A stretch of 64,000 nt of DNA from Ignavibacteriales bacterium. Lineage in GTDB: Bacteria; Bacteroidota; Ignavibacteria; Ignavibacteriales; Ignavibacteriaceae. The translations under genes and the position numbers were made by a program. Below, piece after piece: positions 1-64,000 of this stretch. The stretch covers positions 1,095,448 through 1,159,447 of the forward strand of contig CP054182.1 of the NCBI GenBank assembly GCA_015709675.1, read 5' to 3'. How positions within the stretch are numbered: the stretch's first letter is position 1; the number at the start of each line of letters is the position of its first letter. The notes under the pieces are model-generated. The model did not search any database, had not been told where the DNA came from, and saw only the letters and a list, made by a program, of their open reading frames with translations.

Positions 1-774
1 TTGTCTTGTATAATACGCATCAATTTTTCCTTCTCCTCTGAATTCACTGAATCGTATTCCCGCCTTCCAGTTTTTACCCTTTTTTATAAGAGCGGCATCA
101 TACTGTTCTGAAGAGAGAGCAAGAACTCCCCTGTAGTCATCATCTTCCGCTGTTTTTTCGGGATATCCTCTGCGGTATATACCCTCAAGAGAGAAGTTCC
201 CCGGTAAGAGAAGAGTACCTCCGGCATGAGAGCCGCTTTCGGCAAAAACATACGGTACCGAAATAAACTGCTCCGCAGCAACTGCTTCTATAAGAGCAGG
301 ATCATTGCGGGTAAATATATGCATCCAGAGAGGGGGAGACGGCATATCCCTTTCAGCACGGAGTGACGCGGTAAAAGAATAAGAATAATAATAGGAGTTC
401 TTCTGTTCATGTACCGAAAAAGAGGGCTGCATCAAAAATCCCCCGAGAGAAAATGCCGCATCAGCGGTAACGCTCCGGCGGTCAGTTACTGCTTTTGCCG
501 AAGAGATATCTCCTTCTTTATCAATTGAGGTGATTAATCCACTGCGCGAAACTGATATTCTGCTGCTAAAGCGTTCATGCAGAGGAACTGCAAACCGGAG
601 AGCAAAGGAGTGAACAGATGAAGAGAACCGGCTCAGCGGTGAAGTTTCCCGGTAAAGATCGGCAAACTCAGCCTCAGCTGTTATAATTGCCGAGGTGTCA
701 GGTATATAAAAAACCGGCTGTGCGGTTAACAACCGCACAGCCAGCAAGAGGGAGAGAAAGAGATAAAACCGCAA
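1..774 (-). CDS. Outer-membrane beta-barrel protein, copy A (C-terminus beyond window edge)
   Basis: The minus strand is open from a TTG at 774 to the window edge: 258 codons with no stop. Hand translation gives a signal peptide (Arg-Phe-Tyr start, hydrophobic core, then LTAQPVFYIPDT) followed by residues that align end to end with the protein at 3181-4536; shared blocks include PPLWM, FTRN, PALIEAVA, ESGS, YPEKTAEDDD and FRGEGKIDAYY. The partner copy ends in an aromatic residue, as outer-membrane beta-barrels do, so this is inferred to be a barrel too. The TTG lies 4 bases after the stop of the lipoprotein gene at 779-2668, so the two are probably translationally coupled. The function is not known to me. 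Confidence 0.75.
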   Translation of the reverse strand, partial: MRFYLFLSLLLAVRLLTAQPVFYIPDTSAIITAEAEFADLYRETSPLSRFSSSVHSFALRFAVPLHERFSSRISVSRSGLITSIDKEGDISSAKAVTDRRSVTADAAFSLGGFLMQPSFSVHEQKNSYYYSYSFTASLRAERDMPSPPLWMHIFTRNDPALIEAVAAEQFISVPYVFAESGSHAGGTLLLPGNFSLEGIYRRGYPEKTAEDDDYRGVLALSSEQYDAALIKKGKNWKAGIRFSEFRGEGKIDAYYTRQ

Positions 775-778
775 CCGG

Positions 779-2668
779 TTACGGAGTTATGGTTACCTGA
801 TTGCTGAAATACTCATAGGCAGCGACCAGGGCCGGATGACCGTGATACTCATTATTAATCCGGTTGGATATCTTGTAGGTATAACTTACTCCGGCGTTTA
901 CATTCCAGTCCTGGTACTGCATGCCGAAATAACCTGAAGAGTTCAGTTCAAAATTACCGCTCCCGGTTTTTTTGTATATATTGAACTCACCCCACGGCAC
1001 AGACGGTTTACCCTGCCAGTTCAGAATGATGTTATTCTGTCCGGCAGCGAATCCTTCCAGGTTTTGCGGATATACAGGGAGACGGATTTCAACCCAGTCG
1101 CGCTCCTGCGATTTAATATAAAACCGGTCATTAGGATTAACCATTGCCAGTTCAAACTCTTCACCGCTTATCAGAAGAGCGTAGTGGACGATTTCAACCG
1201 GAGTATCGGTCGCATCACGCACAGAGAGTTCAAATACGCCGTATGGTTCAAGGTCAATTATATAATCACGGCTGCCAGTGCTTAGCTTAAGCTGCACATC
1301 ATTAAACCAGCCGCCGGAAAAATTTACAAACCCTTCAAGCCTGTAAGCATATTCTTTGTCTATATTCAGAAGCCGTTTCAGAACGTTATTCGTCATGCCG
1401 GGGAACAGACCGCCGAATGTTGGATCGGGGAAAACAAATTCATCGTAGGTTGTTGCATTAAATCTGAAATCGATATCATCAGTTCCCCGCGGTTCAACCG
1501 TATAAGCAGGTATAAAGGCTGATTTCGGATTCTGAACAGGATTATCAAAGAAATTACCCAGATTGATCTGGATATCATAATTGTTGCCTTCACTGTCAGC
1601 ATCTTTAAGATGAACCGTTACCGTCTGCGTTATGGCATCCTTAAACTTGTTGAGATACTTCTTGGTGGTGTCAAGATCATTCTGTTTGATACCGTTATTG
1701 CCAATTTTGATAACAGCGTCAGCTTTGCTGCCCGAGAGGGTTTCCAGGGAAGTAATTCCGCTGAGCAGTTTGGTTGCGACAAGATTAAGATCATTCTTAG
1801 CCATGGTTGCACGGGATGCGCCATCGGCGGCAAGATAGAAGAAGTTCGTGCTGTTCTGGTTAAGCGCTGCAAGGAGTGTTGACTGATTATAATTTGGAAT
1901 GTCAAATTTATACACCAGGAACGCATCCACATTAAACTTCAGAATGTGCATCATGGCATCCATGATGTAGATTTCAGCAGGGTAAAGGGCCACAGCTTCC
2001 ATCTCCGGATCACCCTGCATCTTTCCGCTTATAACAAACTTAAAAGAAGGATTGGCTTCAAGCTTAGCGAAAAGGTTAGCTGCGTATTCAAGACGGGGGA
2101 GCAGTTTATCCCTGAGCACCTGCTGAATACGGCTGATGAGCGGAGGGTCTTTAACAGCAAGCTTCATCATGGTAAAAACAGCTGATCCTGCATCATCAAC
2201 GGGGATTTTCATTCCTGCAGTACCTCCGGGCAGAAGGTTTGGGGAGAGGAGTTTTTTAAACGGATTTTCCTGATTGAATGCAGAGTCTATATCTTTAATC
2301 AGAGCATTAAAATCGGGGTCCTTATACACCATCATGAATTCAGTGAACGCGGCCCCGAATTGTGCCTGGGCGTTTGTTTCATCAAGGGTGAGGGCCTCCT
2401 TAAACAGCGAATTAGCAGCAGACATATTGACCTGGTCAAGGTCAGCGAGAGTGTTGTAATTGTTTTTGATCAAATTGAACATCTCGGTTTCAAGGAGTGA
2501 AACCGCTTGGTCAGATTTGTTCTTTGAAAAAACCGAGTCTTCATTAACAATGGGGTCCGGTTCTTTATATGAGATGGGGTCTTTTTCGGAGCAAGATAAA
2601 AGTAGGAACGAGAACAAAACCAGTAAACTGTACTTCTGAAGCAACTCTTGGTTTATGCGCGTCTTCAT
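779..2668 (-). CDS. Large lipoprotein with helical N-terminal region and FN3-like C-terminus, copy A
   Basis: A 629-residue protein. The N-terminus (MKTRINQELLQKYSLL...LLLSCSEKD) is a lipoprotein signal with lipobox LLSC. Residues about 50-120 look like a helical, TPR-like segment (repeated Leu/Ala pattern, SLFKEALTLDETNAQAQFG), followed by a long helical middle part. The last 90 residues (ILNWQGKP, FNIYKKTG, VSYTYKISN) look like a fibronectin type III fold. The ATG at 2668 is preceded by an AGAAAGGCGG ribosome site, also present at the paralogue. It is paralogous to 4541-6406, and the middle third is nearly identical in DNA. It is followed after 4 bases by a beta-barrel gene, so the pair probably acts at the outer membrane. 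I do not recognise a named family. Confidence 0.85.
   Translation of the reverse strand: MKTRINQELLQKYSLLVLFSFLLLSCSEKDPISYKEPDPIVNEDSVFSKNKSDQAVSLLETEMFNLIKNNYNTLADLDQVNMSAANSLFKEALTLDETNAQAQFGAAFTEFMMVYKDPDFNALIKDIDSAFNQENPFKKLLSPNLLPGGTAGMKIPVDDAGSAVFTMMKLAVKDPPLISRIQQVLRDKLLPRLEYAANLFAKLEANPSFKFVISGKMQGDPEMEAVALYPAEIYIMDAMMHILKFNVDAFLVYKFDIPNYNQSTLLAALNQNSTNFFYLAADGASRATMAKNDLNLVATKLLSGITSLETLSGSKADAVIKIGNNGIKQNDLDTTKKYLNKFKDAITQTVTVHLKDADSEGNNYDIQINLGNFFDNPVQNPKSAFIPAYTVEPRGTDDIDFRFNATTYDEFVFPDPTFGGLFPGMTNNVLKRLLNIDKEYAYRLEGFVNFSGGWFNDVQLKLSTGSRDYIIDLEPYGVFELSVRDATDTPVEIVHYALLISGEEFELAMVNPNDRFYIKSQERDWVEIRLPVYPQNLEGFAAGQNNIILNWQGKPSVPWGEFNIYKKTGSGNFELNSSGYFGMQYQDWNVNAGVSYTYKISNRINNEYHGHPALVAAYEYFSNQVTITP
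1481..1876. repeat. Duplicated core, copy A (identical to 5243-5638)
   Basis: Read base by base, 396 bp here are identical to 5243-5638, at a constant offset of 3762 bp. Similarity stays very high, with scattered substitutions, to about 2218. On the other side of 1481 it drops at once to ordinary paralogue divergence. The sharp edge inside a coding region suggests recent gene conversion between the two lipoprotein genes and not only an old duplication. Confidence 0.9.
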
Positions 2669-3180
2669 GTATCCGCCTTTCTGATAAAAATATTTCTACA
2701 ATAGCAATATAAGGCAAAAGTAGAATAGTTGTTTAATAAAAATATTACTTTTAGTAGATCACATACGATATCTTTTAAGAGAGAAGTGTAAAGGGGTACA
2801 ATGTAGGATAAATAAAATTAGTGTCAAGTAGCTGCTAATTATTTTTATTATATAGAAGGATGGCATCGATTTTCCCTATTACAGAAAGCAGTCTCTTCAA
2901 AATGGAAAAAGATACTAGTTAATCAGTAAAGGAATCGTGAAGTGTGCAGCATTTTATACCGAGTAAAATCCATAAAAATTTCACCGTGTGTTGCGCATCA
3001 TTCTACAACTATTCAGGTCATTTTTCGATAATCAAGGAATTTCAAGGTGGTGCCTTCGTACCATAAAAAAAGTCAAATTACTCGGAGTAAAACCAAGAAC
3101 ATGGAATAAATTAAAAGTGTCTGAGAAAGAATAAGCTTTAAATTAAACTAGAAAAATTCAATAGAATTGAAAACTCTCGA
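2669..3180. other. AT-rich spacer between the two lipoprotein/barrel cassettes
   Basis: 512 bp with no open frame that I can support. The part next to 2668 resembles the part next to 6406 (similar ribosome site and flanking bases), so it probably holds the promoter of cassette A. The rest is AT-rich, and I see no hairpin terminator, tRNA or repeat family in it. Confidence 0.6.
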
Positions 3181-4536
3181 TTAAAAATAATAGCCGGCTG
3201 TAAAACTAAACCATCTGCCGCCGTCTGATTTTACGCTGACTCCGGCACCGCCTGAGGGGACTCCTGTTTCTTCCTGCGGGCGTTTTGTTATATATACGGG
3301 GATAAACTGTCCGAAACCGGCGGAGAGTTTCCACGATCCGGTATTCCAGTAAAAATCAGAAGACAGAAGAAGAGCACCTGCTCTGCTGATCCGGAGAACG
3401 TTTTTACGGTAATCCTTAACACCAAAAATAAGAAAGGCGGGCTGCCAGGTTTCTGTTGTCAGTGAAGGTCTGATATCATAGTAGCTGAGCTTCGGTACAA
3501 AGCGAAGATCATCAGTGGTGATTTCGCTGCTCATTCTGATGGTAAGAAGTTCGGCTCCTCCCTGAAGTATGGCATTTACTCTGTTGCCGAATACAGAAAT
3601 TAAAAAACCGGAGAAAGGCCAGGTTTGTATATTACCTGAAGCCCTGCCTCTTGCAGAGTAGTGCGAAAGTTCTGCATTGAGCAGATAATTTCGCCCGGCC
3701 CGGAACGAAGAGAAAGCGGACCAGCTCTTATAACGGAGTGTCGAGATGCTTATACTGCTGAAACTCAGATTAGTATAATATGCATCAATTTTACCCTCAC
3801 CGCGGAACTCATGATATCGTACACCGGCTTTCAGGTTTTTTGATCTGCGGACAAGAGCCCCCTCAAATTCCTCCGAGGAAATTGCCAGAATACCATTAAA
3901 ATCATCATCCTCCGCCGTTTTTTCCGGATAAACTTTTCGGTATATACCCTCCAGAGAAAAACCGCCGGCAAGCTGAATAGTTCCTCCGGCCGCTGATCCG
4001 CTCTCCGCAAAAATATAAGGTACTGATATATTCTGATCAACAGCAACTGCTTCGATGAGTGCAGGTTCATTCCGGGTGAATAGCTGCATCCAGAGCGGCG
4101 GCGGATTATCCCTTTCCGGACGGAGAGCAGCATTAAGGGAATAGGAATAACTGTACCTGTTTTTCAGTTCATGAACGGTAAATGACGGCTGAATGAGAAA
4201 GCCGCCAGCTGAAAAAGAAATTTCACCGGTTATCTTCTGGCTTGCTGTTGATGCTTTGAAGAAGGACACATCACCCTCCCGTGAATAGGAAGTCAGAAAG
4301 CCATAGCGGGCAACAGTAATCCTTCCGGCAAAGCGTGATGAAAACGGCGATGAGTAGCTGAGAGAGAAATCCTGAAGCGATGCACTGAAACTGCTGACAA
4401 CTGAACTTTCGCGGTAAAGATCGGTGAAGCCGGCAGAAGAAGAAACAACCTGAGCTGTGTCAGGTATATAAAAAACCGGCTGTGCGGTAAGAAACCGCAC
4501 AGCCAGTAATAGAGAGAGAAAGAAACAAAAACGCAA
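3181..4536 (-). CDS. Outer-membrane beta-barrel protein, copy B
   Basis: 451 residues starting at TTG (MRFCFFLSLLLAVRFLTAQP), a clear signal peptide. The rest is made of alternating short polar/hydrophobic strands rich in Ser, Tyr, Phe and Gly, ending in FSFTAGYYF. A terminal aromatic residue after alternating hydrophobics is the usual beta-signal of outer-membrane barrels. It starts 4 bases downstream of the lipoprotein stop at 4541, without an obvious ribosome site of its own, which supports translational coupling and an unusual TTG start. It is paralogous to the truncated gene at 1-774. I do not recognise a named family; a PorV-like, transporter or adhesin role would be speculation. Confidence 0.8.
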   Translation of the reverse strand: MRFCFFLSLLLAVRFLTAQPVFYIPDTAQVVSSSAGFTDLYRESSVVSSFSASLQDFSLSYSSPFSSRFAGRITVARYGFLTSYSREGDVSFFKASTASQKITGEISFSAGGFLIQPSFTVHELKNRYSYSYSLNAALRPERDNPPPLWMQLFTRNEPALIEAVAVDQNISVPYIFAESGSAAGGTIQLAGGFSLEGIYRKVYPEKTAEDDDFNGILAISSEEFEGALVRRSKNLKAGVRYHEFRGEGKIDAYYTNLSFSSISISTLRYKSWSAFSSFRAGRNYLLNAELSHYSARGRASGNIQTWPFSGFLISVFGNRVNAILQGGAELLTIRMSSEITTDDLRFVPKLSYYDIRPSLTTETWQPAFLIFGVKDYRKNVLRISRAGALLLSSDFYWNTGSWKLSAGFGQFIPVYITKRPQEETGVPSGGAGVSVKSDGGRWFSFTAGYYF

Positions 4537-4540
4537 CAGG

Positions 4541-6406
4541 TTAAGGTGTAATCGTTACCTGATTGCTGAAGTATTCAAAAGCGGCAACCAGAGCCGGATA
4601 ACCGAAATACTCATTGTTAATCCTGTTGGAAACTTTATAGGTATAGCTTACGCCAGCGGTTACATTCCAGTCCTGGTACTGATTTCCGAAGAATCCGGAT
4701 GAATTCAGTTCAAAGTTTCCGCTTCCTGTTTTCTTATATATATTAAAATCACCCCAGGGGAGCGATGGCTTGCTCTGCCAGTTCAGAATGATGTTGTTCT
4801 GACCTGATGCAAATCCATCCAGACTGTGAGGAATTACGGGCAGCCGGATTTCCAGCCAGTCATGCCGTTGCGATTCAATGAAGAAGCGGTCATTCGGATT
4901 TACCATGGCCATTTCAAACTCTTCACCATTGATCAGGAGAGCATAACCGGTTATCTCGACCGGGGTGTTTGTTGCATCCCTTACGAAAAGTTCAAAATCG
5001 CGGTAAGGTTTAAGGTCACAAACATACTGCCTGGTGGCTGTGATAACTTTTAGCTGAACATCAGTGAACCATCCTCCTGAGGAATTAACATAACCTTCGA
5101 GGCGGTATGCAAATTCGTCGTCTATATATAAGAGCCGTTTAAGGAGCTCATTGGTCATGTCGGGAAACAGCCCCCCGAATTTGGGATCAGGGAAGGTGAA
5201 TTCTGCGTAGGTTGTTGCATCAAAGCGGAAATCTATGTCGTCAGTTCCCCGCGGTTCAACCGTATAAGCAGGTATAAAGGCTGATTTCGGATTCTGAACA
5301 GGATTATCAAAGAAATTACCCAGATTGATCTGGATATCATAATTGTTGCCTTCACTGTCAGCATCTTTAAGATGAACCGTTACCGTCTGCGTTATGGCAT
5401 CCTTAAACTTGTTGAGATACTTCTTGGTGGTGTCAAGATCATTCTGTTTGATACCGTTATTGCCAATTTTGATAACAGCGTCAGCTTTGCTGCCCGAGAG
5501 GGTTTCCAGGGAAGTAATTCCGCTGAGCAGTTTGGTTGCGACAAGATTAAGATCATTCTTAGCCATGGTTGCACGGGATGCGCCATCGGCGGCAAGATAG
5601 AAGAAGTTCGTGCTGTTCTGGTTAAGCGCTGCAAGGAGCGTTGACTGGTTATAATTTGGAATGTCAAATTTATATACCAGGAACGCATCCACATTGAACT
5701 TCAGAATATGCATCATGGCATCCATGATGTAGATTTCAGCAGGGTAAAGGGCCACAGCTTCCATCTCCGGATCACCCTGCATCTTTCCGCTTATAACAAA
5801 CTTAAAAGAGGGATTGGCTTCAAGTTTAGCGAAAAGGTTAGCTGCGTATTCAAGACGGGGGAGCAGTTTATCCCTGAGTACCTGCTGAATACGGCTGATG
5901 AGCGGAGGGTCTTTAACAGCAAGCTTCATCATGGTAAAAATAGCTGAACCCGCATCATCAACGGGGATTTTCATTCCTGCAGTTCCGCCCGGAAGGAGAG
6001 TCGGGGAGAGGAGCTTTTTGAGCGGATTTTCCTGATTGAATGCAGAGTCTATATCTTTGAGAAGGGCATTAAAATCGGGATCCTTATACACCATTACAAA
6101 TTCAGTGAATGCGGCCCCAAATTGTGCCTGGGCGTTTGTTTCATCAAGGGTGAGGGCCTCCTTAAACAGCGAATTAGCAGCGCTCATATTGATCTGATCA
6201 AGATCAGCGAGGCTGTTATAGTTATTGTTTATCATATTGAACATTTCGGTTTCAAGGAGGGCGGTTGCCTGGTCGGATTTTGTTTTGGATTCGGCCGGGT
6301 CAGGCGTACCTATAGGGTCTTCTTCGGAGCAGGAAACAAGTGTGAGCGTGAGCAGAACAAGTAAGCTGTACCGCAGAAGCCACTTTAAGTTAGCTAGTGT
6401 CTTCAT
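4541..6406 (-). CDS. Large lipoprotein with helical N-terminal region and FN3-like C-terminus, copy B
   Basis: 621 residues from the ATG at 6406. A longer frame opens further upstream, but this ATG has an AGAAAGGTGG ribosome site a few bases before it and begins a proper lipoprotein signal (MKTLANLKWLLRYSLL, lipobox LVSC). Layout matches copy A: short acidic linker, TPR-like helices at about 45-115, a long conserved helical core, then a C-terminal FN3-like domain (ILNWQSKP, FNIYKKTG, VSYTYKVSN) that diverges more from copy A than the core does. Pattern of divergence: core nearly identical, N-terminal linker and C-terminal half distinct. It is followed by its own barrel gene 4 bases downstream. 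The function is unknown. Confidence 0.85.
   Translation of the reverse strand: MKTLANLKWLLRYSLLVLLTLTLVSCSEEDPIGTPDPAESKTKSDQATALLETEMFNMINNNYNSLADLDQINMSAANSLFKEALTLDETNAQAQFGAAFTEFVMVYKDPDFNALLKDIDSAFNQENPLKKLLSPTLLPGGTAGMKIPVDDAGSAIFTMMKLAVKDPPLISRIQQVLRDKLLPRLEYAANLFAKLEANPSFKFVISGKMQGDPEMEAVALYPAEIYIMDAMMHILKFNVDAFLVYKFDIPNYNQSTLLAALNQNSTNFFYLAADGASRATMAKNDLNLVATKLLSGITSLETLSGSKADAVIKIGNNGIKQNDLDTTKKYLNKFKDAITQTVTVHLKDADSEGNNYDIQINLGNFFDNPVQNPKSAFIPAYTVEPRGTDDIDFRFDATTYAEFTFPDPKFGGLFPDMTNELLKRLLYIDDEFAYRLEGYVNSSGGWFTDVQLKVITATRQYVCDLKPYRDFELFVRDATNTPVEITGYALLINGEEFEMAMVNPNDRFFIESQRHDWLEIRLPVIPHSLDGFASGQNNIILNWQSKPSLPWGDFNIYKKTGSGNFELNSSGFFGNQYQDWNVTAGVSYTYKVSNRINNEYFGYPALVAAFEYFSNQVTITP
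5243..5638. repeat. Duplicated core, copy B (identical to 1481-1876)
   Basis: Partner of the segment at 1481-1876, with 396 identical bases. High similarity continues to about 5980, next to the codons for the GGTAGMKIP block. Beyond both ends the two genes show normal paralogue divergence. Confidence 0.9.
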
Positions 6407-6590
6407 GGTTTCCACCTTTCTGTGAGAATTTTTCGACACAGTAAATATAAAGAAAGAATTGCGGAAATTACCGTGAAAATATATATTCAGCCGTAATGAG
6501 TGTGATATTTGTCAAATAAACAGGGTGAAGCATAAAGCAGGCAGGGGGGTATCGAAGGAAAAAGGCGAGGTTAACAGCCAGAGTGTGTTT

Positions 6591-6618
6591 TGTTTACATA
6601 ATTATTATTATGTAAACA
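6591..6618. promoter_or_regulatory. Perfect 12-bp inverted repeat, possible operator or hairpin
   Basis: Arms TGTTTACATAAT and ATTATGTAAACA are separated by TATT. The site lies about 185 bp upstream of the copy B lipoprotein start and faces no other gene within 100 bp. It is AT-rich and lacks a GC stem or T-run, so a protein-binding site is more likely than a terminator. No matching copy was found upstream of cassette A. Confidence 0.45.
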
Positions 6619-6715
6619 GTGTTAGGTTTCAAATTTTAGTTATTTATACAAATTTGCCGTTCAGTGAAGCGATGAATATACTGATTTGTTTTAACCGATC
6701 TGATTTTTATAGTTC

Positions 6716-7056
6716 ACCCGCTCTTTGGATTAATGAGCTTTTGCGAAGGTTTGTTATTAATATGCCACCCGCTACGCGGGTTCATGAAGGTTCGTAAAGG
6801 CTCAGTATTTATTAATATGCCACCCGCTACGCGGGTTTATAAAGGTTCGTACAGACTCAGTATTTATTAACATGTCACCCGCTACGCGGGTTAAAGAGTT
6901 GCAGCGAAGGTTCGGTTGTTATTAATATGCCACCCGCTATGCGGGTTTAGGAGTTGCAGCGAAGGGCCGGTTGTTAATAATATGCTGCCCGCGGCACTGG
7001 TTCATGAAGGGCAGCAAAGGCGAAGTATTTATTAACATGTCACCCGCTACAGGGGT
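6716..7056. repeat. Tandem array with 55-bp period, six hairpin-bearing units plus one degenerate
   Basis: A 15-base hairpin core (ACCCGC, TAC, GCGGGT) recurs starting at 6767, 6822, 6877, 6932, 6987 and 7042, exactly 55 bp apart each time. The rest of each unit (ATGAAGGTTCG-like, then TATTTATTAATATG) is conserved too. Units 5 and 6 are degraded in the core (TGCCCGCGGCACTGG and ACCCGCTACAGGGGT). A seventh, degenerate 51-bp unit begins near 6716. No open frame uses the array consistently. It lies between the divergent copy B cassette and the 3' end of the YCF48-type gene. Confidence 0.9.
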
Positions 7057-7126
7057 TCATTAATTACTCTGCTATGGGACCACTCAGTCGGTGGATTTAT
7101 GCAATAAAAGAAACCATGACAAAGTT

Positions 7127-7180
7127 CCGGAAGGAGAGTTCCCGCGAATGAGGTGATTAGCAGGGGAGTTCTCCTTCCGG
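7127..7180 (-). terminator. Long inverted repeat downstream of the YCF48-type gene
   Basis: The arms CCGGAAGGAGAGTTCCC and GGGAGTTCTCCTTCCGG pair over 17 positions with two mismatches, around a 20-nt loop. The element sits 15 bp past the stop of the gene ending at 7195. There is no strong T-run on either side, so a terminator role is likely by position only. Confidence 0.5.
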
Positions 7181-7194
7181 ACTGACTATAATGG

Positions 7195-8427
7195 TTACTT
7201 AAGAAGAATCATTTTCTTAACCTGCGAAAATGTACCAGCCTGCAGACGGTATATATACGTACCGCTGCTGAGAGTCTCCGCATCAATCGGCAGGGAGTGT
7301 TTTCCGGCTTCTCTGGTCTCATTGAGCAAAGTAGCCAGTTTATTGCCCATTACATCATACAGCTCAAGCCGCACCAAAGAACTCACGGGCAGTGTGAACT
7401 CTACCGTAGTTGAAGGATTAAATGGGTTTGGATAATTCTGTGCCAAAGTAAATTCTGACGGAATGCCTTCACCCTGTTCAAAAGCTGAAGTTGTTCCTCC
7501 GGTCTTAAATATTGCTCCGCTGTCCCCCACGGCAAATCCGGTTGTCTGATTTACAAAATGGAGGTGATAGAGCCGCATAAAGCCGGGGACGTTCTCCGTA
7601 GTCCACGTTGTTCCTCCGTTTGTGGTTTTTATTATTCTTCCGTTATCACCGGAAGCCCAGCCGTTGTTTTCATCTGTAAAGAAAACAGAGAGGAGATAAT
7701 CCGATACTCCTGGAGACTGCTGAACCCAGGAGTTTCCGCCATCAGTAGTTTTTGCGATCACAGCCGGAAGACCGCCGACTACCCATCCGGTTGTTTCGCT
7801 GATAAAGTGAATGTTTCGCAACTCTGAATATGTTGGAATTGAAGTTGTATCCCAGTTTGCTCCGCCGTCAGTTGTACGGGTAATTTTTCCTCTGATGCCG
7901 GCAGCCCAGCCTTTGTTTTCATTCACAAAGAAGATGCTTGAAAGAGCTTCGTTGGCTTTAATAGGAAGTGAGGTCCAGTTCGTTCCACCATTTGTTGTTT
8001 TTAAGATCGCACCGCCGGTAAATCCATTCCCCGCTACCGCGTAACCTGTATTCTCATTGAAGAATTTGATTCTGAAGACATGGCTGGTGGTTCCGGATGT
8101 CTGGTTTGTCCAGGTAGCTCCTCCATCGGTGGTTTTTCTTATTGAGCCGGATAATCCGGCAATCCAGCCGGTTGAATTGTTCAGAAAATAGCAGCCAAAA
8201 AGATAACCGCCGGGTGCGGGAGTAATTTTTGTCCACACAGCTCCTCCGTTGGTTGTGCGGATAACCTCCCCGTTATTGTAAGGTACCCAGCCATTATTTT
8301 CATCGGTGAAATAAACATGCCAGGCTTTGGAATCCACACCGCTTGACTGGGGTGTCCAGCCCGATTGGGCAAATGTTGTCAGGGAAAAAACAGAATAGAA
8401 CAGGACAATAGAACAGAAAGGTTTCAT
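7195..8427 (-). CDS. Secreted YCF48-repeat protein with T9SS C-terminal sorting domain
   Basis: 410 residues. A signal peptide (MKPFCSIVLFYSVFSLTTFAQ) is followed by six beta-propeller-type repeats, each ending in TT(N/D)GGxxW, as in YCF48/BNR-like proteins. After about residue 320 comes the type IX secretion sorting domain: LAQNYPNPFNPSTTVEFTLP, then LYDVMGNKLATLL and GTYIYRLQAG. The protein is therefore expected to cross the outer membrane by T9SS and be released or anchored on the surface. YCF48 in plants and cyanobacteria is a photosystem II assembly factor; the bacterial secreted versions share only the fold, so no substrate is inferred. The ATG has an AGGAGC ribosome site 6 bases upstream. 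The gene stands alone. Confidence 0.9.
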   Translation of the reverse strand: MKPFCSIVLFYSVFSLTTFAQSGWTPQSSGVDSKAWHVYFTDENNGWVPYNNGEVIRTTNGGAVWTKITPAPGGYLFGCYFLNNSTGWIAGLSGSIRKTTDGGATWTNQTSGTTSHVFRIKFFNENTGYAVAGNGFTGGAILKTTNGGTNWTSLPIKANEALSSIFFVNENKGWAAGIRGKITRTTDGGANWDTTSIPTYSELRNIHFISETTGWVVGGLPAVIAKTTDGGNSWVQQSPGVSDYLLSVFFTDENNGWASGDNGRIIKTTNGGTTWTTENVPGFMRLYHLHFVNQTTGFAVGDSGAIFKTGGTTSAFEQGEGIPSEFTLAQNYPNPFNPSTTVEFTLPVSSLVRLELYDVMGNKLATLLNETREAGKHSLPIDAETLSSGTYIYRLQAGTFSQVKKMILLK

Positions 8428-8797
8428 GACTGCTCCTGATAAAGAGATAACAAAAATTGTTTTGCGAATATAGAAAAAGCAGATTCAAAACAATGTGCCA
8501 TGCGGCTTGTCTGATAATAACCACAGCCGGGGGATGAAGGGAAGGTTATGTGAAATGGGAGCAGAAAAGACACTCATGGGAAGAGTTTTCAGGAAGAGTT
8601 AACGCAAAGTCCTGCAGAGTAAAAGCAAAGTCACGCAGAGTTTTGGGAGAAGCAATGGAACAGTCATCTGATAGAGAAGAGTATATAACTCGCGCAAAGG
8701 CGCTAAGTCTAAAAGAATTGTAACAGCACAGGTATATAAGCCGAGCAGATATATGCTCAGCGATTACTAATTACTAATTCCTGACTACTAATTAATT
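8428..8797. other. Spacer with short dispersed repeat text
   Basis: 370 bp with no supportable gene. Around 8590-8720 are loose repeats of the word CGCAAAG/CGCAGAG, and at 8757-8795 an iterated ATTACTAATT-type word; similar text recurs near 31870-32000 and 37360-37390. The first 80 bp presumably carry the promoter of the YCF48-type gene. Confidence 0.6.
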
Positions 8798-9058
8798 TCA
8801 GCAGCTCTGCTTTGGCACTTTTCCGTCTATGGAAAGAAGATTGTCAAGCCGGATTTCTGTTTTGTCGGTGAGTACGAGATACTCAGCTCCCCCTTTGCTT
8901 TCAAGACTCTGAATGCTGCAGCGCCTGCGTATGGGTTTGCCGCCGTCGAGAAACACAATTTCTGTTTCCGTGCCGCGCATGGCTATAAGTTCAAGCTCGT
9001 CATAAAATGAACAGTCTATGGGTTTATATACGGTCTGCTTTTCCAAAACTTTCTCCAC
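8798..9058 (-). CDS. rof: Rof-like Rho-binding antiterminator
   Basis: 86 residues. The core YKPIDCSFYDELEL matches the start of the Rof/YaeO family (YxPIxCxxYDxLEL). A region of short beta-strands follows, then EYLVLTDKTEIRLDNLLSIDG, matching the EYLxV...RLDxI end of the family. Rof binds the RNA-binding site of Rho and inhibits termination; this role is taken from E. coli and is inferred here. The N-terminus is slightly longer than the enterobacterial protein. The gene lies 20 bp after the terminator that ends the gyrA transcript, on the same strand, so it probably has its own promoter or depends on readthrough. Confidence 0.7.
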   Translation of the reverse strand: MEKVLEKQTVYKPIDCSFYDELELIAMRGTETEIVFLDGGKPIRRRCSIQSLESKGGAEYLVLTDKTEIRLDNLLSIDGKVPKQSC

Positions 9059-9078
9059 AAAGTTTAAGAATGAATATA

Positions 9079-9106
9079 AAAAAGGCGGGTGATGAGCCCG
9101 CCTTTT
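9079..9106 (-). terminator. Rho-independent terminator after gyrA
   Basis: Arms AAAAGGCGGG and CCCGCCTTTT form a 10-bp stem with a 7-nt loop; on the minus strand the stem is followed by a run of T. It lies 8 bp after the gyrA stop and ends the dnaN-to-gyrA group. Confidence 0.85.
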
Positions 9107-9114
9107 ATGTTACT

Positions 9115-11559
9115 TTATGCTATTGCATTGTCATCATCTTCAGGAACGATCTTTGAGACGTCCGCTATTGCATCTCCGTCTTTAAGGCGGATAAGGCGGT
9201 TGCCCTGTGTGTTGCGTCCCATTACTCTGAGCTCTTTTACGCTCTGGCGTATAACCATACCGCCGGTTGAGATGATCATCAGTTCTTCGTTATCGGAAAC
9301 TTCCATCATGGTGATCATTTTGCCGGTCTTTTCGGTTATCTTAACCGTGGTTACGCCTTTGCCGCCGCGTTTGGTAAGGCGGTAATCGGCTATATCGGAA
9401 CGTTTTCCGAATCCGGTTTCAGTCACCACAAGCACTGAGCCCTGGCGCTTGATTGCAAGTACACCTACAACTTCATCCTTTTTACCAAGTGTAATGCCGC
9501 GCACGCCGGTAGCAGTTCTGCCCATATCGCGAACGTCATCCTCATGGAAGCGGATGGCCATACCTTCGCGTGTGCCGAGAACGATATCGCTCTTTCCGTC
9601 AGTGAGTTTTACGCCGATGAGACTGTCACCGTTATTAATACTGATAGCATTAATACCGCTCTTGCGGACGTTGCTGTATGCTGAAAGCACGGTTTTCTTA
9701 ACGGTGCCCTGTTTTGTTGCCATCAGGAGATACTGGTCATCCTTGAACTCTTTCACGGCTACAAAAGCGGCTATCTGTTCATCTTTTTCCTTTTCAATCA
9801 GGTTGATGATCGATTTACCGCGGGATGCACGTCCTCCTTCCGGTACTTCGTGCACCTTAAGCCAGTAACACTTTCCTTTATCGGTGAAGAAGAGTATATA
9901 CTGGTGCGTGCTGGCGACAAACATGTGTTCAATAAAGTCATCATCCTTGGTGCCTGCTCCGGAAACTCCCTTGCCTCCGCGCGCCTGTTTGCGGTAACCG
10001 CTCACGGGGAATCTCTTAATAAATCCTTTGTGAGAGATAGTGACCACCACGTCTTCTTCGGCGATTACATCTTCAAGCGAGAATTCGGTATAGTCATAGA
10101 TAATCTCGGTTCTTCTTTCATCGCCGTACTGCTCTTTAAGCGCAAGCAGTTCTTCTTTGATGATAAGATTCCTTTTCTCTTCGCTGTCCAGAATGCCTCT
10201 CAGTTTTTCGATGAGTTTAATTACTTCGCGGTATTCATCTTCAATTTTCTTTCTTTCAAGGCCGGTGAGCCGCTGCAGACGCATATCCAGGATGGCTTTT
10301 GCCTGAATTTCGGACAGCTTGAACTTCCGCATGAGGTTGTTCTTAGCGGAGTCAACATCGCGGCTTTTCTTGATCGTCTCGATAACTTCATCAATGTTAT
10401 CAAGCGCGATGATATATCCTTCTAAGATATGTGCTCTGCGCTCGGCGGCATCAAGGTCAAACTTTGTACGGCGGATGAGAATATCCATCCGGTGGGTAAG
10501 GAAGTGCTGCATGATTTCCTTAAGTGTCAGCACTTTAGGCACGCCATTAACCAGCGCAAGCATAATCACGCCAAAGGTTGTCTGCATCTGTGTGTGCTTA
10601 AAGAGCTGATTAAGAACCACAGCCGGCTGAGCATCGCGCTTCAGTTCAATAACCACGCGCATACCATCCCGGTCAGACTCATCTCTGAGCGCTGATATAT
10701 CTTCAATTTTGCCTTCTTTAACCAGTTCCGCAATTTTTTCCTGCAGAGCGGCTTTATTCACCTGATACGGAAGCTCTGTAACGATGATGCTTTCTCTGCC
10801 GTTTTTAGCGGTTTCGATATTCGCTTTAGCGCGGACGATAATCTTGCCGCGTCCTGTCAGGAACGCATCCCTTACGCCCTGGTAACCGAAGATTATACCT
10901 CCGGTGGGGAAGTCAGGCGCGGTGATATGTTTCATCAGCTTTTCGCCGGTAATCTCAGGATTCTTGATCAGCGCAATAAGACCGTCAACCACCTCACTCA
11001 GATTATGCGGAGGAATATTGGTAGCCATTCCGACCGCGATACCGCTTGAACCGTTAACAAGAAGGTTCGGCAAATATGACGGAAGAACGGTTGGTTCCTG
11101 CAGAGTGTCGTCAAAGTTGGGGGCAAAGTTTACGGTGTTCTTTTCCAGATCGCGGAGCATTTCACCTGCAATTTTAGCAAGCCGTGCTTCGGTATATCTC
11201 ATTGCTGCAGCGGAGTCGCCGTCAACAGAGCCAAAGTTGCCCTGACCGTCAACCAGCGGGTAGCGGAGTGAGAAATCCTGCACCATGCGGACCATGGTTT
11301 CATACACAGCCGAGTCGCCGTGCGGATGATATTTACCAAGGACTTCACCCACGATTCTCGCGGATTTTTTATACGGGCGGTTATGAGCCATACCCAGTTC
11401 GTGCATTCCGAAGAGAACGCGGCGGTGAACCGGTTTCAGGCCGTCGCGCACATCGGGCAGCGCGCGGGAGACGATTACGGACATCGAATAGTCTATATAC
11501 GATGATTTCAGCTCATCTTCGAGCGTGACCGGATTTATTTTATCAAATATGTTTGCCAT
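9115..11559 (-). CDS. gyrA: DNA gyrase subunit A
   Basis: 814 residues, the usual GyrA length for this group. It forms A2B2 with GyrB and introduces negative supercoils. The breakage-reunion domain spans about 30-500, with the catalytic tyrosine in AAMRYTEAR at residue 122, the same number as in E. coli. The quinolone pocket [12 protein letters not shown] keeps Ser83 and has Glu at 87, where E. coli has Asp. The C-terminal six-bladed wrapping domain contains the GyrA-box QARGGKG, which separates it from ParC. It starts 30 bp after the gyrB stop and ends just before a strong terminator. Confidence 0.97.
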
Positions 11560-11589
11560 TTATATATCTAAAGTTAAATTTCCTGTTAA

Positions 11590-13629
<2,040 letters not shown>

Positions 13630-13920
13630 TTAATTCGTTACAATTACTTTTTTTACCCGGGGCTGCCCGAAGTATTCGTTAATCTTGGCCGCTATTTCTT
13701 CATCGCGGAACTTGAGTTCATTTCTCCAGGCCGCGTTTTCAACTTCGATATATAAAATGCCTTTCACGATTTTCACGGGCACTGCTATGGTTTCGTAGCC
13801 GGTAAAAATCTCGTGGAACTTTTCCAGAACTTCCCCCTCTGATGCGGCTTTGTTAATTTTACCGAATTCAGGCGCTTTCCTGAAAAGGTAATCAAATGTC
13901 CTGATTTTTTTCATTTTCAT
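13630..13920 (-). CDS. dciA: DciA/DUF721-family protein, probable replicative helicase loader or operator
   Basis: 96 residues, short but complete for the DUF721 family in this phylum. The second half (IVKGILYIEVENAAWRNELK, then a C-terminal VKKVIVTN strand) follows the KH-like pattern of DciA, in which a conserved tryptophan precedes a basic helix. DciA works with DnaB in bacteria lacking DnaC/DnaI; this role is inferred by family. It sits between recF (7 bp upstream) and gyrB, the usual place for this family. Confidence 0.8.
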   Translation of the reverse strand: MKMKKIRTFDYLFRKAPEFGKINKAASEGEVLEKFHEIFTGYETIAVPVKIVKGILYIEVENAAWRNELKFRDEEIAAKINEYFGQPRVKKVIVTN

Positions 13921-13927
13921 AATACTT

Positions 13928-15040
13928 TTACCCCGGTGTCACTCTGCCGGAGGAGACGGTAAACATTCTGTTCTCATTCATTTCACGCAGATACGCAGTA
14001 TTTGAAAGATCCGTCATCGTAATGATTGCCTGCCCGACCTGTGTGAGGTAACGGCTGATGTGTCCGGCTCGGTGCGCGTCAAGTTCTCCAAACACGTCAT
14101 CCAGCAGAAAAACCGGTGTTTTGCCCGAACGCGCTTTTAAATAAAAAAACTGTGCAAAGCGCAGGGCAACCTGAAACGTTTTATGCTGCCCCTGCGAACA
14201 GAATGATTTCAGACTGTTTCCGTTAACGGTAAATCCGATATCATCCCGGTGCGGCCCTGTCAGATTAAGCCCTCGTCTTATCTCTTCATCCCTCCTTGCG
14301 TAGATTTTCTGCCGGAAGAGAGAGAGTATATCCTCAGAAGATGAACCGCCAAGAAAATGATAATCCATAGACGGAGATTCTTCCTCCCCCATAATCTCGC
14401 GGTAAACTTCCGCGACAAAGCTCCGGAATTCACTCAGGAACTCGTTCCGCTGATGTATGATGGCGCTTCCGGTCATGATCAGTTTTTCCGTATAGGCATC
14501 AAGTTCTGCCGTTAGACTGCGCGCGGGATTTTCCCTGATCCGGTTTAGTATATACGTGCGCTGTTTAAGCAGCTTGGCGTATTCAAGGATATTGCCCAGA
14601 TAAACGGAACTGTACTGGGAGATAACCGAATCAATGAATTTGCGTCTGTCTGCCGGGGCACCCTGCGTGAGCGCATGATCTTCGGGCGTAAGCAGAACCA
14701 CCGGGAAGGTGCCGATGATATCAGCCGCGCGGTGCACCGCTTTGCCGTCTTTTATATACATCCGTTTATTTTCAGACGAAAGGTAGCGGATGTGAACATT
14801 GCTGAGGGTTACATCTTCAAACGCCGCGTGAACGGTATATCCCTGCTGGCCGAACCGGAGGAGCTCGGAATCAGGCGCTCCTTTATAATTTTTGGTTGTG
14901 CAGAGAAAATAAACTGCCTCGATCAGGGAGGTTTTTCCCTGACCGTTGCCACCCACAATAAAATTGAGCTTCGGAGAAAACTCCAGCTCAGTTGACTGAT
15001 GAATGCGGAAGTCGTGCAGGGTTAAACGGCGGACTATCAT
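13928..15040 (-). CDS. recF: DNA replication and repair protein RecF
   Basis: 370 residues, typical RecF length. Walker A is GGNGQGKTSLIEA near residue 32, the signature helix region is around 265-280 (LTGPHRDDI, then SQGQHKT), and Walker B/D-loop is FLLDDVFGELDAHR near 325. RecF helps load RecA at gapped DNA with RecO and RecR. The ATG follows dnaN by 66 bp, and dciA begins 7 bp after its stop. Confidence 0.96.
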   Translation of the reverse strand: MIVRRLTLHDFRIHQSTELEFSPKLNFIVGGNGQGKTSLIEAVYFLCTTKNYKGAPDSELLRFGQQGYTVHAAFEDVTLSNVHIRYLSSENKRMYIKDGKAVHRAADIIGTFPVVLLTPEDHALTQGAPADRRKFIDSVISQYSSVYLGNILEYAKLLKQRTYILNRIRENPARSLTAELDAYTEKLIMTGSAIIHQRNEFLSEFRSFVAEVYREIMGEEESPSMDYHFLGGSSSEDILSLFRQKIYARRDEEIRRGLNLTGPHRDDIGFTVNGNSLKSFCSQGQHKTFQVALRFAQFFYLKARSGKTPVFLLDDVFGELDAHRAGHISRYLTQVGQAIITMTDLSNTAYLREMNENRMFTVSSGRVTPG

Positions 15041-15106
15041 GATTTAACTTCTGCCTGGCTGAGCTTTACCGGCAGATTAGTTTGAATCCGGCAGTGACTG
15101 CAATAA

Positions 15107-16219
15107 TCAGCGGTTCAGCCGGATCGGCATCAGCAGAACCAGAAGTTCTTCATTCTCCTTATCCTTGGAAGGAGTAAGAATACCGGCTTTATTCGGCTTG
15201 TCAAGTTTAATGACCACTTCGGAATCTTCCATGCTTCCGAGTATTTCAAGCAGATAAGTTCCGTTGAACGCGATATCCATCGGTTCACCGGTATATCTGC
15301 AGTAGAGAGTTTCCTGCGCGTCAGCGCCCCGTGCGGCATCACTTGCGGCAACTTCAAGAATGGTATCTTCCTTGATATTCATTCTGATCGCTTTAAAGGT
15401 CGGCTCGGCAAAGATGAGCATACGCTTTACCGCGGATGTGATCTTTGATGTTTCGAGTATGAGATTCTGATTGTTGTCTTTCGGGATGACGCTGTTATAA
15501 TCAGGATATTTATCATTAATCAGGCGGGTTGAAAACTCAACCGTATCATTAGCAAAGGCAACAGCACCGTTTCCTGGGTAGAATGTAACATCACCTGCGG
15601 TAAAAAGCTTCTGCAGAACCGAGACTGCCTTGCCGGGCAGAATAAAACTGTCGGTTGTTTCGGCGGTAACGGTCCTGTTAATATACCGCACCAGTATATG
15701 ACCGGAGGTGGTAACAAAACGGAGACCTTCATGAGAAAGCTCAAGCAGAGTTCCTGACATTGCCGGGCGGAGTTCCTCGCGGGACATAGCATAGGAGGTC
15801 AGATGAATACCCCGGTTCAGCACCGCGGCACTTATGGAAAATTTTCTGCTTTTGTCAATTTCGGGGAATTCCAGTTCCGGGTTGGTAACGTCAATGCTCA
15901 GGGAGTATTTGCCGGAGTCGGTTTCAAGCATAAGCTGGTTGGAATCATTGAGCCGGAAGTTCACCATCACATCATCAAAGGATTTCATGGCGTCCAGGAT
16001 AGTCTTGGCAGGCATCATCACCTCCATGTTGCTCTCTGACTGAACCGGCATCGAAGAAGAAATTTTCATCTCAAGGTCTGAAGCGGTAACCGTCAGGATG
16101 CCGTCATTAATGTGCATAATGAAGTTTTCCAGGGCGGCTAAAGGGGACTTCGACGGAATCACCGGGAAGACCATAGCAAGGAGCTTTTCCAGTAATTTGC
16201 TGTTGGCTTTGAAACTCAT
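15107..16219 (-). CDS. dnaN: DNA polymerase III beta subunit (sliding clamp)
   Basis: 370 residues with three repeated clamp domains. Recognisable pieces are PSKSPLAALENF at the start, the ISAAVLNRGIHLTSYAMSREELRPAMSGT stretch in domain 2 (read in pieces), and the C-terminal LLVLLMPIRLNR, which matches the family's terminal MP(M/I)R motif. It encircles DNA and tethers the polymerase. It is the first gene of the minus-strand replication group; dnaA, often upstream of dnaN, is not in the window. The preceding 320 bp hold the promoter. Confidence 0.96.
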   Translation of the reverse strand: MSFKANSKLLEKLLAMVFPVIPSKSPLAALENFIMHINDGILTVTASDLEMKISSSMPVQSESNMEVMMPAKTILDAMKSFDDVMVNFRLNDSNQLMLETDSGKYSLSIDVTNPELEFPEIDKSRKFSISAAVLNRGIHLTSYAMSREELRPAMSGTLLELSHEGLRFVTTSGHILVRYINRTVTAETTDSFILPGKAVSVLQKLFTAGDVTFYPGNGAVAFANDTVEFSTRLINDKYPDYNSVIPKDNNQNLILETSKITSAVKRMLIFAEPTFKAIRMNIKEDTILEVAASDAARGADAQETLYCRYTGEPMDIAFNGTYLLEILGSMEDSEVVIKLDKPNKAGILTPSKDKENEELLVLLMPIRLNR

Positions 16220-16541
16220 CTTTTTCTCCGAATTAAACCGCTAAAAATACGGAAAACTCATCTCATTAACAACCTTTTTTTATAATCGACCGGGTCATAA
16301 GTGCCTGAAAATAAGGGACTTAGAGAAACCAAAACAATTATGATTTACCGGTGCTGAATTCTGAATTCCGGAGGAAAAATAACCCGGAAATTACCGGTTA
16401 CATCATTCTCCGGTCTGCCCTCATAAAGCCTAATGCTGAATTCAGGGCATTTCATAATTCACCACTCATAAATTAGAAATCAGATTATATTTCCGTTTTG
16501 TCTGCGGAATTTTTATTACTTATCCTGAAAGAAAATATTTG
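16220..16541. other. Divergent intergenic region between dnaN and a lipoprotein gene
   Basis: About 320 bp where transcription diverges. On the minus strand a TTG, about 20 bp, then TATTTTTA stands some 35 bp before dnaN and could be a Bacteroidota-like promoter (one base off TAnnTTTG). I looked for DnaA boxes (TTATCCACA type) and found none convincing, so I do not call an origin. Confidence 0.4.
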
Positions 16542-17081
16542 ATGCATCGCTTCGGATTTTTACCCCTCATCATTTTTATTGTTTTACTGCTGCTGCCCGG
16601 ATGTCTGGTTATTGAGAAAATCGGCTACTCCATAGAACTCAATGAAGACGGCTCCGGCACCGCTACGGTGACTTTTTATGATATACGGTCAGATGCAATA
16701 GGCAATAAGGAGTTTGATGAGGATAAAGATCTGGTATTTAATTATCTCCTCAAAAGCAATGAACTGAAAGAATCCATGCTCTCCGAGGGGAAAGCCATTG
16801 TCTCGCGCGAGCTTGATGTGATTGAAGGCAAACTTTACGGCAAAGCAGTATATACCTTTGAAGATATAACCAAAGTGGAGGGGCTGCGCCGTGAATCCGG
16901 CTTTGTCTATCTTACCATGCAGCTTGAGGATAGTCTGAGATATACAAACGGGGAAGTGGTTGCCACAAACGAATACCGCCGTATCCTCTGGGACGATAAA
17001 ACAAAGCTTCTTGAATTTGAAATCCTTTCTGCAGAATCAGAAAAAGTAACCCGTTCTCTGGCTCCGTTTTATCAGAAATAA
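16542..17081 (+). CDS. Putative lipoprotein upstream of priA
   Basis: 179 residues from the ATG at 16542 (a TTG directly before it is less likely). The N-terminus is a lipoprotein signal: FLPLIIFIVLLLLPGC, with lipobox LPGC. The mature part is small, acidic and mixed alpha/beta, with no family I recognise. Its stop TAA shares a base with the priA ATG (TAATG), so the two are almost certainly co-transcribed and translationally coupled, although a link between an exported lipoprotein and the primosome is not obvious. Confidence 0.75.
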   Translation: MHRFGFLPLIIFIVLLLLPGCLVIEKIGYSIELNEDGSGTATVTFYDIRSDAIGNKEFDEDKDLVFNYLLKSNELKESMLSEGKAIVSRELDVIEGKLYGKAVYTFEDITKVEGLRRESGFVYLTMQLEDSLRYTNGEVVATNEYRRILWDDKTKLLEFEILSAESEKVTRSLAPFYQK

Positions 17082-19555
17082 TGTACGCTGAAGTCATATT
17101 CCCGATACCGTTCAGCCGGCGGCTTACCTATCTGGTGCCGGCTGAACTGCGTGATCAGGCGGTGCCCGGCGTAAGAGTAACCGCACCGCTGGAAAAAAGG
17201 ATTATGACCGGCTTTATATACGCTACCCGCACCGCACTAAGGCCGGATGAAGCTGCCTATGAGATAAAACCCATTCGTGAAATACTTGATGCACAGCCCC
17301 TTCTGCTCCCAGCAGATTTTACTTTTTACGAATGGATTGCGGAATATTATCACTGCTCCCCCGGAGAGGCATTCCGGCTTGCAATTCCCGCGGGATCGGA
17401 AGTGCAGACCAGGAAGATCATAGCTGCCGATACCGAAGCGGCCGCGGAACTTTTCGCAAAAGAGAAAAATCCCGATTCCCCAAAAGCACGTGTACTGAAG
17501 GTTCTCTCATCCAAAAAACAGATAGCCCTTAAAACACTGCAGAAAGAATCGGGAGTTAAAAATATATACTCGCTTCTCGGCTCGCTTGCCGGCAGGGGAG
17601 TACTAACCATTCATGATGAACTGCAGCAGGCAAAGGGGCGGGAAAAACGAATAAAAATCGTGCGCCTTGCAAAGGATAAGGATGCAATTTATGAAGAACT
17701 TCCGGCCATTGAGCGGAAGTCCGGGAAACAGTTCGCCGTGCTCTACCGGCTGCTTGCCCTGGGGGATGAATATATACCCGCCGCTGACCTGATGAAGGAA
17801 ACCCAGACAACCGCGGCCGTGCTTTCAGCTCTTATGAAAAAAAAGCTGATAACGCTGGACTCTGTTGCAACCGAGCGGGTATATAAAGAAACCTATGCTG
17901 AGGAGAAAAAGGATATCACCCTTACTGCCGAGCAGGCGGAGGTGACCGCTGCTGTTGCCTCATCACTGAATCAGAATCTTTTTAAGGTATGGCTGCTGCA
18001 CGGAGTGACCGGAAGCGGCAAGACACAGGTATATATTGAGCTTCTGAAGCAGGTGCTCCAATCCGGCAAAAACGCCATTATGATGGTGCCTGAAATCTCA
18101 CTCACGCCGCAAATGACTGCCCGGCTGATTGCCCATTTCGGGGAGGATGTGGCGGTTATTCACAGCAAGTTCAGCCATGGAGAGCGGTTTGACACACGGA
18201 ACAGGATTCTTGAGGGAAGAGCACGCATTGTGGTCGGTCCGCGCTCGGCGCTGTTTACCCCTCTCAGAAACCCCGGCATAATCATCATAGACGAGGAGCA
18301 TGATGCCAGCTATAAGCAGATGGACGGCACTCCACGGTATCATGCCCGTGACTGTGCTATATATAAGGCCTATCTTGAAAAAATACCCGTTCTGCTTGGT
18401 TCCGCTACGCCTTCGATTGAGAGTATGTATAACACCGAAACGGGCAAATATACATTGCTGAAGCTTGAGAACCGCGTGGATGGTGCCCAAATGCCGCTGA
18501 TACGGCTGGTGAATGTGGTGCAGGAAAAGAAGAATAACCGAATGGCGAGTATTTTTTCTTACACCATGCTCGAAAAGATAAAAGAGCGCATTGAGAAAAA
18601 GGAAGGGGTTATCATCCTGCAGAACCGCCGCGGGTTCGCGACGCAGATGTACTGCCATGACTGCGGTACGGTGCAGATGTGTGAGAACTGTTCGGTGCCG
18701 ATGGTGCTGCACATTAACAGAAATATGCTTAAGTGCCATTATTGCGGATATAATAAACCCACTCCTGAAACCTGTGCTTCCTGCGGGAGCACCAGTATTA
18801 AGTTTTTCGGGACGGGAACAGAGCGGGTGGAAGATGAAATCAGTTTTTATTTTCCCGGGGCAAAGATTGTCCGGATCGATTCTGATTCAGTCAGCCGTAA
18901 GGGGCTGATGAGCGAAACTCTGAACCGGTTCCGAGAGGGGGAAATTGATATTTTGGTGGGTACACAGCTAGTATCAAAGGGGCTGGATTTTTCCCGTGTG
19001 ACGCTGGTCGGTGTTATCTCTGCTGAGGCAACACTCTGGATGCCAGATTTCCGCGCGGATGAAAGAACTTTTCAGCTGCTGACTCAGGTAGCCGGCCGAG
19101 CAGGCAGAAGCAGCAAACCGGGCGAAGTGGTTATTCAGACTCAGAATGATCATCATTTTGTTCTGCAGCGGGTTCTTGATGGCAAGTACTATCCGTTTTA
19201 TTATAAAGAGATCGGTGACCGCATCCGGCTGGAGTATCCCCCTATAACCAGGATGTGTCTGATTGAAGCAAAGGATAAGGATGATATCAAGTCACGTGAG
19301 ACCATCATGGATATTCATAAGTGCCTGAACGTTTACCGTGAGACGGTTAAAATTACTGCTCCCTCTACTGCAGTGATTGCCCGGCTGAGAACGGAATACC
19401 GCTATCAGATACTGGTGAAATCAAACAAGGAAAAAGATCCTTCCGGATCGGTGCTGCGGGCAGTTCTTAAACAGGCGCATCAGGAGTTCCTGAAAATCCG
19501 CCGCCACTATGATGTGAGAGTCACCTTTGATATTGATCCGCAGAGCATCATGTGA
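17081..19555 (+). CDS. priA: Primosomal protein N' (replication restart helicase PriA)
   Basis: 824 residues. An N-terminal DNA-binding domain (VIFPIPFSRRLTYLVP) and winged-helix part are followed by a superfamily-2 helicase core: Walker A GVTGSGKTQVY near 310, DEEHD box, GSATPS motif III, and a zinc module with CHDCG, CENC, CHYCG and CASCG pairs. Motif VI is QVAGRAGRS. PriA recognises stalled or D-loop forks and reloads the replisome. Length and motif order are complete. The ATG overlaps the upstream lipoprotein stop. Confidence 0.96.
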   Translation: MYAEVIFPIPFSRRLTYLVPAELRDQAVPGVRVTAPLEKRIMTGFIYATRTALRPDEAAYEIKPIREILDAQPLLLPADFTFYEWIAEYYHCSPGEAFRLAIPAGSEVQTRKIIAADTEAAAELFAKEKNPDSPKARVLKVLSSKKQIALKTLQKESGVKNIYSLLGSLAGRGVLTIHDELQQAKGREKRIKIVRLAKDKDAIYEELPAIERKSGKQFAVLYRLLALGDEYIPAADLMKETQTTAAVLSALMKKKLITLDSVATERVYKETYAEEKKDITLTAEQAEVTAAVASSLNQNLFKVWLLHGVTGSGKTQVYIELLKQVLQSGKNAIMMVPEISLTPQMTARLIAHFGEDVAVIHSKFSHGERFDTRNRILEGRARIVVGPRSALFTPLRNPGIIIIDEEHDASYKQMDGTPRYHARDCAIYKAYLEKIPVLLGSATPSIESMYNTETGKYTLLKLENRVDGAQMPLIRLVNVVQEKKNNRMASIFSYTMLEKIKERIEKKEGVIILQNRRGFATQMYCHDCGTVQMCENCSVPMVLHINRNMLKCHYCGYNKPTPETCASCGSTSIKFFGTGTERVEDEISFYFPGAKIVRIDSDSVSRKGLMSETLNRFREGEIDILVGTQLVSKGLDFSRVTLVGVISAEATLWMPDFRADERTFQLLTQVAGRAGRSSKPGEVVIQTQNDHHFVLQRVLDGKYYPFYYKEIGDRIRLEYPPITRMCLIEAKDKDDIKSRETIMDIHKCLNVYRETVKITAPSTAVIARLRTEYRYQILVKSNKEKDPSGSVLRAVLKQAHQEFLKIRRHYDVRVTFDIDPQSIM

Positions 19556-19668
19556 ATTGAGAATGGATAGTTGATAATGGAAAATGAATGATGAGAAAAA
19601 TTTTGTAATTCTTCATCCCGAAAAGAAACAAATTTTGAGCCCGCGTTCCCCACTGGCCCCGTATTAAT

Positions 19669-19772
19669 GACAAACCTTGGTTGACTGACACCCATTTTTC
19701 TCCCGCAGATTAACGCAGAAAATTTTGAGACAAATTCCGCGGAAATCTGTGTGATCAGCGGGAAACAATTTG
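19669..19772. repeat. Dispersed repeat R1 (CGCAGAT-type palindromic element)
   Basis: It contains CAAACCTTGGTTGACTGACA, then CCCGCAGATT, ACGCAGAAAATTTTGAGACA and the CCGCGGAAATCTG/AGCGGG end. About 60 bp match R2 (20621-20702) with two differences, and the left part matches R3 (20776-20869). The ends are partly complementary (CCCGC...AGCGGG), as in palindromic intergenic elements. Confidence 0.8.
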
Positions 19773-19849
19773 TTATATATTATCGCAAGAGCGAACCAAA
19801 ACGTAACCCAATTTCGACACACTAAGTAATTTTTAATTTGAAGGATTTC

Positions 19850-20167
19850 TTACCGTCGCGCAGCTATTTCTTTTGCGATTTCGTTAGAGTTAGCTCCCAA
19901 TGAAAGAAGCGACTTAACAATTAAATCAAGGGAAACTGACGGGTCACTTTTTTCAATTTTTGCAACACGGGACTGGCTTGACTTAATCCGTTTTGCAAAC
20001 TCTGACTGCGTAAGTTTTTGCTTTATTCTTAACGCCTGCAGTTTTCTGCTCAGCCGAAGTTTTAGCTCGATGAATTCCGTCTCCTCTGGAGTGAGCGCTA
20101 AAAAATCTTCTGCATCACCGAACTTCCATCCTCTTTTTTCTAATTTTCTTTTCTTCAATTCATTCAT
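19850..20167 (-). CDS. HigA-type antitoxin with XRE helix-turn-helix
   Basis: 105 residues from the ATG at 20167, which overlaps the toxin stop by 8 nt (ATGAATGA). An upstream TTG would extend it into the toxin frame and is less likely. The C-terminal half is a Cro/C1-type helix-turn-helix (LRIKQKLTQSEFAKRIKSSQ, SRVAKIEK). The N-terminal segment (KRGWKFGDAEDFLALTPEE) is typical of antitoxins paired with Gp49/HigB-like toxins. It should neutralise the upstream toxin and repress the pair through the inverted repeat at 20502-20521. Confidence 0.85.
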   Translation of the reverse strand: MNELKKRKLEKRGWKFGDAEDFLALTPEETEFIELKLRLSRKLQALRIKQKLTQSEFAKRIKSSQSRVAKIEKSDPSVSLDLIVKSLLSLGANSNEIAKEIAARR

Positions 20168-20450
20168 GGTCGTAATCCTTAATTCGCTTTTTACATGTTT
20201 CAATTATTCTTTGGGGAGTTTGCTGAGTTTTCTTTTCAAACACTTCAAGTATAATAATGGCATCATCATCAATCCGGTAAACTATCCTCCAGTTTTTTGT
20301 CTTGTCATTGATTCGCAATTCATGGCAATTTGCTCCGATAGCTGGCATTGGTTTGGAAACAGGCATGGAAAGTTTTTCACCCTGTTGCAGCCGCCGTAAT
20401 AAGCTGCCCGCTTGCATTCTCGCATTTGATGAAAATGGCGGAGTTTTCAC
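20160..20450 (-). CDS. HigB/Gp49-like (RelE/ParE superfamily) toxin, possibly missing its original start codon
   Basis: 96 residues from the GTG at 20450. Family motifs are clear: KTPPFSSNARMQAG, LLRRLQQGE, CHELRINDK, WRIVYRIDDDAIIILEVF, KKTQQTP. Members normally begin further upstream with (M)xxPLxWLHGEVKTPPFS. That stretch is present in frame here (KNKPLAWLHGE before the GTG), but the codon where ATG would be expected (20483-20481) reads AAG and an in-frame stop precedes it. Translation may begin at the internal GTG, at a CTG, or not at all. Such toxins cleave mRNA on ribosomes. The toxin-first gene order fits higBA. Confidence 0.8.
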   Translation of the reverse strand: MKTPPFSSNARMQAGSLLRRLQQGEKLSMPVSKPMPAIGANCHELRINDKTKNWRIVYRIDDDAIIILEVFEKKTQQTPQRIIETCKKRIKDYDHE

Positions 20451-20501
20451 CTCGCCGTGAAGCCAGGCCAGCGGTTTATTCTTTTAATAAACGCTCACAA
20501 C

Positions 20502-20521
20502 ATATGTCAAATATGACATAT
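20502..20521. promoter_or_regulatory. Probable autoregulatory operator of the toxin-antitoxin pair
   Basis: A perfect inverted repeat, ATATGTCA and TGACATAT around AATA, lies just upstream of the toxin coding region (18 bp before the presumed original start). Position and symmetry fit a binding site for the XRE antitoxin dimer. Confidence 0.65.
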
Positions 20522-20620
20522 TACCAAATCAGTTTTCATTCTCCTTTAAAACATTAGCGGGAATTTTTTTCCCGCAGATTTAGCTGACTGATGCAGATAT
20601 GGGGTAATAGAGGGCCCTTT

Positions 20621-20702
20621 CCCCCGCAGATTTCGCAGATGAACGCAGAAAATTTTGAGACAAATTCCGCGGAAATCTGCGTGATTAGCGGGAAACAATT
20701 TG
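20621..20702. repeat. Dispersed repeat R2
   Basis: Starts CCCCCGCAGATTTCGCAGAT and ends AGCGGGAAACAATTTG; the right 60 bp match R1 with two differences. Direct orientation relative to R1, on the other side of the toxin-antitoxin pair. Confidence 0.8.
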
Positions 20703-20775
20703 CTGAACCGTCTCATGAGTTTATCGCGAGCAGGACCTCAGGGTCCCCATTGTCACTACTGTCCCAAGGATGATT

Positions 20776-20869
20776 GCAAACCTTGGTTGACTGACACCCT
20801 TTTTTTCTCCCGCAGATTTCGCAGATGAACGCAGAAAATATTGAGACAAATTCCGCGGAAATCTGTGTG
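20776..20869. repeat. Dispersed repeat R3
   Basis: Carries the same CAAACCTTGGTTGACTGACA left part as R1 and the same CGCAGAT...CCGCGGAAATCTGTGTG right part. It lies about 75 bp beyond R2, so the stretch from R1 to R3 contains three related copies with the toxin-antitoxin genes between the first and second. Confidence 0.8.
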
Positions 20870-20999
20870 CCCTGCGTTAAACCTTTTTCCTGGCGATTTA
20901 TATCTGCTCTTTCTCGTTTTCCAGCTAAAAATTCATTAAATTTCCGCCTGCAGAACGGCGTGTTTTTTCCTTCACAATCAGGTTTTCTGACCCCCGGGT

Positions 21000-21338
21000 A
21001 TGGGCGAAATTGTTTTTTGGACTATCATCAGAGCGGCTATAATCATACCCTTGGTATGGCTGGCAAAGGACTATCTTGACTATTCAGTCTGGTGGATGGC
21101 CGGTATGCTCACGCTCTACGGCGTTATTATTCACCCGGCTATTCTTCATTACAATAACTTCAGAGCCAGAAACATTGATGTGATTGAAGGAACCCTGTGC
21201 ACCTCCTGCAAGCACTTTGACAAAGGCTCCGTGCTTTGCCTGAAACATGACGAGCATCCTGCCAAGGATTATCTCCCCTGCGAAGGCATTGACTGGGAAC
21301 CGAAACAATCAGATTTGGAAGATGAACATTTTCAGTAA
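21000..21338 (+). CDS. Small membrane protein with cytosolic Cys-rich tail
   Basis: 112 residues. Two hydrophobic segments (about 5-23 and 30-48) are followed by a soluble tail with four cysteines in a C-x2-C...C...C arrangement (CTSCKH, VLCLKHDEH, LPCEGI), which could bind a metal. No family is recognised. It overlaps the next gene by 17 nt, which places it in a run of tightly packed plus-strand genes with the AmmeMemo pair. Confidence 0.6.
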   Translation: MGEIVFWTIIRAAIIIPLVWLAKDYLDYSVWWMAGMLTLYGVIIHPAILHYNNFRARNIDVIEGTLCTSCKHFDKGSVLCLKHDEHPAKDYLPCEGIDWEPKQSDLEDEHFQ

Positions 21339-22107
21339 ATTAAAAAAAGTATATAAGCGGGATGAAGGACGCGTTATCTGGCGCATCCTTTTCAATAATC
21401 ACAACCTGATGCTCATTGAAGAACGGGATCCTCAGAAAAAAGAGGTGTTTTTTACCGTCGCGGATATGAGCACCTGTAAGAACGTAACAGAGAATCTTCA
21501 GCAGGGGGAGCTGTTCTGGACAGGTGTGGAGTGTTTCATTGAAGAGTATATACTTTTTCACGGATTTGCCAAGCCCGATATGCCTTTCCACAAAGGAATG
21601 CGGCTTTATTCCGTCAGGGAGAAACAGATTCTCTGGGAGCATGATGACCTGGTATTTTCGTTTCTTGAAGGGAATACCGTATGGGCATATAAGCCGGGTT
21701 TTGAAAAGAAAGAATATATACGCGTTGATCTTGCTACGGGCGCTGCTGCTCCTTCCCCCGAACCGGTGCCGGCCGATATCGCGATGCGTAAAGCAGAATT
21801 CCGTGAAGTAACCACCCGCGGCATAACGGCTCCGGAACCTGAGCGCAATGAGCCGGGCGGAGGGGACATGGTTTATCCTGAAACCGCCGAAAATGATCTT
21901 TATACCTTCCGCTCCGGATACCGGGGAGAAACAGACGGGATGTATAATCAGTATCTGCAGATGATCAGGAAATCTGACGGAAAACTTTTGGAAGAAATGC
22001 TGATTAATGAGGATACGCCGCTGATCATTCCCGACAGCTGGTTCCTGCGCAACAATGCTTTGTACGTAATAAAAGACAAACGGATACTTTCCGTATATAC
22101 TATGTAA
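21322..22107 (+). CDS. DUF4905-like hypothetical protein
   Basis: 261 residues from the ATG at 21322 (a longer in-frame start would lie far inside the upstream gene). No signal peptide or membrane segment. The pattern (WRILFNNHNLMLIEERD, VFFTVADMSTCK, FWTGVECFIEEYILFHGFA, KGMRLYSVREKQILWE) resembles a degenerate propeller and recalls DUF4905 proteins of Bacteroidota; that assignment is from memory and moderate at best. It is followed 20 bp later by an AMMECR1-domain gene. Confidence 0.6.
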   Translation: MNIFSKLKKVYKRDEGRVIWRILFNNHNLMLIEERDPQKKEVFFTVADMSTCKNVTENLQQGELFWTGVECFIEEYILFHGFAKPDMPFHKGMRLYSVREKQILWEHDDLVFSFLEGNTVWAYKPGFEKKEYIRVDLATGAAAPSPEPVPADIAMRKAEFREVTTRGITAPEPERNEPGGGDMVYPETAENDLYTFRSGYRGETDGMYNQYLQMIRKSDGKLLEEMLINEDTPLIIPDSWFLRNNALYVIKDKRILSVYTM

Positions 22108-22127
22108 AACAAAAGAAGGAGTCCTTT

Positions 22128-22706
22128 ATGCTGAGTAAATCAGAACAGGGAGTACTGCTTTTCGGAGCCAGGGAAGCGCTGAGAACGCTGTTCGATCATG
22201 AGTACCCTTATCCTTCAGTTCAATATAAAAACTATCCCGCGCTGATGAATCATAACGGCGCGTTTGTTACTCTCTATCTTGACAATCATCTCCGCGGATG
22301 CATCGGTTATGTTGAGTCAGATGCTCCCATTTTTGAAACTGTATGTGAAGCAGCTATCCTTGCCGCAACGGAAGACCCGCGTTTTGCACCTCTGACAGCC
22401 GAAGAGCTTCCTCAGGTACTCATTGAAGTATCAGTTCTGAGCGTCCCCAAAAGAATCAAAGATTATGTGGAGATTGAAATCGGCAAGCACGGTCTCATCG
22501 TGGATGAAGCCGGGCACAGAGGGCTTTTGCTCCCGCAGGTTGCAGTTGAACATAAAATGAAGCTGGATCAGTTTCTCACTGCTTTGTGTCAGAAAGCAGG
22601 ATTGCCGGGAAACTACTGGACACGGCGGATGATGCACATGATGACTTTTGAGGCGGATGTTTTTGGTGAAGTTAAACACAGGAATCTGACCGGTGAACGA
22701 CGTTAG
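22128..22706 (+). CDS. amrA: AmmeMemoRadiSam system protein A (AMMECR1 domain)
   Basis: 192 residues, full length for the AMMECR1 domain. Diagnostic motifs are the LRGCIGY block near 60, EAAILAATEDPRFAPLTAEE, and the ending where TF(E)ADVF follows a conserved W-R pair (YWTRR). The ATG has an AAGGAG ribosome site 9 bases upstream. In other genomes this domain is linked with a Memo-family protein and a radical SAM enzyme. The Memo gene follows here with 14 nt overlap; the radical SAM gene is not in the window. The biochemical role is not established. Confidence 0.9.
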   Translation: MLSKSEQGVLLFGAREALRTLFDHEYPYPSVQYKNYPALMNHNGAFVTLYLDNHLRGCIGYVESDAPIFETVCEAAILAATEDPRFAPLTAEELPQVLIEVSVLSVPKRIKDYVEIEIGKHGLIVDEAGHRGLLLPQVAVEHKMKLDQFLTALCQKAGLPGNYWTRRMMHMMTFEADVFGEVKHRNLTGERR

Positions 22707-23514
22707 AACCTCTGCCGTAGCGGGGATGTTTTATCCCTCTGACCCGTTTAAGCTCCGTTCAATGGTAAGGAAGCTTATGGAAAGCGCCGCGCAGGTCCAC
22801 AGTGAGGATCATATGTATGGTATTGCGGTTCCGCATGCAGGTTATATGTATTCCGGCTATACTGCCGCCTGCTCGTTTGCATCGGTGATGGAGAGGAATT
22901 ATAAGCATATCATCATTCTTTCTCCTTCCCATTATGAATTATTCGAAGGATGCTCGGTCTGTGAAGCGGATGTATTTGAAACGCCTCTTGGTCTGATGCC
23001 TGTTGACCGTGAACTGGCTGAAGAGCTGATGAAGCATACGGACCGGATATTTTTTTCGAAACGGGGACACGGCCGCGAGCACGGCATTGAAGTGGAGCTG
23101 CCGTTTATTCAGTATATATGGGGGGATGTTTCCATTGTCCCCCTGGTGATGGGAAGCCAGGATGACGGGTGTATTTCAGCTCTCGCGGAAGGGCTTCGTG
23201 CCGCTGCCTTGAGAAAGGATATTCTGATAATTACAAGTACCGACCTCAGCCACTTCTACAAGAAAAAACAGGCAGACCGGCTTGACGCTGAAGTCGAAAG
23301 GGAAATTAATGCAATGAATCCCGGCGAACTGGACATGAAATTTAAAACCGGAACGGCCGAAGCATGCGGGGGCGGGCTTCTTCTCAGTCATATGAAGGCC
23401 CTGAAGCATATACCCGGCATTAAGGGAAAAGTGTTATACAGAACGGATTCATCTGAGTCCTCAGGTGATACAGACAGTGTTGTAGGATATTTATCAGCGG
23501 TGTTTTATGCGTAA
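22693..23514 (+). CDS. amrB: AmmeMemoRadiSam system protein B (Memo family)
   Basis: 273 residues from a GTG that overlaps the amrA stop. Motifs include the N-terminal VAGMFYPSDP, PHAGYMYSGYTAA near 45 (conserved His in the putative metal site), SPSHYE, the REHGIEVELPFIQ block, and STDLSHFY. These match Memo proteins, which have a ring-opening dioxygenase-like fold and bind metal. A Memo function in protein or radical chemistry is not settled in bacteria. It overlaps the next gene by 8 nt. Confidence 0.9.
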   Translation: MNDVRTSAVAGMFYPSDPFKLRSMVRKLMESAAQVHSEDHMYGIAVPHAGYMYSGYTAACSFASVMERNYKHIIILSPSHYELFEGCSVCEADVFETPLGLMPVDRELAEELMKHTDRIFFSKRGHGREHGIEVELPFIQYIWGDVSIVPLVMGSQDDGCISALAEGLRAAALRKDILIITSTDLSHFYKKKQADRLDAEVEREINAMNPGELDMKFKTGTAEACGGGLLLSHMKALKHIPGIKGKVLYRTDSSESSGDTDSVVGYLSAVFYA

Positions 23515-24415
23515 AGATTTCTTTGAAAATGCAGTTCTGGTTGGAACGGGGCGTATTGCCCACTCAATAGCCGCCGCAATGAAAAAGGCGGGAATAACTC
23601 CCACTCATATTCTCAGCCGGTCGGAAACAAAAGCGGAGAAGTTTGCCGGAAAATTCGGAATTAAGCATGTACTCACCGCTGACAGCATATTCCCGCAGGG
23701 GCTTTCGTTATATATCATTGCAGTGAGTGATGATGCCATAATGCCGGTGAGCGGAGTTCTTGCCGAAAAATTCAGTGATTTTTCATCCACGGTCTTTTCA
23801 CATCTTTCAGGTTCTTACCCGGCTTCGCAGCTGAGTGCTCTGCATGAGAAAGGCGCCCATACGGCGTCTCTGCATATCATGCAGACCTTTCCCGATACCA
23901 CACCTGTGCCGGTTCACGGACTGCGGGCCATCATTGAAACGGAAAGTGATTACGCTTACGGCAAACTGAATGAACTGGCGGAACTGCTGAGTCTGATCCG
24001 GTACCGTCTGAATGCAGATCAGAAAACCCTGTATCATATTACCGGTATTTTTATATCGAACTTTCTTGTCGGCAATATGCACAGTGCTGAGCGGATATTT
24101 GAAAAAACGGGACTCAGCCGTCAGGAGCTATATGACATTTTTACCCCGATACTGATGACCACGGTGAGAAATCTGCTGCAGAAAGGGAGCGTGGAGTCAC
24201 TCTCAGGACCGCTGGAGAGGGGTGATGTGCAGGTTATTCAGAAGCATATGGAAGTGCTGGGGAAGGAGTTTGAGGGAGAGCCTGATTTACTGCAGAGTTA
24301 CCTGTCACAGTCAGCAGGGCTTACACGCACGGCAGCTCAGAAGAATCCCGAGAAAAAGGATATATATGTTTTGCTGCGAAAGCTGATTGAGGAGAAATCC
24401 TCCGGCAGGGAATAA
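23507..24415 (+). CDS. Rossmann-like/DUF2520 protein
   Basis: 302 residues. An N-terminal NAD(P)-binding Rossmann fold (VLVGTGRIAHSIAAAMKK, then IIAVSDDAI and HLSGSYPAS) is followed from about 150 by a helical DUF2520 domain (YHITGIFISNFLVGNMHSAERIFEKTG in pieces, PILMTTVRNLLQKG). The architecture recalls F420/NADP oxidoreductase and pyrroline-5-carboxylate reductase dimers. No substrate is known for the family. It overlaps amrB by 8 nt, so it belongs to the same operon. Confidence 0.85.
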   Translation: MRKDFFENAVLVGTGRIAHSIAAAMKKAGITPTHILSRSETKAEKFAGKFGIKHVLTADSIFPQGLSLYIIAVSDDAIMPVSGVLAEKFSDFSSTVFSHLSGSYPASQLSALHEKGAHTASLHIMQTFPDTTPVPVHGLRAIIETESDYAYGKLNELAELLSLIRYRLNADQKTLYHITGIFISNFLVGNMHSAERIFEKTGLSRQELYDIFTPILMTTVRNLLQKGSVESLSGPLERGDVQVIQKHMEVLGKEFEGEPDLLQSYLSQSAGLTRTAAQKNPEKKDIYVLLRKLIEEKSSGRE

Positions 24416-24462
24416 ACCGGGCAGCTAAGGAAATTCTGCTCGTAGTAAAATACGGCTTAGGG

Positions 24463-24644
24463 TTTCCCGCAGATTTCGCAGATTGACGCAGAATGAGTAT
24501 TGTGGTCTGGAGGAAATTTAGTCATCAGGAGAGAGAAAAAGATTTTCCCGCAGATTACGCAGATTCACGCAGAATGGGTATTGTGGTCTGGAGGAAATTT
24601 AGTCATCAGGAGTGAGAAAGAGCTTTTCCCGCAGATTTACACGG
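24463..24644. repeat. 81-bp tandem repeat of the CGCAGAT family
   Basis: TTTCCCGCAGATT begins at 24463, 24544 and 24625, exactly 81 bp apart. The first two units share TATTGTGGTCTGGAGGAAAT and TTAGTCATCAGGAG, and the third is cut short after about 20 bp. The CGCAGAT start is the same word as in R1-R3. Although 81 is divisible by three and the frame stays open, there is no sign of a gene. Confidence 0.85.
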
Positions 24645-24837
24645 AATATATATTCCGAGCTTTAAATACCCGTCAGGGATGAATTTGTAACAGAAACCCA
24701 AAGACAAACACCCGAAATCCGGTCAGAGGTGACACAAATGCACCCGCAAGCACATCTCTGCTTTTTGCTGATATATATTATTTAAAAGAGCAACAGACCG
24801 GCCGGAGAATTATCAATTCTCCATTATCAGCTATCAA

Positions 24838-26082
24838 TTAAATCAGGTGTACCAGCAGGCCGTCGCGGAGCTTTGGTTCAAACCAGGTTGATTTCGGAGG
24901 CATAATTTCTCCCGCATCGGAGATAGCCATCAGGTCATCCACCGTTACAGGATAAAGAGAAAATGCCGCCGCAAATTTTCCGCTGTCAACAAGTTTTTCC
25001 AATTCTTCCGTTCCGCGGATTCCTCCTACAAAATCAATTCTCTTGCTGGTGCGCGGATCTTCAATGCCAAGAATGGGGGAAAGAACAGTATTCTGCAGAA
25101 TGCTCACATCCAGTTTTTCGCCGATAGAGCTTGCCAGACTAAGACTTGCTTTTACATTATCCCGCGGAGAAAGTGCATACCATTTACCGCCAAGGTAAAG
25201 GCAGTATCTTCCCTTCTGATCAGGGGTGCTTACATGATTCTGTTCAATGGTGAAATTTTCAAAAATCTCTTTAAGGAATATATCTGGTTCATGTCCGTTC
25301 AGGTCTGTTACCACCCGGTTATAAGGCATAATATGAAGCTGAGCGGCAGGAAACAGCACAGCAATAAAAAAGTTATATTTTTCTTTGCCGGTGTGTGCCG
25401 GATTTTTGCTTCTCATCTCTGCGCGGGTACGTGATGCACTCGCGGCACGGTGATGGCCGTCTGCAATATACAGGTAATCAACGCCGCCGATTGCTTCAAC
25501 CACTTCGGATGTCAGTTCAGCCGGGATAATCCAGACTTTATGCTGAACGCCGTCGGGTGCGGTAAAATCATATACCGGTTTTAATTCGGAGGTAACCTTC
25601 GCCGTAATCTGATCAACCCGCTTTGCGCCCCGATAAGTCAGGAAAACCGGTCCGGTCTGTGCGCCGGTGGTGATAATATGGCGGGTACGGTCATCTTCCT
25701 TTTCTTTCCGGGTTTTTTCATGCTTTTTGATGACATCGTTATCGTAGTCATCAACAGAAAACGTAGCCGCTATACCGGTTTGTGTTCTTCCGTTCATGGT
25801 AAGGGAATATATATAGAGGGCATCACGCTCTTCAGTAAGCATGGCATCCGCGCTAATGGTTTCAAGATTTTTCTTGGCGCGCGCATAAATCTCTTCACCA
25901 TAAGGGTTTATGCCGTTTCCGAATTCAATTTCCGACCGGGTAACTCTCAGGAGCGTAAAAGGATTATCACCCGCCAACGCGCGTGCTTCCTCAGTATTAA
26001 CCACATCATAAGGAACACTTGCCACCAGATGTGCATATTCCTGTTTTGGTCTGAGCGCTTTAAAGGGTTTTACGACTGCCAT
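24838..26082 (-). CDS. DUF1015 family protein
   Basis: 414 residues, the usual length for DUF1015. Motifs: VKPFKALRP at the start, VPYDVVNTEEAR, NPFTLLRVTRSE, the YIADGHHRAASA block near 215, and a C-terminal PPKSTWFEPKLRDGLLVHLI in which MPPKSTWFxPK is the family's end signature. The His pair in DGHHR suggests a catalytic or metal role. No pathway can be given from the context, since the neighbours are unrelated. CGGAG stands before the ATG as a ribosome site. Confidence 0.88.
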   Translation of the reverse strand: MAVVKPFKALRPKQEYAHLVASVPYDVVNTEEARALAGDNPFTLLRVTRSEIEFGNGINPYGEEIYARAKKNLETISADAMLTEERDALYIYSLTMNGRTQTGIAATFSVDDYDNDVIKKHEKTRKEKEDDRTRHIITTGAQTGPVFLTYRGAKRVDQITAKVTSELKPVYDFTAPDGVQHKVWIIPAELTSEVVEAIGGVDYLYIADGHHRAASASRTRAEMRSKNPAHTGKEKYNFFIAVLFPAAQLHIMPYNRVVTDLNGHEPDIFLKEIFENFTIEQNHVSTPDQKGRYCLYLGGKWYALSPRDNVKASLSLASSIGEKLDVSILQNTVLSPILGIEDPRTSKRIDFVGGIRGTEELEKLVDSGKFAAAFSLYPVTVDDLMAISDAGEIMPPKSTWFEPKLRDGLLVHLI

Positions 26083-26249
26083 GAGTAACTCCGGAAAATT
26101 TTAAACGTTAATTTATAAGTTACAAAAAGAGGAAAAGATGGCATCCCGATTTTTGCCCCTAACAGAAAATTACTCACGGAATATGGCAAAAATCACTTTT
26201 CAGGCAGGCAGGGTTTTAGTAAGTTTGACCGTTCATTTACGACAAGATT

Positions 26250-26792
26250 ATGGCAAAACAGACAGTTAAAAAAACAACACCGGTAAAAAAAAGGGGAAAC
26301 CGTCATTGGAAGGCAGCCGGGGCCGTATTGCTCCTGATTATTCTGGGTATTTTCTTTCTGAAAGATGTTTTTATTCAGCCGGGTAAAAAGGAAGTGGAAA
26401 CAACATATTACCGATTCAAAAAAGAGGGGGAACTTATCCTGGCGGACAGTCTGGGCAACAAAAAAGCTGCTATTGATATCGAAATAGCTGATACGGAATA
26501 TGAGCAGGCACTCGGGCTGATGTACCGCACATCCATGGAGCAGAACCAGGGAATGCTTTTCGTTTTTCCTGCCGAGGAAATACGTTCATTCTGGATGATG
26601 AATACGCTCATTTCACTTGATATGATTTTTCTGGACAATAACGGCAAAATTGTAACCATTCACCGGAACACCAAAACGGAATCGGAACAGTCCTACCGGT
26701 CAACTAAACCGGCTAAATATGTGCTGGAGGTTATAGCGGGCTTCTGTGATATTTACGGAATCACGGAAGGGGACAGAATGAGCTACAAATAG
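26250..26792 (+). CDS. Membrane-anchored DUF192 protein
   Basis: 180 residues. A basic N-terminus, one transmembrane helix at about 27-46 (AVLLLIILGIFFLKDVF), then an external DUF192 domain: EYEQALGLMYRTSM, GMLFVFP, FWMMNTLISLDMIFLD and YVLEVIAGF. DUF192 proteins are small beta-rich proteins of unknown function. Length and motifs are complete. It is a single gene converging on the phosphatase gene at 26830. Confidence 0.88.
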   Translation: MAKQTVKKTTPVKKRGNRHWKAAGAVLLLIILGIFFLKDVFIQPGKKEVETTYYRFKKEGELILADSLGNKKAAIDIEIADTEYEQALGLMYRTSMEQNQGMLFVFPAEEIRSFWMMNTLISLDMIFLDNNGKIVTIHRNTKTESEQSYRSTKPAKYVLEVIAGFCDIYGITEGDRMSYK

Positions 26793-26829
26793 AAATACGA
26801 AGTCTGAATTCTGAAGTATGAATACCTAA

Positions 26830-28395
26830 TCAGGTTCTTCTGATGGTAATCATACTGATATCATCTTCAAAGCGGTCGCCGGTATAGTCTTTGAGCTTTG
26901 TACTGAGATATTCCATCGGATCAAAGCCGGAGGGCATATCACTCAGCAGTTTAAGAAAATCATCAGTACCGAGCGCTGCGCCATCAGCATTGCGGGATTC
27001 AATAAGTCCGTCGGTTATCAGAATAGCCGAATCACCTCTGTTCATCTGAATAACTGCATCCTCAAATAAACCTTCTGATGAAAATCCCAGCAGCATTCCG
27101 CGGGAGTTAACCAGTTTCGCGTTACCTTCAGACGCACTTTTTGAAATCATAGGCAGATCACCGGCTCCCGCATACGTGAGGATGTGTTCTTTGTTATCTA
27201 TAAGCACAACGGAGAGGGTAACAAACACTTCGGAGATTTTTGAATCCTGATATACAGACTGATTTACCTTTTCAAGAATTTTGCTCGGGCTGAATTTATG
27301 TGAGTCCTGCAGTGCTCCGCGGATAGCGCTCCGGACATATCCTGCATAAGCTATCGCGAAATACCAGGCGCCCCATTTCTTGCCCATAACATCACCAAGG
27401 ATAACAGCTATGTTATGTTCATCAAGATTGAAGTAATCAATAAAATCACCGCCGGGCACACCCTTAAACGGCAAATGCCAGTGTTTTATATCATAGCCGG
27501 AGAACAGGGGAAAGCTGTCCGGCACCACTTTAACCCGGAGATTATCAGCAGCCTTGTGAAGTTCGGAAACAACTTTCTGACGTTCTTTGCCGAGACTCTT
27601 AATAATTGCAGAAACCTTAGCCACCACAACGCGCGGTCCTGCGGTTTTAAGAACATAATCAGCAATGCCGAGATCATAGCCGTCAAGTATATCTTCCTCA
27701 CCACCTTTGGAAGTAAGAAAGATAAAGGGAATTGATTTCAGATCGGGTTCATTAAGCAGCATCCTTCTGAACTCAAAGCCGTCTATATCGGGCATCATGA
27801 TGTCGGATATAATAATATCGGGTGTTACGTCTTTTGCGATTTTAAGACCGGCGGTGGGGCCGTTTGCTATATAGCACTCAAAACCGGCCTTCTTCAGATT
27901 ATACTGAAAAAGTTTTGCGAGTGAGGCATCGTCATCCACAAGTAGAATTTTTGCCTGATCTTCACGGATGGTGTCCTCAACGGGTTTCCGGGCTCCGTAC
28001 TCCCTGTATATATCAGCCCTGCGCAGCAGCGCCTGCATTTTGATGATGAGGTCCTGAACATCAAAGGGTTTGGTGATATAATCATCACCCCCCACTTCAA
28101 GCGCCTGTTCTTTGTCTTCAAAACTGCTTTTGGCGGTTACAAAAATAAAGGGAAGGACGCGGTACCGGTCATTTTCACGGACCTTTTTACAGAAGGTAAA
28201 GCCGTCCATTTCATCCATGCCGACATCGCAGAGCACCAGGTCAATCCGTTCCTTTTCAAGAAACTCGAATCCCTGACCCGCGCCGTCTGCCTCAAACGCG
28301 GTAAACCCGCGTTTCCGCAGATGAAAACCGAGCAGTTTTCTTACCGTGAGGTCGTCATCAATCAGGAGAATGTTTTTATTAGCCGCTGCCTGCAT
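26830..28395 (-). CDS. REC-REC-SpoIIE (PP2C-type) phosphatase
   Basis: 521 residues from the ATG at 28395, 13 bp after the STAS gene stop; a longer frame would run back into that gene. Two receiver domains: REC1 about 5-120 (LLIDDD, LVLCD, TKPF) and REC2 about 150-270 (LLVDDD, IIISDIMMPD, LTSK, with LKTAG in place of the usual K-P). Then comes a SpoIIE phosphatase domain from about 310 (GVPGGDFIDYF, ILGDVMGKKWGAW, YAGAGDLP, ITDGLIESRN, DDISMITIRR), with the acidic metal ligands present. It probably dephosphorylates the neighbouring STAS protein in response to phosphorelay input. Confidence 0.92.
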   Translation of the reverse strand: MQAAANKNILLIDDDLTVRKLLGFHLRKRGFTAFEADGAGQGFEFLEKERIDLVLCDVGMDEMDGFTFCKKVRENDRYRVLPFIFVTAKSSFEDKEQALEVGGDDYITKPFDVQDLIIKMQALLRRADIYREYGARKPVEDTIREDQAKILLVDDDASLAKLFQYNLKKAGFECYIANGPTAGLKIAKDVTPDIIISDIMMPDIDGFEFRRMLLNEPDLKSIPFIFLTSKGGEEDILDGYDLGIADYVLKTAGPRVVVAKVSAIIKSLGKERQKVVSELHKAADNLRVKVVPDSFPLFSGYDIKHWHLPFKGVPGGDFIDYFNLDEHNIAVILGDVMGKKWGAWYFAIAYAGYVRSAIRGALQDSHKFSPSKILEKVNQSVYQDSKISEVFVTLSVVLIDNKEHILTYAGAGDLPMISKSASEGNAKLVNSRGMLLGFSSEGLFEDAVIQMNRGDSAILITDGLIESRNADGAALGTDDFLKLLSDMPSGFDPMEYLSTKLKDYTGDRFEDDISMITIRRT

Positions 28396-28408
28396 GGTAT
28401 ATATCCGG

Positions 28409-28762
28409 TTACCTGGACATCCGGACGCCAAAACTGTGAAGCGCGTCACGGCGGTGCGGATGAGCTTCAAAGACGCGGTACATGCGGGTCAGTTCAAACA
28501 TGGAGTGAACCGCGGGCTGAAACCCGACCAGTTTCATATCACCGCCAAGGGAGATAATTTTCTTTAGTGAGACCACAAGAGCCCCCAGGAACGTGGAATC
28601 AATAAATTCACATTCACCCAGATCAACGATCAGTTTACGGGTTCCCCCCTCAATTTCCGCGGTAAGAAGGCGTTTAAACTCTTCCGCTTCCTTCAGGGTT
28701 GCACGTGTGAGTTCCACTATCATGAGGACGACATCGCCGTATTGCTCACGCTTGAAATCCAT
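28409..28762 (-). CDS. STAS-domain anti-sigma factor antagonist
   Basis: 117 residues, a single STAS domain. The segment LIVDLGECEFIDSTFLGALV carries the serine (in DST) that is phosphorylated in SpoIIAA/RsbV proteins. The C-terminal tail (PHRRDALHSFG) is slightly longer than usual. AAGGA precedes the ATG. It sits between a sigma-54 response regulator and a SpoIIE phosphatase. In known partner-switch systems a kinase/anti-sigma factor (RsbW type) completes the set; none is encoded here. Confidence 0.9.
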   Translation of the reverse strand: MDFKREQYGDVVLMIVELTRATLKEAEEFKRLLTAEIEGGTRKLIVDLGECEFIDSTFLGALVVSLKKIISLGGDMKLVGFQPAVHSMFELTRMYRVFEAHPHRRDALHSFGVRMSR

Positions 28763-28784
28763 ATATATTATTCCTTTTTATTTA

Positions 28785-30164
28785 CTATTCGTATTCGCCG
28801 GAATTAATTCCGTATTTATCCATCAGCCGGTAGATAGTTGCTCTGCCGAGCTGGAGTTTGGTTGCAGCCTCAAAGATATTGCCCCGTGTAATGCGGAGCG
28901 CGTTTCTTATGGCTTCTTCTTTTATTTTTTCAAATGGCACAATAATATCATCGCCGAAAAGAGAGGCGGAGCCGTCCGGTTTTCTGGTTTCGGCCGCGGT
29001 GCGCAGATGCACCGGAAAATCATCCACATCCACCATATCCGACTCGGCCAGGATGAGGGAGCGTTCAATGGTATTTTCCATTTCACGCACATTGCCCGGC
29101 CAGTCATATTCATACATCAGCTTGAGTGCTTTTTTGGTAAATCCGCGCATGGATTTGCCGAGTTTCCGGTTAAAGGTGTTCAGAAACGCTTCGGCAAGCA
29201 CCAGGATATCACCCCGTCTCTGGCGGAGCGGCGGTATATATATCGGGAATGAGTTCAGCCGGTAGAAAAGATCTTCGCGGAACTCCTTCATTTCAACCGC
29301 TTTTTTCAGGTCGCGGTTTGTGGCCGAGATAATGCGCACATCGGTGGAGATCAGCTCATTGCCGCCGACCCGTTCAAACTCCCGCTGCTGAATAACACGC
29401 AGCAGCTTTGCCTGCAGCGTCATTTCCATTTCCCCGATTTCATCAAGGAAGATGGTGCCGCCGTTTGCAATTTCAAACTTGCCGAGCTTTTTCTGGTGTG
29501 CTCCGGTAAATGAACCCTTTTCATGCCCGAAGAGTTCGCTCTCAAGAAGCTCGCGCGGAATGGATGCGCAGTTTACCACCACGAAAGGCTTGTCTTTTCT
29601 CGCACCGTTAAAGTGAATGGCGCGCGAAATCAGCTCCTTTCCTGTTCCGCTTTCGCCGTATATAAGCACGGTGATATCATTATTCAGGACTTTTGAAACA
29701 AGACGGAACACATCCTGCATCTTGCCGTCTGCAGAGATGATATTGTCAAAACTGTATTTGGCAGTAACCGTTTCTTTTAAGGAGTGCAGTTCCTTAAGCA
29801 GTTCATAATTGCGGATTGCATTCTTGATGCTCGGCTCAAGGCGCTGCGCGTCAATGGGTTTGGGGAAATAATCATAAGCGCCTGAGCGTACCGCTTCAAG
29901 GGCTACTTCGATGCTTCCCTGCGCTGAAAGAATAATCACCGGCAGATGTTCATCAGACTGTTTAATCTTCTTCAGGACTTCAATACCATTAAGGCCCGGA
30001 AGCATGATATCAAGCAGAATAAGATCAGGCCGGTCACTCAGCCGAGGTAAAACTTTTTCACCATTTTCAAAAATTTCCGCGTCATAGCCCCATTTATCCT
30101 TTACCCAGTAAAGAATCAGTTTGGCAATTGATGCTTCGTCTTCAACGATAAATACTTTTGGCAA
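28785..30164 (-). CDS. Sigma-54-dependent response regulator (NtrC family)
   Basis: 459 residues. Receiver domain 1-120 with Asp52 as phosphoacceptor (LLDIMLPG); AAA+ domain about 145-370 with Walker A GESGTGKE near 171, GSFTGA loop near 217 (the sigma-54 contact motif, usually GAFTGA), and Walker B IFLDEIG; Fis-type HTH at the end (FEAATKLQLGRATIYRLMDKYG). The TTG start directly follows the TAG of the kinase gene and has AGAGGA upstream, so I accept TTG. With that kinase it forms a two-component pair that should activate sigma-54 promoters. Confidence 0.93.
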   Translation of the reverse strand: MPKVFIVEDEASIAKLILYWVKDKWGYDAEIFENGEKVLPRLSDRPDLILLDIMLPGLNGIEVLKKIKQSDEHLPVIILSAQGSIEVALEAVRSGAYDYFPKPIDAQRLEPSIKNAIRNYELLKELHSLKETVTAKYSFDNIISADGKMQDVFRLVSKVLNNDITVLIYGESGTGKELISRAIHFNGARKDKPFVVVNCASIPRELLESELFGHEKGSFTGAHQKKLGKFEIANGGTIFLDEIGEMEMTLQAKLLRVIQQREFERVGGNELISTDVRIISATNRDLKKAVEMKEFREDLFYRLNSFPIYIPPLRQRRGDILVLAEAFLNTFNRKLGKSMRGFTKKALKLMYEYDWPGNVREMENTIERSLILAESDMVDVDDFPVHLRTAAETRKPDGSASLFGDDIIVPFEKIKEEAIRNALRITRGNIFEAATKLQLGRATIYRLMDKYGINSGEYE

Positions 30165-31739
30165 CTATTCAGTCCTCTGCTTAATGATGGGTAGTTTAAC
30201 CACAAAGGTAGTTCCTTTGTTTTCCTCACTGCGCACAGTTATCATTCCTTTATGAAGGTCAATGATTTGCTTGGAAAGCGCAAGACCCAGACCGGTTCCC
30301 GGTATCTGAGCTCCGGGCCGGCTGACCCGGTAAAATTTCTGAAAGATAAACGGAAGATCATTTTTGGGAATACCAATTCCGGTATCGGTAACAATTATTT
30401 CTATTTCACGGTAGAATGTTTTTATAAAAAGCGTCATCCTGCCCCCTGCATCGGTAAACTTAAGAGCATTGGAAAGCAGATTGTCGGCAACACGGAGGAA
30501 ATTTTCCTTGTCAGCGTAAAGCAGCACCTCATTTCCGGGCAGTTCATGCTTAAAGGTGACTCCCTTTTCAGCCGATTGCTTTATATACGCTTCAAGCAGG
30601 GGAGCTACTGCCTCTTCCAGTTTAAAGTATTCTTTGTTAAGCGTTACCGTTCCCTCTTCAATGCGTGATATATCAAGCACATTGTTAATCAGGCGGGAGA
30701 GCCGCTTTGCTTCATTCAGAATAATGCTGTTAAACTCATCCCTCATCTCCGGAGCCATGGAGGGGTCGGAATGAATAGTTTCCGCGAAGCCGATAATTGA
30801 GGCAAGCGGTGTCCGCAGCTCGTGAGATATATTGGAAAGAAAATCATTCTTCAGCCGGTTCAGTTCTTCAAGCACGGAAATCTTCTGCCGGGCGCGGTCG
30901 CGCTCAATGGAGATGATCCGGTTGGCTTCGATGAGTTTGCTGTTAAGATCGCGCATCTTATCCTGATCTTTGGAACGGGCTGTAATGTTCCTCCCGATAC
31001 CCAGAACACCTTCAGGCACGGATGAGGTTGAGGGAACACGGGCGTTTATTTCGAAAATGATATTTTTGCCGTATTTACTCAGGAAGGATGATTCGAAGGT
31101 AACAATCTGGCCGGATTTTACAATTTCGCTGAACGAACGGGCAACATCCGCCTTCTTATCATCGGTTACAAACTCCAGAAAATGCCTGCCGGTTATTTCT
31201 TCCGGTATATATTCCATCGCAAGCGCGCCGTTCTGATTGATCAGGATGAAGTTTCCTTTACCGTCAAGAATAAAAATCAGGTCTTCAGCGGTCTCAAAAA
31301 GCTTTCTGAAGCGCTCTTCGGAGACTTTTATTTCGGCAGACCGGGTATGTTCGGCGGTGATATCCTGCAGGAGGTGGTGCGCGCGGAGAACGTCCGCCTC
31401 TTTTTGCATCATGATCTGATGCCTGATAAAGCGGCTCCCCCCTTCGCGGGTTAACCGGTAGAGGGCTTCACCTTTTCCTGATGTCCTTGCCTGGTTTAAT
31501 GCGGCACGTAATCGTTTAAAATCAGCCGGAGAAAGCGCCCGAAGCATCCGGAAAAGGGATGACTTATCCGACCCCCCGTTAAAGCGGGGTGGAAGACCGG
31601 AACAGAAGGAAATCCTCTGACTCCCTCCCGAAACCTCAACAGAGAAGAATAGGAATCCCTCTCCGGCAGGATTTACCGCCAGTGGGCCTATTTCCTCTGC
31701 TGAAAGCAGGTCTGATTTCTGAATTGCTGTTTTGGCCAC
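30165..31739 (-). CDS. PAS-domain sensor histidine kinase
   Basis: 524 residues from a GTG with AAAGG just upstream. No signal peptide or membrane helix, so cytosolic. A divergent N-terminal PAS-like region (about 1-130), a PAS domain at about 140-255 (FETAEDLIFILDGKGNFILI, EITGRHFLEFV), then HisKA with SHELRTP near 305 and an HATPase_c domain (NLLSNALKFT, DTGIGIP, GTGLGLALSK). It is followed without a gap by its sigma-54 response regulator. Confidence 0.92.
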   Translation of the reverse strand: MAKTAIQKSDLLSAEEIGPLAVNPAGEGFLFFSVEVSGGSQRISFCSGLPPRFNGGSDKSSLFRMLRALSPADFKRLRAALNQARTSGKGEALYRLTREGGSRFIRHQIMMQKEADVLRAHHLLQDITAEHTRSAEIKVSEERFRKLFETAEDLIFILDGKGNFILINQNGALAMEYIPEEITGRHFLEFVTDDKKADVARSFSEIVKSGQIVTFESSFLSKYGKNIIFEINARVPSTSSVPEGVLGIGRNITARSKDQDKMRDLNSKLIEANRIISIERDRARQKISVLEELNRLKNDFLSNISHELRTPLASIIGFAETIHSDPSMAPEMRDEFNSIILNEAKRLSRLINNVLDISRIEEGTVTLNKEYFKLEEAVAPLLEAYIKQSAEKGVTFKHELPGNEVLLYADKENFLRVADNLLSNALKFTDAGGRMTLFIKTFYREIEIIVTDTGIGIPKNDLPFIFQKFYRVSRPGAQIPGTGLGLALSKQIIDLHKGMITVRSEENKGTTFVVKLPIIKQRTE

Positions 31740-32120
31740 CCTTTATGCCGTGGTATGGTTTTCTCAAAATAAAACACTAAAATAATCAAAAAAAGGCAAA
31801 TGAATTATGAGGTATCAATTGTGAAGTATGAATTATGAGGTATGAATTCCTTTTTCCTGGCAGGGACGTGTTTTTTACCGCAAAGCCCGCAGAGTTTTGA
31901 CCCGGCCGATGGGACGCGGATTTTACTGATGCTTCGCAGCGCGGATTTCAAAAGATTAGAATTTTAACTCAAAGGGAGCAAAGGTAATCGCGAAGTACCG
32001 CTGAGTTAAAAACTCGATTGTCCTCAGAGTTTAAATTTTCCAAAAGGCAGGTTACTTATTGTAATCAGAATCTCCTGAAGCATGAAGTAATTCATAATTC
32101 ATACTTCATAATTCGTACTT
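31740..32120. other. Spacer with iterated AATTATGA-type words
   Basis: About 380 bp without a gene. At 31801-31850 and, in the opposite orientation, at 32076-32121, there are imperfect iterations of AATTATGA/AAGTATGA. Between them lies CGCAAAG/CGCAGAG text like that at 8590-8720. The right end is immediately 3' of the hybrid kinase. Confidence 0.6.
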
Positions 32121-35100
32121 CTAAAGGAATACTTCCTGTACCAGGTTAATCAGGCTGGCTTGTGTATATGGTTTGGCAAGATAATGTGAGAACCCGCGTG
32201 AAAGGAATTCATCGCGGTCTTCATCGGAAGCATAGGCGGTTATGGCAATCATCGGAATGTTTTTATATCCCGGCATGCGGCGCAGGATTTCCATCAGGCC
32301 GGTGCCGTCAAGCCCGTAGCGCAGATTGATATCTATCAGGAATCCGTCAAATGATCCGTCAATTACCAGGTTCATGGCAGAATCAGCATCGGGGACAATT
32401 TCGAGTTCAAAAAGTTTTCCCAGACTCCGGTTGATGAACCACTGGGAGTTTTCATCATCCTCAACCACAAGAAGTCGCTTCTTCGGAGTATCAGCAGGCC
32501 TGACTATTTCCGGCTGTTTTTGTTCTGCCTCCGGTCCGGCTGCTGCCGGGGTCACTGCTGCGTCAGATAACGGAAGAGTAAAAATAAAATCTGATCCTTT
32601 CTTGGGTTCGCTTTCAACCCGTATATCACCGCCCAGGATTTCTGTATATTTTTTTGTTATGGAAAGGCCGAGTCCCGTTCCCTCGAAGTTACGGCTGAGC
32701 CCTTCGCTCACCTGCCTGAACTCTCTCCAGATAAGATCTGTTTTATCCGCCGGTATTCCGATGCCGGTATCAGAAACCTTAATCACAAGTGAAGGGGGTG
32801 ATGCTGTCTTATCAACCGATGTATATACAGCAACGCTGCCGGAGAGTGTATATTTAACCGCGTTGCTGATAAGATTAATAAGAATCTCAGAAAAAATCTT
32901 TCCGTCGGTTTTTATAAAAAACGGGCGGGAGAATGACTGCAGCCGGTAGGCAAGCCCCTTTGCATGAGCGGGCTGTTCAAACAGTTTGAAGGCATCGGTG
33001 ATGATTTTTTCCGCGTCAACCTGTTCTTCATTCTTTTTGGGTGGTTCAAATTCAAGTTTGGTCAGAGCAAGAATTTTCTGCAATGTATCCATCATCCGCT
33101 GTGATGAACGGACGATGCCGTTCACCAGATCGAGCAGTTCCGGATCGGTGACCTCCTGCGCAAGAATTTCCGAGAAGCCGAGAATGCCCACGAACGGTGT
33201 GCGCAGCTCATGGCTCATATTGGCGAAGAAGAATGATTTTACTTTGTTCATCTCCTCGGCTTTTTCTTTTGCGAGGAGAAGATCCTCAAGGATTTTCTTC
33301 TGTTCGGTTATATCTTCATTAATGGAAACAAAGTGGGTGATTTTTCCTTCCGTGTTTACGATAGGGCTGATAAAGGCGGAAACCCAGAAAAGCTCACCGT
33401 TTTTCTTTTTATTAAGAAACTCTCCGCTCCAGTTTTTACCATTAAGGATTGTTGACCAGAGTTCTTTGTATTCCTCCGGAGATTTCTGGCCGGAATTAAG
33501 GATTTTTGGATTTTTACCTACCACCTCTTCGAGTGTATATCCGGTAACTTCGCAGTATTCTTTATTGACATATTCAATCACTCCGTTAACATCAGTTATA
33601 ATAACTGAAACGGGGCTCTGTTCAACTGCAAGTGAGAGCTTAACGAGCCGTTCTTCAGCCCGTTTACGGTCCGTAATATCAAGGCCCATGCACTGGATTT
33701 CACTTGGATTCCCCTTCGCATCAACCAGGCAGATGAATTCCCAGAGTGTGGTCTTTAAGGTGCCGTCCTCAAGGGGTTTATCAAGCTCAACTTTATATAC
33801 TTTGCCGGGGTTCTCAAGACATCGGGAGACCACTTCGGTTGTTCGGGCGTGATGGTGGGGGGCGATTGATTCGAGAGAGTTTATTTCTCCGATGCTCCGG
33901 CCCACGGATATATATCCGAAATCCTCGATGAACTTATCGTTCACATAGGTATAGATTCCATCAAGATCGGTGCGGACCACATAGTTGGTCTGTGAGTGGA
34001 TGATGGCACGGAGCTGTTCTTCGCGGCTGCGGACTGCTTCTTCTGCAAGTTTGCGTTCGGTGATATCAGCGGCAATACCGGTGGTTCTGATCAGGGTGCC
34101 GGATTTATCAAAAATGGGGAATGAGCGGTCCAGTATCCAGCGCACTGAGCCGTCCGGTCTGATGACGCGGTATTCAATTTCTGTTCTCTGCCCTGCCGCC
34201 TGCTTTTTCAGGGAGTCGGTCATGACCGGCCTGTCTGCTTCGGCAAGGGAACTTATATATAAACTGTTATCCTTCAGCAAATCGGCAATGCTTCTGCCCC
34301 AGATCGGCTCAAATGCATTGCTCACATAGACGATTCTTTGTTCACGGCAGTCAAACATCCAGAATACTTCTTCGATGTTTTCAGCCATCTGTCTGAACCG
34401 GGTGCTTGTTTCCTCCAGTGCAAGTTCAGTCATTTTGCGCTGAGTGATATCTCTGAGGAAGCTTTGCGTGGCGATGACGTTATCCCCCTTTTTGCGGGGA
34501 AGTGCTGAGCCCTCGAGCAGAACCGTTCCGCCGGATTTTGTCATAAACTCAACTTCCATAAAAGGAATAAATTCCCCTTCGCTTATTCTGAGGAATGCAT
34601 CCGCGCAGTGTTTCTGGGAGGCAGGAGAGATGATATCAAAAAGATTGAGGTTTTTTACTTCGTCTTGTGTGTAGCCGAGGGTTTTTCTCCATGACTCATT
34701 TACATAGGTGAACCTGCCCTCAGGGTCAACGCTCTGTATCAGGTCATGAGTTCTTTCAAGAAGTGCGAAATACCGTTCTTCGCTTTCGCGCAAATCCTGC
34801 TCTGCTTTTTTCCGCTCGGTTACATCGCGTACTGCGGCAAGCGCGCTTACTCCCTGTGATCCGTGAAAATAACTGAGACTTATCTCGACCGGGAATTCAG
34901 TTCCGTTCTTGTGGAGTCCAAAAAGCTCAACTCCCTTTCCCATTTCTCTGACCCGGAGAGCTTCAAAAAAACTGCCGCGCATCTGTATATGTTTTTTGCG
35001 GTATCTCTGAGGAATAAGGGTTTCAATAGGTTTTCCCTCCAGTTCATGGTGACTGTAGCCGAAAAGTTCTTCGGTCTTTGAGTTAACTAACTGGATATTT

Positions 35101-35582
35101 CCCTCATGGTTCACGGTGATGAGTCCATCAGGAGCAGACTCCCAAAGTCCTTTGAACTTTTCCTCGCTCCGGCGAAGCTGATCTTCCGCGTTCTTCTGGC
35201 TGGTAATATCTATGAAGGTCGCATATACCTGGTAAGGTTTCTTTTCTCCATCGCGGAACTGTGGAACTGCATCTATGAGAATCCATTTTTGGCGATTCTC
35301 AGCGGGATGAAAAACACCCATGACCACTTGTGAGACTGGTTTGCCGCTTTTAAGAGCAGCCATAGCCGGATGCTCTTCTCCGGGGAAGGGGCTGCCGTCT
35401 TCTCTTACAGCTCTCCAGCGGGGATCAATGCTTTTCCGTCCGGTCATCTGGTCCAGTGTGAGTCCCAGAATTCTTTCAGCCGCGGGGTTTGCTGCAATAA
35501 TGGTACCATCAGCAGACTGATAGACTGCTCCGATGGGCATGGTCATAAAAAGTTCTGAGTGATTTATTTCACTCTTATTCAC
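32121..35582 (-). CDS. Hybrid sensor histidine kinase with six PAS domains
   Basis: 1153 residues, cytosolic (no membrane segment). Six PAS/PAC units of about 125 residues each run from residue 10 to 765; typical starts are FKGLWESAPDGLITV, YFALLERTHDLIQSV, FRQMAENIEEVFWMF and LSLAVEQSPVSVIITD. A HisKA domain follows (FANMSHELRTPFVGILGFSE, near 795), then HATPase (LISNAVKYT, DTGIGIP, GTGLGLSITKKY) and a C-terminal receiver (RLLVVEDDEN, FLIDINLRYG, AKPYT). Kinases of this shape integrate several intracellular cues and phosphorylate their own receiver. There is no HPt or output gene next to it, though the two-component/SpoIIE group lies just downstream on the same strand. Confidence 0.92.
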   Translation of the reverse strand: MNKSEINHSELFMTMPIGAVYQSADGTIIAANPAAERILGLTLDQMTGRKSIDPRWRAVREDGSPFPGEEHPAMAALKSGKPVSQVVMGVFHPAENRQKWILIDAVPQFRDGEKKPYQVYATFIDITSQKNAEDQLRRSEEKFKGLWESAPDGLITVNHEGNIQLVNSKTEELFGYSHHELEGKPIETLIPQRYRKKHIQMRGSFFEALRVREMGKGVELFGLHKNGTEFPVEISLSYFHGSQGVSALAAVRDVTERKKAEQDLRESEERYFALLERTHDLIQSVDPEGRFTYVNESWRKTLGYTQDEVKNLNLFDIISPASQKHCADAFLRISEGEFIPFMEVEFMTKSGGTVLLEGSALPRKKGDNVIATQSFLRDITQRKMTELALEETSTRFRQMAENIEEVFWMFDCREQRIVYVSNAFEPIWGRSIADLLKDNSLYISSLAEADRPVMTDSLKKQAAGQRTEIEYRVIRPDGSVRWILDRSFPIFDKSGTLIRTTGIAADITERKLAEEAVRSREEQLRAIIHSQTNYVVRTDLDGIYTYVNDKFIEDFGYISVGRSIGEINSLESIAPHHHARTTEVVSRCLENPGKVYKVELDKPLEDGTLKTTLWEFICLVDAKGNPSEIQCMGLDITDRKRAEERLVKLSLAVEQSPVSVIITDVNGVIEYVNKEYCEVTGYTLEEVVGKNPKILNSGQKSPEEYKELWSTILNGKNWSGEFLNKKKNGELFWVSAFISPIVNTEGKITHFVSINEDITEQKKILEDLLLAKEKAEEMNKVKSFFFANMSHELRTPFVGILGFSEILAQEVTDPELLDLVNGIVRSSQRMMDTLQKILALTKLEFEPPKKNEEQVDAEKIITDAFKLFEQPAHAKGLAYRLQSFSRPFFIKTDGKIFSEILINLISNAVKYTLSGSVAVYTSVDKTASPPSLVIKVSDTGIGIPADKTDLIWREFRQVSEGLSRNFEGTGLGLSITKKYTEILGGDIRVESEPKKGSDFIFTLPLSDAAVTPAAAGPEAEQKQPEIVRPADTPKKRLLVVEDDENSQWFINRSLGKLFELEIVPDADSAMNLVIDGSFDGFLIDINLRYGLDGTGLMEILRRMPGYKNIPMIAITAYASDEDRDEFLSRGFSHYLAKPYTQASLINLVQEVFL

Positions 35583-35806
35583 AAAGCGGTGTTCCTGTTA
35601 TGAAAGAAAGAATAAAAATAAAGGCGGACACAACACCCTTTTTTGTATAAGAAAAATTTTTGCCCGCAAAATAATAAAATTGTTTAATATTCGTCAGTTT
35701 ACTTATCATCTTCAACATATTTTCCATACAAAATTATTTTTCTGAGGTGAACGCTGAATAAACAGGGCAAACAGAACGATAAACAATACTTTGCAGGCGG
35801 TTATGA

Positions 35807-37102
35807 TTAATCTGAAGAAGTCATGGCATTTTTCAGAACATCCCACCAGCGGTAATTGATAACATGCACCAGATCAAATATCATCAGACCATCGGTGCGT
35901 TTCATGCACATTTTAACCGCTTTGCTGAACTGTTCGGGGTAATCTTTATACTGCTCAACATAAAGGCCTCCAATGACAGGAACCGCACCGCCGACAACCT
36001 CCATGGCAATGTTGGCTGAACCCTCAACGGAATACCAGTAATCCCTGGTTGTTCCCATTGCGGCTTCATTCCGCTGAGTAATGCGGGCATTGTTGCTTTC
36101 AACTTCCTGCATGGTTACTTCAAAGAAGTAGCAGCCGGTGGTATATATGTCAAGCAGAGGAGCGTAACCGTAATTTTTATATCCGGATGTGGCCCAGTCA
36201 AACTGAAGCGAAGGATCATAATCCGGAGAGGCCCAGTTGGCGCCCACTTCATAATACAGCGGATACCACGCTCCTGTGTAGGTCCCGAAAAGAATATCCG
36301 GATTAATCTTCTTTACCTCCTCACGGGATTCCTTAAAGAATGACCAGATAACCGACGCGCGCCACTCAAGCCATTCTTTGTAAAATCTGCCCGGCACTCT
36401 CGCGCTTTTGCCGGTGCTGTCTTTCTGATAGCTGTATATATCCTCAGGGAACTGCTGCAGCTTTTTACCCAGATGCTGTTCGAAAGCAATACGGGAGGCA
36501 TCACTGAAATCAGCTTCTATGCCGTCGTAGCGAACACGGTCAAGCAGGATGCCGTCAAGACTCGGATAGCGGGCTACAACTTCACGGATAACTGCGAGCT
36601 CGTGGCCGCGCACTTCATCCAGAAGAGGATTGGTCATGGCGGAATACTTGTGCTTCAGCCTGGATATAGGCACCAGGCCGGAGTCGGTGTAATTCACGGA
36701 CTGCCAGTGATCTTTTCCGGTATATACGGGACCCCGGTCAAAAAAGTTATGCCCTGCCACAAAGATGTTCAGAGAAGCGTGCACTTTCAGCCCCGCTTTA
36801 TGCCCTTCCTCCAGAGCAAGCGCCAGCAGGTCATATTCCGGTTTTCTTCTGAAGCCCTGCCATTCCGTCATCTGGGGCGCAACTGCTGACTGATAAAGCA
36901 CCTCTCCGGTTATCGGTTTTATATCTATCACAACATCCGTAAAGCCAAGCTCTTTACAGAGTTTAAGGTAATATATAACAGAATCGGGATTGCTCATCCG
37001 CTCAAAATTGGCGGTAGCATCTATCCACATGATATTGCCTTTTTGTGCATGGAGGGGGAGGGTTGCGATGAACAATAAAAAACAGAGAGTAAGCGTTTTC
37101 AT
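35807..37102 (-). CDS. Secreted glycoside hydrolase-like (GHL10/DUF187-type) protein
   Basis: 431 residues with a signal peptide (MKTLTLCFLLFIATLPLHAQ). The body has TIM-barrel signs: GFTDVVIDIKPITGEVLY, LKVHASLNIFVAGH, the DGILLDRVRYDG motif with acidic and Arg residues at the strand end, and KINPDILFGTYTG. These resemble GHL10 (DUF187) proteins, which are predicted glycoside hydrolases; catalytic residues cannot be assigned by eye. Tyr and Trp are abundant (WYPLYYEVGANW), as in sugar-binding clefts. Monocistronic. Confidence 0.65.
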   Translation of the reverse strand: MKTLTLCFLLFIATLPLHAQKGNIMWIDATANFERMSNPDSVIYYLKLCKELGFTDVVIDIKPITGEVLYQSAVAPQMTEWQGFRRKPEYDLLALALEEGHKAGLKVHASLNIFVAGHNFFDRGPVYTGKDHWQSVNYTDSGLVPISRLKHKYSAMTNPLLDEVRGHELAVIREVVARYPSLDGILLDRVRYDGIEADFSDASRIAFEQHLGKKLQQFPEDIYSYQKDSTGKSARVPGRFYKEWLEWRASVIWSFFKESREEVKKINPDILFGTYTGAWYPLYYEVGANWASPDYDPSLQFDWATSGYKNYGYAPLLDIYTTGCYFFEVTMQEVESNNARITQRNEAAMGTTRDYWYSVEGSANIAMEVVGGAVPVIGGLYVEQYKDYPEQFSKAVKMCMKRTDGLMIFDLVHVINYRWWDVLKNAMTSSD

Positions 37103-37457
37103 GGTGCCTGATAATATTTTAAGTACAAAAATAGGAAAGAATTATGAGGTATGATTATGAAGTTTGAATTATGAAGTATGAATTATGAATTAGATTGATG
37201 ATGCGCTTGAGCGGGACACTCACCCGAAAGGGGAGAAACAGTCAGGGCTCACAACATCTGCACAACACTGCGCTCTCGTTCTGCTCTGCGAAGCGTAAGG
37301 GCATTGTTTTTCAGATGAACTTCCGCGGAAGTTTACGTAAAGGAGGGAAGTGTTTTTACTAACTCCAAATTACTAACAGTTAATTATTTCCCTGTACATT
37401 GTTCATTGTACATTGTAAATTGATGTTGTTGTTGTATGATTATATCAAAGGAAACGA
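37103..37457. other. Spacer with iterated words and a 16-bp palindrome
   Basis: 355 bp without a gene. AATTATGA/AAGTATGA iterations occupy 37140-37192. A perfect palindrome AACTTCCGCGGAAGTT is at 37318-37333. TGTACATTG occurs repeatedly at 37393-37420. No promoter is evident for the DinB-like gene beyond AT-rich sequence near its start. Confidence 0.6.
37140..37192. repeat. AATTATGA/AAGTATGA iterated repeat
   Basis: Six to seven imperfect 7-8 nt units in a row. The same word is iterated at 31801-31850, 32076-32121 and 42483-42514, and more weakly near 26800-26827; all are close to the 3' or 5' end of genes. Confidence 0.7.
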
Positions 37458-37925
37458 ATGGAAAGAGCAGCTCTCTTAAATGATTACCGGAACGGCTATA
37501 AAAAGATAACAGAGGCAATGAAGGCAATCCCGTTTGAATTGTGGGATTATAAACCTTCACCTGAAAAATGGAGCGTGAGGGAAATCCTGATTCATCTGGC
37601 TGACAGTGAAGCAAACGGATACGTCCGCTGCCGTAAGATACTTTCTGAACCGGGGTCTGAGCTAATGGTATTTGATCAGGATAAATGGGCAGGGGCACTG
37701 CAGTATTCGGGTCAGGATATTGATATGGCAATGATTCTTTTTAAGACCCTGCGCGAAGCCAATTTCAGAATGCTTGCTTCCCTTACTGAGGAGGAATGGG
37801 GGAGATCTGCGTTTCATCCGGAAAGAGGTAAAATGACTATGGATGACTGGCTTCTGAGCTACACTTCTCATGTGGATAAACATATTGGCCAGATGCTCCG
37901 CAATGCAGAGTCGGCTGGAAAATAA
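37458..37925 (+). CDS. DinB-like/YfiT family metal-dependent protein
   Basis: 155 residues forming a four-helix bundle. The DinB-superfamily layout is visible: WDYKPSPEKWSVREILIHLADSE, where the His is the first metal ligand, and near the end SYTSHVDKHIGQM, giving the HxxxH pair. In this superfamily bound metal supports thiol- or nucleophile-dependent transferase reactions (bacillithiol or mycothiol transferases); the substrate is unknown here. It ends 6 bp before a bidirectional terminator shared with the MarR gene. Confidence 0.85.
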   Translation: MERAALLNDYRNGYKKITEAMKAIPFELWDYKPSPEKWSVREILIHLADSEANGYVRCRKILSEPGSELMVFDQDKWAGALQYSGQDIDMAMILFKTLREANFRMLASLTEEEWGRSAFHPERGKMTMDDWLLSYTSHVDKHIGQMLRNAESAGK

Positions 37926-37930
37926 AATAA

Positions 37931-37962
37931 GGAAAAGGGGGAGAAGTACTTACCCTTTTCCC
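37931..37962. terminator. Bidirectional terminator between convergent genes
   Basis: Arms GGAAAAGGG and CCCTTTTCC with a 13-nt loop, with T/A-rich sequence on both sides. Serves the DinB-like gene on plus and the MarR gene on minus. Confidence 0.75.
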
Positions 37963-37969
37963 CGTTTGT

Positions 37970-38470
37970 TTAATCCATCAGCAGCGATGCTGTTTTATTT
38001 TTTGGAAGGACCAGTTCACCCGACTCAATCCTTTCGGAAATGCTCAGCCCGAGTTTTTTAAGGAAAGTTGAAAATAATTCCTGTTCTTTTTCATCAAGAA
38101 CAGCCAGAACCGAAGCCATGGACTGGCTGTAGCCGTCCAGAACTTTCTCATACAGTTTCAGTCCTTTTTCGGTGATCTCAACGGTAATAGAACGCCGGTC
38201 TTCACGGTTGTGAACCCGGCGGATATTCCCGTTTTTTTCAAGATTATCAAGGATAAGAGTCATATTACCCCCGCTGACCATCATTTTGCTGCAGAGTACG
38301 CCAATTTTTGATGAGCCTCGTGAGGCCAGATAATCAAGAACACCGAACTGAGACTCCGATAACTTAAATTCCCTTAATGAAGTCCCGGAAACGGTTAATA
38401 CCGATACATAACATCGGTGCAGTTTCAGCCAAATCCGCAGGGCAGCATCCTTGCGGGAAACCTTTGCCAT
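37970..38470 (-). CDS. MarR-family transcriptional regulator
   Basis: 166 residues, typical MarR size. The winged helix-turn-helix runs from about 45 to 115 (LSESQFGVLDYLASRG, then CSKMMVSGGNMTLILDNLEKNGNIRRVHNREDRRSITV in pieces), with the acidic-arginine wing NREDRRS that marks the family. Helices at both ends form the dimer interface. The target is unknown; the nearest plus-strand gene is the HisH-like protein, whose promoter region (38471-38707) lies between the two divergent genes, so local regulation is plausible but unproven. Confidence 0.92.
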   Translation of the reverse strand: MAKVSRKDAALRIWLKLHRCYVSVLTVSGTSLREFKLSESQFGVLDYLASRGSSKIGVLCSKMMVSGGNMTLILDNLEKNGNIRRVHNREDRRSITVEITEKGLKLYEKVLDGYSQSMASVLAVLDEKEQELFSTFLKKLGLSISERIESGELVLPKNKTASLLMD

Positions 38471-38707
38471 GAGGTTCCTTTCTCTTAGTTTTGTGAACGA
38501 GCTTTAGGTAATTAAACGGAAAAACAGCATATACCCCCCTTTGTCGGTTGACTTTAGGGGAAAAGTGAAGTAAATTTTCCTGAATAGAAAATAATAATAA
38601 ATTTCAAAATAAAAATAATTTTTTAAGAAACGAAAACCATTCTCCGGTTTAGCCTTCTGCTGAAATCGTTTATCAGGGCATAAATTAATTGAGAGTGGTA
38701 AAAGAGT

Positions 38708-39292
38708 ATGATTGCAATAATTAATTATGGTAAGGATAATCTGGAAGGAATTACCGCGGGACTGTCGGAACTGAATCAGGAGTTTTGCGTTTCCTCCAGT
38801 GAAAGTGAAATCTGCCATGCTGATAAAATTATCTTTCCCGGAAGTGATGAACTAAAAAAGGTCATCAAAAATATTCACCTGATGAATCTTTTTTCGATGA
38901 TGAGAATGATAAAAAAGCCAGTGCTGGCAATAGACTCCGGTATGCAGCTTTTGTGCGAATATTTCAAAGCGGAAAATCTTACCTGCCTGGGTTTATACCC
39001 TGCTGATGTGTACCGTTTTGAGGAGGCGGGGGCTGAAGTACCGTTCAAGGGAATGCATGAGGTTGAGTTTGTAAAGGAAGGAGTGCTCGGCAGAGGACTG
39101 CGGAAGAAAGAAGAGTTTGTTTTTCAGAACAGTCTCTTTATTCCCGAAATGGAAGAAACAACCGCAATCTCACGGAACGGAAAAGTGTTTTCATCGGTGA
39201 TTGAAAAGGATCACTTTTACGGAGTGCAGTTTCATCCGGAGCAGTCAGGTGAAGCGGGGCTTCAGATATTGCGCAATTTTACCGGACTGTGA
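38708..39292 (+). CDS. HisH-like class I glutamine amidotransferase homologue lacking the catalytic Cys
   Basis: 194 residues, close to HisH length. The start MIAIINYGKDNLEGITAGL matches HisH (IAIxDYGxGN). The nucleophile elbow, normally PVLGICLGMQLL, reads PVLAIDSGMQLL: the cysteine is Asp and the next residue Ser. The oxyanion strand PGVGAF is PGSDEL. The other catalytic residues seem kept: GVQFHPEQSG supplies His and Glu. So glutaminase activity should be lost or changed. There is no hisF or other histidine gene nearby. It may be a regulatory or binding pseudoenzyme. Divergent from the MarR gene. Confidence 0.85.
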   Translation: MIAIINYGKDNLEGITAGLSELNQEFCVSSSESEICHADKIIFPGSDELKKVIKNIHLMNLFSMMRMIKKPVLAIDSGMQLLCEYFKAENLTCLGLYPADVYRFEEAGAEVPFKGMHEVEFVKEGVLGRGLRKKEEFVFQNSLFIPEMEETTAISRNGKVFSSVIEKDHFYGVQFHPEQSGEAGLQILRNFTGL

Positions 39293-39307
39293 TATATTGA
39301 TCGCCGT

Positions 39308-40012
39308 TCAGAGACCGGCAAAAAGATCCTGAACCGGCGGGTTATAGTTCTCCTGAAAAAATTCAAAACTCATTTCCCTGGTGAGAATTTCTCTCACGCC
39401 GGAAGCATTAATAGTTTCGGTAAAAGTTTTGTAGCAGTCCAGCGCCTTGTGCAGCGCCTGATGGTCCTCTTCTCCGACCGTTACCACACAGTCAATTTCA
39501 TCAGGTGTTGAGCAGTTAAGCCGGAAATGTTTGCCAAGCGCTGCCTGTGCTTCATTGAGGGCGATGAATGCAAGGCGGCGCGCCCCGGTTCCTTTGCTTC
39601 GCATTCTGCAGAAAACACTTTTCACCGCTGCGTGAGTAATCAGGTGATCATGAAAACCGCTGATGCCGTGTACGGGGTAGGTAACCAGAACATCGGGCTG
39701 AATTTTTAGTATATGCTCTTCTATCACCGCCTCAATATCAGCGGGATCCATTTCTTTCAGTCCGGAGTCAGGCAGGTCAAGGATGGTCATGCCGGTAAGC
39801 CGGAGCACTTTTTCAACGTCCTGCATTTCAGCCACGCGGACTTTACCCATCGCTTCAATGCTCAGATTATATTTATGACGCTGCCGTGTGGCCCCGCCCT
39901 CGGTAAGGGTAAGCAGATAGACTTCATGCCCCTGCGACTGCTGCATGTGCATAACACTTGCCGGTCCGAATGACTCGTCGTCAGGATGCGGGTATATATA
40001 TAGAATCTTCAT
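39308..40012 (-). CDS. PIG-L/LmbE-family deacetylase
   Basis: 234 residues. The metal site is clear: YPHPDDESFGPA near residue 10 (H-P-D-D) and the later HDHLITH pattern (GISGFHDHLITHAAV near 115). The family removes acetyl groups from GlcNAc derivatives (for example BshB, MshB or PIG-L substrates). Which substrate applies cannot be seen. Its start overlaps the stop of the upstream gene by 4 nt, and three genes (41801 to 39308) appear to form one minus-strand operon with a PAP2 phosphatase. Confidence 0.9.
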   Translation of the reverse strand: MKILYIYPHPDDESFGPASVMHMQQSQGHEVYLLTLTEGGATRQRHKYNLSIEAMGKVRVAEMQDVEKVLRLTGMTILDLPDSGLKEMDPADIEAVIEEHILKIQPDVLVTYPVHGISGFHDHLITHAAVKSVFCRMRSKGTGARRLAFIALNEAQAALGKHFRLNCSTPDEIDCVVTVGEEDHQALHKALDCYKTFTETINASGVREILTREMSFEFFQENYNPPVQDLFAGL

Positions 40013-41031
40013 GATTTTCTCCTGAAAAGATATTTTAATCCGAAGAACAGCAGCGCTCCTCCGCCAATATATCCAAGAAGCTGCAGGCCGAATTTAAGCA
40101 TACCGGAACCCGGTTCAAAGTCCCCCTGCGGAAGGGTTTTTCCTTCCTCCACAGCCGTTTTGAGTACTGCCAGACTTTCGGCTATGGCAAAATATTCACC
40201 AGAACGGGGCAGGGTTGTTTTTATGTCAAACCCCGCTTCCGAAGGTGTATAGCGGATCAGAAGATTGTCTTTACTGTCCGGATTAAGATTCTCAAATCTT
40301 CTCTGCAGGATATTTTTTCCGTTCCAGGCGAATTCCTCTGCCGGGATGATGCCTTGAATGTCATCACCGGTGAGGCCGTCCATCAGATAAAGGGTAACCG
40401 TGCCTTTGCCGATAGTGCCTCCCCAGGTGCTGCCGGTCTCCAGTATATATGAAAAAAGGTTTGCTTTTTCTCTATTGTAGCCCTCTCTGATTCCGCCAAA
40501 GCTGTTATCAGTAAGATAATAAACGGTAATGACCGATTCCCCAGGAGGGAAAAGGCTTTCCCACACATACCAGTTTCCCTGATCGCTGTAAATACCGTGA
40601 TACACTGAGTCCGCGGATGCCGTCTCCGGCGGGATGTCTGCGGCATATTTGTTTATATATTCTTCCAGCTTCAGAACTTCGGCGGCGGAGCCGTTTACCG
40701 ATACCGTGAGCGCGTAAAGATCTTCAAAAATAATCTGGCGGGAAAGACTGTTTTTTGCATATCCGGAAACCGGGAATCCGGTTCTGAGCATAATGGTATC
40801 AGGAGTTGTGTTCTTCATGATATATACGCCGCGGACAACGGCAAAATCCTTGTAAAGAGCTATGGTTATGTCTTCTTCCTGCATCAGGACACTGCCACGG
40901 TGGACAGCATCTTCTTTGAAGAAGTGAACGAACGTGCGTCCGGTACCGGTATTCCAGAAACCGGGCATGGCGATATTCGCGAATGAAAGCGAAGCAAGAA
41001 CAAGGAACCAGAGAAGACTTTTCATGATCAC
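40009..41031 (-). CDS. Exported protein with C-terminal membrane anchor
   Basis: 340 residues. Signal peptide at the N-terminus (MIMKSLLWFLVLASLSFANIA), a beta-rich extracytoplasmic body (VHRGSVLMQEEDITIALYKDFAVVRGVYIMKN in pieces), and a C-terminal hydrophobic segment (GYIGGGALLFFGLKYLF) followed by RRKS, that is, a positive stop-transfer end. The overall plan resembles DUF4424-type proteins but the match is too weak to claim. It overlaps the PIG-L gene by 4 nt and adjoins the PAP2 gene without a gap. Confidence 0.65.
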   Translation of the reverse strand: MIMKSLLWFLVLASLSFANIAMPGFWNTGTGRTFVHFFKEDAVHRGSVLMQEEDITIALYKDFAVVRGVYIMKNTTPDTIMLRTGFPVSGYAKNSLSRQIIFEDLYALTVSVNGSAAEVLKLEEYINKYAADIPPETASADSVYHGIYSDQGNWYVWESLFPPGESVITVYYLTDNSFGGIREGYNREKANLFSYILETGSTWGGTIGKGTVTLYLMDGLTGDDIQGIIPAEEFAWNGKNILQRRFENLNPDSKDNLLIRYTPSEAGFDIKTTLPRSGEYFAIAESLAVLKTAVEEGKTLPQGDFEPGSGMLKFGLQLLGYIGGGALLFFGLKYLFRRKS

Positions 41032-41801
41032 TATCTCAGGGGAATGGTTACTGAAAAAAATGGTCTGGATGCAGACCCCGGGACTATTTCTTTTTTCTGC
41101 AGCCGGTCAAGTTCTTCCGCGGCAAATTTGCCGATGTAATATCCGATGACCGCACCGAAAACCGTATCTGAAAGCCAATGCACATCATGATACATCCGTG
41201 CCATGGCTGTCAGAACTGCAGCAGTATATGCCGCGGCTGTTATACCGGCTGAACGGTATTCCTGTTCCAGCACAGCGGCAATGGCAAAAGTGAAGGTGGT
41301 GTGGCCGGAGGGAAAGGAAGTCTGCTCAAAGCTGAAACTGAACGGGTTAAAATCAGTGTTTCCTTTATCCCTGAAGGGGCGGCTTCGCCCTGCGGATGTT
41401 TTAATAATAACATTATAACAAATGGAAAGAAACGAGGCAGTCATCAGTTTTAAGCCTACACTCTGTGAGGCCTGGTCTTTAGCTGAAAGCCCGTAGGTGT
41501 AAATTCCTGCAAGGGGAATCATTGTGTAATGATTGCCGTAGAATTCATCAAATGAAAAGAACTTATCCAAAAACGGGGATTTTGAATTTTTCCAGAACTC
41601 TCTGACGGTTTCATCAGCGAAAGAGGCGCCTCCTGCAGCGAGCAGTGAAAGAAGAGTAATCTCCAGTGCTTCTTTATCCGGGCTGAATGTCCGGTCAAAA
41701 AGCTCCGAAGCAGTTTTCCCCGCATTTTTTACATCATCAGAAAACTGCGGAGGTTGCTGTGCATGGAGGTTAAATTCCGCTGCCTGCAGAAGAAAAACCA
41801 A
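41031..41801 (-). CDS. PAP2-family phosphatase
   Basis: 256 residues from the TTG at 41801. All three PAP2 motifs are visible: KTSAGRSRPF, SFPSGHTTF, and RMYHDVHWLSDTVFGA, carrying the catalytic His residues. Hydrophobic helices around them indicate an integral or exported phosphatase acting on lipid phosphates such as undecaprenyl diphosphate. The signal-like sequence continues upstream in frame (IIKSALILLLVFLLQ) to ATT codons at 41828 and 41825, with AGGTAA just before. There is no ATG, GTG or TTG there, so the true start may be a rare ATT. Confidence 0.85.
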   Translation of the reverse strand: MVFLLQAAEFNLHAQQPPQFSDDVKNAGKTASELFDRTFSPDKEALEITLLSLLAAGGASFADETVREFWKNSKSPFLDKFFSFDEFYGNHYTMIPLAGIYTYGLSAKDQASQSVGLKLMTASFLSICYNVIIKTSAGRSRPFRDKGNTDFNPFSFSFEQTSFPSGHTTFTFAIAAVLEQEYRSAGITAAAYTAAVLTAMARMYHDVHWLSDTVFGAVIGYYIGKFAAEELDRLQKKEIVPGSASRPFFSVTIPLR

Positions 41802-42075
41802 TAAGAGAATGAGAGCTGATTTAATAATGAGTTACCTCACGTGGCGCCGTATGCATTACAATAACGGCAGATTCGCAAATTGCTGAACGGCTTATCATTT
41901 TATTGCCTGCATCTGCAGCTCCACCGGAGTTGCGGAGAAATTTTGGCATGCATTGCAAATTGCACACTGTGATATGAAGCAGGGTATAAAATATTTTGAC
42001 CTTGTCAAAGTTTTGAATTGAAGATTGATATTGCTAATATAATCACACCAGAAAACAAATATTATAAAAAAGAGA

Positions 42076-42483
42076 ATGAACACAGAATTCTCCGGCAAAA
42101 GTCTCTCCCAAAAGCTCGGGCTTAAAGAGGGGCTTGACATCTCCGTAGTGAATGCACCCAACCGCTTTTTTGATTATCTGTCAGACTTTCCAGAACCACT
42201 CTCCCCTGATGCCCGGCTCGAAAAGCTGAACGACATGATCATTTATTTCACGGAAAACAAAAAGTCACTGAAACAAACGTTCCCCGGACTTAAAGACTCC
42301 ATCAAAAGAGATGGCATGATCTGGGTCGCATGGCAGAAAAAAGCTGCCGAAATAAAAAGCGATGTTGATGAGAATGTAATCCGCGATACCGGTATTGACA
42401 ACAAAATGGTGGATATAAAGGTTATTTCCATTGATGAACAATGGTCCGGACTTAAGTTTGTCATCCCGAAAAACCTTAGATAA
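42076..42483 (+). CDS. DUF3052 family protein
   Basis: 135 residues. Family signs: SGKSLSQKLGLKEGLDISVVNAP at the start (KLG(I/L)K.G...NAP), then LKDSIKRDGMIWVAWQKKA and the conserved end VIRDTGIDNKMVDIKVISIDEQWSGLKFV (read in pieces). DUF3052 proteins are small single-domain proteins without known function. Single gene, preceded by an AT-rich region with TTTG about 20 bp before TAATAT that could serve as a promoter. Confidence 0.85.
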   Translation: MNTEFSGKSLSQKLGLKEGLDISVVNAPNRFFDYLSDFPEPLSPDARLEKLNDMIIYFTENKKSLKQTFPGLKDSIKRDGMIWVAWQKKAAEIKSDVDENVIRDTGIDNKMVDIKVISIDEQWSGLKFVIPKNLR

Positions 42484-42514
42484 TTATGAATTATGAGTTA
42501 TGAAGTATGAATTG
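42483..42514. repeat. AATTATGA/AAGTATGA iterated repeat
   Basis: Four imperfect units directly after the DUF3052 stop, in the gap between convergent genes. Same word as at 37140-37192. Confidence 0.65.
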
Positions 42515-42523
42515 CCGGGGAAT

Positions 42524-43129
42524 TCATAGCTTTTTGCTCTGAGAAGCTATTTCTCCCGGTTGTAAAAAGGGCTTAAAAAGCTCTTCCTTGGTGATTTTCC
42601 TTACATCACCCGGCTGAAGTCCTTCGACCGTCACACCAAGAATCCTGAAGCGGATAAGCCGCAGGGTGGGGTGCCCTGTTGCGGCGGTCATTTTACGGAC
42701 CTGCCGGTTTCTTCCTTCGGTAAGGGTCAGACTGATCCAGCAAGTGGGTACGGTTTTCCGTTCTCTGACCGGGGGATTTCGTTTCCAGAGAAACGGGGGC
42801 TCCTCAATCAGTTTCACTTTTGCAGGTTTTGTCAACTGCTTTTCAATTACTACTCCATGTTTCAGGGGTTCTAATTCTTCAATAGTCGCCGCTCCCTCAA
42901 TCTGCACATAATACTCCCGCTCGTGATTGTTCTTCGGGTTGAGGAGAAAATCAGTCAGTTTTTTATCATCAGTCAGAAGCAGCAGCCCCTCGCTGTCAAG
43001 ATCAAGGCGGCCGACAGGATAAACTCCGCGGGGGAATTTATAGAGTTCCTTCAGTACAGGGCGGCCCTCTTTATCATGAAACTGGGTCAGATAGCCGTAG
43101 GGCTTATTTATAAGATAATAGGAAAACAT
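42524..43129 (-). CDS. rluE: 23S rRNA pseudouridine synthase, RluE type
   Basis: 201 residues. The catalytic motif GRLDLDSEGLLLLTDD supplies the nucleophilic Asp (in GRLD). The protein opens with YYLINKPYGYLTQFHD and contains the RluE-specific EPPFLWKRNPPVRERKTVPT (read in pieces: PPFLW, RNPPVRERK) and ITLxEGRNRQVRKMTA. There is no N-terminal S4 domain, as expected for RluE. In E. coli RluE modifies U2457 of 23S rRNA; the equivalent base is inferred here. Convergent with DUF3052. Confidence 0.92.
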   Translation of the reverse strand: MFSYYLINKPYGYLTQFHDKEGRPVLKELYKFPRGVYPVGRLDLDSEGLLLLTDDKKLTDFLLNPKNNHEREYYVQIEGAATIEELEPLKHGVVIEKQLTKPAKVKLIEEPPFLWKRNPPVRERKTVPTCWISLTLTEGRNRQVRKMTAATGHPTLRLIRFRILGVTVEGLQPGDVRKITKEELFKPFLQPGEIASQSKKL

Positions 43130-43261
43130 GGCTGCAATCTAACCATTCGGAGCGGAGAATTTCAAACCGGGATAAGAAGAGTCCGCATGCGAGTGATGAT
43201 ATAAGTCTGAAAGTGTGTAATTTTGATAAGCATTTTAAGGCATTTATCAGGTGACCCTGCA

Positions 43262-43777
43262 ATGAAACAGTTATTTTTGGCCCTTCTGATTCTTCTGATC
43301 ATTGTATCTTCAGTAAAGACCACTTCGCCTCTTCCGCCGCCGGCCAGTACCTTTATCGTTGAAGGATACGTACAATGTGATACCATTTCTGACCGCTCCT
43401 TATATACCGTTGTTCTGTACGGAAGAAAAAACGGAAGAGATTCCGCACTGGTACTCTTGCGGGGAATGGGCTATCAGGATGAACAGCCGGTTGCGCTCAC
43501 TCTTACAAACGGATACTTCAGACTCAGGGTAAGCGACTGGGAGCAGCTTGATACTATCTGCCCCGTAATTATTGCGGACGGAGGTGTGAAGTATCGGGGA
43601 CTGACACATCCTGTCGATAAAACAAGACTTCAGCCAGTATATACTTACTTCAGAGACTCAGATAATGACAACTACGGATGCAATTCCTGCAACTCTGATG
43701 AGGTGAGCTCAGCTCCGCCGTATGTGTCGAAGTATGAGTATTATCTTTTTAATGCAATGATTCATATATGTAATTAA
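43262..43777 (+). CDS. Hypothetical exported protein
   Basis: 171 residues from the ATG at 43262, where a signal peptide begins (MKQLFLALLILLIIVSSVKT); an upstream in-frame start would add a polar 13-residue tail before it and is unlikely. The mature part is beta-rich and ends with a Cys-containing segment (YGCNSCNSD, then HICN). Carboxypeptidase-regulatory-like strands (FIVEGYVQCDTISDRSLYTVVLYG) may be present. No family is recognised. Followed at once by a 7-nt tandem repeat. Confidence 0.6.
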   Translation: MKQLFLALLILLIIVSSVKTTSPLPPPASTFIVEGYVQCDTISDRSLYTVVLYGRKNGRDSALVLLRGMGYQDEQPVALTLTNGYFRLRVSDWEQLDTICPVIIADGGVKYRGLTHPVDKTRLQPVYTYFRDSDNDNYGCNSCNSDEVSSAPPYVSKYEYYLFNAMIHICN

Positions 43778-43804
43778 ATTGTGAATTGTGAATTGTGAAT
43801 TGTG
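43777..43804. repeat. AATTGTG heptamer, four perfect tandem copies
   Basis: Four copies in a row starting at the last base of the stop codon of the preceding gene. Related in style to the AATTATGA iterations elsewhere in the window. Confidence 0.85.
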
Positions 43805-43924
43805 AAAATATGCTTTATGATCAGGGTTCTTAAGAGTTCCGGATATAATAAGAAAAGTTAATAGGGCAGATGCTGAACCGGGGAACTGAAGGGATTTGGC
43901 TGTAACACGGATTTTTTGACAATT

Positions 43925-43971
43925 TTATGACATCTTTCTGACAATCAGCCTGATATGCAGAGGTATGTTTG
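43925..43971 (+). promoter_or_regulatory. Promoter region of the first barrel-array gene
   Basis: TTATGACATCTTTCTGACAA then TCAG, 15 bp, then TATGTTTG at 43964-43971, an exact TAnnTTTG -7 element of Bacteroidota type. The same arrangement stands before the fourth gene of the array. The ATG inside TATGTTTG opens a longer frame but is more likely part of the promoter. Confidence 0.65.
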
Positions 43972-43994
43972 AAAGAAAAATAGTGAGATTTATC

Positions 43995-44777
43995 ATGAAA
44001 ACGAATTTGCTCAGGTTAATTGCTCTGATGCTTCTTTACCCGTATCTTACCGGCTTTACCCCCGACAGCACCGGCAGTGAAAATTCAATCTTTGTATTTC
44101 TTTCCGGCGGAGGCGGAAATCTTCAGCGTATTGCCTATGGCTGCAGCGGCGAAAGAGCACACTCTGTTGTCCCTTTTACTGATTATGGTGCCGGAGCGGA
44201 GGTTAACTTACAAGGTCTCATACTGGGAGCCAGAGCCGGCGGTTACCAGGTTAACAGCTATACAGCGGTAATGAAAGATGAAAATAATGTTGAAGTGGGA
44301 AGAAGATTTTATACGGAGAGCAAGGGTACATATACAAATCTTTATGGCGGTTTTACGTCACGATATGCATCACTTACCGCAGGAGGGATTTTTGTAAATG
44401 AACAGATGTCTAAAGTTACCGGCTACGACGCACCATCCGGGGAAGAACCTGTCGTGTCGCAGGCAAATACCTGGCAGGCCAGACTCCGGCTTGGTAACGA
44501 GCAGGGATTATTTGCCTCGGGAGAATTATTAAGTTCATCTCCGATATTCAGCGGCGGCGGAGTAGTAAATCTTGGAGCCGGGGTTTGTGTTAACCCGGTT
44601 TCCGAAACGAAAATCTGGTTCGGGCTGGGTCTTATTGATTTCGAAAACGGAGCACCGATTCTAAAAATTTCCAGCCGGGTTTACAATGATTATTATGGTA
44701 CCCTGACAGGAGGTTTCTCGGGCAGGAGAGAGACTTCGTTTTTATCATTAACGGTCGGAAGGAAATTTAGTTTTTGA
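43995..44777 (+). CDS. Tandem beta-barrel family, member 1
   Basis: 260 residues from the ATG at 43995. Signal peptide MKTNLLRLIALMLLYPYLTG, then (F)TPDSTGSENSIFVFLSGGGGNLQR. Repeated Gly-Ala strands and Tyr-rich hairpins (YTNLYGGFTSRYASLTAGG) and the terminal SLTVGRKFSF, ending in an aromatic residue, point to an outer-membrane beta-barrel of 10-12 strands. Shares with members 2-4 the pattern 'SGGG, NLGAGV, WFGLGLIDFEN'. Each member has its own promoter region. The function is unknown; the array could be antigenic or a porin set. Confidence 0.75.
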   Translation: MKTNLLRLIALMLLYPYLTGFTPDSTGSENSIFVFLSGGGGNLQRIAYGCSGERAHSVVPFTDYGAGAEVNLQGLILGARAGGYQVNSYTAVMKDENNVEVGRRFYTESKGTYTNLYGGFTSRYASLTAGGIFVNEQMSKVTGYDAPSGEEPVVSQANTWQARLRLGNEQGLFASGELLSSSPIFSGGGVVNLGAGVCVNPVSETKIWFGLGLIDFENGAPILKISSRVYNDYYGTLTGGFSGRRETSFLSLTVGRKFSF

Positions 44778-44968
44778 ACGGTATTTGAGCAAGGGGAAAC
44801 AGGGAAAGTTATTCAGAATCTGCCGGTGAGGGGTAAGCCGGCAGATGTTATAGTTCCGGCCTTCAGTATACTTCATTTCTTTTTTCCTCATTTCTGACAA
44901 CATCTTTACAATTCCGTGACATTAATACAATTGAGTCAGAATAATTTATGCAGAAAAAAAAGATTACT

Positions 44969-45691
44969 ATGAAAACCTTTTTTCTGATCTGCGTGGTACT
45001 GGCAATGACGGAACATCTATTGCCCGGGTCAGTTTCAGACTCATCCGGCACCAGGCCGGGACTGAGACTTTCAATAGCAGCCGGTGCCGGGAACTTTAAT
45101 AAAACATCAGTCAAAAAAAACGATAAATTTTTAAGGTCACTTCCAGCCGAATTTGATTATGACTTCGGAGCTGAATTTTCATATGGGTGGCTGAGGGCAG
45201 GAATAAATGGGGGTGTGTATAATAAAGATATCTTTGAGCGCTATTCCGCGGAATTTATTGAAATGTATGGATTCGGTGCCCGCTTTAATTATTACAAAAG
45301 TTATGTAGGCGCATATGCGGGGCTTTCCGCCAGATATGCTGCCCTTACGGCCGGATATCTGACCTATGGCGGCAATAACAAAATGGGAATACTGCATCTG
45401 CGCATTGGCGCCAAGGATATGTACTATGCGACCGTTGATATCAACGGCTCCGCTCCGATGGCAAGCGGAGGCGGAATTGTCACGCTGGGCACCGGTTTCA
45501 TTATTGATGACGAATATGAATTAGCCCTTTGGGCGGGTATCGGATTTATTGATTTTGAGAATGTTGCCGCATATATTAAGCCCTCTATGATGCTTGCCTG
45601 GAATCTCCATGTTGCTTTGACGGCCGGACTGCCGTTTGCGGGGGGATCAAAATTTCTCTCATTACAGTTAAGCAGGGAGTTTTCGCTGTGA
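44969..45691 (+). CDS. Tandem beta-barrel family, member 2
   Basis: 240 residues from the ATG at 44969 (MKTFFLICVVLAMTEHLLPGSVSD); an ATG 21 bp upstream, adding MQKKKIT, is possible. Same plan as its neighbours: GLRLSIAAGAGNFNK opening, YVGAYAGLSARYAALTAGYL middle, MASGGGIVTLGTGFII, WAGIGFIDFENVAAY, and FLSLQLSREFSL at the end. It is the most divergent member, with a shorter external loop set. A weaker promoter-like TACAATTG stands about 40 bp before the start. No partner genes are interspersed. Confidence 0.72.
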   Translation: MKTFFLICVVLAMTEHLLPGSVSDSSGTRPGLRLSIAAGAGNFNKTSVKKNDKFLRSLPAEFDYDFGAEFSYGWLRAGINGGVYNKDIFERYSAEFIEMYGFGARFNYYKSYVGAYAGLSARYAALTAGYLTYGGNNKMGILHLRIGAKDMYYATVDINGSAPMASGGGIVTLGTGFIIDDEYELALWAGIGFIDFENVAAYIKPSMMLAWNLHVALTAGLPFAGGSKFLSLQLSREFSL

Positions 45692-45809
45692 TATATCCGT
45701 GTACCTGCCGTCTCTCTTCTGTTTGCTCTGATTTCATTAACGCGATGCTGTCAGGTATATATAAACGGCGTCCGTGCCAGAATACGGTTACACTGAAACG
45801 GGACATATA

Positions 45810-46592
45810 ATGAAATCACCGGTTTTGCTTTTAATTATAACCATCCCAGTGCTGTTTGCGGAAATGTACGGTTTTATGCCGGACACGAACGGAACCGCAT
45901 ATTCGGTGACTGCTTTTATTGCCGGAGGGGGAGGCAGACTTGAGCGGCTGATTTATGGTGACGGTTATAATCTGAATGCAGTTGTGGCCGGATATGCTGA
46001 CTATTCCGCCGGCGCGGAGCTGACGTTCAAAAAACTTGTTGCCGGAGTAAAAGCGGGGGGATATACAATCAGCGGTTTTACCCAGGTGATTAAAGACCGA
46101 TACGGTACTGTAATTAAAGAACGACAGTTCAGCAGCGGAAATGGCCGCTATCTCGCTTTCTACGGAGGGCTGAGAGCGAAATACGGATCTTTTCTTATAG
46201 GCGGGTTTTTACCTCGCGAACAAACCCAGATTCCTGCGGGGGGCGATACAATTGACGAGAATGCACTGCGCATTATATATGATAACCGGTGGCTGGTCAG
46301 CATGCGCTTAGGCAGGGAGGATGGATTTTTTGTCACAGGGGAATGGTTTAATTCGAATCCGTTAATCAGCGGCGGCGCAATAACTCTGGGTGCGGGATAT
46401 ATGCTGCTTCCTCAGTATGAAGCCTCGTTTTGGCGCGGAATTAGTTTAAAGGTGATCAGTAAAAACCCGGTGATTTTTCGTATATCCGGACGTGTTTATC
46501 ATTCATATTATGTATCACTGACAGGAGGGTACAGCGGAGCTGATCATGATTCTATGATCTCATTGAGTCTGAGCAGGAAACTTCATTTTTAG
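45810..46592 (+). CDS. Tandem beta-barrel family, member 3
   Basis: 260 residues from the ATG at 45810 (MKSPVLLLIITIPVLFAEMYG); a longer frame upstream is unlikely because the signal begins here. Closest to member 1 (PDTNGTAYSVTAFIAGGGGRLERLIYG against PDSTGSENSIFVFLSGGGGNLQRIAYG, read in pieces). It contains YLAFYGGLRAKYGSFLIGG, MRLGREDGFFVTGEWFNSNP and ends SLSLSRKLHF. The conserved external loops differ in length and charge between members, as is common in surface proteins. Confidence 0.75.
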   Translation: MKSPVLLLIITIPVLFAEMYGFMPDTNGTAYSVTAFIAGGGGRLERLIYGDGYNLNAVVAGYADYSAGAELTFKKLVAGVKAGGYTISGFTQVIKDRYGTVIKERQFSSGNGRYLAFYGGLRAKYGSFLIGGFLPREQTQIPAGGDTIDENALRIIYDNRWLVSMRLGREDGFFVTGEWFNSNPLISGGAITLGAGYMLLPQYEASFWRGISLKVISKNPVIFRISGRVYHSYYVSLTGGYSGADHDSMISLSLSRKLHF

Positions 46593-46715
46593 TATTTTTC
46601 AATAATCTCCGGATGCTGCATATTTTGATGCTCAAGAGTTTATGCTGGGGGATATGCGGATACATCAGACAGCGGATATATATTAACCGGTTTTCGTTCA
46701 TTCTTTCTTTCACTA

Positions 46716-46762
46716 TTATGACAACTTCCTGACAAATCAGGTTAAAACTCAGAGTATGTTTG
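46716..46762 (+). promoter_or_regulatory. Promoter region of the fourth barrel-array gene
   Basis: TTATGACAACTTCCTGACAA then ATCAG, 14 bp, then TATGTTTG at 46755-46762. Nearly the same block as at 43925-43971, with matching spacing to the ATG (30-31 bp). CTGACAA(A)TCAG inside the block is a partial palindrome and could bind a regulator. Confidence 0.65.
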
Positions 46763-46784
46763 CAATAAAAAGAAAGGTTTCGTC

Positions 46785-47534
46785 ATGAAAACACATGTAA
46801 GTTCATTAATCACCGTTATTCTTTTCAGTTCTCATCTGTATTCTGTATCTCCGGACAGCACTGATAACGAACTCTCGCTGCAGGTCTTTCTTTCATACGG
46901 CAGGGGCAGTCTGCATCGAGATGAAAGATATCCTGCATTTTCATTTTTTGACTACGCCGGAGGCGCTGAGATGAAATATAACTGGCTGGTTGTGGGAGTG
47001 CAGGGGGGAGAATATAAAATCAGCGGCAGTTCAACAGATCAAAACAATCCTGAAACCGGCGGGTACTACAGTGAGGGGAACGGAAGCTTTGTATCAGTTT
47101 ACGCAGGATTCTCTGCCAGGTACGGATCACTCCTTGCAGGGGCAATATTTCCAAAAGAACAGTTACAGGTACACTTTAAAAATCATGAACCCCTGGGGAA
47201 TGCCGACCCGATTATTTTCAACAACAGACTGATGCTCAGTCTGCGCATCGGCAGCGAGGACGGGTGGTACGCCTCAGGTGAATGGTTCAAGGGAGCACAG
47301 GTGATAAGCGGGGGCGGAAGTTTTAAGGTCGGAGCGGGGTACAGCATTGATGCTGAAAACGAATTTAAAATATGGACCGGAGCAGGTGCTGTTGACAAAA
47401 ATAATACCACCTTTATTATGACAGTATCCAGGCGTGTAAGCGAATCATACTACTTATCCAGCACCGCAGGCTACTACATAAAGAATAATACAACAATGAT
47501 CTCAGTAACATGTGCAAAGAAGTTCAGATTCTGA
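46785..47534 (+). CDS. Tandem beta-barrel family, member 4
   Basis: 249 residues. Signal peptide MKTHVSSLITVILFSSHLYS, then VSPDSTDNELSLQVFLSYGRGSLHR. Shared landmarks: FVSVYAGFSARYGSLLAGAIFPKEQ, LRIGSEDGWYASGEWF, VISGGGSFKVGAGYSI, and the end SVTCAKKFRF. Last of the four genes; a GC-neutral spacer of about 220 bp without further copies follows. Function as for the other members is unknown. Confidence 0.75.
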   Translation: MKTHVSSLITVILFSSHLYSVSPDSTDNELSLQVFLSYGRGSLHRDERYPAFSFFDYAGGAEMKYNWLVVGVQGGEYKISGSSTDQNNPETGGYYSEGNGSFVSVYAGFSARYGSLLAGAIFPKEQLQVHFKNHEPLGNADPIIFNNRLMLSLRIGSEDGWYASGEWFKGAQVISGGGSFKVGAGYSIDAENEFKIWTGAGAVDKNNTTFIMTVSRRVSESYYLSSTAGYYIKNNTTMISVTCAKKFRF

Positions 47535-47751
47535 TCGTCATAGGCCGGCGGTATCCGGAATCTGAAATAATGCAATCTGCCGGTTACGGGTGAGCCTGCA
47601 GGGCGGCTGAATCCCCTGTAAATCTTTGACTGGACGGGTTTATTCTGCCGTCAATAGGTCAAATTCTCCCCCCGATTTACTGATTTTTCCCCTGAAATTT
47701 GGGAAAATGGTTATCTTTAAAGTCTTAATTTTTTAAGGAAACTCCCCGGGC

Positions 47752-47967
47752 ATGACAGCAAGGGAACAAAAAAAGCTGCTTGATGAACTGAAGCGATATG
47801 AACCCTCAATGGTACCGGCTGACCGCGATGCCTACAAAATGATGGTGAAGCGTCAAAAGGATGATGAAGATTTTGATACTCTTACGGAGCAGAAACTGAC
47901 CGCTCTGCACGGGAAATATGTGAAGTTCAAATCGAAGAGCGACTTCGATCAATTTTTTAAGAAATAA
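47752..47967 (+). CDS. Small hypothetical protein
   Basis: 71 residues, highly charged (MTAREQKKLLDELKRYEPSM...), mostly helical, no membrane segment or motif I recognise. The ATG and reading frame are clean, and it lies 32 bp before the DUF2723 gene on the same strand, so co-transcription is likely. Confidence 0.6.
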   Translation: MTAREQKKLLDELKRYEPSMVPADRDAYKMMVKRQKDDEDFDTLTEQKLTALHGKYVKFKSKSDFDQFFKK

Positions 47968-47999
47968 AACCGTCTCATAAAACTTATTCAGAGGACTGA

Positions 48000-50954
48000 A
48001 TGAATTTTTCTTTATTCCACAGGATAACCGCCGCGGTGGTGTTTGTTATCTCGACTCTGGTGCTGCTCTTTACCGTGCAGCCATCGGTCTCTTTCTGGGA
48101 CTGCGGTGAGTTTATCGCTGCTGCTTATTATCTGCAGGTGCCTCATCCTCCCGGAACCCCCTTTTTCCTTCTTGTAGGAAAAATCGTGTCTATGATACCG
48201 TTTGCCGAAAATATCGCTTACCGCGTTAACATGGTATCGGTCTTCTCAAGTTCCCTCTCGGTTCTTTTCCTCTACTTAGTAGTGGTTAAACTGATCAGAA
48301 ACTACAAAAAAGCAGAACCGGCAAACCTGTGGGAAGCGCTCGGAACATATATACCCGCTGCCATCGGCGCGCTGTCATTTTCTTTCAGTGATACATTCTG
48401 GTTCAACGGAGTTGAAGCTGAAGTGTACGCTCTCAGCACCGTGCTCTTTGCAGCCATTGCGTATCTGATGCTCCGCTGGAATGAACGGGCAGATGAAAAG
48501 GATAACGAAAAGTATATCCTGCTGATCGCGCTGCTGATAGGATTCTCAACCGGTGTGCATCTGATGAGCGTGCTGGCAATTATTGCCGTGGTTATGGTCA
48601 TCATGTTCCGGAAATATGTCACCGATGATGAGATGGCGAAGCGCTCGGGATATTTCCTGCTGATACATATTGGTATCGCGCTTCTTTTCGCGTTTATCAT
48701 GTGGGGAGGCGAAAAATCCTCAACCCCGCCTGATATTGAGCAGTATAAAGCCTTTGATTCGAAGTTCGTGACCTTTATCGGTCTGCTCAGTCTGGTGTTT
48801 ATAGGCATCAACTATAAGAGACTGGTAAACTTAAGTTCTTATTATATACTTCTTATTCTTGGCGGTCTTGCTCTGGTGGTAACCTACCCCGGCGTGGTAA
48901 AGATAATGCCAAACATGCTGAAAAATATAGCTGGAAACAATATTAACACTGCTCTTATCATTATCGCGCTGGTAATGGCCGGACTTGCAGGGTTTGTATA
49001 TTATACTGTTAAGAACAATAAACCAACGCTGCATCTGGTTGGTATGTCACTCATCCTGATTATCCTCGGATTCTCAACCTATACCATGGTTAAGGTTCGC
49101 GCGAATCAGGATCCCCCGATGAATGAAAATGAACCAAAAGATTTCACTGAGCTTGTATCTTATCTGAACCGCGAACAGTACGGCGACTTCCCGACATTCA
49201 AGCGCAGATTTGCAACTGAACCCCATCAGATGGTTGTTTATGATAACTATTCAAGCGATCTGGATTTCTGGTGGCGCTATCAGATGAATCACATGATGAC
49301 CCGCTACTGGCTTTGGAATTATGTGGGACGCGAATCATGGAATCAGGATTCCGGAGTGAATGCATGGCCGTTTAACGGACTGGCAAATATTATCGGCAAG
49401 CCCTTCAGTATATCTTTTGCGGGTGAGGCTAAGGACTCCCTCTTCGGGATCCCCCTGCTGATAGGACTGCTCGGTATATACTTCCACTTCCGGCGGGACT
49501 GGAAGATGGCATCGGTCTTTATGGTGCTTTTTATTTTTATGGGCTATCTTACGGCATTTTATCAGAACCAGCAGCAGCCGCAGCCCCGTGAACGTGATTA
49601 TTTCTATGTGGGTGCATTCTTCGTCTTCTCCGTCTGGATTGGTCTTGGTATCCGCGGACTGATTGAGATCATCCATGACAAGATGAAGAGCGCTGAGCTG
49701 AAGCCCGCAATTGTAGCCGCGGTACTGCTCTTCGGAATAGTATTTGTGCCGGGAAGAATGCTTCAGGCAAATTATTATACCCACGACCGCTCAAATAACT
49801 GGGTACCCTGGGATTACTCATACAATCTGCTGCAGAGCTGCGAACCGAACGCGATTCTCTTTACAAACGGAGATAACGATACATTCCCCCTCTGGTACCT
49901 GCAGGATGTGGAAGGAGTGCGGCGTGATGTAAGAATCGTGAATCTGAGCCTTTTGAATACGCCATGGTATATACGCCAGCTCAAGCATCTTGAGCCATAC
50001 GGATCAGCCGTGGTTAAAATGAAGATATCGGATATGGGGATACAGCAGATCCGTCCCATCATCTGGAAGGGAGTTGATCTGAATGTGCCGGTGCCTGCTC
50101 ATGTATATCAGGAGTTCGGCGTTACCGATACGAGCATAATTAATCAGGGTAGAATTTCCTTCAGGATGAACCCGACCATTAATGCCGGTGAAGTTCAGGC
50201 AGTGCGCGTGCAGGATCTGATGACCCGCGATATTATTGAGAGCTTCGGTTGGGAGCGGCCGGTGTATTTCGCGGTAACATGCACCGAAGACAGCAAAATT
50301 GGTCTCGGTGATTATCTCCGTATGGAAGGTATGGCAATGCGCCTGGTTCCGTTTAAGAGAACACCGGGAGTTGAGTTTGTGAATGAAGAGGTGCTTCGCG
50401 CGCAGATTTTCGATTCAAACGAAGAAGAGTTCAGCAAAGATTTCCGTCCGGGCATGAAATTCCGGGGCATTAATGATGAAAGCGTCTTCTTTGACGAAAA
50501 CCATACACGGCTTTCGCAGAATTACCGCAATGCGTTTATCCGTCTGGCTCTTTATTATCAGAACACCAACAGAATGGATGAATCCATTAAAGTTCTGGAT
50601 GAGATGGAAAGAAAAATTCCGCGCAAGAGAATGCCTATGGATTACCGCCTGCAGTTTGACCTGAGCGGACTCTATATGGTTGCCGGCGCGATGGATAAAT
50701 ATAAAGAGTATGCCGGTGAAGTTGAAGCCGAAGCATTGAAGAGAAAAGAGGGAAGCGCCATGGATATGGGCAATCCGTATAACTCTTACAGGATTCTGCT
50801 TGAGATATATACCAACATGAAGGATTATGACAAGTCAATTGCCCTGCTTAAAGAACTGCAGGCATATTATCCTAATGATCCTTCACTGAAGTCACAAATT
50901 GAGATGTATGAAGGGCTGAAAGCCACCACGGCAATTCAGGATACTTCCAAATAA
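48000..50954 (+). CDS. DUF2723 (TMEM260-type) membrane protein with TPR-like C-terminus
   Basis: 984 residues. About ten or more transmembrane helices in the first 600 residues. The N-terminal VSFWDCGEFIAAAYYLQVPHPPGTPFF (in pieces: WDCGEF, PHPPGTPFF) is the DUF2723 signature and contains the acidic residue expected in GT-C-type glycosyltransferases; the human homologue TMEM260 is an O-mannosyltransferase. A soluble domain follows (DNYSSDLDFWWRYQMNHMM in pieces, RERDYFYVGAFFVF), and the last 200 residues have TPR-like helices (FIRLALYYQNTNRMDESIKVLDEME in pieces). It probably glycosylates exported proteins from a lipid-linked sugar. Followed by a strong terminator. Confidence 0.88.
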   Translation: MNFSLFHRITAAVVFVISTLVLLFTVQPSVSFWDCGEFIAAAYYLQVPHPPGTPFFLLVGKIVSMIPFAENIAYRVNMVSVFSSSLSVLFLYLVVVKLIRNYKKAEPANLWEALGTYIPAAIGALSFSFSDTFWFNGVEAEVYALSTVLFAAIAYLMLRWNERADEKDNEKYILLIALLIGFSTGVHLMSVLAIIAVVMVIMFRKYVTDDEMAKRSGYFLLIHIGIALLFAFIMWGGEKSSTPPDIEQYKAFDSKFVTFIGLLSLVFIGINYKRLVNLSSYYILLILGGLALVVTYPGVVKIMPNMLKNIAGNNINTALIIIALVMAGLAGFVYYTVKNNKPTLHLVGMSLILIILGFSTYTMVKVRANQDPPMNENEPKDFTELVSYLNREQYGDFPTFKRRFATEPHQMVVYDNYSSDLDFWWRYQMNHMMTRYWLWNYVGRESWNQDSGVNAWPFNGLANIIGKPFSISFAGEAKDSLFGIPLLIGLLGIYFHFRRDWKMASVFMVLFIFMGYLTAFYQNQQQPQPRERDYFYVGAFFVFSVWIGLGIRGLIEIIHDKMKSAELKPAIVAAVLLFGIVFVPGRMLQANYYTHDRSNNWVPWDYSYNLLQSCEPNAILFTNGDNDTFPLWYLQDVEGVRRDVRIVNLSLLNTPWYIRQLKHLEPYGSAVVKMKISDMGIQQIRPIIWKGVDLNVPVPAHVYQEFGVTDTSIINQGRISFRMNPTINAGEVQAVRVQDLMTRDIIESFGWERPVYFAVTCTEDSKIGLGDYLRMEGMAMRLVPFKRTPGVEFVNEEVLRAQIFDSNEEEFSKDFRPGMKFRGINDESVFFDENHTRLSQNYRNAFIRLALYYQNTNRMDESIKVLDEMERKIPRKRMPMDYRLQFDLSGLYMVAGAMDKYKEYAGEVEAEALKRKEGSAMDMGNPYNSYRILLEIYTNMKDYDKSIALLKELQAYYPNDPSLKSQIEMYEGLKATTAIQDTSK

Positions 50955-50967
50955 GCAGCGAATTATG

Positions 50968-51026
50968 AACCGCCGGACGGAGACAGAAACCATTAAATCT
51001 TCTGTCATTCTGTCCGGCGGTTTTTT
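50968..51026 (+). terminator. Rho-independent terminator after the DUF2723 gene
   Basis: Arms AACCGCCGGAC and GTCCGGCGGTT (11 bp), with an inner GACAGAA/TTCTGTC pair and a T6 run. It ends only 6 bp before the ATG of the next gene. Confidence 0.85.
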
Positions 51027-51032
51027 ATTGAT

Positions 51033-52091
51033 ATGAAACAGAAACGGCTTTTGGTTATCGCGCTCTCCGGAATAGGTGACGCGCTGATGTTTACTCCCGC
51101 GCTGAAGCGGATCAGGGAGGAGCGTCCTGACCTGGCTGTTGATGTCCTGCTGATGTATAAAGCCGCTGCTGATATTTATGAGCGGAGCGGACTTGCCGAC
51201 CGTGTTCTCTTCTTCGATTTCCTGAACGCAAATCCCCTATCAGCACTCCGGTATGTTCTTTCTCTCAGGGGGAAGTATGATTTTTCGATAAGTGTATATC
51301 CTTCCAACCGGAAAGAATATGCAGTTATTTCATTTCTTATAGGAGCTGACAGGCGGGGCGGGATTAAATATAAAAGGGTATATAAGAAAGAACTGGGTTT
51401 TCTGAATAATGTTCTGGTTGATGAAGATGACCGAAAGCATAATACCGAGCATAATCTGATGATTGCAGCGAAGCTGCTCGGATTTGAAGCAGGAACCCCG
51501 CCGGAACTGGTTTTTAATCTCACCGGTGATGACCGCTCTTTTGCTGAAGAATATATCCGCACGCTTCCGCAGGGGAAAAGAGTCATTGGTATGCATCCCG
51601 GCTGTTCTCTGCTGAAAAATCATATTAAAAGAAGATGGGAGCCGGAAAAGTTTGCTTCACTTGCAAAGAAACTGATTACTGATGATAATGCACTTGTGCT
51701 GATTTTCGGAGGACCCGAAGAAGAGGAGCTTAAAGAATATATCCGTAAGGAATGCAATTCTGAGTTTTGCTTCAGTGTAAAGACGAAAAACCTGGCTCAG
51801 TCTGCCGCTATTATCGGTAAGTGTGATGTGTTTGTGACTAATGACTCAAGCCAGATGCATGTTGCCGCGGCAATGCAGCGGAAAACCATAGCCATCATAG
51901 GGCCGACCAACACTTCATATATTTATCCCTGGAGGACGGAGCATACCATGGTTTCACTCGGGTTAGAATGTTCACCCTGCTTTTTTTATTCCCCGAGTCC
52001 TCTTTCCTGCAGCCGCAGCGATGTGCAGTTTAAGTGCATTAAAGAGATTGATACGCAGATGGTATATACCGCTGTGAAAAAGTATCTTTAG
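51033..52091 (+). CDS. Glycosyltransferase family 9 (heptosyltransferase-like)
   Basis: 352 residues. GT-B fold with the opening RLLVIALSGIGDALMFTPALKRIRE (in pieces), which matches GT9, and the C-terminal site IGMHPGCSLLKNHIKRRWEPEKFASLAKKL (MHPGCS...RRW), FVTNDSSQMHVAAAM and AIIGPTN. GT9 enzymes add heptose or similar sugars to lipopolysaccharide cores; the acceptor is not evident. The ATG lies 6 bp after a terminator stem with no ribosome site visible, so its expression may depend on readthrough. Overlaps the next, convergent gene by 4 nt. Confidence 0.9.
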   Translation: MKQKRLLVIALSGIGDALMFTPALKRIREERPDLAVDVLLMYKAAADIYERSGLADRVLFFDFLNANPLSALRYVLSLRGKYDFSISVYPSNRKEYAVISFLIGADRRGGIKYKRVYKKELGFLNNVLVDEDDRKHNTEHNLMIAAKLLGFEAGTPPELVFNLTGDDRSFAEEYIRTLPQGKRVIGMHPGCSLLKNHIKRRWEPEKFASLAKKLITDDNALVLIFGGPEEEELKEYIRKECNSEFCFSVKTKNLAQSAAIIGKCDVFVTNDSSQMHVAAAMQRKTIAIIGPTNTSYIYPWRTEHTMVSLGLECSPCFFYSPSPLSCSRSDVQFKCIKEIDTQMVYTAVKKYL

Positions 52092-52303
52092 CTTTCTTCT
52101 TCCCCGGTTTCTTTGCTTTCCCTGAAGTGAAGAAATGCCTTGTATCCCCTGAAAATACCATAGAGCAGAACAATCAGTCCGAATGCAACCCGGAATGTTT
52201 CGTTCATGTCCAGGTACTCACTCCCGAACAGAAAAAATAATCCCGCCCCGAGATAGAGGAAGATCATAGCCAGACCAAAGATGAAATTGATTTTCTGAAA
52301 CAT
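52088..52303 (-). CDS. Small two-helix membrane protein
   Basis: 71 residues with two hydrophobic stretches (FGLAMIFLYLGAGLFFLF and FRVAFGLIVLLYGIFRGY) and a short acidic tail. No family recognised beyond a generic small membrane protein. It lies 33 bp after the CDF gene on the same strand and may share its transcript. Convergent with GT9, 4 nt overlap. Confidence 0.6.
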   Translation of the reverse strand: MFQKINFIFGLAMIFLYLGAGLFFLFGSEYLDMNETFRVAFGLIVLLYGIFRGYKAFLHFRESKETGEEES

Positions 52304-52336
52304 ACCTGGTTCCTTTTTTTTTCTAATAATCCGGAA

Positions 52337-53263
52337 TTAATGTGTTCCTGCGGTATTCAGTGAGCAGGGATGCGCCTGGCTTCCTTTTTCAATCTGAATG
52401 GTTGAGTGGGAGATACCAAAAAGTCGTTTAAGATCAGCACAGATGTCACTGAGAAGTTTGTCATCCGGTTCTGAATCCGGCATAATCAGGTGTACGGTTA
52501 GAGCTGTTTCTGTTGTGCTCATTGCCCAGATGTGCAGATCATGAAGTTCCTTCACTCCATTGATGGAAAGAAGAAACCCGCGTACCTCGGTAAGGTTTAT
52601 CTTGCCGGGGACAAAATCCATCGCGAGATTAAGCGAGTCCCGGAGCACTCCCCAGGTATTATAAACGATAACAGCTACAATAACCAGACTGATGACCGGA
52701 TCAAGAATATATATATTCCATGTATAAATGATAAAACCTCCGGCAACAACCGAGACGGAAACCAGTGCATCTGCCATCATATGGAGATAAGCGCCTTTGA
52801 TGTTCAGGTCGTGTTCTTTATCCCGGTAAAAGAGCATGGCTGTGGCAAAATTCAGGATGATGCCAATTCCCGCTACGATCATGATTTCGGTTCCGGGAAC
52901 TGCCTGCGGGGTGAAGAAACGCTGGACCGCTTCAGCGGCAATGAGAGCCGCAGCGACCAGAAGCAGTGCCGAATTGAAAAGTGCAGCCAGAATGCTTGAT
53001 CTTCTGTATCCGTATGTTTTATTGCCTCCGGGGCGAAGCGTGCAGAGATAGAGGGCAAACCATGAAGTGAGCAGGGCAAGCACATCACCTAAATTGTGCC
53101 CGGCATCGGCTATCAGGGAGAGCGAGCCGGTCAGGAATCCGTAACCGCCTTCTATTATTATATAAAGAACATTAATCGCCACACCCAGGGCAAAGCGGGT
53201 ACCCATCTTTTCAAAATGGTGATGGTGATCATGCGCATGGGAGTGTGAGTGATGGTGGCTCAC
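52337..53263 (-). CDS. Cation diffusion facilitator (Zn/Co/Cd exporter, CzcD-like)
   Basis: 308 residues. His-rich N-terminus (HHHSHSHAHDHHHH), six transmembrane helices, and the metal-binding sites: SLIADAGHNLGDVLALL in helix 2 and LHMMADALVSVSVV in helix 5, which carry the H/D ligands. The C-terminal cytoplasmic domain has DLHIWAMSTTETALTVHL. CDF proteins export divalent metals against a proton. The loop between helices 4 and 5 is not His-rich; instead the His cluster is at the N-terminus. Confidence 0.93.
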   Translation of the reverse strand: MSHHHSHSHAHDHHHHFEKMGTRFALGVAINVLYIIIEGGYGFLTGSLSLIADAGHNLGDVLALLTSWFALYLCTLRPGGNKTYGYRRSSILAALFNSALLLVAAALIAAEAVQRFFTPQAVPGTEIMIVAGIGIILNFATAMLFYRDKEHDLNIKGAYLHMMADALVSVSVVAGGFIIYTWNIYILDPVISLVIVAVIVYNTWGVLRDSLNLAMDFVPGKINLTEVRGFLLSINGVKELHDLHIWAMSTTETALTVHLIMPDSEPDDKLLSDICADLKRLFGISHSTIQIEKGSQAHPCSLNTAGTH

Positions 53264-53352
53264 GGCTGATTATTTACTTCGGATAATTCTGAAAAAATCA
53301 TTCCTAAAATTACTAAGACCTTAGCTGCTGATAAAAGAGAATCAGAACCGGA

Positions 53353-54069
53353 TCAGGTCATTGAATTGAGGATGTTCCTCAGCTGCTGAGGATAATTGGT
53401 GATGATGTTATCCACCCCCGCCTGAATCAGCTCGCGCATATCTTTTTCCTCATTTACCGTCCAGATATGCAGTTCTTTGCCGGCCTCACGCGCCTGTTCA
53501 ATGAATTTTTTCCCGGCATTTCTTTTATGCATACTCAGTACGGGGGACTGTATGGAAAGTACATTATATGACGGCATGAAATAAAAAATAAGGCCGGTAC
53601 GCATTTCAGGCGCAGTACTTTCTACGGCTTTAATCTGCCCGGGTTCAAATGAAGTGATAATTGCCTGACCGGAAAAATTCATCCTTTTCACGGTTTCACA
53701 CACTCTTTCGGCAAGGCGGACTTCATAACCGTTTGTTTTTAATTCTATATTCAAAAGCATTTTGCCGCGGACCAGTTCAATTGCTTCTTCCAGCAGGGGA
53801 ATTTTTTCTCCCCGGAACGCATTGGAAAACCATGAGCCGGCGTCAAGATGTTTAATTTCGTCATAAGAGGCCTGCCAGATATTCTTTTTAATGCCGGCAG
53901 TTCTTTTCAGGTCGGGGTCGTGCAGCAGAACCAGTTTGCCGTCAGAAGTTTCCTGAACGTCAATCTCGGCATACTCTGCCCCTGCCTCAATGGCTTTTTG
54001 TAATGCAACAAGAGTATTTTCAGGAGCCGAACCCGAGGCCCCTCTGTGAGCTGTAATTTGTACTGGCAT
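53353..54069 (-). CDS. Glycerophosphodiester phosphodiesterase
   Basis: 238 residues, a TIM-barrel GDPD domain. Motifs: AHRGASGSAPENTL near 8 (H-R and E-N-T), EYAEIDVQETSDGKLVLLHDPDLKRT (in pieces: EIDVQ, LHDPDLKRT), and ELHIWTVNEEKDM near the end. It hydrolyses glycerophosphodiesters to glycerol-3-phosphate and an alcohol. No signal peptide, so likely cytosolic (UgpQ type). Monocistronic; a 269-bp spacer separates it from the K+ transporter operon. Confidence 0.93.
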   Translation of the reverse strand: MPVQITAHRGASGSAPENTLVALQKAIEAGAEYAEIDVQETSDGKLVLLHDPDLKRTAGIKKNIWQASYDEIKHLDAGSWFSNAFRGEKIPLLEEAIELVRGKMLLNIELKTNGYEVRLAERVCETVKRMNFSGQAIITSFEPGQIKAVESTAPEMRTGLIFYFMPSYNVLSIQSPVLSMHKRNAGKKFIEQAREAGKELHIWTVNEEKDMRELIQAGVDNIITNYPQQLRNILNSMT

Positions 54070-54338
54070 TCTGCTGATATTTGTTAACGAACGGGCAGTA
54101 AATCTGAAAGCAGCAGATTTTGCCTGTCCCCAGAGTCAAACTGAAAAATAATAAATTGTACAGAAATATATAAAACTGAACCGCAATATTAAGTGACAAT
54201 TTGCGTATCCGGCAGAATCATGCGGATTTAACCGAATATGTGAGCAGAGTTACAGCGCATGAATTCCGGGGAGGGATTTTCCTCTTTTGGGGTAATTAGG
54301 TAAATTGAGAGGGTAAAGAGCAATAATTACGGTATTAC

Positions 54339-56162
54339 TTGAGTAAATTACTGAGCCGCTTCAGAAATCAGCGGAACGGGCAGCAGGATCAGAATGAAAA
54401 ATGGGGAGCTTACGGTGATTTCCTTTACCGCATGTTCCGCATCCTCCGGGCTGTTCTGGCGATTATTGCCGGGGTAAGCATGATAGCCGAGTACGGATTT
54501 CATCTGCATCCTGCATACTCGGAAGCCGGGCATCAGCTCCGTGTATATATACTTAACGTCTATTTTATCCTGAGTCTTTTTCAGATTCTCACCGCCCGGA
54601 ATATTCCCGAATACATCAGAAGGAGAAAAGGGGAATCACTGCTGCTGCTGTTTATCGGGGTTTATCTGGTGTTCCCCGATCTTGCATCTAAAATTGCTCT
54701 TTCAGTTAACCCGAATCTGACACCGGTTGCCGTTACCAATGTATATCTGGTGGCCAGCCAGGTATTTCTTCTGCTTGCACTGATCTTTAACTGGGTGCGG
54801 TTTAGTTCACGGCTGACCAACTACCGTATTCATCCGCCCGCGCTGCTTATGATCAGTTTTCTTTTTCTCATCATGTTTGGAGCGGGTTTGCTTTCGCTGC
54901 CAAAAGCCACGCATTCAGCGGGTATGCCGTTTCTGGATGCGCTCTTTACCTCGGCGAGTGCGGTTTGTGTAACGGGTCTTACGGTGGTTGATACGGGCAG
55001 TTATTTTACCTTTACCGGGCAGCTGATTATTCTCTTTCTCATTCAGCTTGGGGGGCTGGGCATTATGACGCTCACTACTTTTATAAGCGTGATACTTGGC
55101 AATGCAGCTCAGCTTAAAGAGTATGCAACGCTGAAGGATATGCTGGATGAGGAAAGTACGGGAAAGATACGGCAGACGGTGCTGGTGATCGTCCTGATGA
55201 CGGTAATAATCGAATCAATCGGAGCTCTAAGTATATATTACTCCATTGATCCGGCATATCTTTCAGCCAGAAAGGATAAAATCTACTTTGCGGTTTTTCA
55301 TTCGGTGTCCGCGTTTTGCAATGCCGGATTTTCTCTGGATCCGGCAGGCCTTGCGCATGTCCGTCTGGCATCGAACAATCTGATGCTTTTTACCATCATG
55401 ACACTCATTGTGTTGGGGGGACTTGGATTTCCGGTCATGTCCAATATCGGAAGAAAACTAAACCCGTTCGCACGAAAAGGATTCAACCGGCGCCGGCTTT
55501 CACTTCACAGCAAGATCGTTCTGGTATCAACACTGATACTCCTGGCAAGCGGGCTGCTGCTGATATATATACTGGAGTCCGGCCGGATACTCGCGGGAAT
55601 GAGTTTTGCTGAAGGCTTTATTGCATCGCTCTTTCAGTCCGTTACGCTAAGAACCGCGGGCTTTAACACGGTTAATTTTTCCGCGCTGGCGGAGCCGACG
55701 CTTTTTATCATGGTTTTGTATATGTGGATTGGGGCTTCACCCGGTTCAACGGGAGGAGGCATTAAGACGACTACCTTTACCGTTGCATTATTAAATCTGG
55801 TGAGTCTTGGCAGGGGAAGAAGATATGTGGAGCTCTGGGGAAGGGAAATACCTCAGGTTGCAGTTATTAAAGCATTTGCCACTATTATTCTCTCCGTATT
55901 CTTTATTTCGCTGGCTATTTTCACAATGATGCTTGCCGAACCTGACAAGGAATTTATGGCGCTTCTTTTTGAAGTGGTTTCAGCATTCAGTACTGTCGGG
56001 TTAACTACCGGAATCACAACATCGCTCAGCCCGGCAGGTAAATGTATTATCATAACGATGATGTTTCTGGGAAGAATAGGATTGCTCACATTTCTCTTTA
56101 CCTTCCTCAGACACCGGAGTGAAGGAAAATACCGTTATTCAGAAGAACATATTATAATATAG
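54339..56162 (+). CDS. ktrB: K+ uptake channel subunit, TrkH/KtrB family
   Basis: 607 residues from a TTG (no nearby ATG fits better; an inner ATG exists at the MFRILR motif). The four filter loops of the family are visible: SASAVCVTGLTVVDTG, SVSAFCNAGF, SVTLRTAGFNTVNF and VVSAFSTVGLTTG, each with the conserved Gly. About 150 N-terminal residues with extra helices precede the channel domain, longer than Bacillus KtrB. An RCK protein follows 8 bp downstream, so the pair should act as a K+ (or Na+-coupled K+) uptake system. Confidence 0.92.
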   Translation: MSKLLSRFRNQRNGQQDQNEKWGAYGDFLYRMFRILRAVLAIIAGVSMIAEYGFHLHPAYSEAGHQLRVYILNVYFILSLFQILTARNIPEYIRRRKGESLLLLFIGVYLVFPDLASKIALSVNPNLTPVAVTNVYLVASQVFLLLALIFNWVRFSSRLTNYRIHPPALLMISFLFLIMFGAGLLSLPKATHSAGMPFLDALFTSASAVCVTGLTVVDTGSYFTFTGQLIILFLIQLGGLGIMTLTTFISVILGNAAQLKEYATLKDMLDEESTGKIRQTVLVIVLMTVIIESIGALSIYYSIDPAYLSARKDKIYFAVFHSVSAFCNAGFSLDPAGLAHVRLASNNLMLFTIMTLIVLGGLGFPVMSNIGRKLNPFARKGFNRRRLSLHSKIVLVSTLILLASGLLLIYILESGRILAGMSFAEGFIASLFQSVTLRTAGFNTVNFSALAEPTLFIMVLYMWIGASPGSTGGGIKTTTFTVALLNLVSLGRGRRYVELWGREIPQVAVIKAFATIILSVFFISLAIFTMMLAEPDKEFMALLFEVVSAFSTVGLTTGITTSLSPAGKCIIITMMFLGRIGLLTFLFTFLRHRSEGKYRYSEEHIII

Positions 56163-56170
56163 GTTTACGC

Positions 56171-56866
56171 ATGAGAAAAAAGATTGCTGTAATAGGACTC
56201 GGTCACTTTGGCGAATATCTGAGCCAGAAACTCTCAGATTCAGGCAGTGAAGTTCTCGCCATTGACAAGGATCCGGAAAAACTTGAACAGATTAAAGATG
56301 CGGTAACGCAGACGGTTTGTCTGGACTCCTGTGATGAAAAAGTTCTGAGAAGCCAGGGGCTTGAAGAGTTTGATGCAGTGGTGATCGCCCTGCGTGACAA
56401 CTTTGAAGAAACACTGCTGACCATCATGAATCTGCAGAAGATCGGTGTGAAGCGTATCATAGTCCGCGCGGTTACCGCTGAACATCAGCAGATTTTGAGG
56501 CATCTCGGCGTTGATGAAGTGCTGCTGCCTGAGGAAGAAACAGCCATACGGCTTGCTCAGTCACTCACCATGGAAAACATCATTGATTCATTCAGTCTGA
56601 ATGATGACTATATCATCATCGAAGCCGAAGCACCGGGAGAATATATCGGAAAGACAATCCGTGAACTGGATATGAGAAAAAGTTTCGGGGTAAGTCTGAT
56701 CACCATAAGGAGAATGACAGAATCAAAAGGGGTTTTAGGGTTTGGCAAAAAAAGCATAGAAAAGATAATCGGCATCCCCGATGCAGACACCGTCGTCGAA
56801 CGGGGAGATATACTGGTGCTATTCGGACCGGAGAAGAATATTAAAAAGGTTTTTGGGAAGAACTGA
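56171..56866 (+). CDS. ktrA: K+ uptake regulator, KtrA/TrkA family RCK protein
   Basis: 231 residues, a single RCK_N-RCK_C unit, so KtrA type (TrkA proper has two). RCK_N: IAVIGLGHFGEYLSQKLSDSG (G-x-G-x-x-G in pieces) and the acidic DKDPEK end of strand 2. RCK_C from about 145 (APGEYIGKTIRELDMRK). It forms an octameric ring on KtrB and gates it in response to nucleotide binding. Co-transcribed with ktrB, 8 bp gap, ending before a large palindromic terminator. Confidence 0.93.
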   Translation: MRKKIAVIGLGHFGEYLSQKLSDSGSEVLAIDKDPEKLEQIKDAVTQTVCLDSCDEKVLRSQGLEEFDAVVIALRDNFEETLLTIMNLQKIGVKRIIVRAVTAEHQQILRHLGVDEVLLPEEETAIRLAQSLTMENIIDSFSLNDDYIIIEAEAPGEYIGKTIRELDMRKSFGVSLITIRRMTESKGVLGFGKKSIEKIIGIPDADTVVERGDILVLFGPEKNIKKVFGKN

Positions 56867-56876
56867 TTTCGTAGAA

Positions 56877-56912
56877 TTCAATAGCACCGGGCTTAAGCCC
56901 GGTGCTATTGAA
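56877..56912. terminator. 36-bp perfect palindrome, bidirectional terminator
   Basis: TTCAATAGCACCGGGCTT followed by its exact reverse complement. It lies 11 bp after ktrA and 24 bp before the end of hemB (convergent), so it can serve both. Confidence 0.8.
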
Positions 56913-56935
56913 AGCTTTAAATAACCTCTAATCTA

Positions 56936-57910
56936 TTACAGAAGCTTCGCGGCGTCTTTGGCGAAATAGGTGAGAATCATATCGGCGCCGGCGCGTTTGA
57001 TGGCATAGAGAGATTCCATCATCACCCGCTGTTCGTCAATCCATCCGTTTGCGCCCGCTGCTTTGATCATGGCATATTCACCGCTGACCTGATATGCTGC
57101 GGTCGGCATTTTGAATGTATCTTTCACTCTTCTGATGATATCCAGATACGGTCCTGCGGGTTTTACCATGACGATGTCAGCATTTTCTTCGATGTCGGCT
57201 TCAACTTCGCGCAGCGCTTCTTCGGCATTACCGATATCCATCTGATGAGAACGGCGGTCGCCAAAGGCAGGGGTTGATTCAGCTGCATCGCGGAACGGGC
57301 CGTAATATCCGGAGGCGTACTTAGCCGCGTAGCTCATAATCGGAATCTTTGTGTGGCCTTTGTAGTCCAGAGCTTTCCTGATAGCATAGATACGGCCGTC
57401 CATCATATCTGACGGGGCAATCATATCAGCGCCTGCATCGGCATGAGAAAGGGCTTCTTTAACAAGAAGACTGACGGTTGCATCATTCACAATTTCTTCA
57501 CCATCAAGCACTCCGCAGTGGCCGTGCGATGTATATTCACACAGGCATACATCGGTGATTACCAGCAGATTGGGTACATCCTTTTTGATTGCGCGGATTG
57601 CACGCTGAATTATACCCTGCTCATCATATGCGCCGGAACCGACTTCATCTTTATGATCCGGGATGCCGAACAGAATAACTGCTTTCAGTCCGAGAGCTGC
57701 AACTTCAGCGCACTCTTTAACCAGCATATCAATAGAAAGCTGAAAGACACCGGGCATGGACTTAACCGGATTTTTTATATTCTGACCGGGGACAACAAAG
57801 AGGGGGTAGATGAAATCATTTTTTGTGAGAACCGTTTCGCGCACCATATCTCTTACGAGCGGATTATAGCGGAGACGGCGGAAGCGTTTAATGGGAAGCT
57901 GTGTTGACAT
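56936..57910 (-). CDS. hemB: Porphobilinogen synthase (delta-aminolevulinate dehydratase)
   Basis: 324 residues. Zinc-type cysteine motif [18 protein letters not shown] near 118; the active-site lysines lie in [17 protein letters not shown] (about 195) and [12 protein letters not shown] (about 248). It condenses two aminolevulinate molecules to porphobilinogen, the second common step of tetrapyrrole synthesis. Last gene of a four-gene minus-strand haem group; 12 bp after hemG. Confidence 0.96.
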
Positions 57911-57922
57911 GGTTTTCTTCTC

Positions 57923-59302
57923 TTATGATAAACGTGATAATGCCTTATCGGCGGTTAATTTAGAATTCTTTATGCAGTCCCCCACGGATATGCCTCCGCG
58001 GTAATTACCTGCAAGTATTATATCGGGGAAGCGTTTTTCAAACTCATCAAAATAACGCTCATGTTCGATATATCCGATGGTATACTGCGGTATTGCTTTG
58101 GACCAGAAACGGTGAGACAGATATACCGGATCGGTAAGTTCGTCAATACCCATAATCTCGCGGAATTCACGCAGAGCTGTATTAATAACCTTTTCCCGGT
58201 CTTCATTTGCTATCTGTGAGTTTCTTGCTCCTCCCACAAAAAGGGTAAAGGAAGCAGAGCCATCCGCAGATCTGCCGGGGAAGAGCACGCTGCTCCAGAT
58301 TGCCCCGAGGAAATTTCTTTTTTCCTTTTCCGGAATAAGGAAGCCAAATCCGTCGAGCGGCTGCTTGATGGCGGCCTTTTCAAAGGCGGTATATACAACA
58401 AGCACCGGAGGATAATAGACAGCATCCAGATGATTGGATAATGTGGCATCAAACTTTCTGAACAAAGGTGACGCAATAAAAGCAGGGGCAGTGTTGATTA
58501 TCATGTCAGCTTCAAACTGCTTGACCGCGCCTGCGTTATTGTAGGAAAGTATATATTTGTTGTTTTCTTTGCTGATTTCCTGCACATCGGCCAGAGGAAT
58601 GAACCGGTCTTTCAGTTTAGCCGCTATTGCCCGGGGCAGAGTCTGCATGCCGCTGCGGAAAGAAAACATTTTCGCGGACTGCTTTGATTTTTCAGCGCGT
58701 TTCTTTCTTTTGCGGATGGACCGGATGGTTCCGAGAATCAGTCCGCCGTATTCTTCTTCCAGTTCGTATAGTTTCGGGAAGGAAGATTTTACGGAGAGAT
58801 CTTCCGGTCTTCCGGCATATACACCCGAGACAAACGGATTAATTGCGTAATCAAGAAACTCCCTGCCAAGACGCCGTTCAACAAACTGCGCCACACTCTG
58901 GTAATAACCATCCTTTGATCTGCCGACGAAAGGTTCTGCCATCAGGCGAAGTTTTGCGCCGGTTGAAAAAAGTTTGCTCTTTAAAAAGAGAGGCGGTGAC
59001 ATCGGAAGGGGATGAAGGATTCCGTCACGGAGTATATATCTTTTATTGCCGGTAGTGCTTGCGTAAATAAATTCATCCTGAAGTTCAAGCCCGGCCACCA
59101 TTTCCTGCAGAAGGGGGGTGGTCTCAAGTCCGCTGTTGGGTCCCCGGTCAAAGAGAAAACCTGCATCGGCCTGGCTTTCCATTGAGCCGCCGGCTTCAGA
59201 ACCTTTTTCGAGCACATAAACATCAGCATTTGCCTTGTAGAGCCAGTACGCTATGGAAAGTCCGGAGATTCCTCCGCCGATAATTGCAATTCGCTTAGAC
59301 AA
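57923..59302 (-). CDS. hemG: Protoporphyrinogen oxidase, FAD-dependent (HemY-type)
   Basis: 459 residues. FAD-binding Rossmann motif at the start (IAIIGGGISGLSIAYWLYK), the GG doublet after the first beta-alpha-beta unit (EAGGSMES), and the C-terminal FAD motif (LAGNYRGGISVGDCIKN). This is the flavin amine-oxidase-like family that performs the six-electron oxidation to protoporphyrin IX or, in some bacteria, coproporphyrin; which one applies cannot be told from sequence. It lies between hemA (38 bp upstream) and hemB, in the position hemC/hemD would often take. Confidence 0.9.
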   Translation of the reverse strand: MSKRIAIIGGGISGLSIAYWLYKANADVYVLEKGSEAGGSMESQADAGFLFDRGPNSGLETTPLLQEMVAGLELQDEFIYASTTGNKRYILRDGILHPLPMSPPLFLKSKLFSTGAKLRLMAEPFVGRSKDGYYQSVAQFVERRLGREFLDYAINPFVSGVYAGRPEDLSVKSSFPKLYELEEEYGGLILGTIRSIRKRKKRAEKSKQSAKMFSFRSGMQTLPRAIAAKLKDRFIPLADVQEISKENNKYILSYNNAGAVKQFEADMIINTAPAFIASPLFRKFDATLSNHLDAVYYPPVLVVYTAFEKAAIKQPLDGFGFLIPEKEKRNFLGAIWSSVLFPGRSADGSASFTLFVGGARNSQIANEDREKVINTALREFREIMGIDELTDPVYLSHRFWSKAIPQYTIGYIEHERYFDEFEKRFPDIILAGNYRGGISVGDCIKNSKLTADKALSRLS

Positions 59303-59340
59303 GTAACAACCTCATTTCTTCTCTGTATATATGCCCGGGC

Positions 59341-60621
59341 TTATTCGTTCCGGTTATCGCCGCTGCTGATGCCAAAAAGCTCCCGGAGTATGGCGATTTT
59401 TGCCATTGCCTCTGGAGACTGTACACCCTGCTCGGCAACTTTTCTGAGTTCCACGGTCGGGTGATGAAGCAGTTTGTTTACGATCCGTTTTGTTATAATT
59501 TCAAGCTTTTCTCTGTCTGAATCGGTGAACTTGTTAATCTGATTGCGCACTTCCTCAGCACGGATTTCCTCAAAGTGATCACGCAGCGATTTGATGGTCG
59601 GCGCAATTTCGAGCGCGTTATACCAGTTATAAAACGCAACAAGTTCTTCAGTGATGATATTCTGTACCTTGGGAATTTCATCACGCCGCTTTTTCAGATT
59701 CTGGTCAACGATGATGTTGAGTGAATCTATGTCATAATAGAATACATTATCAATCTTTTTAATATCCGGGGATATATCACGCGGAACGGCTATATCCATG
59801 AATACCGAGGCGGTCTGGCCCCGTTTTTTCATCATCGCTTTCACGTCATCCTGCGTGATAATGATTTCCGGAGCTGAGGTTGCAGATACGATGATATCAT
59901 ACTCATGCAGATTCGCGCGGAACTGGTCAAAAGGAACAACCCGTGCTGATAAATTCTCCGCAACTGATTCTGCTTTACTTAGCGTGCGGTTGGTGAGCAC
60001 TAAGCGCCCGATGCCTTTATCCCGCAGATGTTTGGCTGCCAGTTCTCCGGTTTCACCTGTACCGATGACTAATGCAGATTTTTTATTCAGGTTTGAGAAA
60101 ATCTTTTCAATAAGCTGAATTGCCGCGTAACTGACAGTGATTGCACCGTCACTGATGGTGGTTTCCGTTTTTACTCTTTTGCCGACCCGCGCGGCTGAAT
60201 CAAAAACCCGCTTCATCAGGAATCCCGCAAAGTTCTTTTCTTCCGCCATCTGGAACGATTCTTTGACCTGGCCAAGGATCTGATTATCCCCCACCATAAG
60301 AGAATCAATTCCTGAAGCTACACGAAACAGGTGATTTAACGCGGAGCAGCTGAAGAACTTCTGGAAATTATCATCGGATATATCACCGACCGGCTTCCGT
60401 TCAATGAGAAACTTTTCGAGATCAAGGTAATTGATGCCGGATGCGGATGGAATGCCGTATATCTCCGTGCGGTTGCAGGTTGAGATAATAAAGCCCTCGG
60501 AAAAATATTTTCCCTTCAGCTCATCGAGATAAACTTTAATTTCCTCCGGTGAGAGGTGCAGCGATTCGCGGAGCTCGACCGGCGCGGTTTTATGATTTAC
60601 GGAAACTGCTAATATATCCAT
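59341..60621 (-). CDS. hemA: Glutamyl-tRNA reductase
   Basis: 426 residues. The catalytic motif FIISTCNRTEIYG carries the nucleophilic Cys near 48. Next come VASGIDSLMVGDNQILGQVK, the NADPH-binding GTGETGELAAKHL near 187, and the C-terminal dimer helix (NKLLHHPTVELRKVAEQG). It starts the C5 pathway: glutamyl-tRNA to glutamate-1-semialdehyde. Preceded by a HemX/CcsA-like membrane protein 44 bp upstream, an arrangement like hemA-hemX in Bacillus but in the opposite order. Confidence 0.96.
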   Translation of the reverse strand: MDILAVSVNHKTAPVELRESLHLSPEEIKVYLDELKGKYFSEGFIISTCNRTEIYGIPSASGINYLDLEKFLIERKPVGDISDDNFQKFFSCSALNHLFRVASGIDSLMVGDNQILGQVKESFQMAEEKNFAGFLMKRVFDSAARVGKRVKTETTISDGAITVSYAAIQLIEKIFSNLNKKSALVIGTGETGELAAKHLRDKGIGRLVLTNRTLSKAESVAENLSARVVPFDQFRANLHEYDIIVSATSAPEIIITQDDVKAMMKKRGQTASVFMDIAVPRDISPDIKKIDNVFYYDIDSLNIIVDQNLKKRRDEIPKVQNIITEELVAFYNWYNALEIAPTIKSLRDHFEEIRAEEVRNQINKFTDSDREKLEIITKRIVNKLLHHPTVELRKVAEQGVQSPEAMAKIAILRELFGISSGDNRNE

Positions 60622-60665
60622 CGTATCAGAAACTTACACATATATAAAAAGAAGCATCACCCATC

Positions 60666-61496
60666 TCAGTAAAACGAATGAAAACTCTTTGATATAAAAT
60701 TGGTGACTATGGTTGAAGAGATAGCGAGAACGAATCCGATAATGGAAGTAATAACCACTTTCTTGCCGTACCATTTTCCGCTGAATTTAAGAGTGATACC
60801 GATTCCATACATAAGCCAGACAAGCGAAGTGGCGATCAGTTTAGGATCAAAAAACGAAAAATTAGGGAATGCCTGCGGCAGCCAGATAATGCCGATGGTC
60901 ATGGCAATGGTCAGGAGTACAAAACCGATAATAGCTGAATAAAAACTGAGTTTTTCCAGCAGTTCCAGATTCGGGAGCCGGTCAAAAAGGAGGCCGTATT
61001 TGTTCACCTTCAGATCCTTGTAAAGCGTAAGGTAGAGGAAGCCGTAGACTGCTGATATGGTGATGCCGGAATAACCGAGCAGCGCGCTGAAAACATGGGT
61101 GCCGAGCAGGTTGCTCCGGAGGACATCCCTTACCTCGACGAGATCCTCAATAAAAATTGTCGAAATGGTTTGGAAAACAACGGCAATGAATATGATGAAG
61201 ACACCGGTTCCGCGGATATCGGTAAGGAGCTCCAGGATAAAATAGGAAAAACAGATGGCAAAGGCCAGAACGGTAAATATCTCAAAGACATTGGTGATCG
61301 GAGGATGGTCAAAAGCAATGGTTCTGATGATAAGGTAGAAAAAATGAACCAGAAGTGAGACAAAAAGCAACACCCGGGTAAGATTTTTAGTAAATTTCTC
61401 ACCGCGGAGGAAATCATACAGATACCCCCCGAAAAGGATGAGGTAAAGCATGAATACTGTCACATTTGCTATATCAACGACCTGAGCCATTCTCAT
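60666..61496 (-). CDS. CcsA/HemX-like cytochrome c assembly membrane protein
   Basis: 276 residues from the ATG at 61496 (61490, six bases on, is equally possible; a longer frame to 61583 is not supported). About eight transmembrane helices (VTVFMLYLILFGGYLYDFL, VHFFYLIIRTIAF, ITNVFEIFTVLAFAICFSYF in pieces). The conserved ITNVFE segment is the analogue of the P-x-x-x-x-(E/W) region of CcsA/HemX; a full tryptophan-rich haem motif (WGSWxW) is not visible, which favours HemX over CcmC/CcsA. HemX influences HemA level in Bacillus. It is the first gene of the haem group. Confidence 0.8.
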   Translation of the reverse strand: MRMAQVVDIANVTVFMLYLILFGGYLYDFLRGEKFTKNLTRVLLFVSLLVHFFYLIIRTIAFDHPPITNVFEIFTVLAFAICFSYFILELLTDIRGTGVFIIFIAVVFQTISTIFIEDLVEVRDVLRSNLLGTHVFSALLGYSGITISAVYGFLYLTLYKDLKVNKYGLLFDRLPNLELLEKLSFYSAIIGFVLLTIAMTIGIIWLPQAFPNFSFFDPKLIATSLVWLMYGIGITLKFSGKWYGKKVVITSIIGFVLAISSTIVTNFISKSFHSFY

Positions 61497-61729
61497 TTCT
61501 TGTAATACTATTCTGAAAATTAACCATAATGACCAAAAACGGCAATTATTAAATATTTGCACACGTTTCCCATAAATAAACAATTATTGTGCCATCTGAG
61601 GCCGTGAGGTAAAACACGGGAAAACAGGGTGAACAGAAAAGAAATCTTTATTGTCAGAGTGATATTTGATATATTTACCCTTTAATTTTCTTTCGAAACT
61701 AAAAATCAATCATCATTTCAGGAGGATAA

Positions 61730-62191
61730 ATGTTCTCAGCAAAAGTTCTTAGATTATTTGTTGTGCTGTTCATGGGTACGGCAGTATTCTTCGCTGGCTG
61801 CGAAAAGAAAGAACAGCCGGCTAATAACGATACAACAAATACCACCACGGTAGACACGGTTAAAACACCGCCGGCTCCCGTTGCTCCAACCCTCACGGGT
61901 AACTGGTCAGGTAAATTCAGAGATAAGAAAATGGTTCTGAAAGTTACCGCTCAGACCGGAAACGATTTTGAAGGTGAAACCACCGTTAACTGGGCAAAAC
62001 CGCTCGTATCAAAAGTTAAAGGTACCGTTGACCCTGCAACCAAAGCTCTCAAATTTGAAGATGTTGAGAGAGGTCCTGACGCTGGTCTTTATGAAGGAAC
62101 ACTGAGCGAAGACGGAAAAACCTTTACCGGTAAGTTCTCACTGAACTCAGCTCCAAATAAGACCTTCGACGTAACCCTTAAAATGGACTAA
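61730..62191 (+). CDS. Putative lipoprotein
   Basis: 153 residues. AGGAGG stands 5 bases before the ATG. Lipoprotein signal with lipobox FAGC near 24, then a low-complexity linker rich in Thr, Asn and Pro (about 30-53), and a small beta-rich domain (LTGNWSGKFRDKKMVLKVTAQ in pieces, TFTGKFSLNSA). The repeated LTGNWSGKF/TFTGKFS strands look like a lipocalin-like fold, but I cannot assign a family. Followed 29 bp later by a PEGA lipoprotein. Confidence 0.7.
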   Translation: MFSAKVLRLFVVLFMGTAVFFAGCEKKEQPANNDTTNTTTVDTVKTPPAPVAPTLTGNWSGKFRDKKMVLKVTAQTGNDFEGETTVNWAKPLVSKVKGTVDPATKALKFEDVERGPDAGLYEGTLSEDGKTFTGKFSLNSAPNKTFDVTLKMD

Positions 62192-62220
62192 AATTAATTA
62201 TATATATCAGGAGATAATTC

Positions 62221-62967
62221 ATGAAAAAACTTCTTTATTCCGTTATGGTCCTGTCGCTCGGATTTTTCCTTGCGTCATGCGACGAAACAACAACCGATCC
62301 GGATCCGGTAGCCGGCACAGGCAATATCGTTCTTACTTCAACTCCTTCAGGAGCTCAGATTTTCCAGGGTACAACCAACTCTGGCAAAGTTACTCCTGAT
62401 ACTCTGAAGAATGTAACTGCCGGTTCAGTAAGCATCACTCTGAAACTGAGTGACTACAAGGATACAACCTTCACTGTAACAGTCACCTCAGGTCAGACTA
62501 CAACCAAAGCTGTTACTTTAACCCCGGTTCCGCTTTTAGTTGAAACCTTCAATGATATCCAGCTCTTTGAAAAAGCTGCAAGCGGTTTCTCAGGACTTGA
62601 TCTCTCATCAGGCACCAGAGTTAATTCTACCTCAGCAGATGCTGATATCTTCTTTGATGTAACCGAAATAAAGAGCCAGCACCTCCGTCCTGGCACCACA
62701 CTTCGTTACACTGATTTCTACAATGGCGTAACTGCTACCAATCTTGATGACGGCGCAGATGCTCCTGCTTATTCAAGCACCAGCGGTGAGTGGACCTATA
62801 CTAAAGCAAGTACTTCAACTACGTATAGCTTCCTCTATACCAACGATCTGAATTTTGTAAAACTGAAAATCACCTCAACCGGCGGCGGCACAGGCCCATC
62901 CGATCCGGATAAGTGGGTAAGAGTTTCTTACAAATACAATCAGACCGCAAGAGACAGAAGATTCTAA
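62221..62967 (+). CDS. PEGA-domain lipoprotein
   Basis: 248 residues. Lipobox LASC near 20. One PEGA domain at about 36-100 (IVLTSTPSGAQIFQGTTNSGKVTPDTLKNVTAG in pieces), then a C-terminal domain (LFEKAASGFSGLDLSSGT, DIFFDVTEIKSQHLRPGTTL, YTDFYNGV). PEGA domains are beta-rich surface-associated domains. The C-terminal domain recurs in the truncated gene at 63035-64000. AGGAG precedes the ATG. The gene ends before a strong terminator. Confidence 0.82.
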   Translation: MKKLLYSVMVLSLGFFLASCDETTTDPDPVAGTGNIVLTSTPSGAQIFQGTTNSGKVTPDTLKNVTAGSVSITLKLSDYKDTTFTVTVTSGQTTTKAVTLTPVPLLVETFNDIQLFEKAASGFSGLDLSSGTRVNSTSADADIFFDVTEIKSQHLRPGTTLRYTDFYNGVTATNLDDGADAPAYSSTSGEWTYTKASTSTTYSFLYTNDLNFVKLKITSTGGGTGPSDPDKWVRVSYKYNQTARDRRF

Positions 62968-62981
62968 TCTCTTAATTCTTA

Positions 62982-63013
62982 GGCCGCCTTTCTAAAAAGG
63001 CGGCCTTTTTTTT
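62982..63013 (+). terminator. Rho-independent terminator
   Basis: Arms GGCCGCCTTT and AAAGGCGGCC, 4-nt loop, followed by T8. It separates the two PEGA lipoprotein genes. Confidence 0.92.
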
Positions 63014-63034
63014 AACTTTATGTTAGGGGCTCAA

Positions 63035-64000
63035 ATGAACTTCAAAATCCTTCTCCTGCAGAGCATTATGGCAATGCTTCTGCTAAACTCATGTTCCGAT
63101 GAAAAACCAACTGAACCAAACGAACCAGTTTATGGCTATGTTTATATTGTCACCCAGCCGGATAGTGCCGAAATATTTGTAAACGATATAAGTACTTCCA
63201 AATTCTCACCTGATACAATTAAAGTGCCCGTTGGCAATCAAAAAATTTCAATTAAAAAAAGCGGTTATCGAGACACTACTTTAACAGTGACGGTAGTTAA
63301 AGAGGAATATATTTTGAGAACAATTCAGCTTTTACCTGGCGTCACTGGCAGCATCTACATTAATAGTAATCCCGCTAATGCGAAAATATACGTAAATGGT
63401 GTCAATACAAACAAAGCAACTCCAAATACAATTTCAGGTCTCCTGCCAAAGTCATATGAGTTTACCTTAAAAAAAGTAGGCTATTACGACGTGACCTTTT
63501 TTGTTAATATAATCTCAGGTGAAACTATCGTCAGAAACGTCGATTTGTTGGTGGCTCCACCAGGCTCTATAGTGATTGGCTCATTTCCATCTGGCGCCCA
63601 GATATATAATAATGGTATAAACACTGGCAAAACTACTCCAGACACGATAAACAATCTATATGGAGTTAATAATTTTACACTTAAACTAACTGAATTTTAC
63701 GATACAACTTTTTCTGTAGAAGCACTACCTGGAGAAGTAGTTACAAAGAATATAGTGCTGACACAAGAAATAATACCAATTCTGTCTTTTTCAAACATTA
63801 AACTATTTGAAAAGGCGAGTTCGAATTATTCGGGGTTGAATCTTGCTTCAGGGACATTGGTTAATTCAAATTCTTCAGATGCAGACATTTATCTTGATAT
63901 TGTTGACCTAAAAAGTCAGCATTTAAGGCCTGGTACAACACTTCGTTACACTGATTTTTATAATAATATTTTTTCAGTTAACATCGAAGATGGTATTGAT
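63035..64000 (+). CDS. PEGA-domain lipoprotein with three PEGA repeats (C-terminus beyond window edge)
   Basis: 322 codons are open from the ATG at 63035 to the window edge. Signal MNFKILLLQSIMAMLLLNSC with lipobox LNSC, then three PEGA repeats (about 30-95, 100-165 and 170-235, each with a P-D-T-I or P-N-T-I turn and K-x-G-Y or an equivalent end). The C-terminal domain shared with the preceding gene follows (LFEKASSNYSGLNLASGT, LKSQHLRPGTTLRYTDFYN). The DNA is visibly more AT-rich than in the neighbour. Paralogue of 62221-62967 with two extra repeats. Confidence 0.78.
   Translation, partial: MNFKILLLQSIMAMLLLNSCSDEKPTEPNEPVYGYVYIVTQPDSAEIFVNDISTSKFSPDTIKVPVGNQKISIKKSGYRDTTLTVTVVKEEYILRTIQLLPGVTGSIYINSNPANAKIYVNGVNTNKATPNTISGLLPKSYEFTLKKVGYYDVTFFVNIISGETIVRNVDLLVAPPGSIVIGSFPSGAQIYNNGINTGKTTPDTINNLYGVNNFTLKLTEFYDTTFSVEALPGEVVTKNIVLTQEIIPILSFSNIKLFEKASSNYSGLNLASGTLVNSNSSDADIYLDIVDLKSQHLRPGTTLRYTDFYNNIFSVNIEDGID

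Follow-up and report, generated by a model that had tools for sequence, protein, structure and literature searches.

The locus studied here raises the question whether a lipoprotein and an outer-membrane beta-barrel, which are encoded side by side and in two copies, act together as a two-protein system and, if so, of which kind. The stretch of DNA analysed (the window) covers 64 kb of a genome that consists of a single contig of 4.21 Mb, and both gene pairs lie at its 1–6406 end. The original prediction did not recognise the pair as a described system. This still holds, since neither protein has a named family above the Pfam/NCBIfam cut-offs, where solely weak TPR matches were obtained, and no publication describing such a lipoprotein/barrel pair was found in literature searches. 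The features of the locus are as follows.

4541–6406, minus strand: lipoprotein 1, 621 aa, with an SPII signal, the lipobox LVSC, SEEDP after Cys26, a TPR-like N-terminus, a core reaching to about residue 430 and a beta/FN3 C-terminus
5241–5931, minus strand: gene-conversion tract within lipoprotein 1, sharing 98.8% identity with copy 2
3181–4536, minus strand: outer-membrane barrel 1, 451 aa, TTG start 4 nt past the stop of lipoprotein 1
4475–4507, minus strand: terminator-like hairpin 1, 14-bp stem, 5-nt loop and T-tract, in the signal-peptide codons of barrel 1
2669–3180, minus strand: non-coding spacer of 512 nt separating the two bicistrons
779–2668, minus strand: lipoprotein 2, 629 aa
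1–774, minus strand: barrel 2, first 258 residues, TTG start at 774, 4 nt past the stop of lipoprotein 2
714–744, minus strand: terminator-like hairpin 2, 14-bp stem and T-tract, in the signal-peptide codons of barrel 2
L003:14864–16222: complete barrel 2, 452 aa, extending beyond the window into the genome

Read on the minus strand from 6406 downwards, the order is lipoprotein 1, barrel 1, spacer, lipoprotein 2 and barrel 2. Lipoprotein 1 starts with ATG at 6406, preceded by an RBS-like AGAAAGGTGG; an alternative GTG start at 6439, which would lengthen the ORF, is less likely. In both copies the gap between lipoprotein and barrel is exactly 4 nt. The ORF coordinates thus agree with the two coupled pairs, 4-nt gaps and TTG barrel starts that had been predicted. 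Extending the sequence to the left of position 1, which had been proposed as a check, completed barrel 2 and set the cassette count to two; a whole-genome search revealed exactly two pairs and no third copy of either the lipoprotein or the barrel. Within the spacer, a promoter-like match at 2827–2800 is not clearly above the regional chance level.

Several other elements are present in the surroundings. Upstream of lipoprotein 1, between this gene and a YCF48-like gene, tandem units of ~55 bp with a palindromic CACCCGCTACGCGGGTT core occupy 6714–7063; the array gives five matches and is unique to this site within the window. The YCF48-like gene (7195–8427), whose product combines YCF48/BNR repeats with a C-terminal sorting domain for type IX secretion, is closely followed by an inverted repeat of 18 nt whose arms are 20 nt apart (7126–7181), probably its terminator. 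Furthermore, gyrA is found directly downstream of the adjacent gyrB (9115–13614), and a TonB-dependent receptor with CarboxypepD_reg domains is encoded near the pair in this genome, which contains no SusD_RagB.

At the protein level the lipoproteins of the window are 87% and the barrels 65% identical. On the level of bases, barrel 1 shares 82.7% with its counterpart in the sister species versus 63.5% with barrel 2, which suggests that the duplication is probably older than the split of the two species. The sister species harbors one pair, which resembles copy 1 and has next to it the gene found past copy 2 here, and this arrangement suggests that copy 2 has been lost there. Two contigs of the sister species (L007 and L035) break within the barrel with an exact overlap of 127 nt, which may represent a branch in the assembly graph, for example an unassembled second copy.

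The lipoprotein copies are not uniformly similar. Over 691 bases of the core (5931–5241) they are 98.8% identical, including an identical run of 398 bases at 5638–5241, and 4 of 105 fourfold sites differ within this tract compared with 54 of 80 just downstream. This is recent gene conversion, by which the lipoprotein core is kept uniform between the copies, in contrast to the FN3 ends and the barrels, which remain distinct.

The predicted TPR-like helices and FN3-like end of the lipoprotein were both recovered. In PDB profile searches, designed TPRs were matched at positions 67–96 of the lipoprotein profile and FN3 domains at 528–612 (best E 1e-7), and Pfam yielded weak TPR_11/TPR_19 matches in members of the family (best E 5e-4). 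The motif FPDPTFGGLFPGMTN marks the end of the core, to which the long form adds the beta/FN3 part. Short forms of 360–456 residues without the FN3 end occur as well (f10, f20, part of f5 and f19, and the more distant f32), which suggests that the minimal unit is the core. In G056 the lipoprotein is extended at its C-terminus by ~150 residues (L038:8765–9260) that are absent from the other aligned members.

Acidic residues near the lipidated cysteine, the hallmark of export signals that mark surface lipoproteins in Bacteroidetes (PMC5080379), are present overall. Aspartate or glutamate accounts for ~35% of positions +2 to +6 after the cysteine, compared with 11% over the mature proteins and 19% in a control set of 17 lipoprotein-like ORFs, where the 35% is approximate because the automatic lipobox search took the wrong cysteine in G132 and G097 (SSGC and IAGC by inspection). 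Examples are SEEDP and SEKDP in the window copies and SDDDD in G434. Due to this resemblance the lipoprotein is probably located at the cell surface, with the reservation that the signal was defined in Bacteroidetes and may not hold for this class. The acidic stretch is missing from the short form f10 and some relatives, and therefore surface exposure may not be general.

For the second protein, an outer-membrane barrel had been predicted, and its sequence is indeed of this type. The alternate-residue amphipathicity amounts to 1.55, compared with 1.02 ± 0.08 in shuffled sequences, with z = +6.9 at beta periodicity and nothing at helical periodicity, a trend opposite to that of the lipoprotein. 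A signal peptide is present, the barrel sequence starts directly after it, and the C-terminus is mostly aromatic or hydrophobic. Both the pairing and the barrel-type sequence in the window are hereby confirmed, far beyond chance. The best-conserved segments are all non-amphipathic, namely GxxESWPFTS...NR, TWQPxFLVFGVK and a Pro-rich stretch ending in DGGRW, and they are spaced by even numbers of strands ahead of the last one. From this parity, counted back from the C-terminus, they should be extracellular loops. Counted by eye, the barrel would have about 16 strands (range ~14–18); a number of 29 from amphipathicity peaks was judged to be an over-count.

Are the two proteins inherited together? 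For the searches a core profile of the lipoprotein was used, since the residual class-level matches of the full profile were FN3-only hits in other proteins, and weak TPR-only matches (E ~1e-4) were left out of the lipoprotein counts. At the family level a profile search found both genes in 12 of 80 genomes, neither in 68 and one alone in none. At the class level the core was present in 23 of 391 genomes and the barrel in 21; the two genomes lacking a barrel match stop at a contig edge (G368) or are N-masked (G253). At the phylum level both genes occurred in an identical set of 15 of 396 genomes. Homologs occurring without each other, which the original prediction had named as evidence against a fixed pair, were thus found at none of the three levels. 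All searches combined, the core is present in 34 genomes, the barrel in 32 and the barrel alone in none.

In all 30 genomes that carry both genes on a single contig, the two are adjacent and the lipoprotein comes first, and this order is kept even in lineages that are linked only by profile, so strongly have the proteins diverged. In G032 the two genes are on contigs with an exact 127-nt overlap and in G250 on two separate contigs. The gap is mostly between −4 and +13 nt, with extremes of −53 and +152 nt. In the closest relatives the barrel starts 1 nt past the stop (TTG or ATG) or with a 4-nt overlap (GTG); a nearly abutting start is the rule, and several relatives have longer gaps of up to 152 nt. 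The trees of both proteins are concordant at most well-supported clades, and the lipoprotein and barrel distances correlate with r = 0.84. The pair is therefore obligate and co-inherited in deeply divergent lineages. Conserved neighbor genes were not observed across the genomes, which suggests that the pair is a self-contained unit, and for the same reason the surroundings give no clue to a substrate. A scan of genome contigs gave one near relative, the nearest named being the MAG Ignavibacteriaceae bacterium SJ115; viral collections contained none.

An extra feature of the pair is the hairpin at the junction. In the window, hairpin 1 contains 9 G-C pairs in its stem and was located by the scan at +34 to +66 past the lipoprotein stop, and in both copies 6–7 T are present within the 8 nt right after the stem, so that a G+C-rich stem is directly followed by a T-tract as in intrinsic terminators. 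A junction hairpin with a score of at least 19, in a scoring scheme devised for this analysis, was found at the same place in 21 of 31 pairs, compared with 3 of 103 neighbors on the same strand and, at the ends of convergent genes, 6 of 37. Likewise, 15 of 28 barrel starts carry the hairpin versus 1 of 105 other signal-peptide-like starts; the Fisher and p-values for this enrichment ignore phylogeny.

When 12 junctions were aligned, compensatory changes were seen at 9 of the 11 base pairs of the stem. Pairing is retained in 86% of the stem cells versus 33–52% with a slid partner, and none of 500 shuffles reached the observed covariation score; the arms overlap signal-peptide codons, and these also restrict the sequence. 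Folded one by one, the junctions lie 3 to 6 sd below shuffled sequences. The hairpin is hence conserved via compensatory changes. In G056, G439, G496 and probably G434 the barrel starts further off and the hairpin lies within the intergenic gap, which indicates that the constant element is a hairpin shortly past the lipoprotein gene, irrespective of whether the barrel starts before or after it. A T-rich tail (at least 5 T in 8) follows about 12 of the 21 strong hairpins; these look like true intrinsic terminators, and some of the others may not terminate. The sole Rfam match nearby, RsaOG, was rejected at 27 bits against a threshold of 50.

Among described systems, SusC/SusD (RagA/RagB) is comparable in that an outer-membrane barrel and a TPR-containing surface lipoprotein are encoded there by adjacent genes (PMC9599597) and the lipoproteins are of similar size. 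In contrast to SusC, the barrel described here comprises ~450 instead of ~1000 residues, has no plug and no CarboxypepD_reg domain, and the gene order is reversed. Pfam scans revealed no SusD family in the lipoproteins, SusD_RagB (PF07980) is absent from the whole genome, and hhalign of two lipoprotein subsets against 30 SusD proteins aligned the signal peptide alone. Plug, TonB_dep_Rec and CarboxypepD_reg gave no Pfam match in the barrels, although the same scan recognises the neighboring TonB receptor (L003:11362–13722). SusCD membership was rejected for both proteins, and with it the known TonB receptor/SusD pair that the original prediction had named as a possible counter-explanation.

The explanation that fits best as a whole, to which we assign a probability of roughly 0.45, is an obligate two-protein outer-membrane module, in which the lipoprotein would serve as a lid or scaffold on the barrel and the junction would be attenuated. 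That both proteins form a complex is very likely, judged from linkage, co-inheritance and topology. Slightly better than even are the chances that the lipoprotein is surface-located via its acidic LES-like signal and docked on the conserved extracellular loops of the barrel; AlphaFold models from shallow alignments (2–3 sequences) reached pLDDT values of 35.4 and 33.5 and did not support the docking. By analogy to SusD/SusC, the plug-less barrel could tentatively be seen as a TonB-independent channel or translocation pore with the helical lipoprotein as its lid or scaffold. For the junction hairpin, a role as an attenuator giving lipoprotein in excess of barrel is about an even bet.

Mechanistically, the acidic signal behind the cysteine would send the lipoprotein to the cell surface, where its TPR scaffold would dock on the extracellular loops of the ~16-stranded barrel and cover the TonB-independent pore as lid or scaffold. 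At the transcript, ribosomes finishing the lipoprotein would restart at the TTG, ATG or GTG 1–4 nt away and thereby hold the hairpin open, whereas transcription would stop at the hairpin if this restart fails. That a ribosome is able to block terminator formation in coupled genes has been described (PMC12548453). Since part of the transcripts would end after the lipoprotein gene, the lipoprotein is expected in excess over the barrel.

Other readings place the same two proteins differently. The lipoprotein could be oriented towards the periplasm, with TPR-like helices that feed a polymer, e.g., an exopolysaccharide, into the barrel for export, as in AlgK/AlgE, where a TPR lipoprotein that binds the polymer is combined with a barrel porin (PMC9734138). 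On paper this is the closest architecture, with a barrel of ~450–490 residues and a TPR outer-membrane lipoprotein as its partner; a sub-threshold NCBIfam match to PgaA in one member (E 0.067) would fit, and so would a periplasmic location for those relatives without acidic residues after the cysteine. Such an exporter is nevertheless unlikely, because AlgE and AlgK structures were unmatched in PDB profile searches, 1–2 TPR motifs are recognisable here versus 9.5 in AlgK, the signal probably directs to the surface, and no polysaccharide synthase or modification genes are recognised beside the pair, whose neighbors vary. In the window flanks, Pfam identifies gyrase, T9SS cargo, an epimerase and the TonB receptor, and no exopolysaccharide synthase cluster.

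Alternatively, the barrel may be the private translocator of its own lipoprotein, which would then be a cargo and not a permanent partner, similar to the Slam/T11SS systems. The fixed 1:1 pairing and the acidic surface signals are in line with this, as is the position of the genes, since cargo lipoproteins are often encoded beside the Slam barrel (PMC8406197). The sequences themselves speak against it and make it rather improbable: Pfam detects neither DUF560 (SlipAM) with an N-terminal TPR nor another barrel family, the TPR sits in the lipoprotein instead of the barrel protein, cargoes of known structure possess a C-terminal eight-stranded barrel whereas the core is helical here, and the short forms have no C-terminal beta domain at all.

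A third possibility is an accessory of the type of BamG/BamH, in which the barrel would hold the surface lipoprotein over BamA to aid the assembly of special clients. BamG, a 14-strand barrel of Bacteroidota, grips the surface lipoprotein BamH by its extracellular loops, much as docking is envisaged here, and paralogous BamG2/BamH2 are encoded in a putative operon (PMC12578637, PMC12611786). Yet BamG belongs to the FadL family, and the barrels described here match no FadL-type family (FadL/Toluene_X; Pfam E up to 0.1–0.5, PDB E up to 10) and no barrel structure of the PDB at all; BamH has been described with a carbohydrate-binding beta-fold and not with TPR helices; and BamG/BamH are universal in the phylum, where the present pair is patchy (15/396 genomes). 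We regard this reading as improbable.

In one distant genus, genes for an ABC ATPase and two MacB/FtsX permeases precede the pair on the same strand (L142:5373–11196, also L144 and L145), and a functional link to the pair is possible there. A general role as the outer-membrane end of a MacB/LolCDE-type export of lipids, lipoproteins or peptides would draw on the position of the pair directly downstream of the ATPase and the two MacB_PCD/FtsX permeases in G443, G435 and G439. This has little in its favor beyond that genus: all three genomes belong to it, in G431, a member of the same family, the pair has no such genes next to it, and no neighbor family is kept across the other genomes.

Finally, that the genes are ordinary operon neighbors with separate functions and the hairpin a by-product of signal-peptide codons, which do partly dictate its arms (the codons for LAV pair with those for AQP in the window copies), is very improbable, since neither gene occurs alone in the 34 genomes, other signal-peptide-like starts carry such a hairpin in 1 of 105 cases, three relatives and probably a fourth have it in the gap outside any signal peptide, and the compensatory changes are far above controls.

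Returning to the two-protein outer-membrane module, the constant pairing, the lack of a named family and the conserved junction hairpin together make it look like an undescribed two-part cell-surface device. Since the sequence criteria of the known systems tested here failed, the pair appears, on sequence grounds, to be a new family within the known kind of lipoprotein-barrel systems, with an unusual junction. Going further, one may speculate that a whole undescribed class of lipoprotein-barrel devices exists in several classes of the phylum, with a protein ratio set by translation-coupled antitermination at a buried terminator, which is a doubtful but conceivable extension.

An obligate pair that has escaped annotation, and whose small barrel has no plug, points to one more class of lipoprotein-barrel system. 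The hairpin within the signal-peptide codons of the barrel offers a testable case of how unequal amounts of two partners may arise from one transcript. Furthermore, the lipoprotein and barrel sequences supply the profiles with which this system can be found and named.
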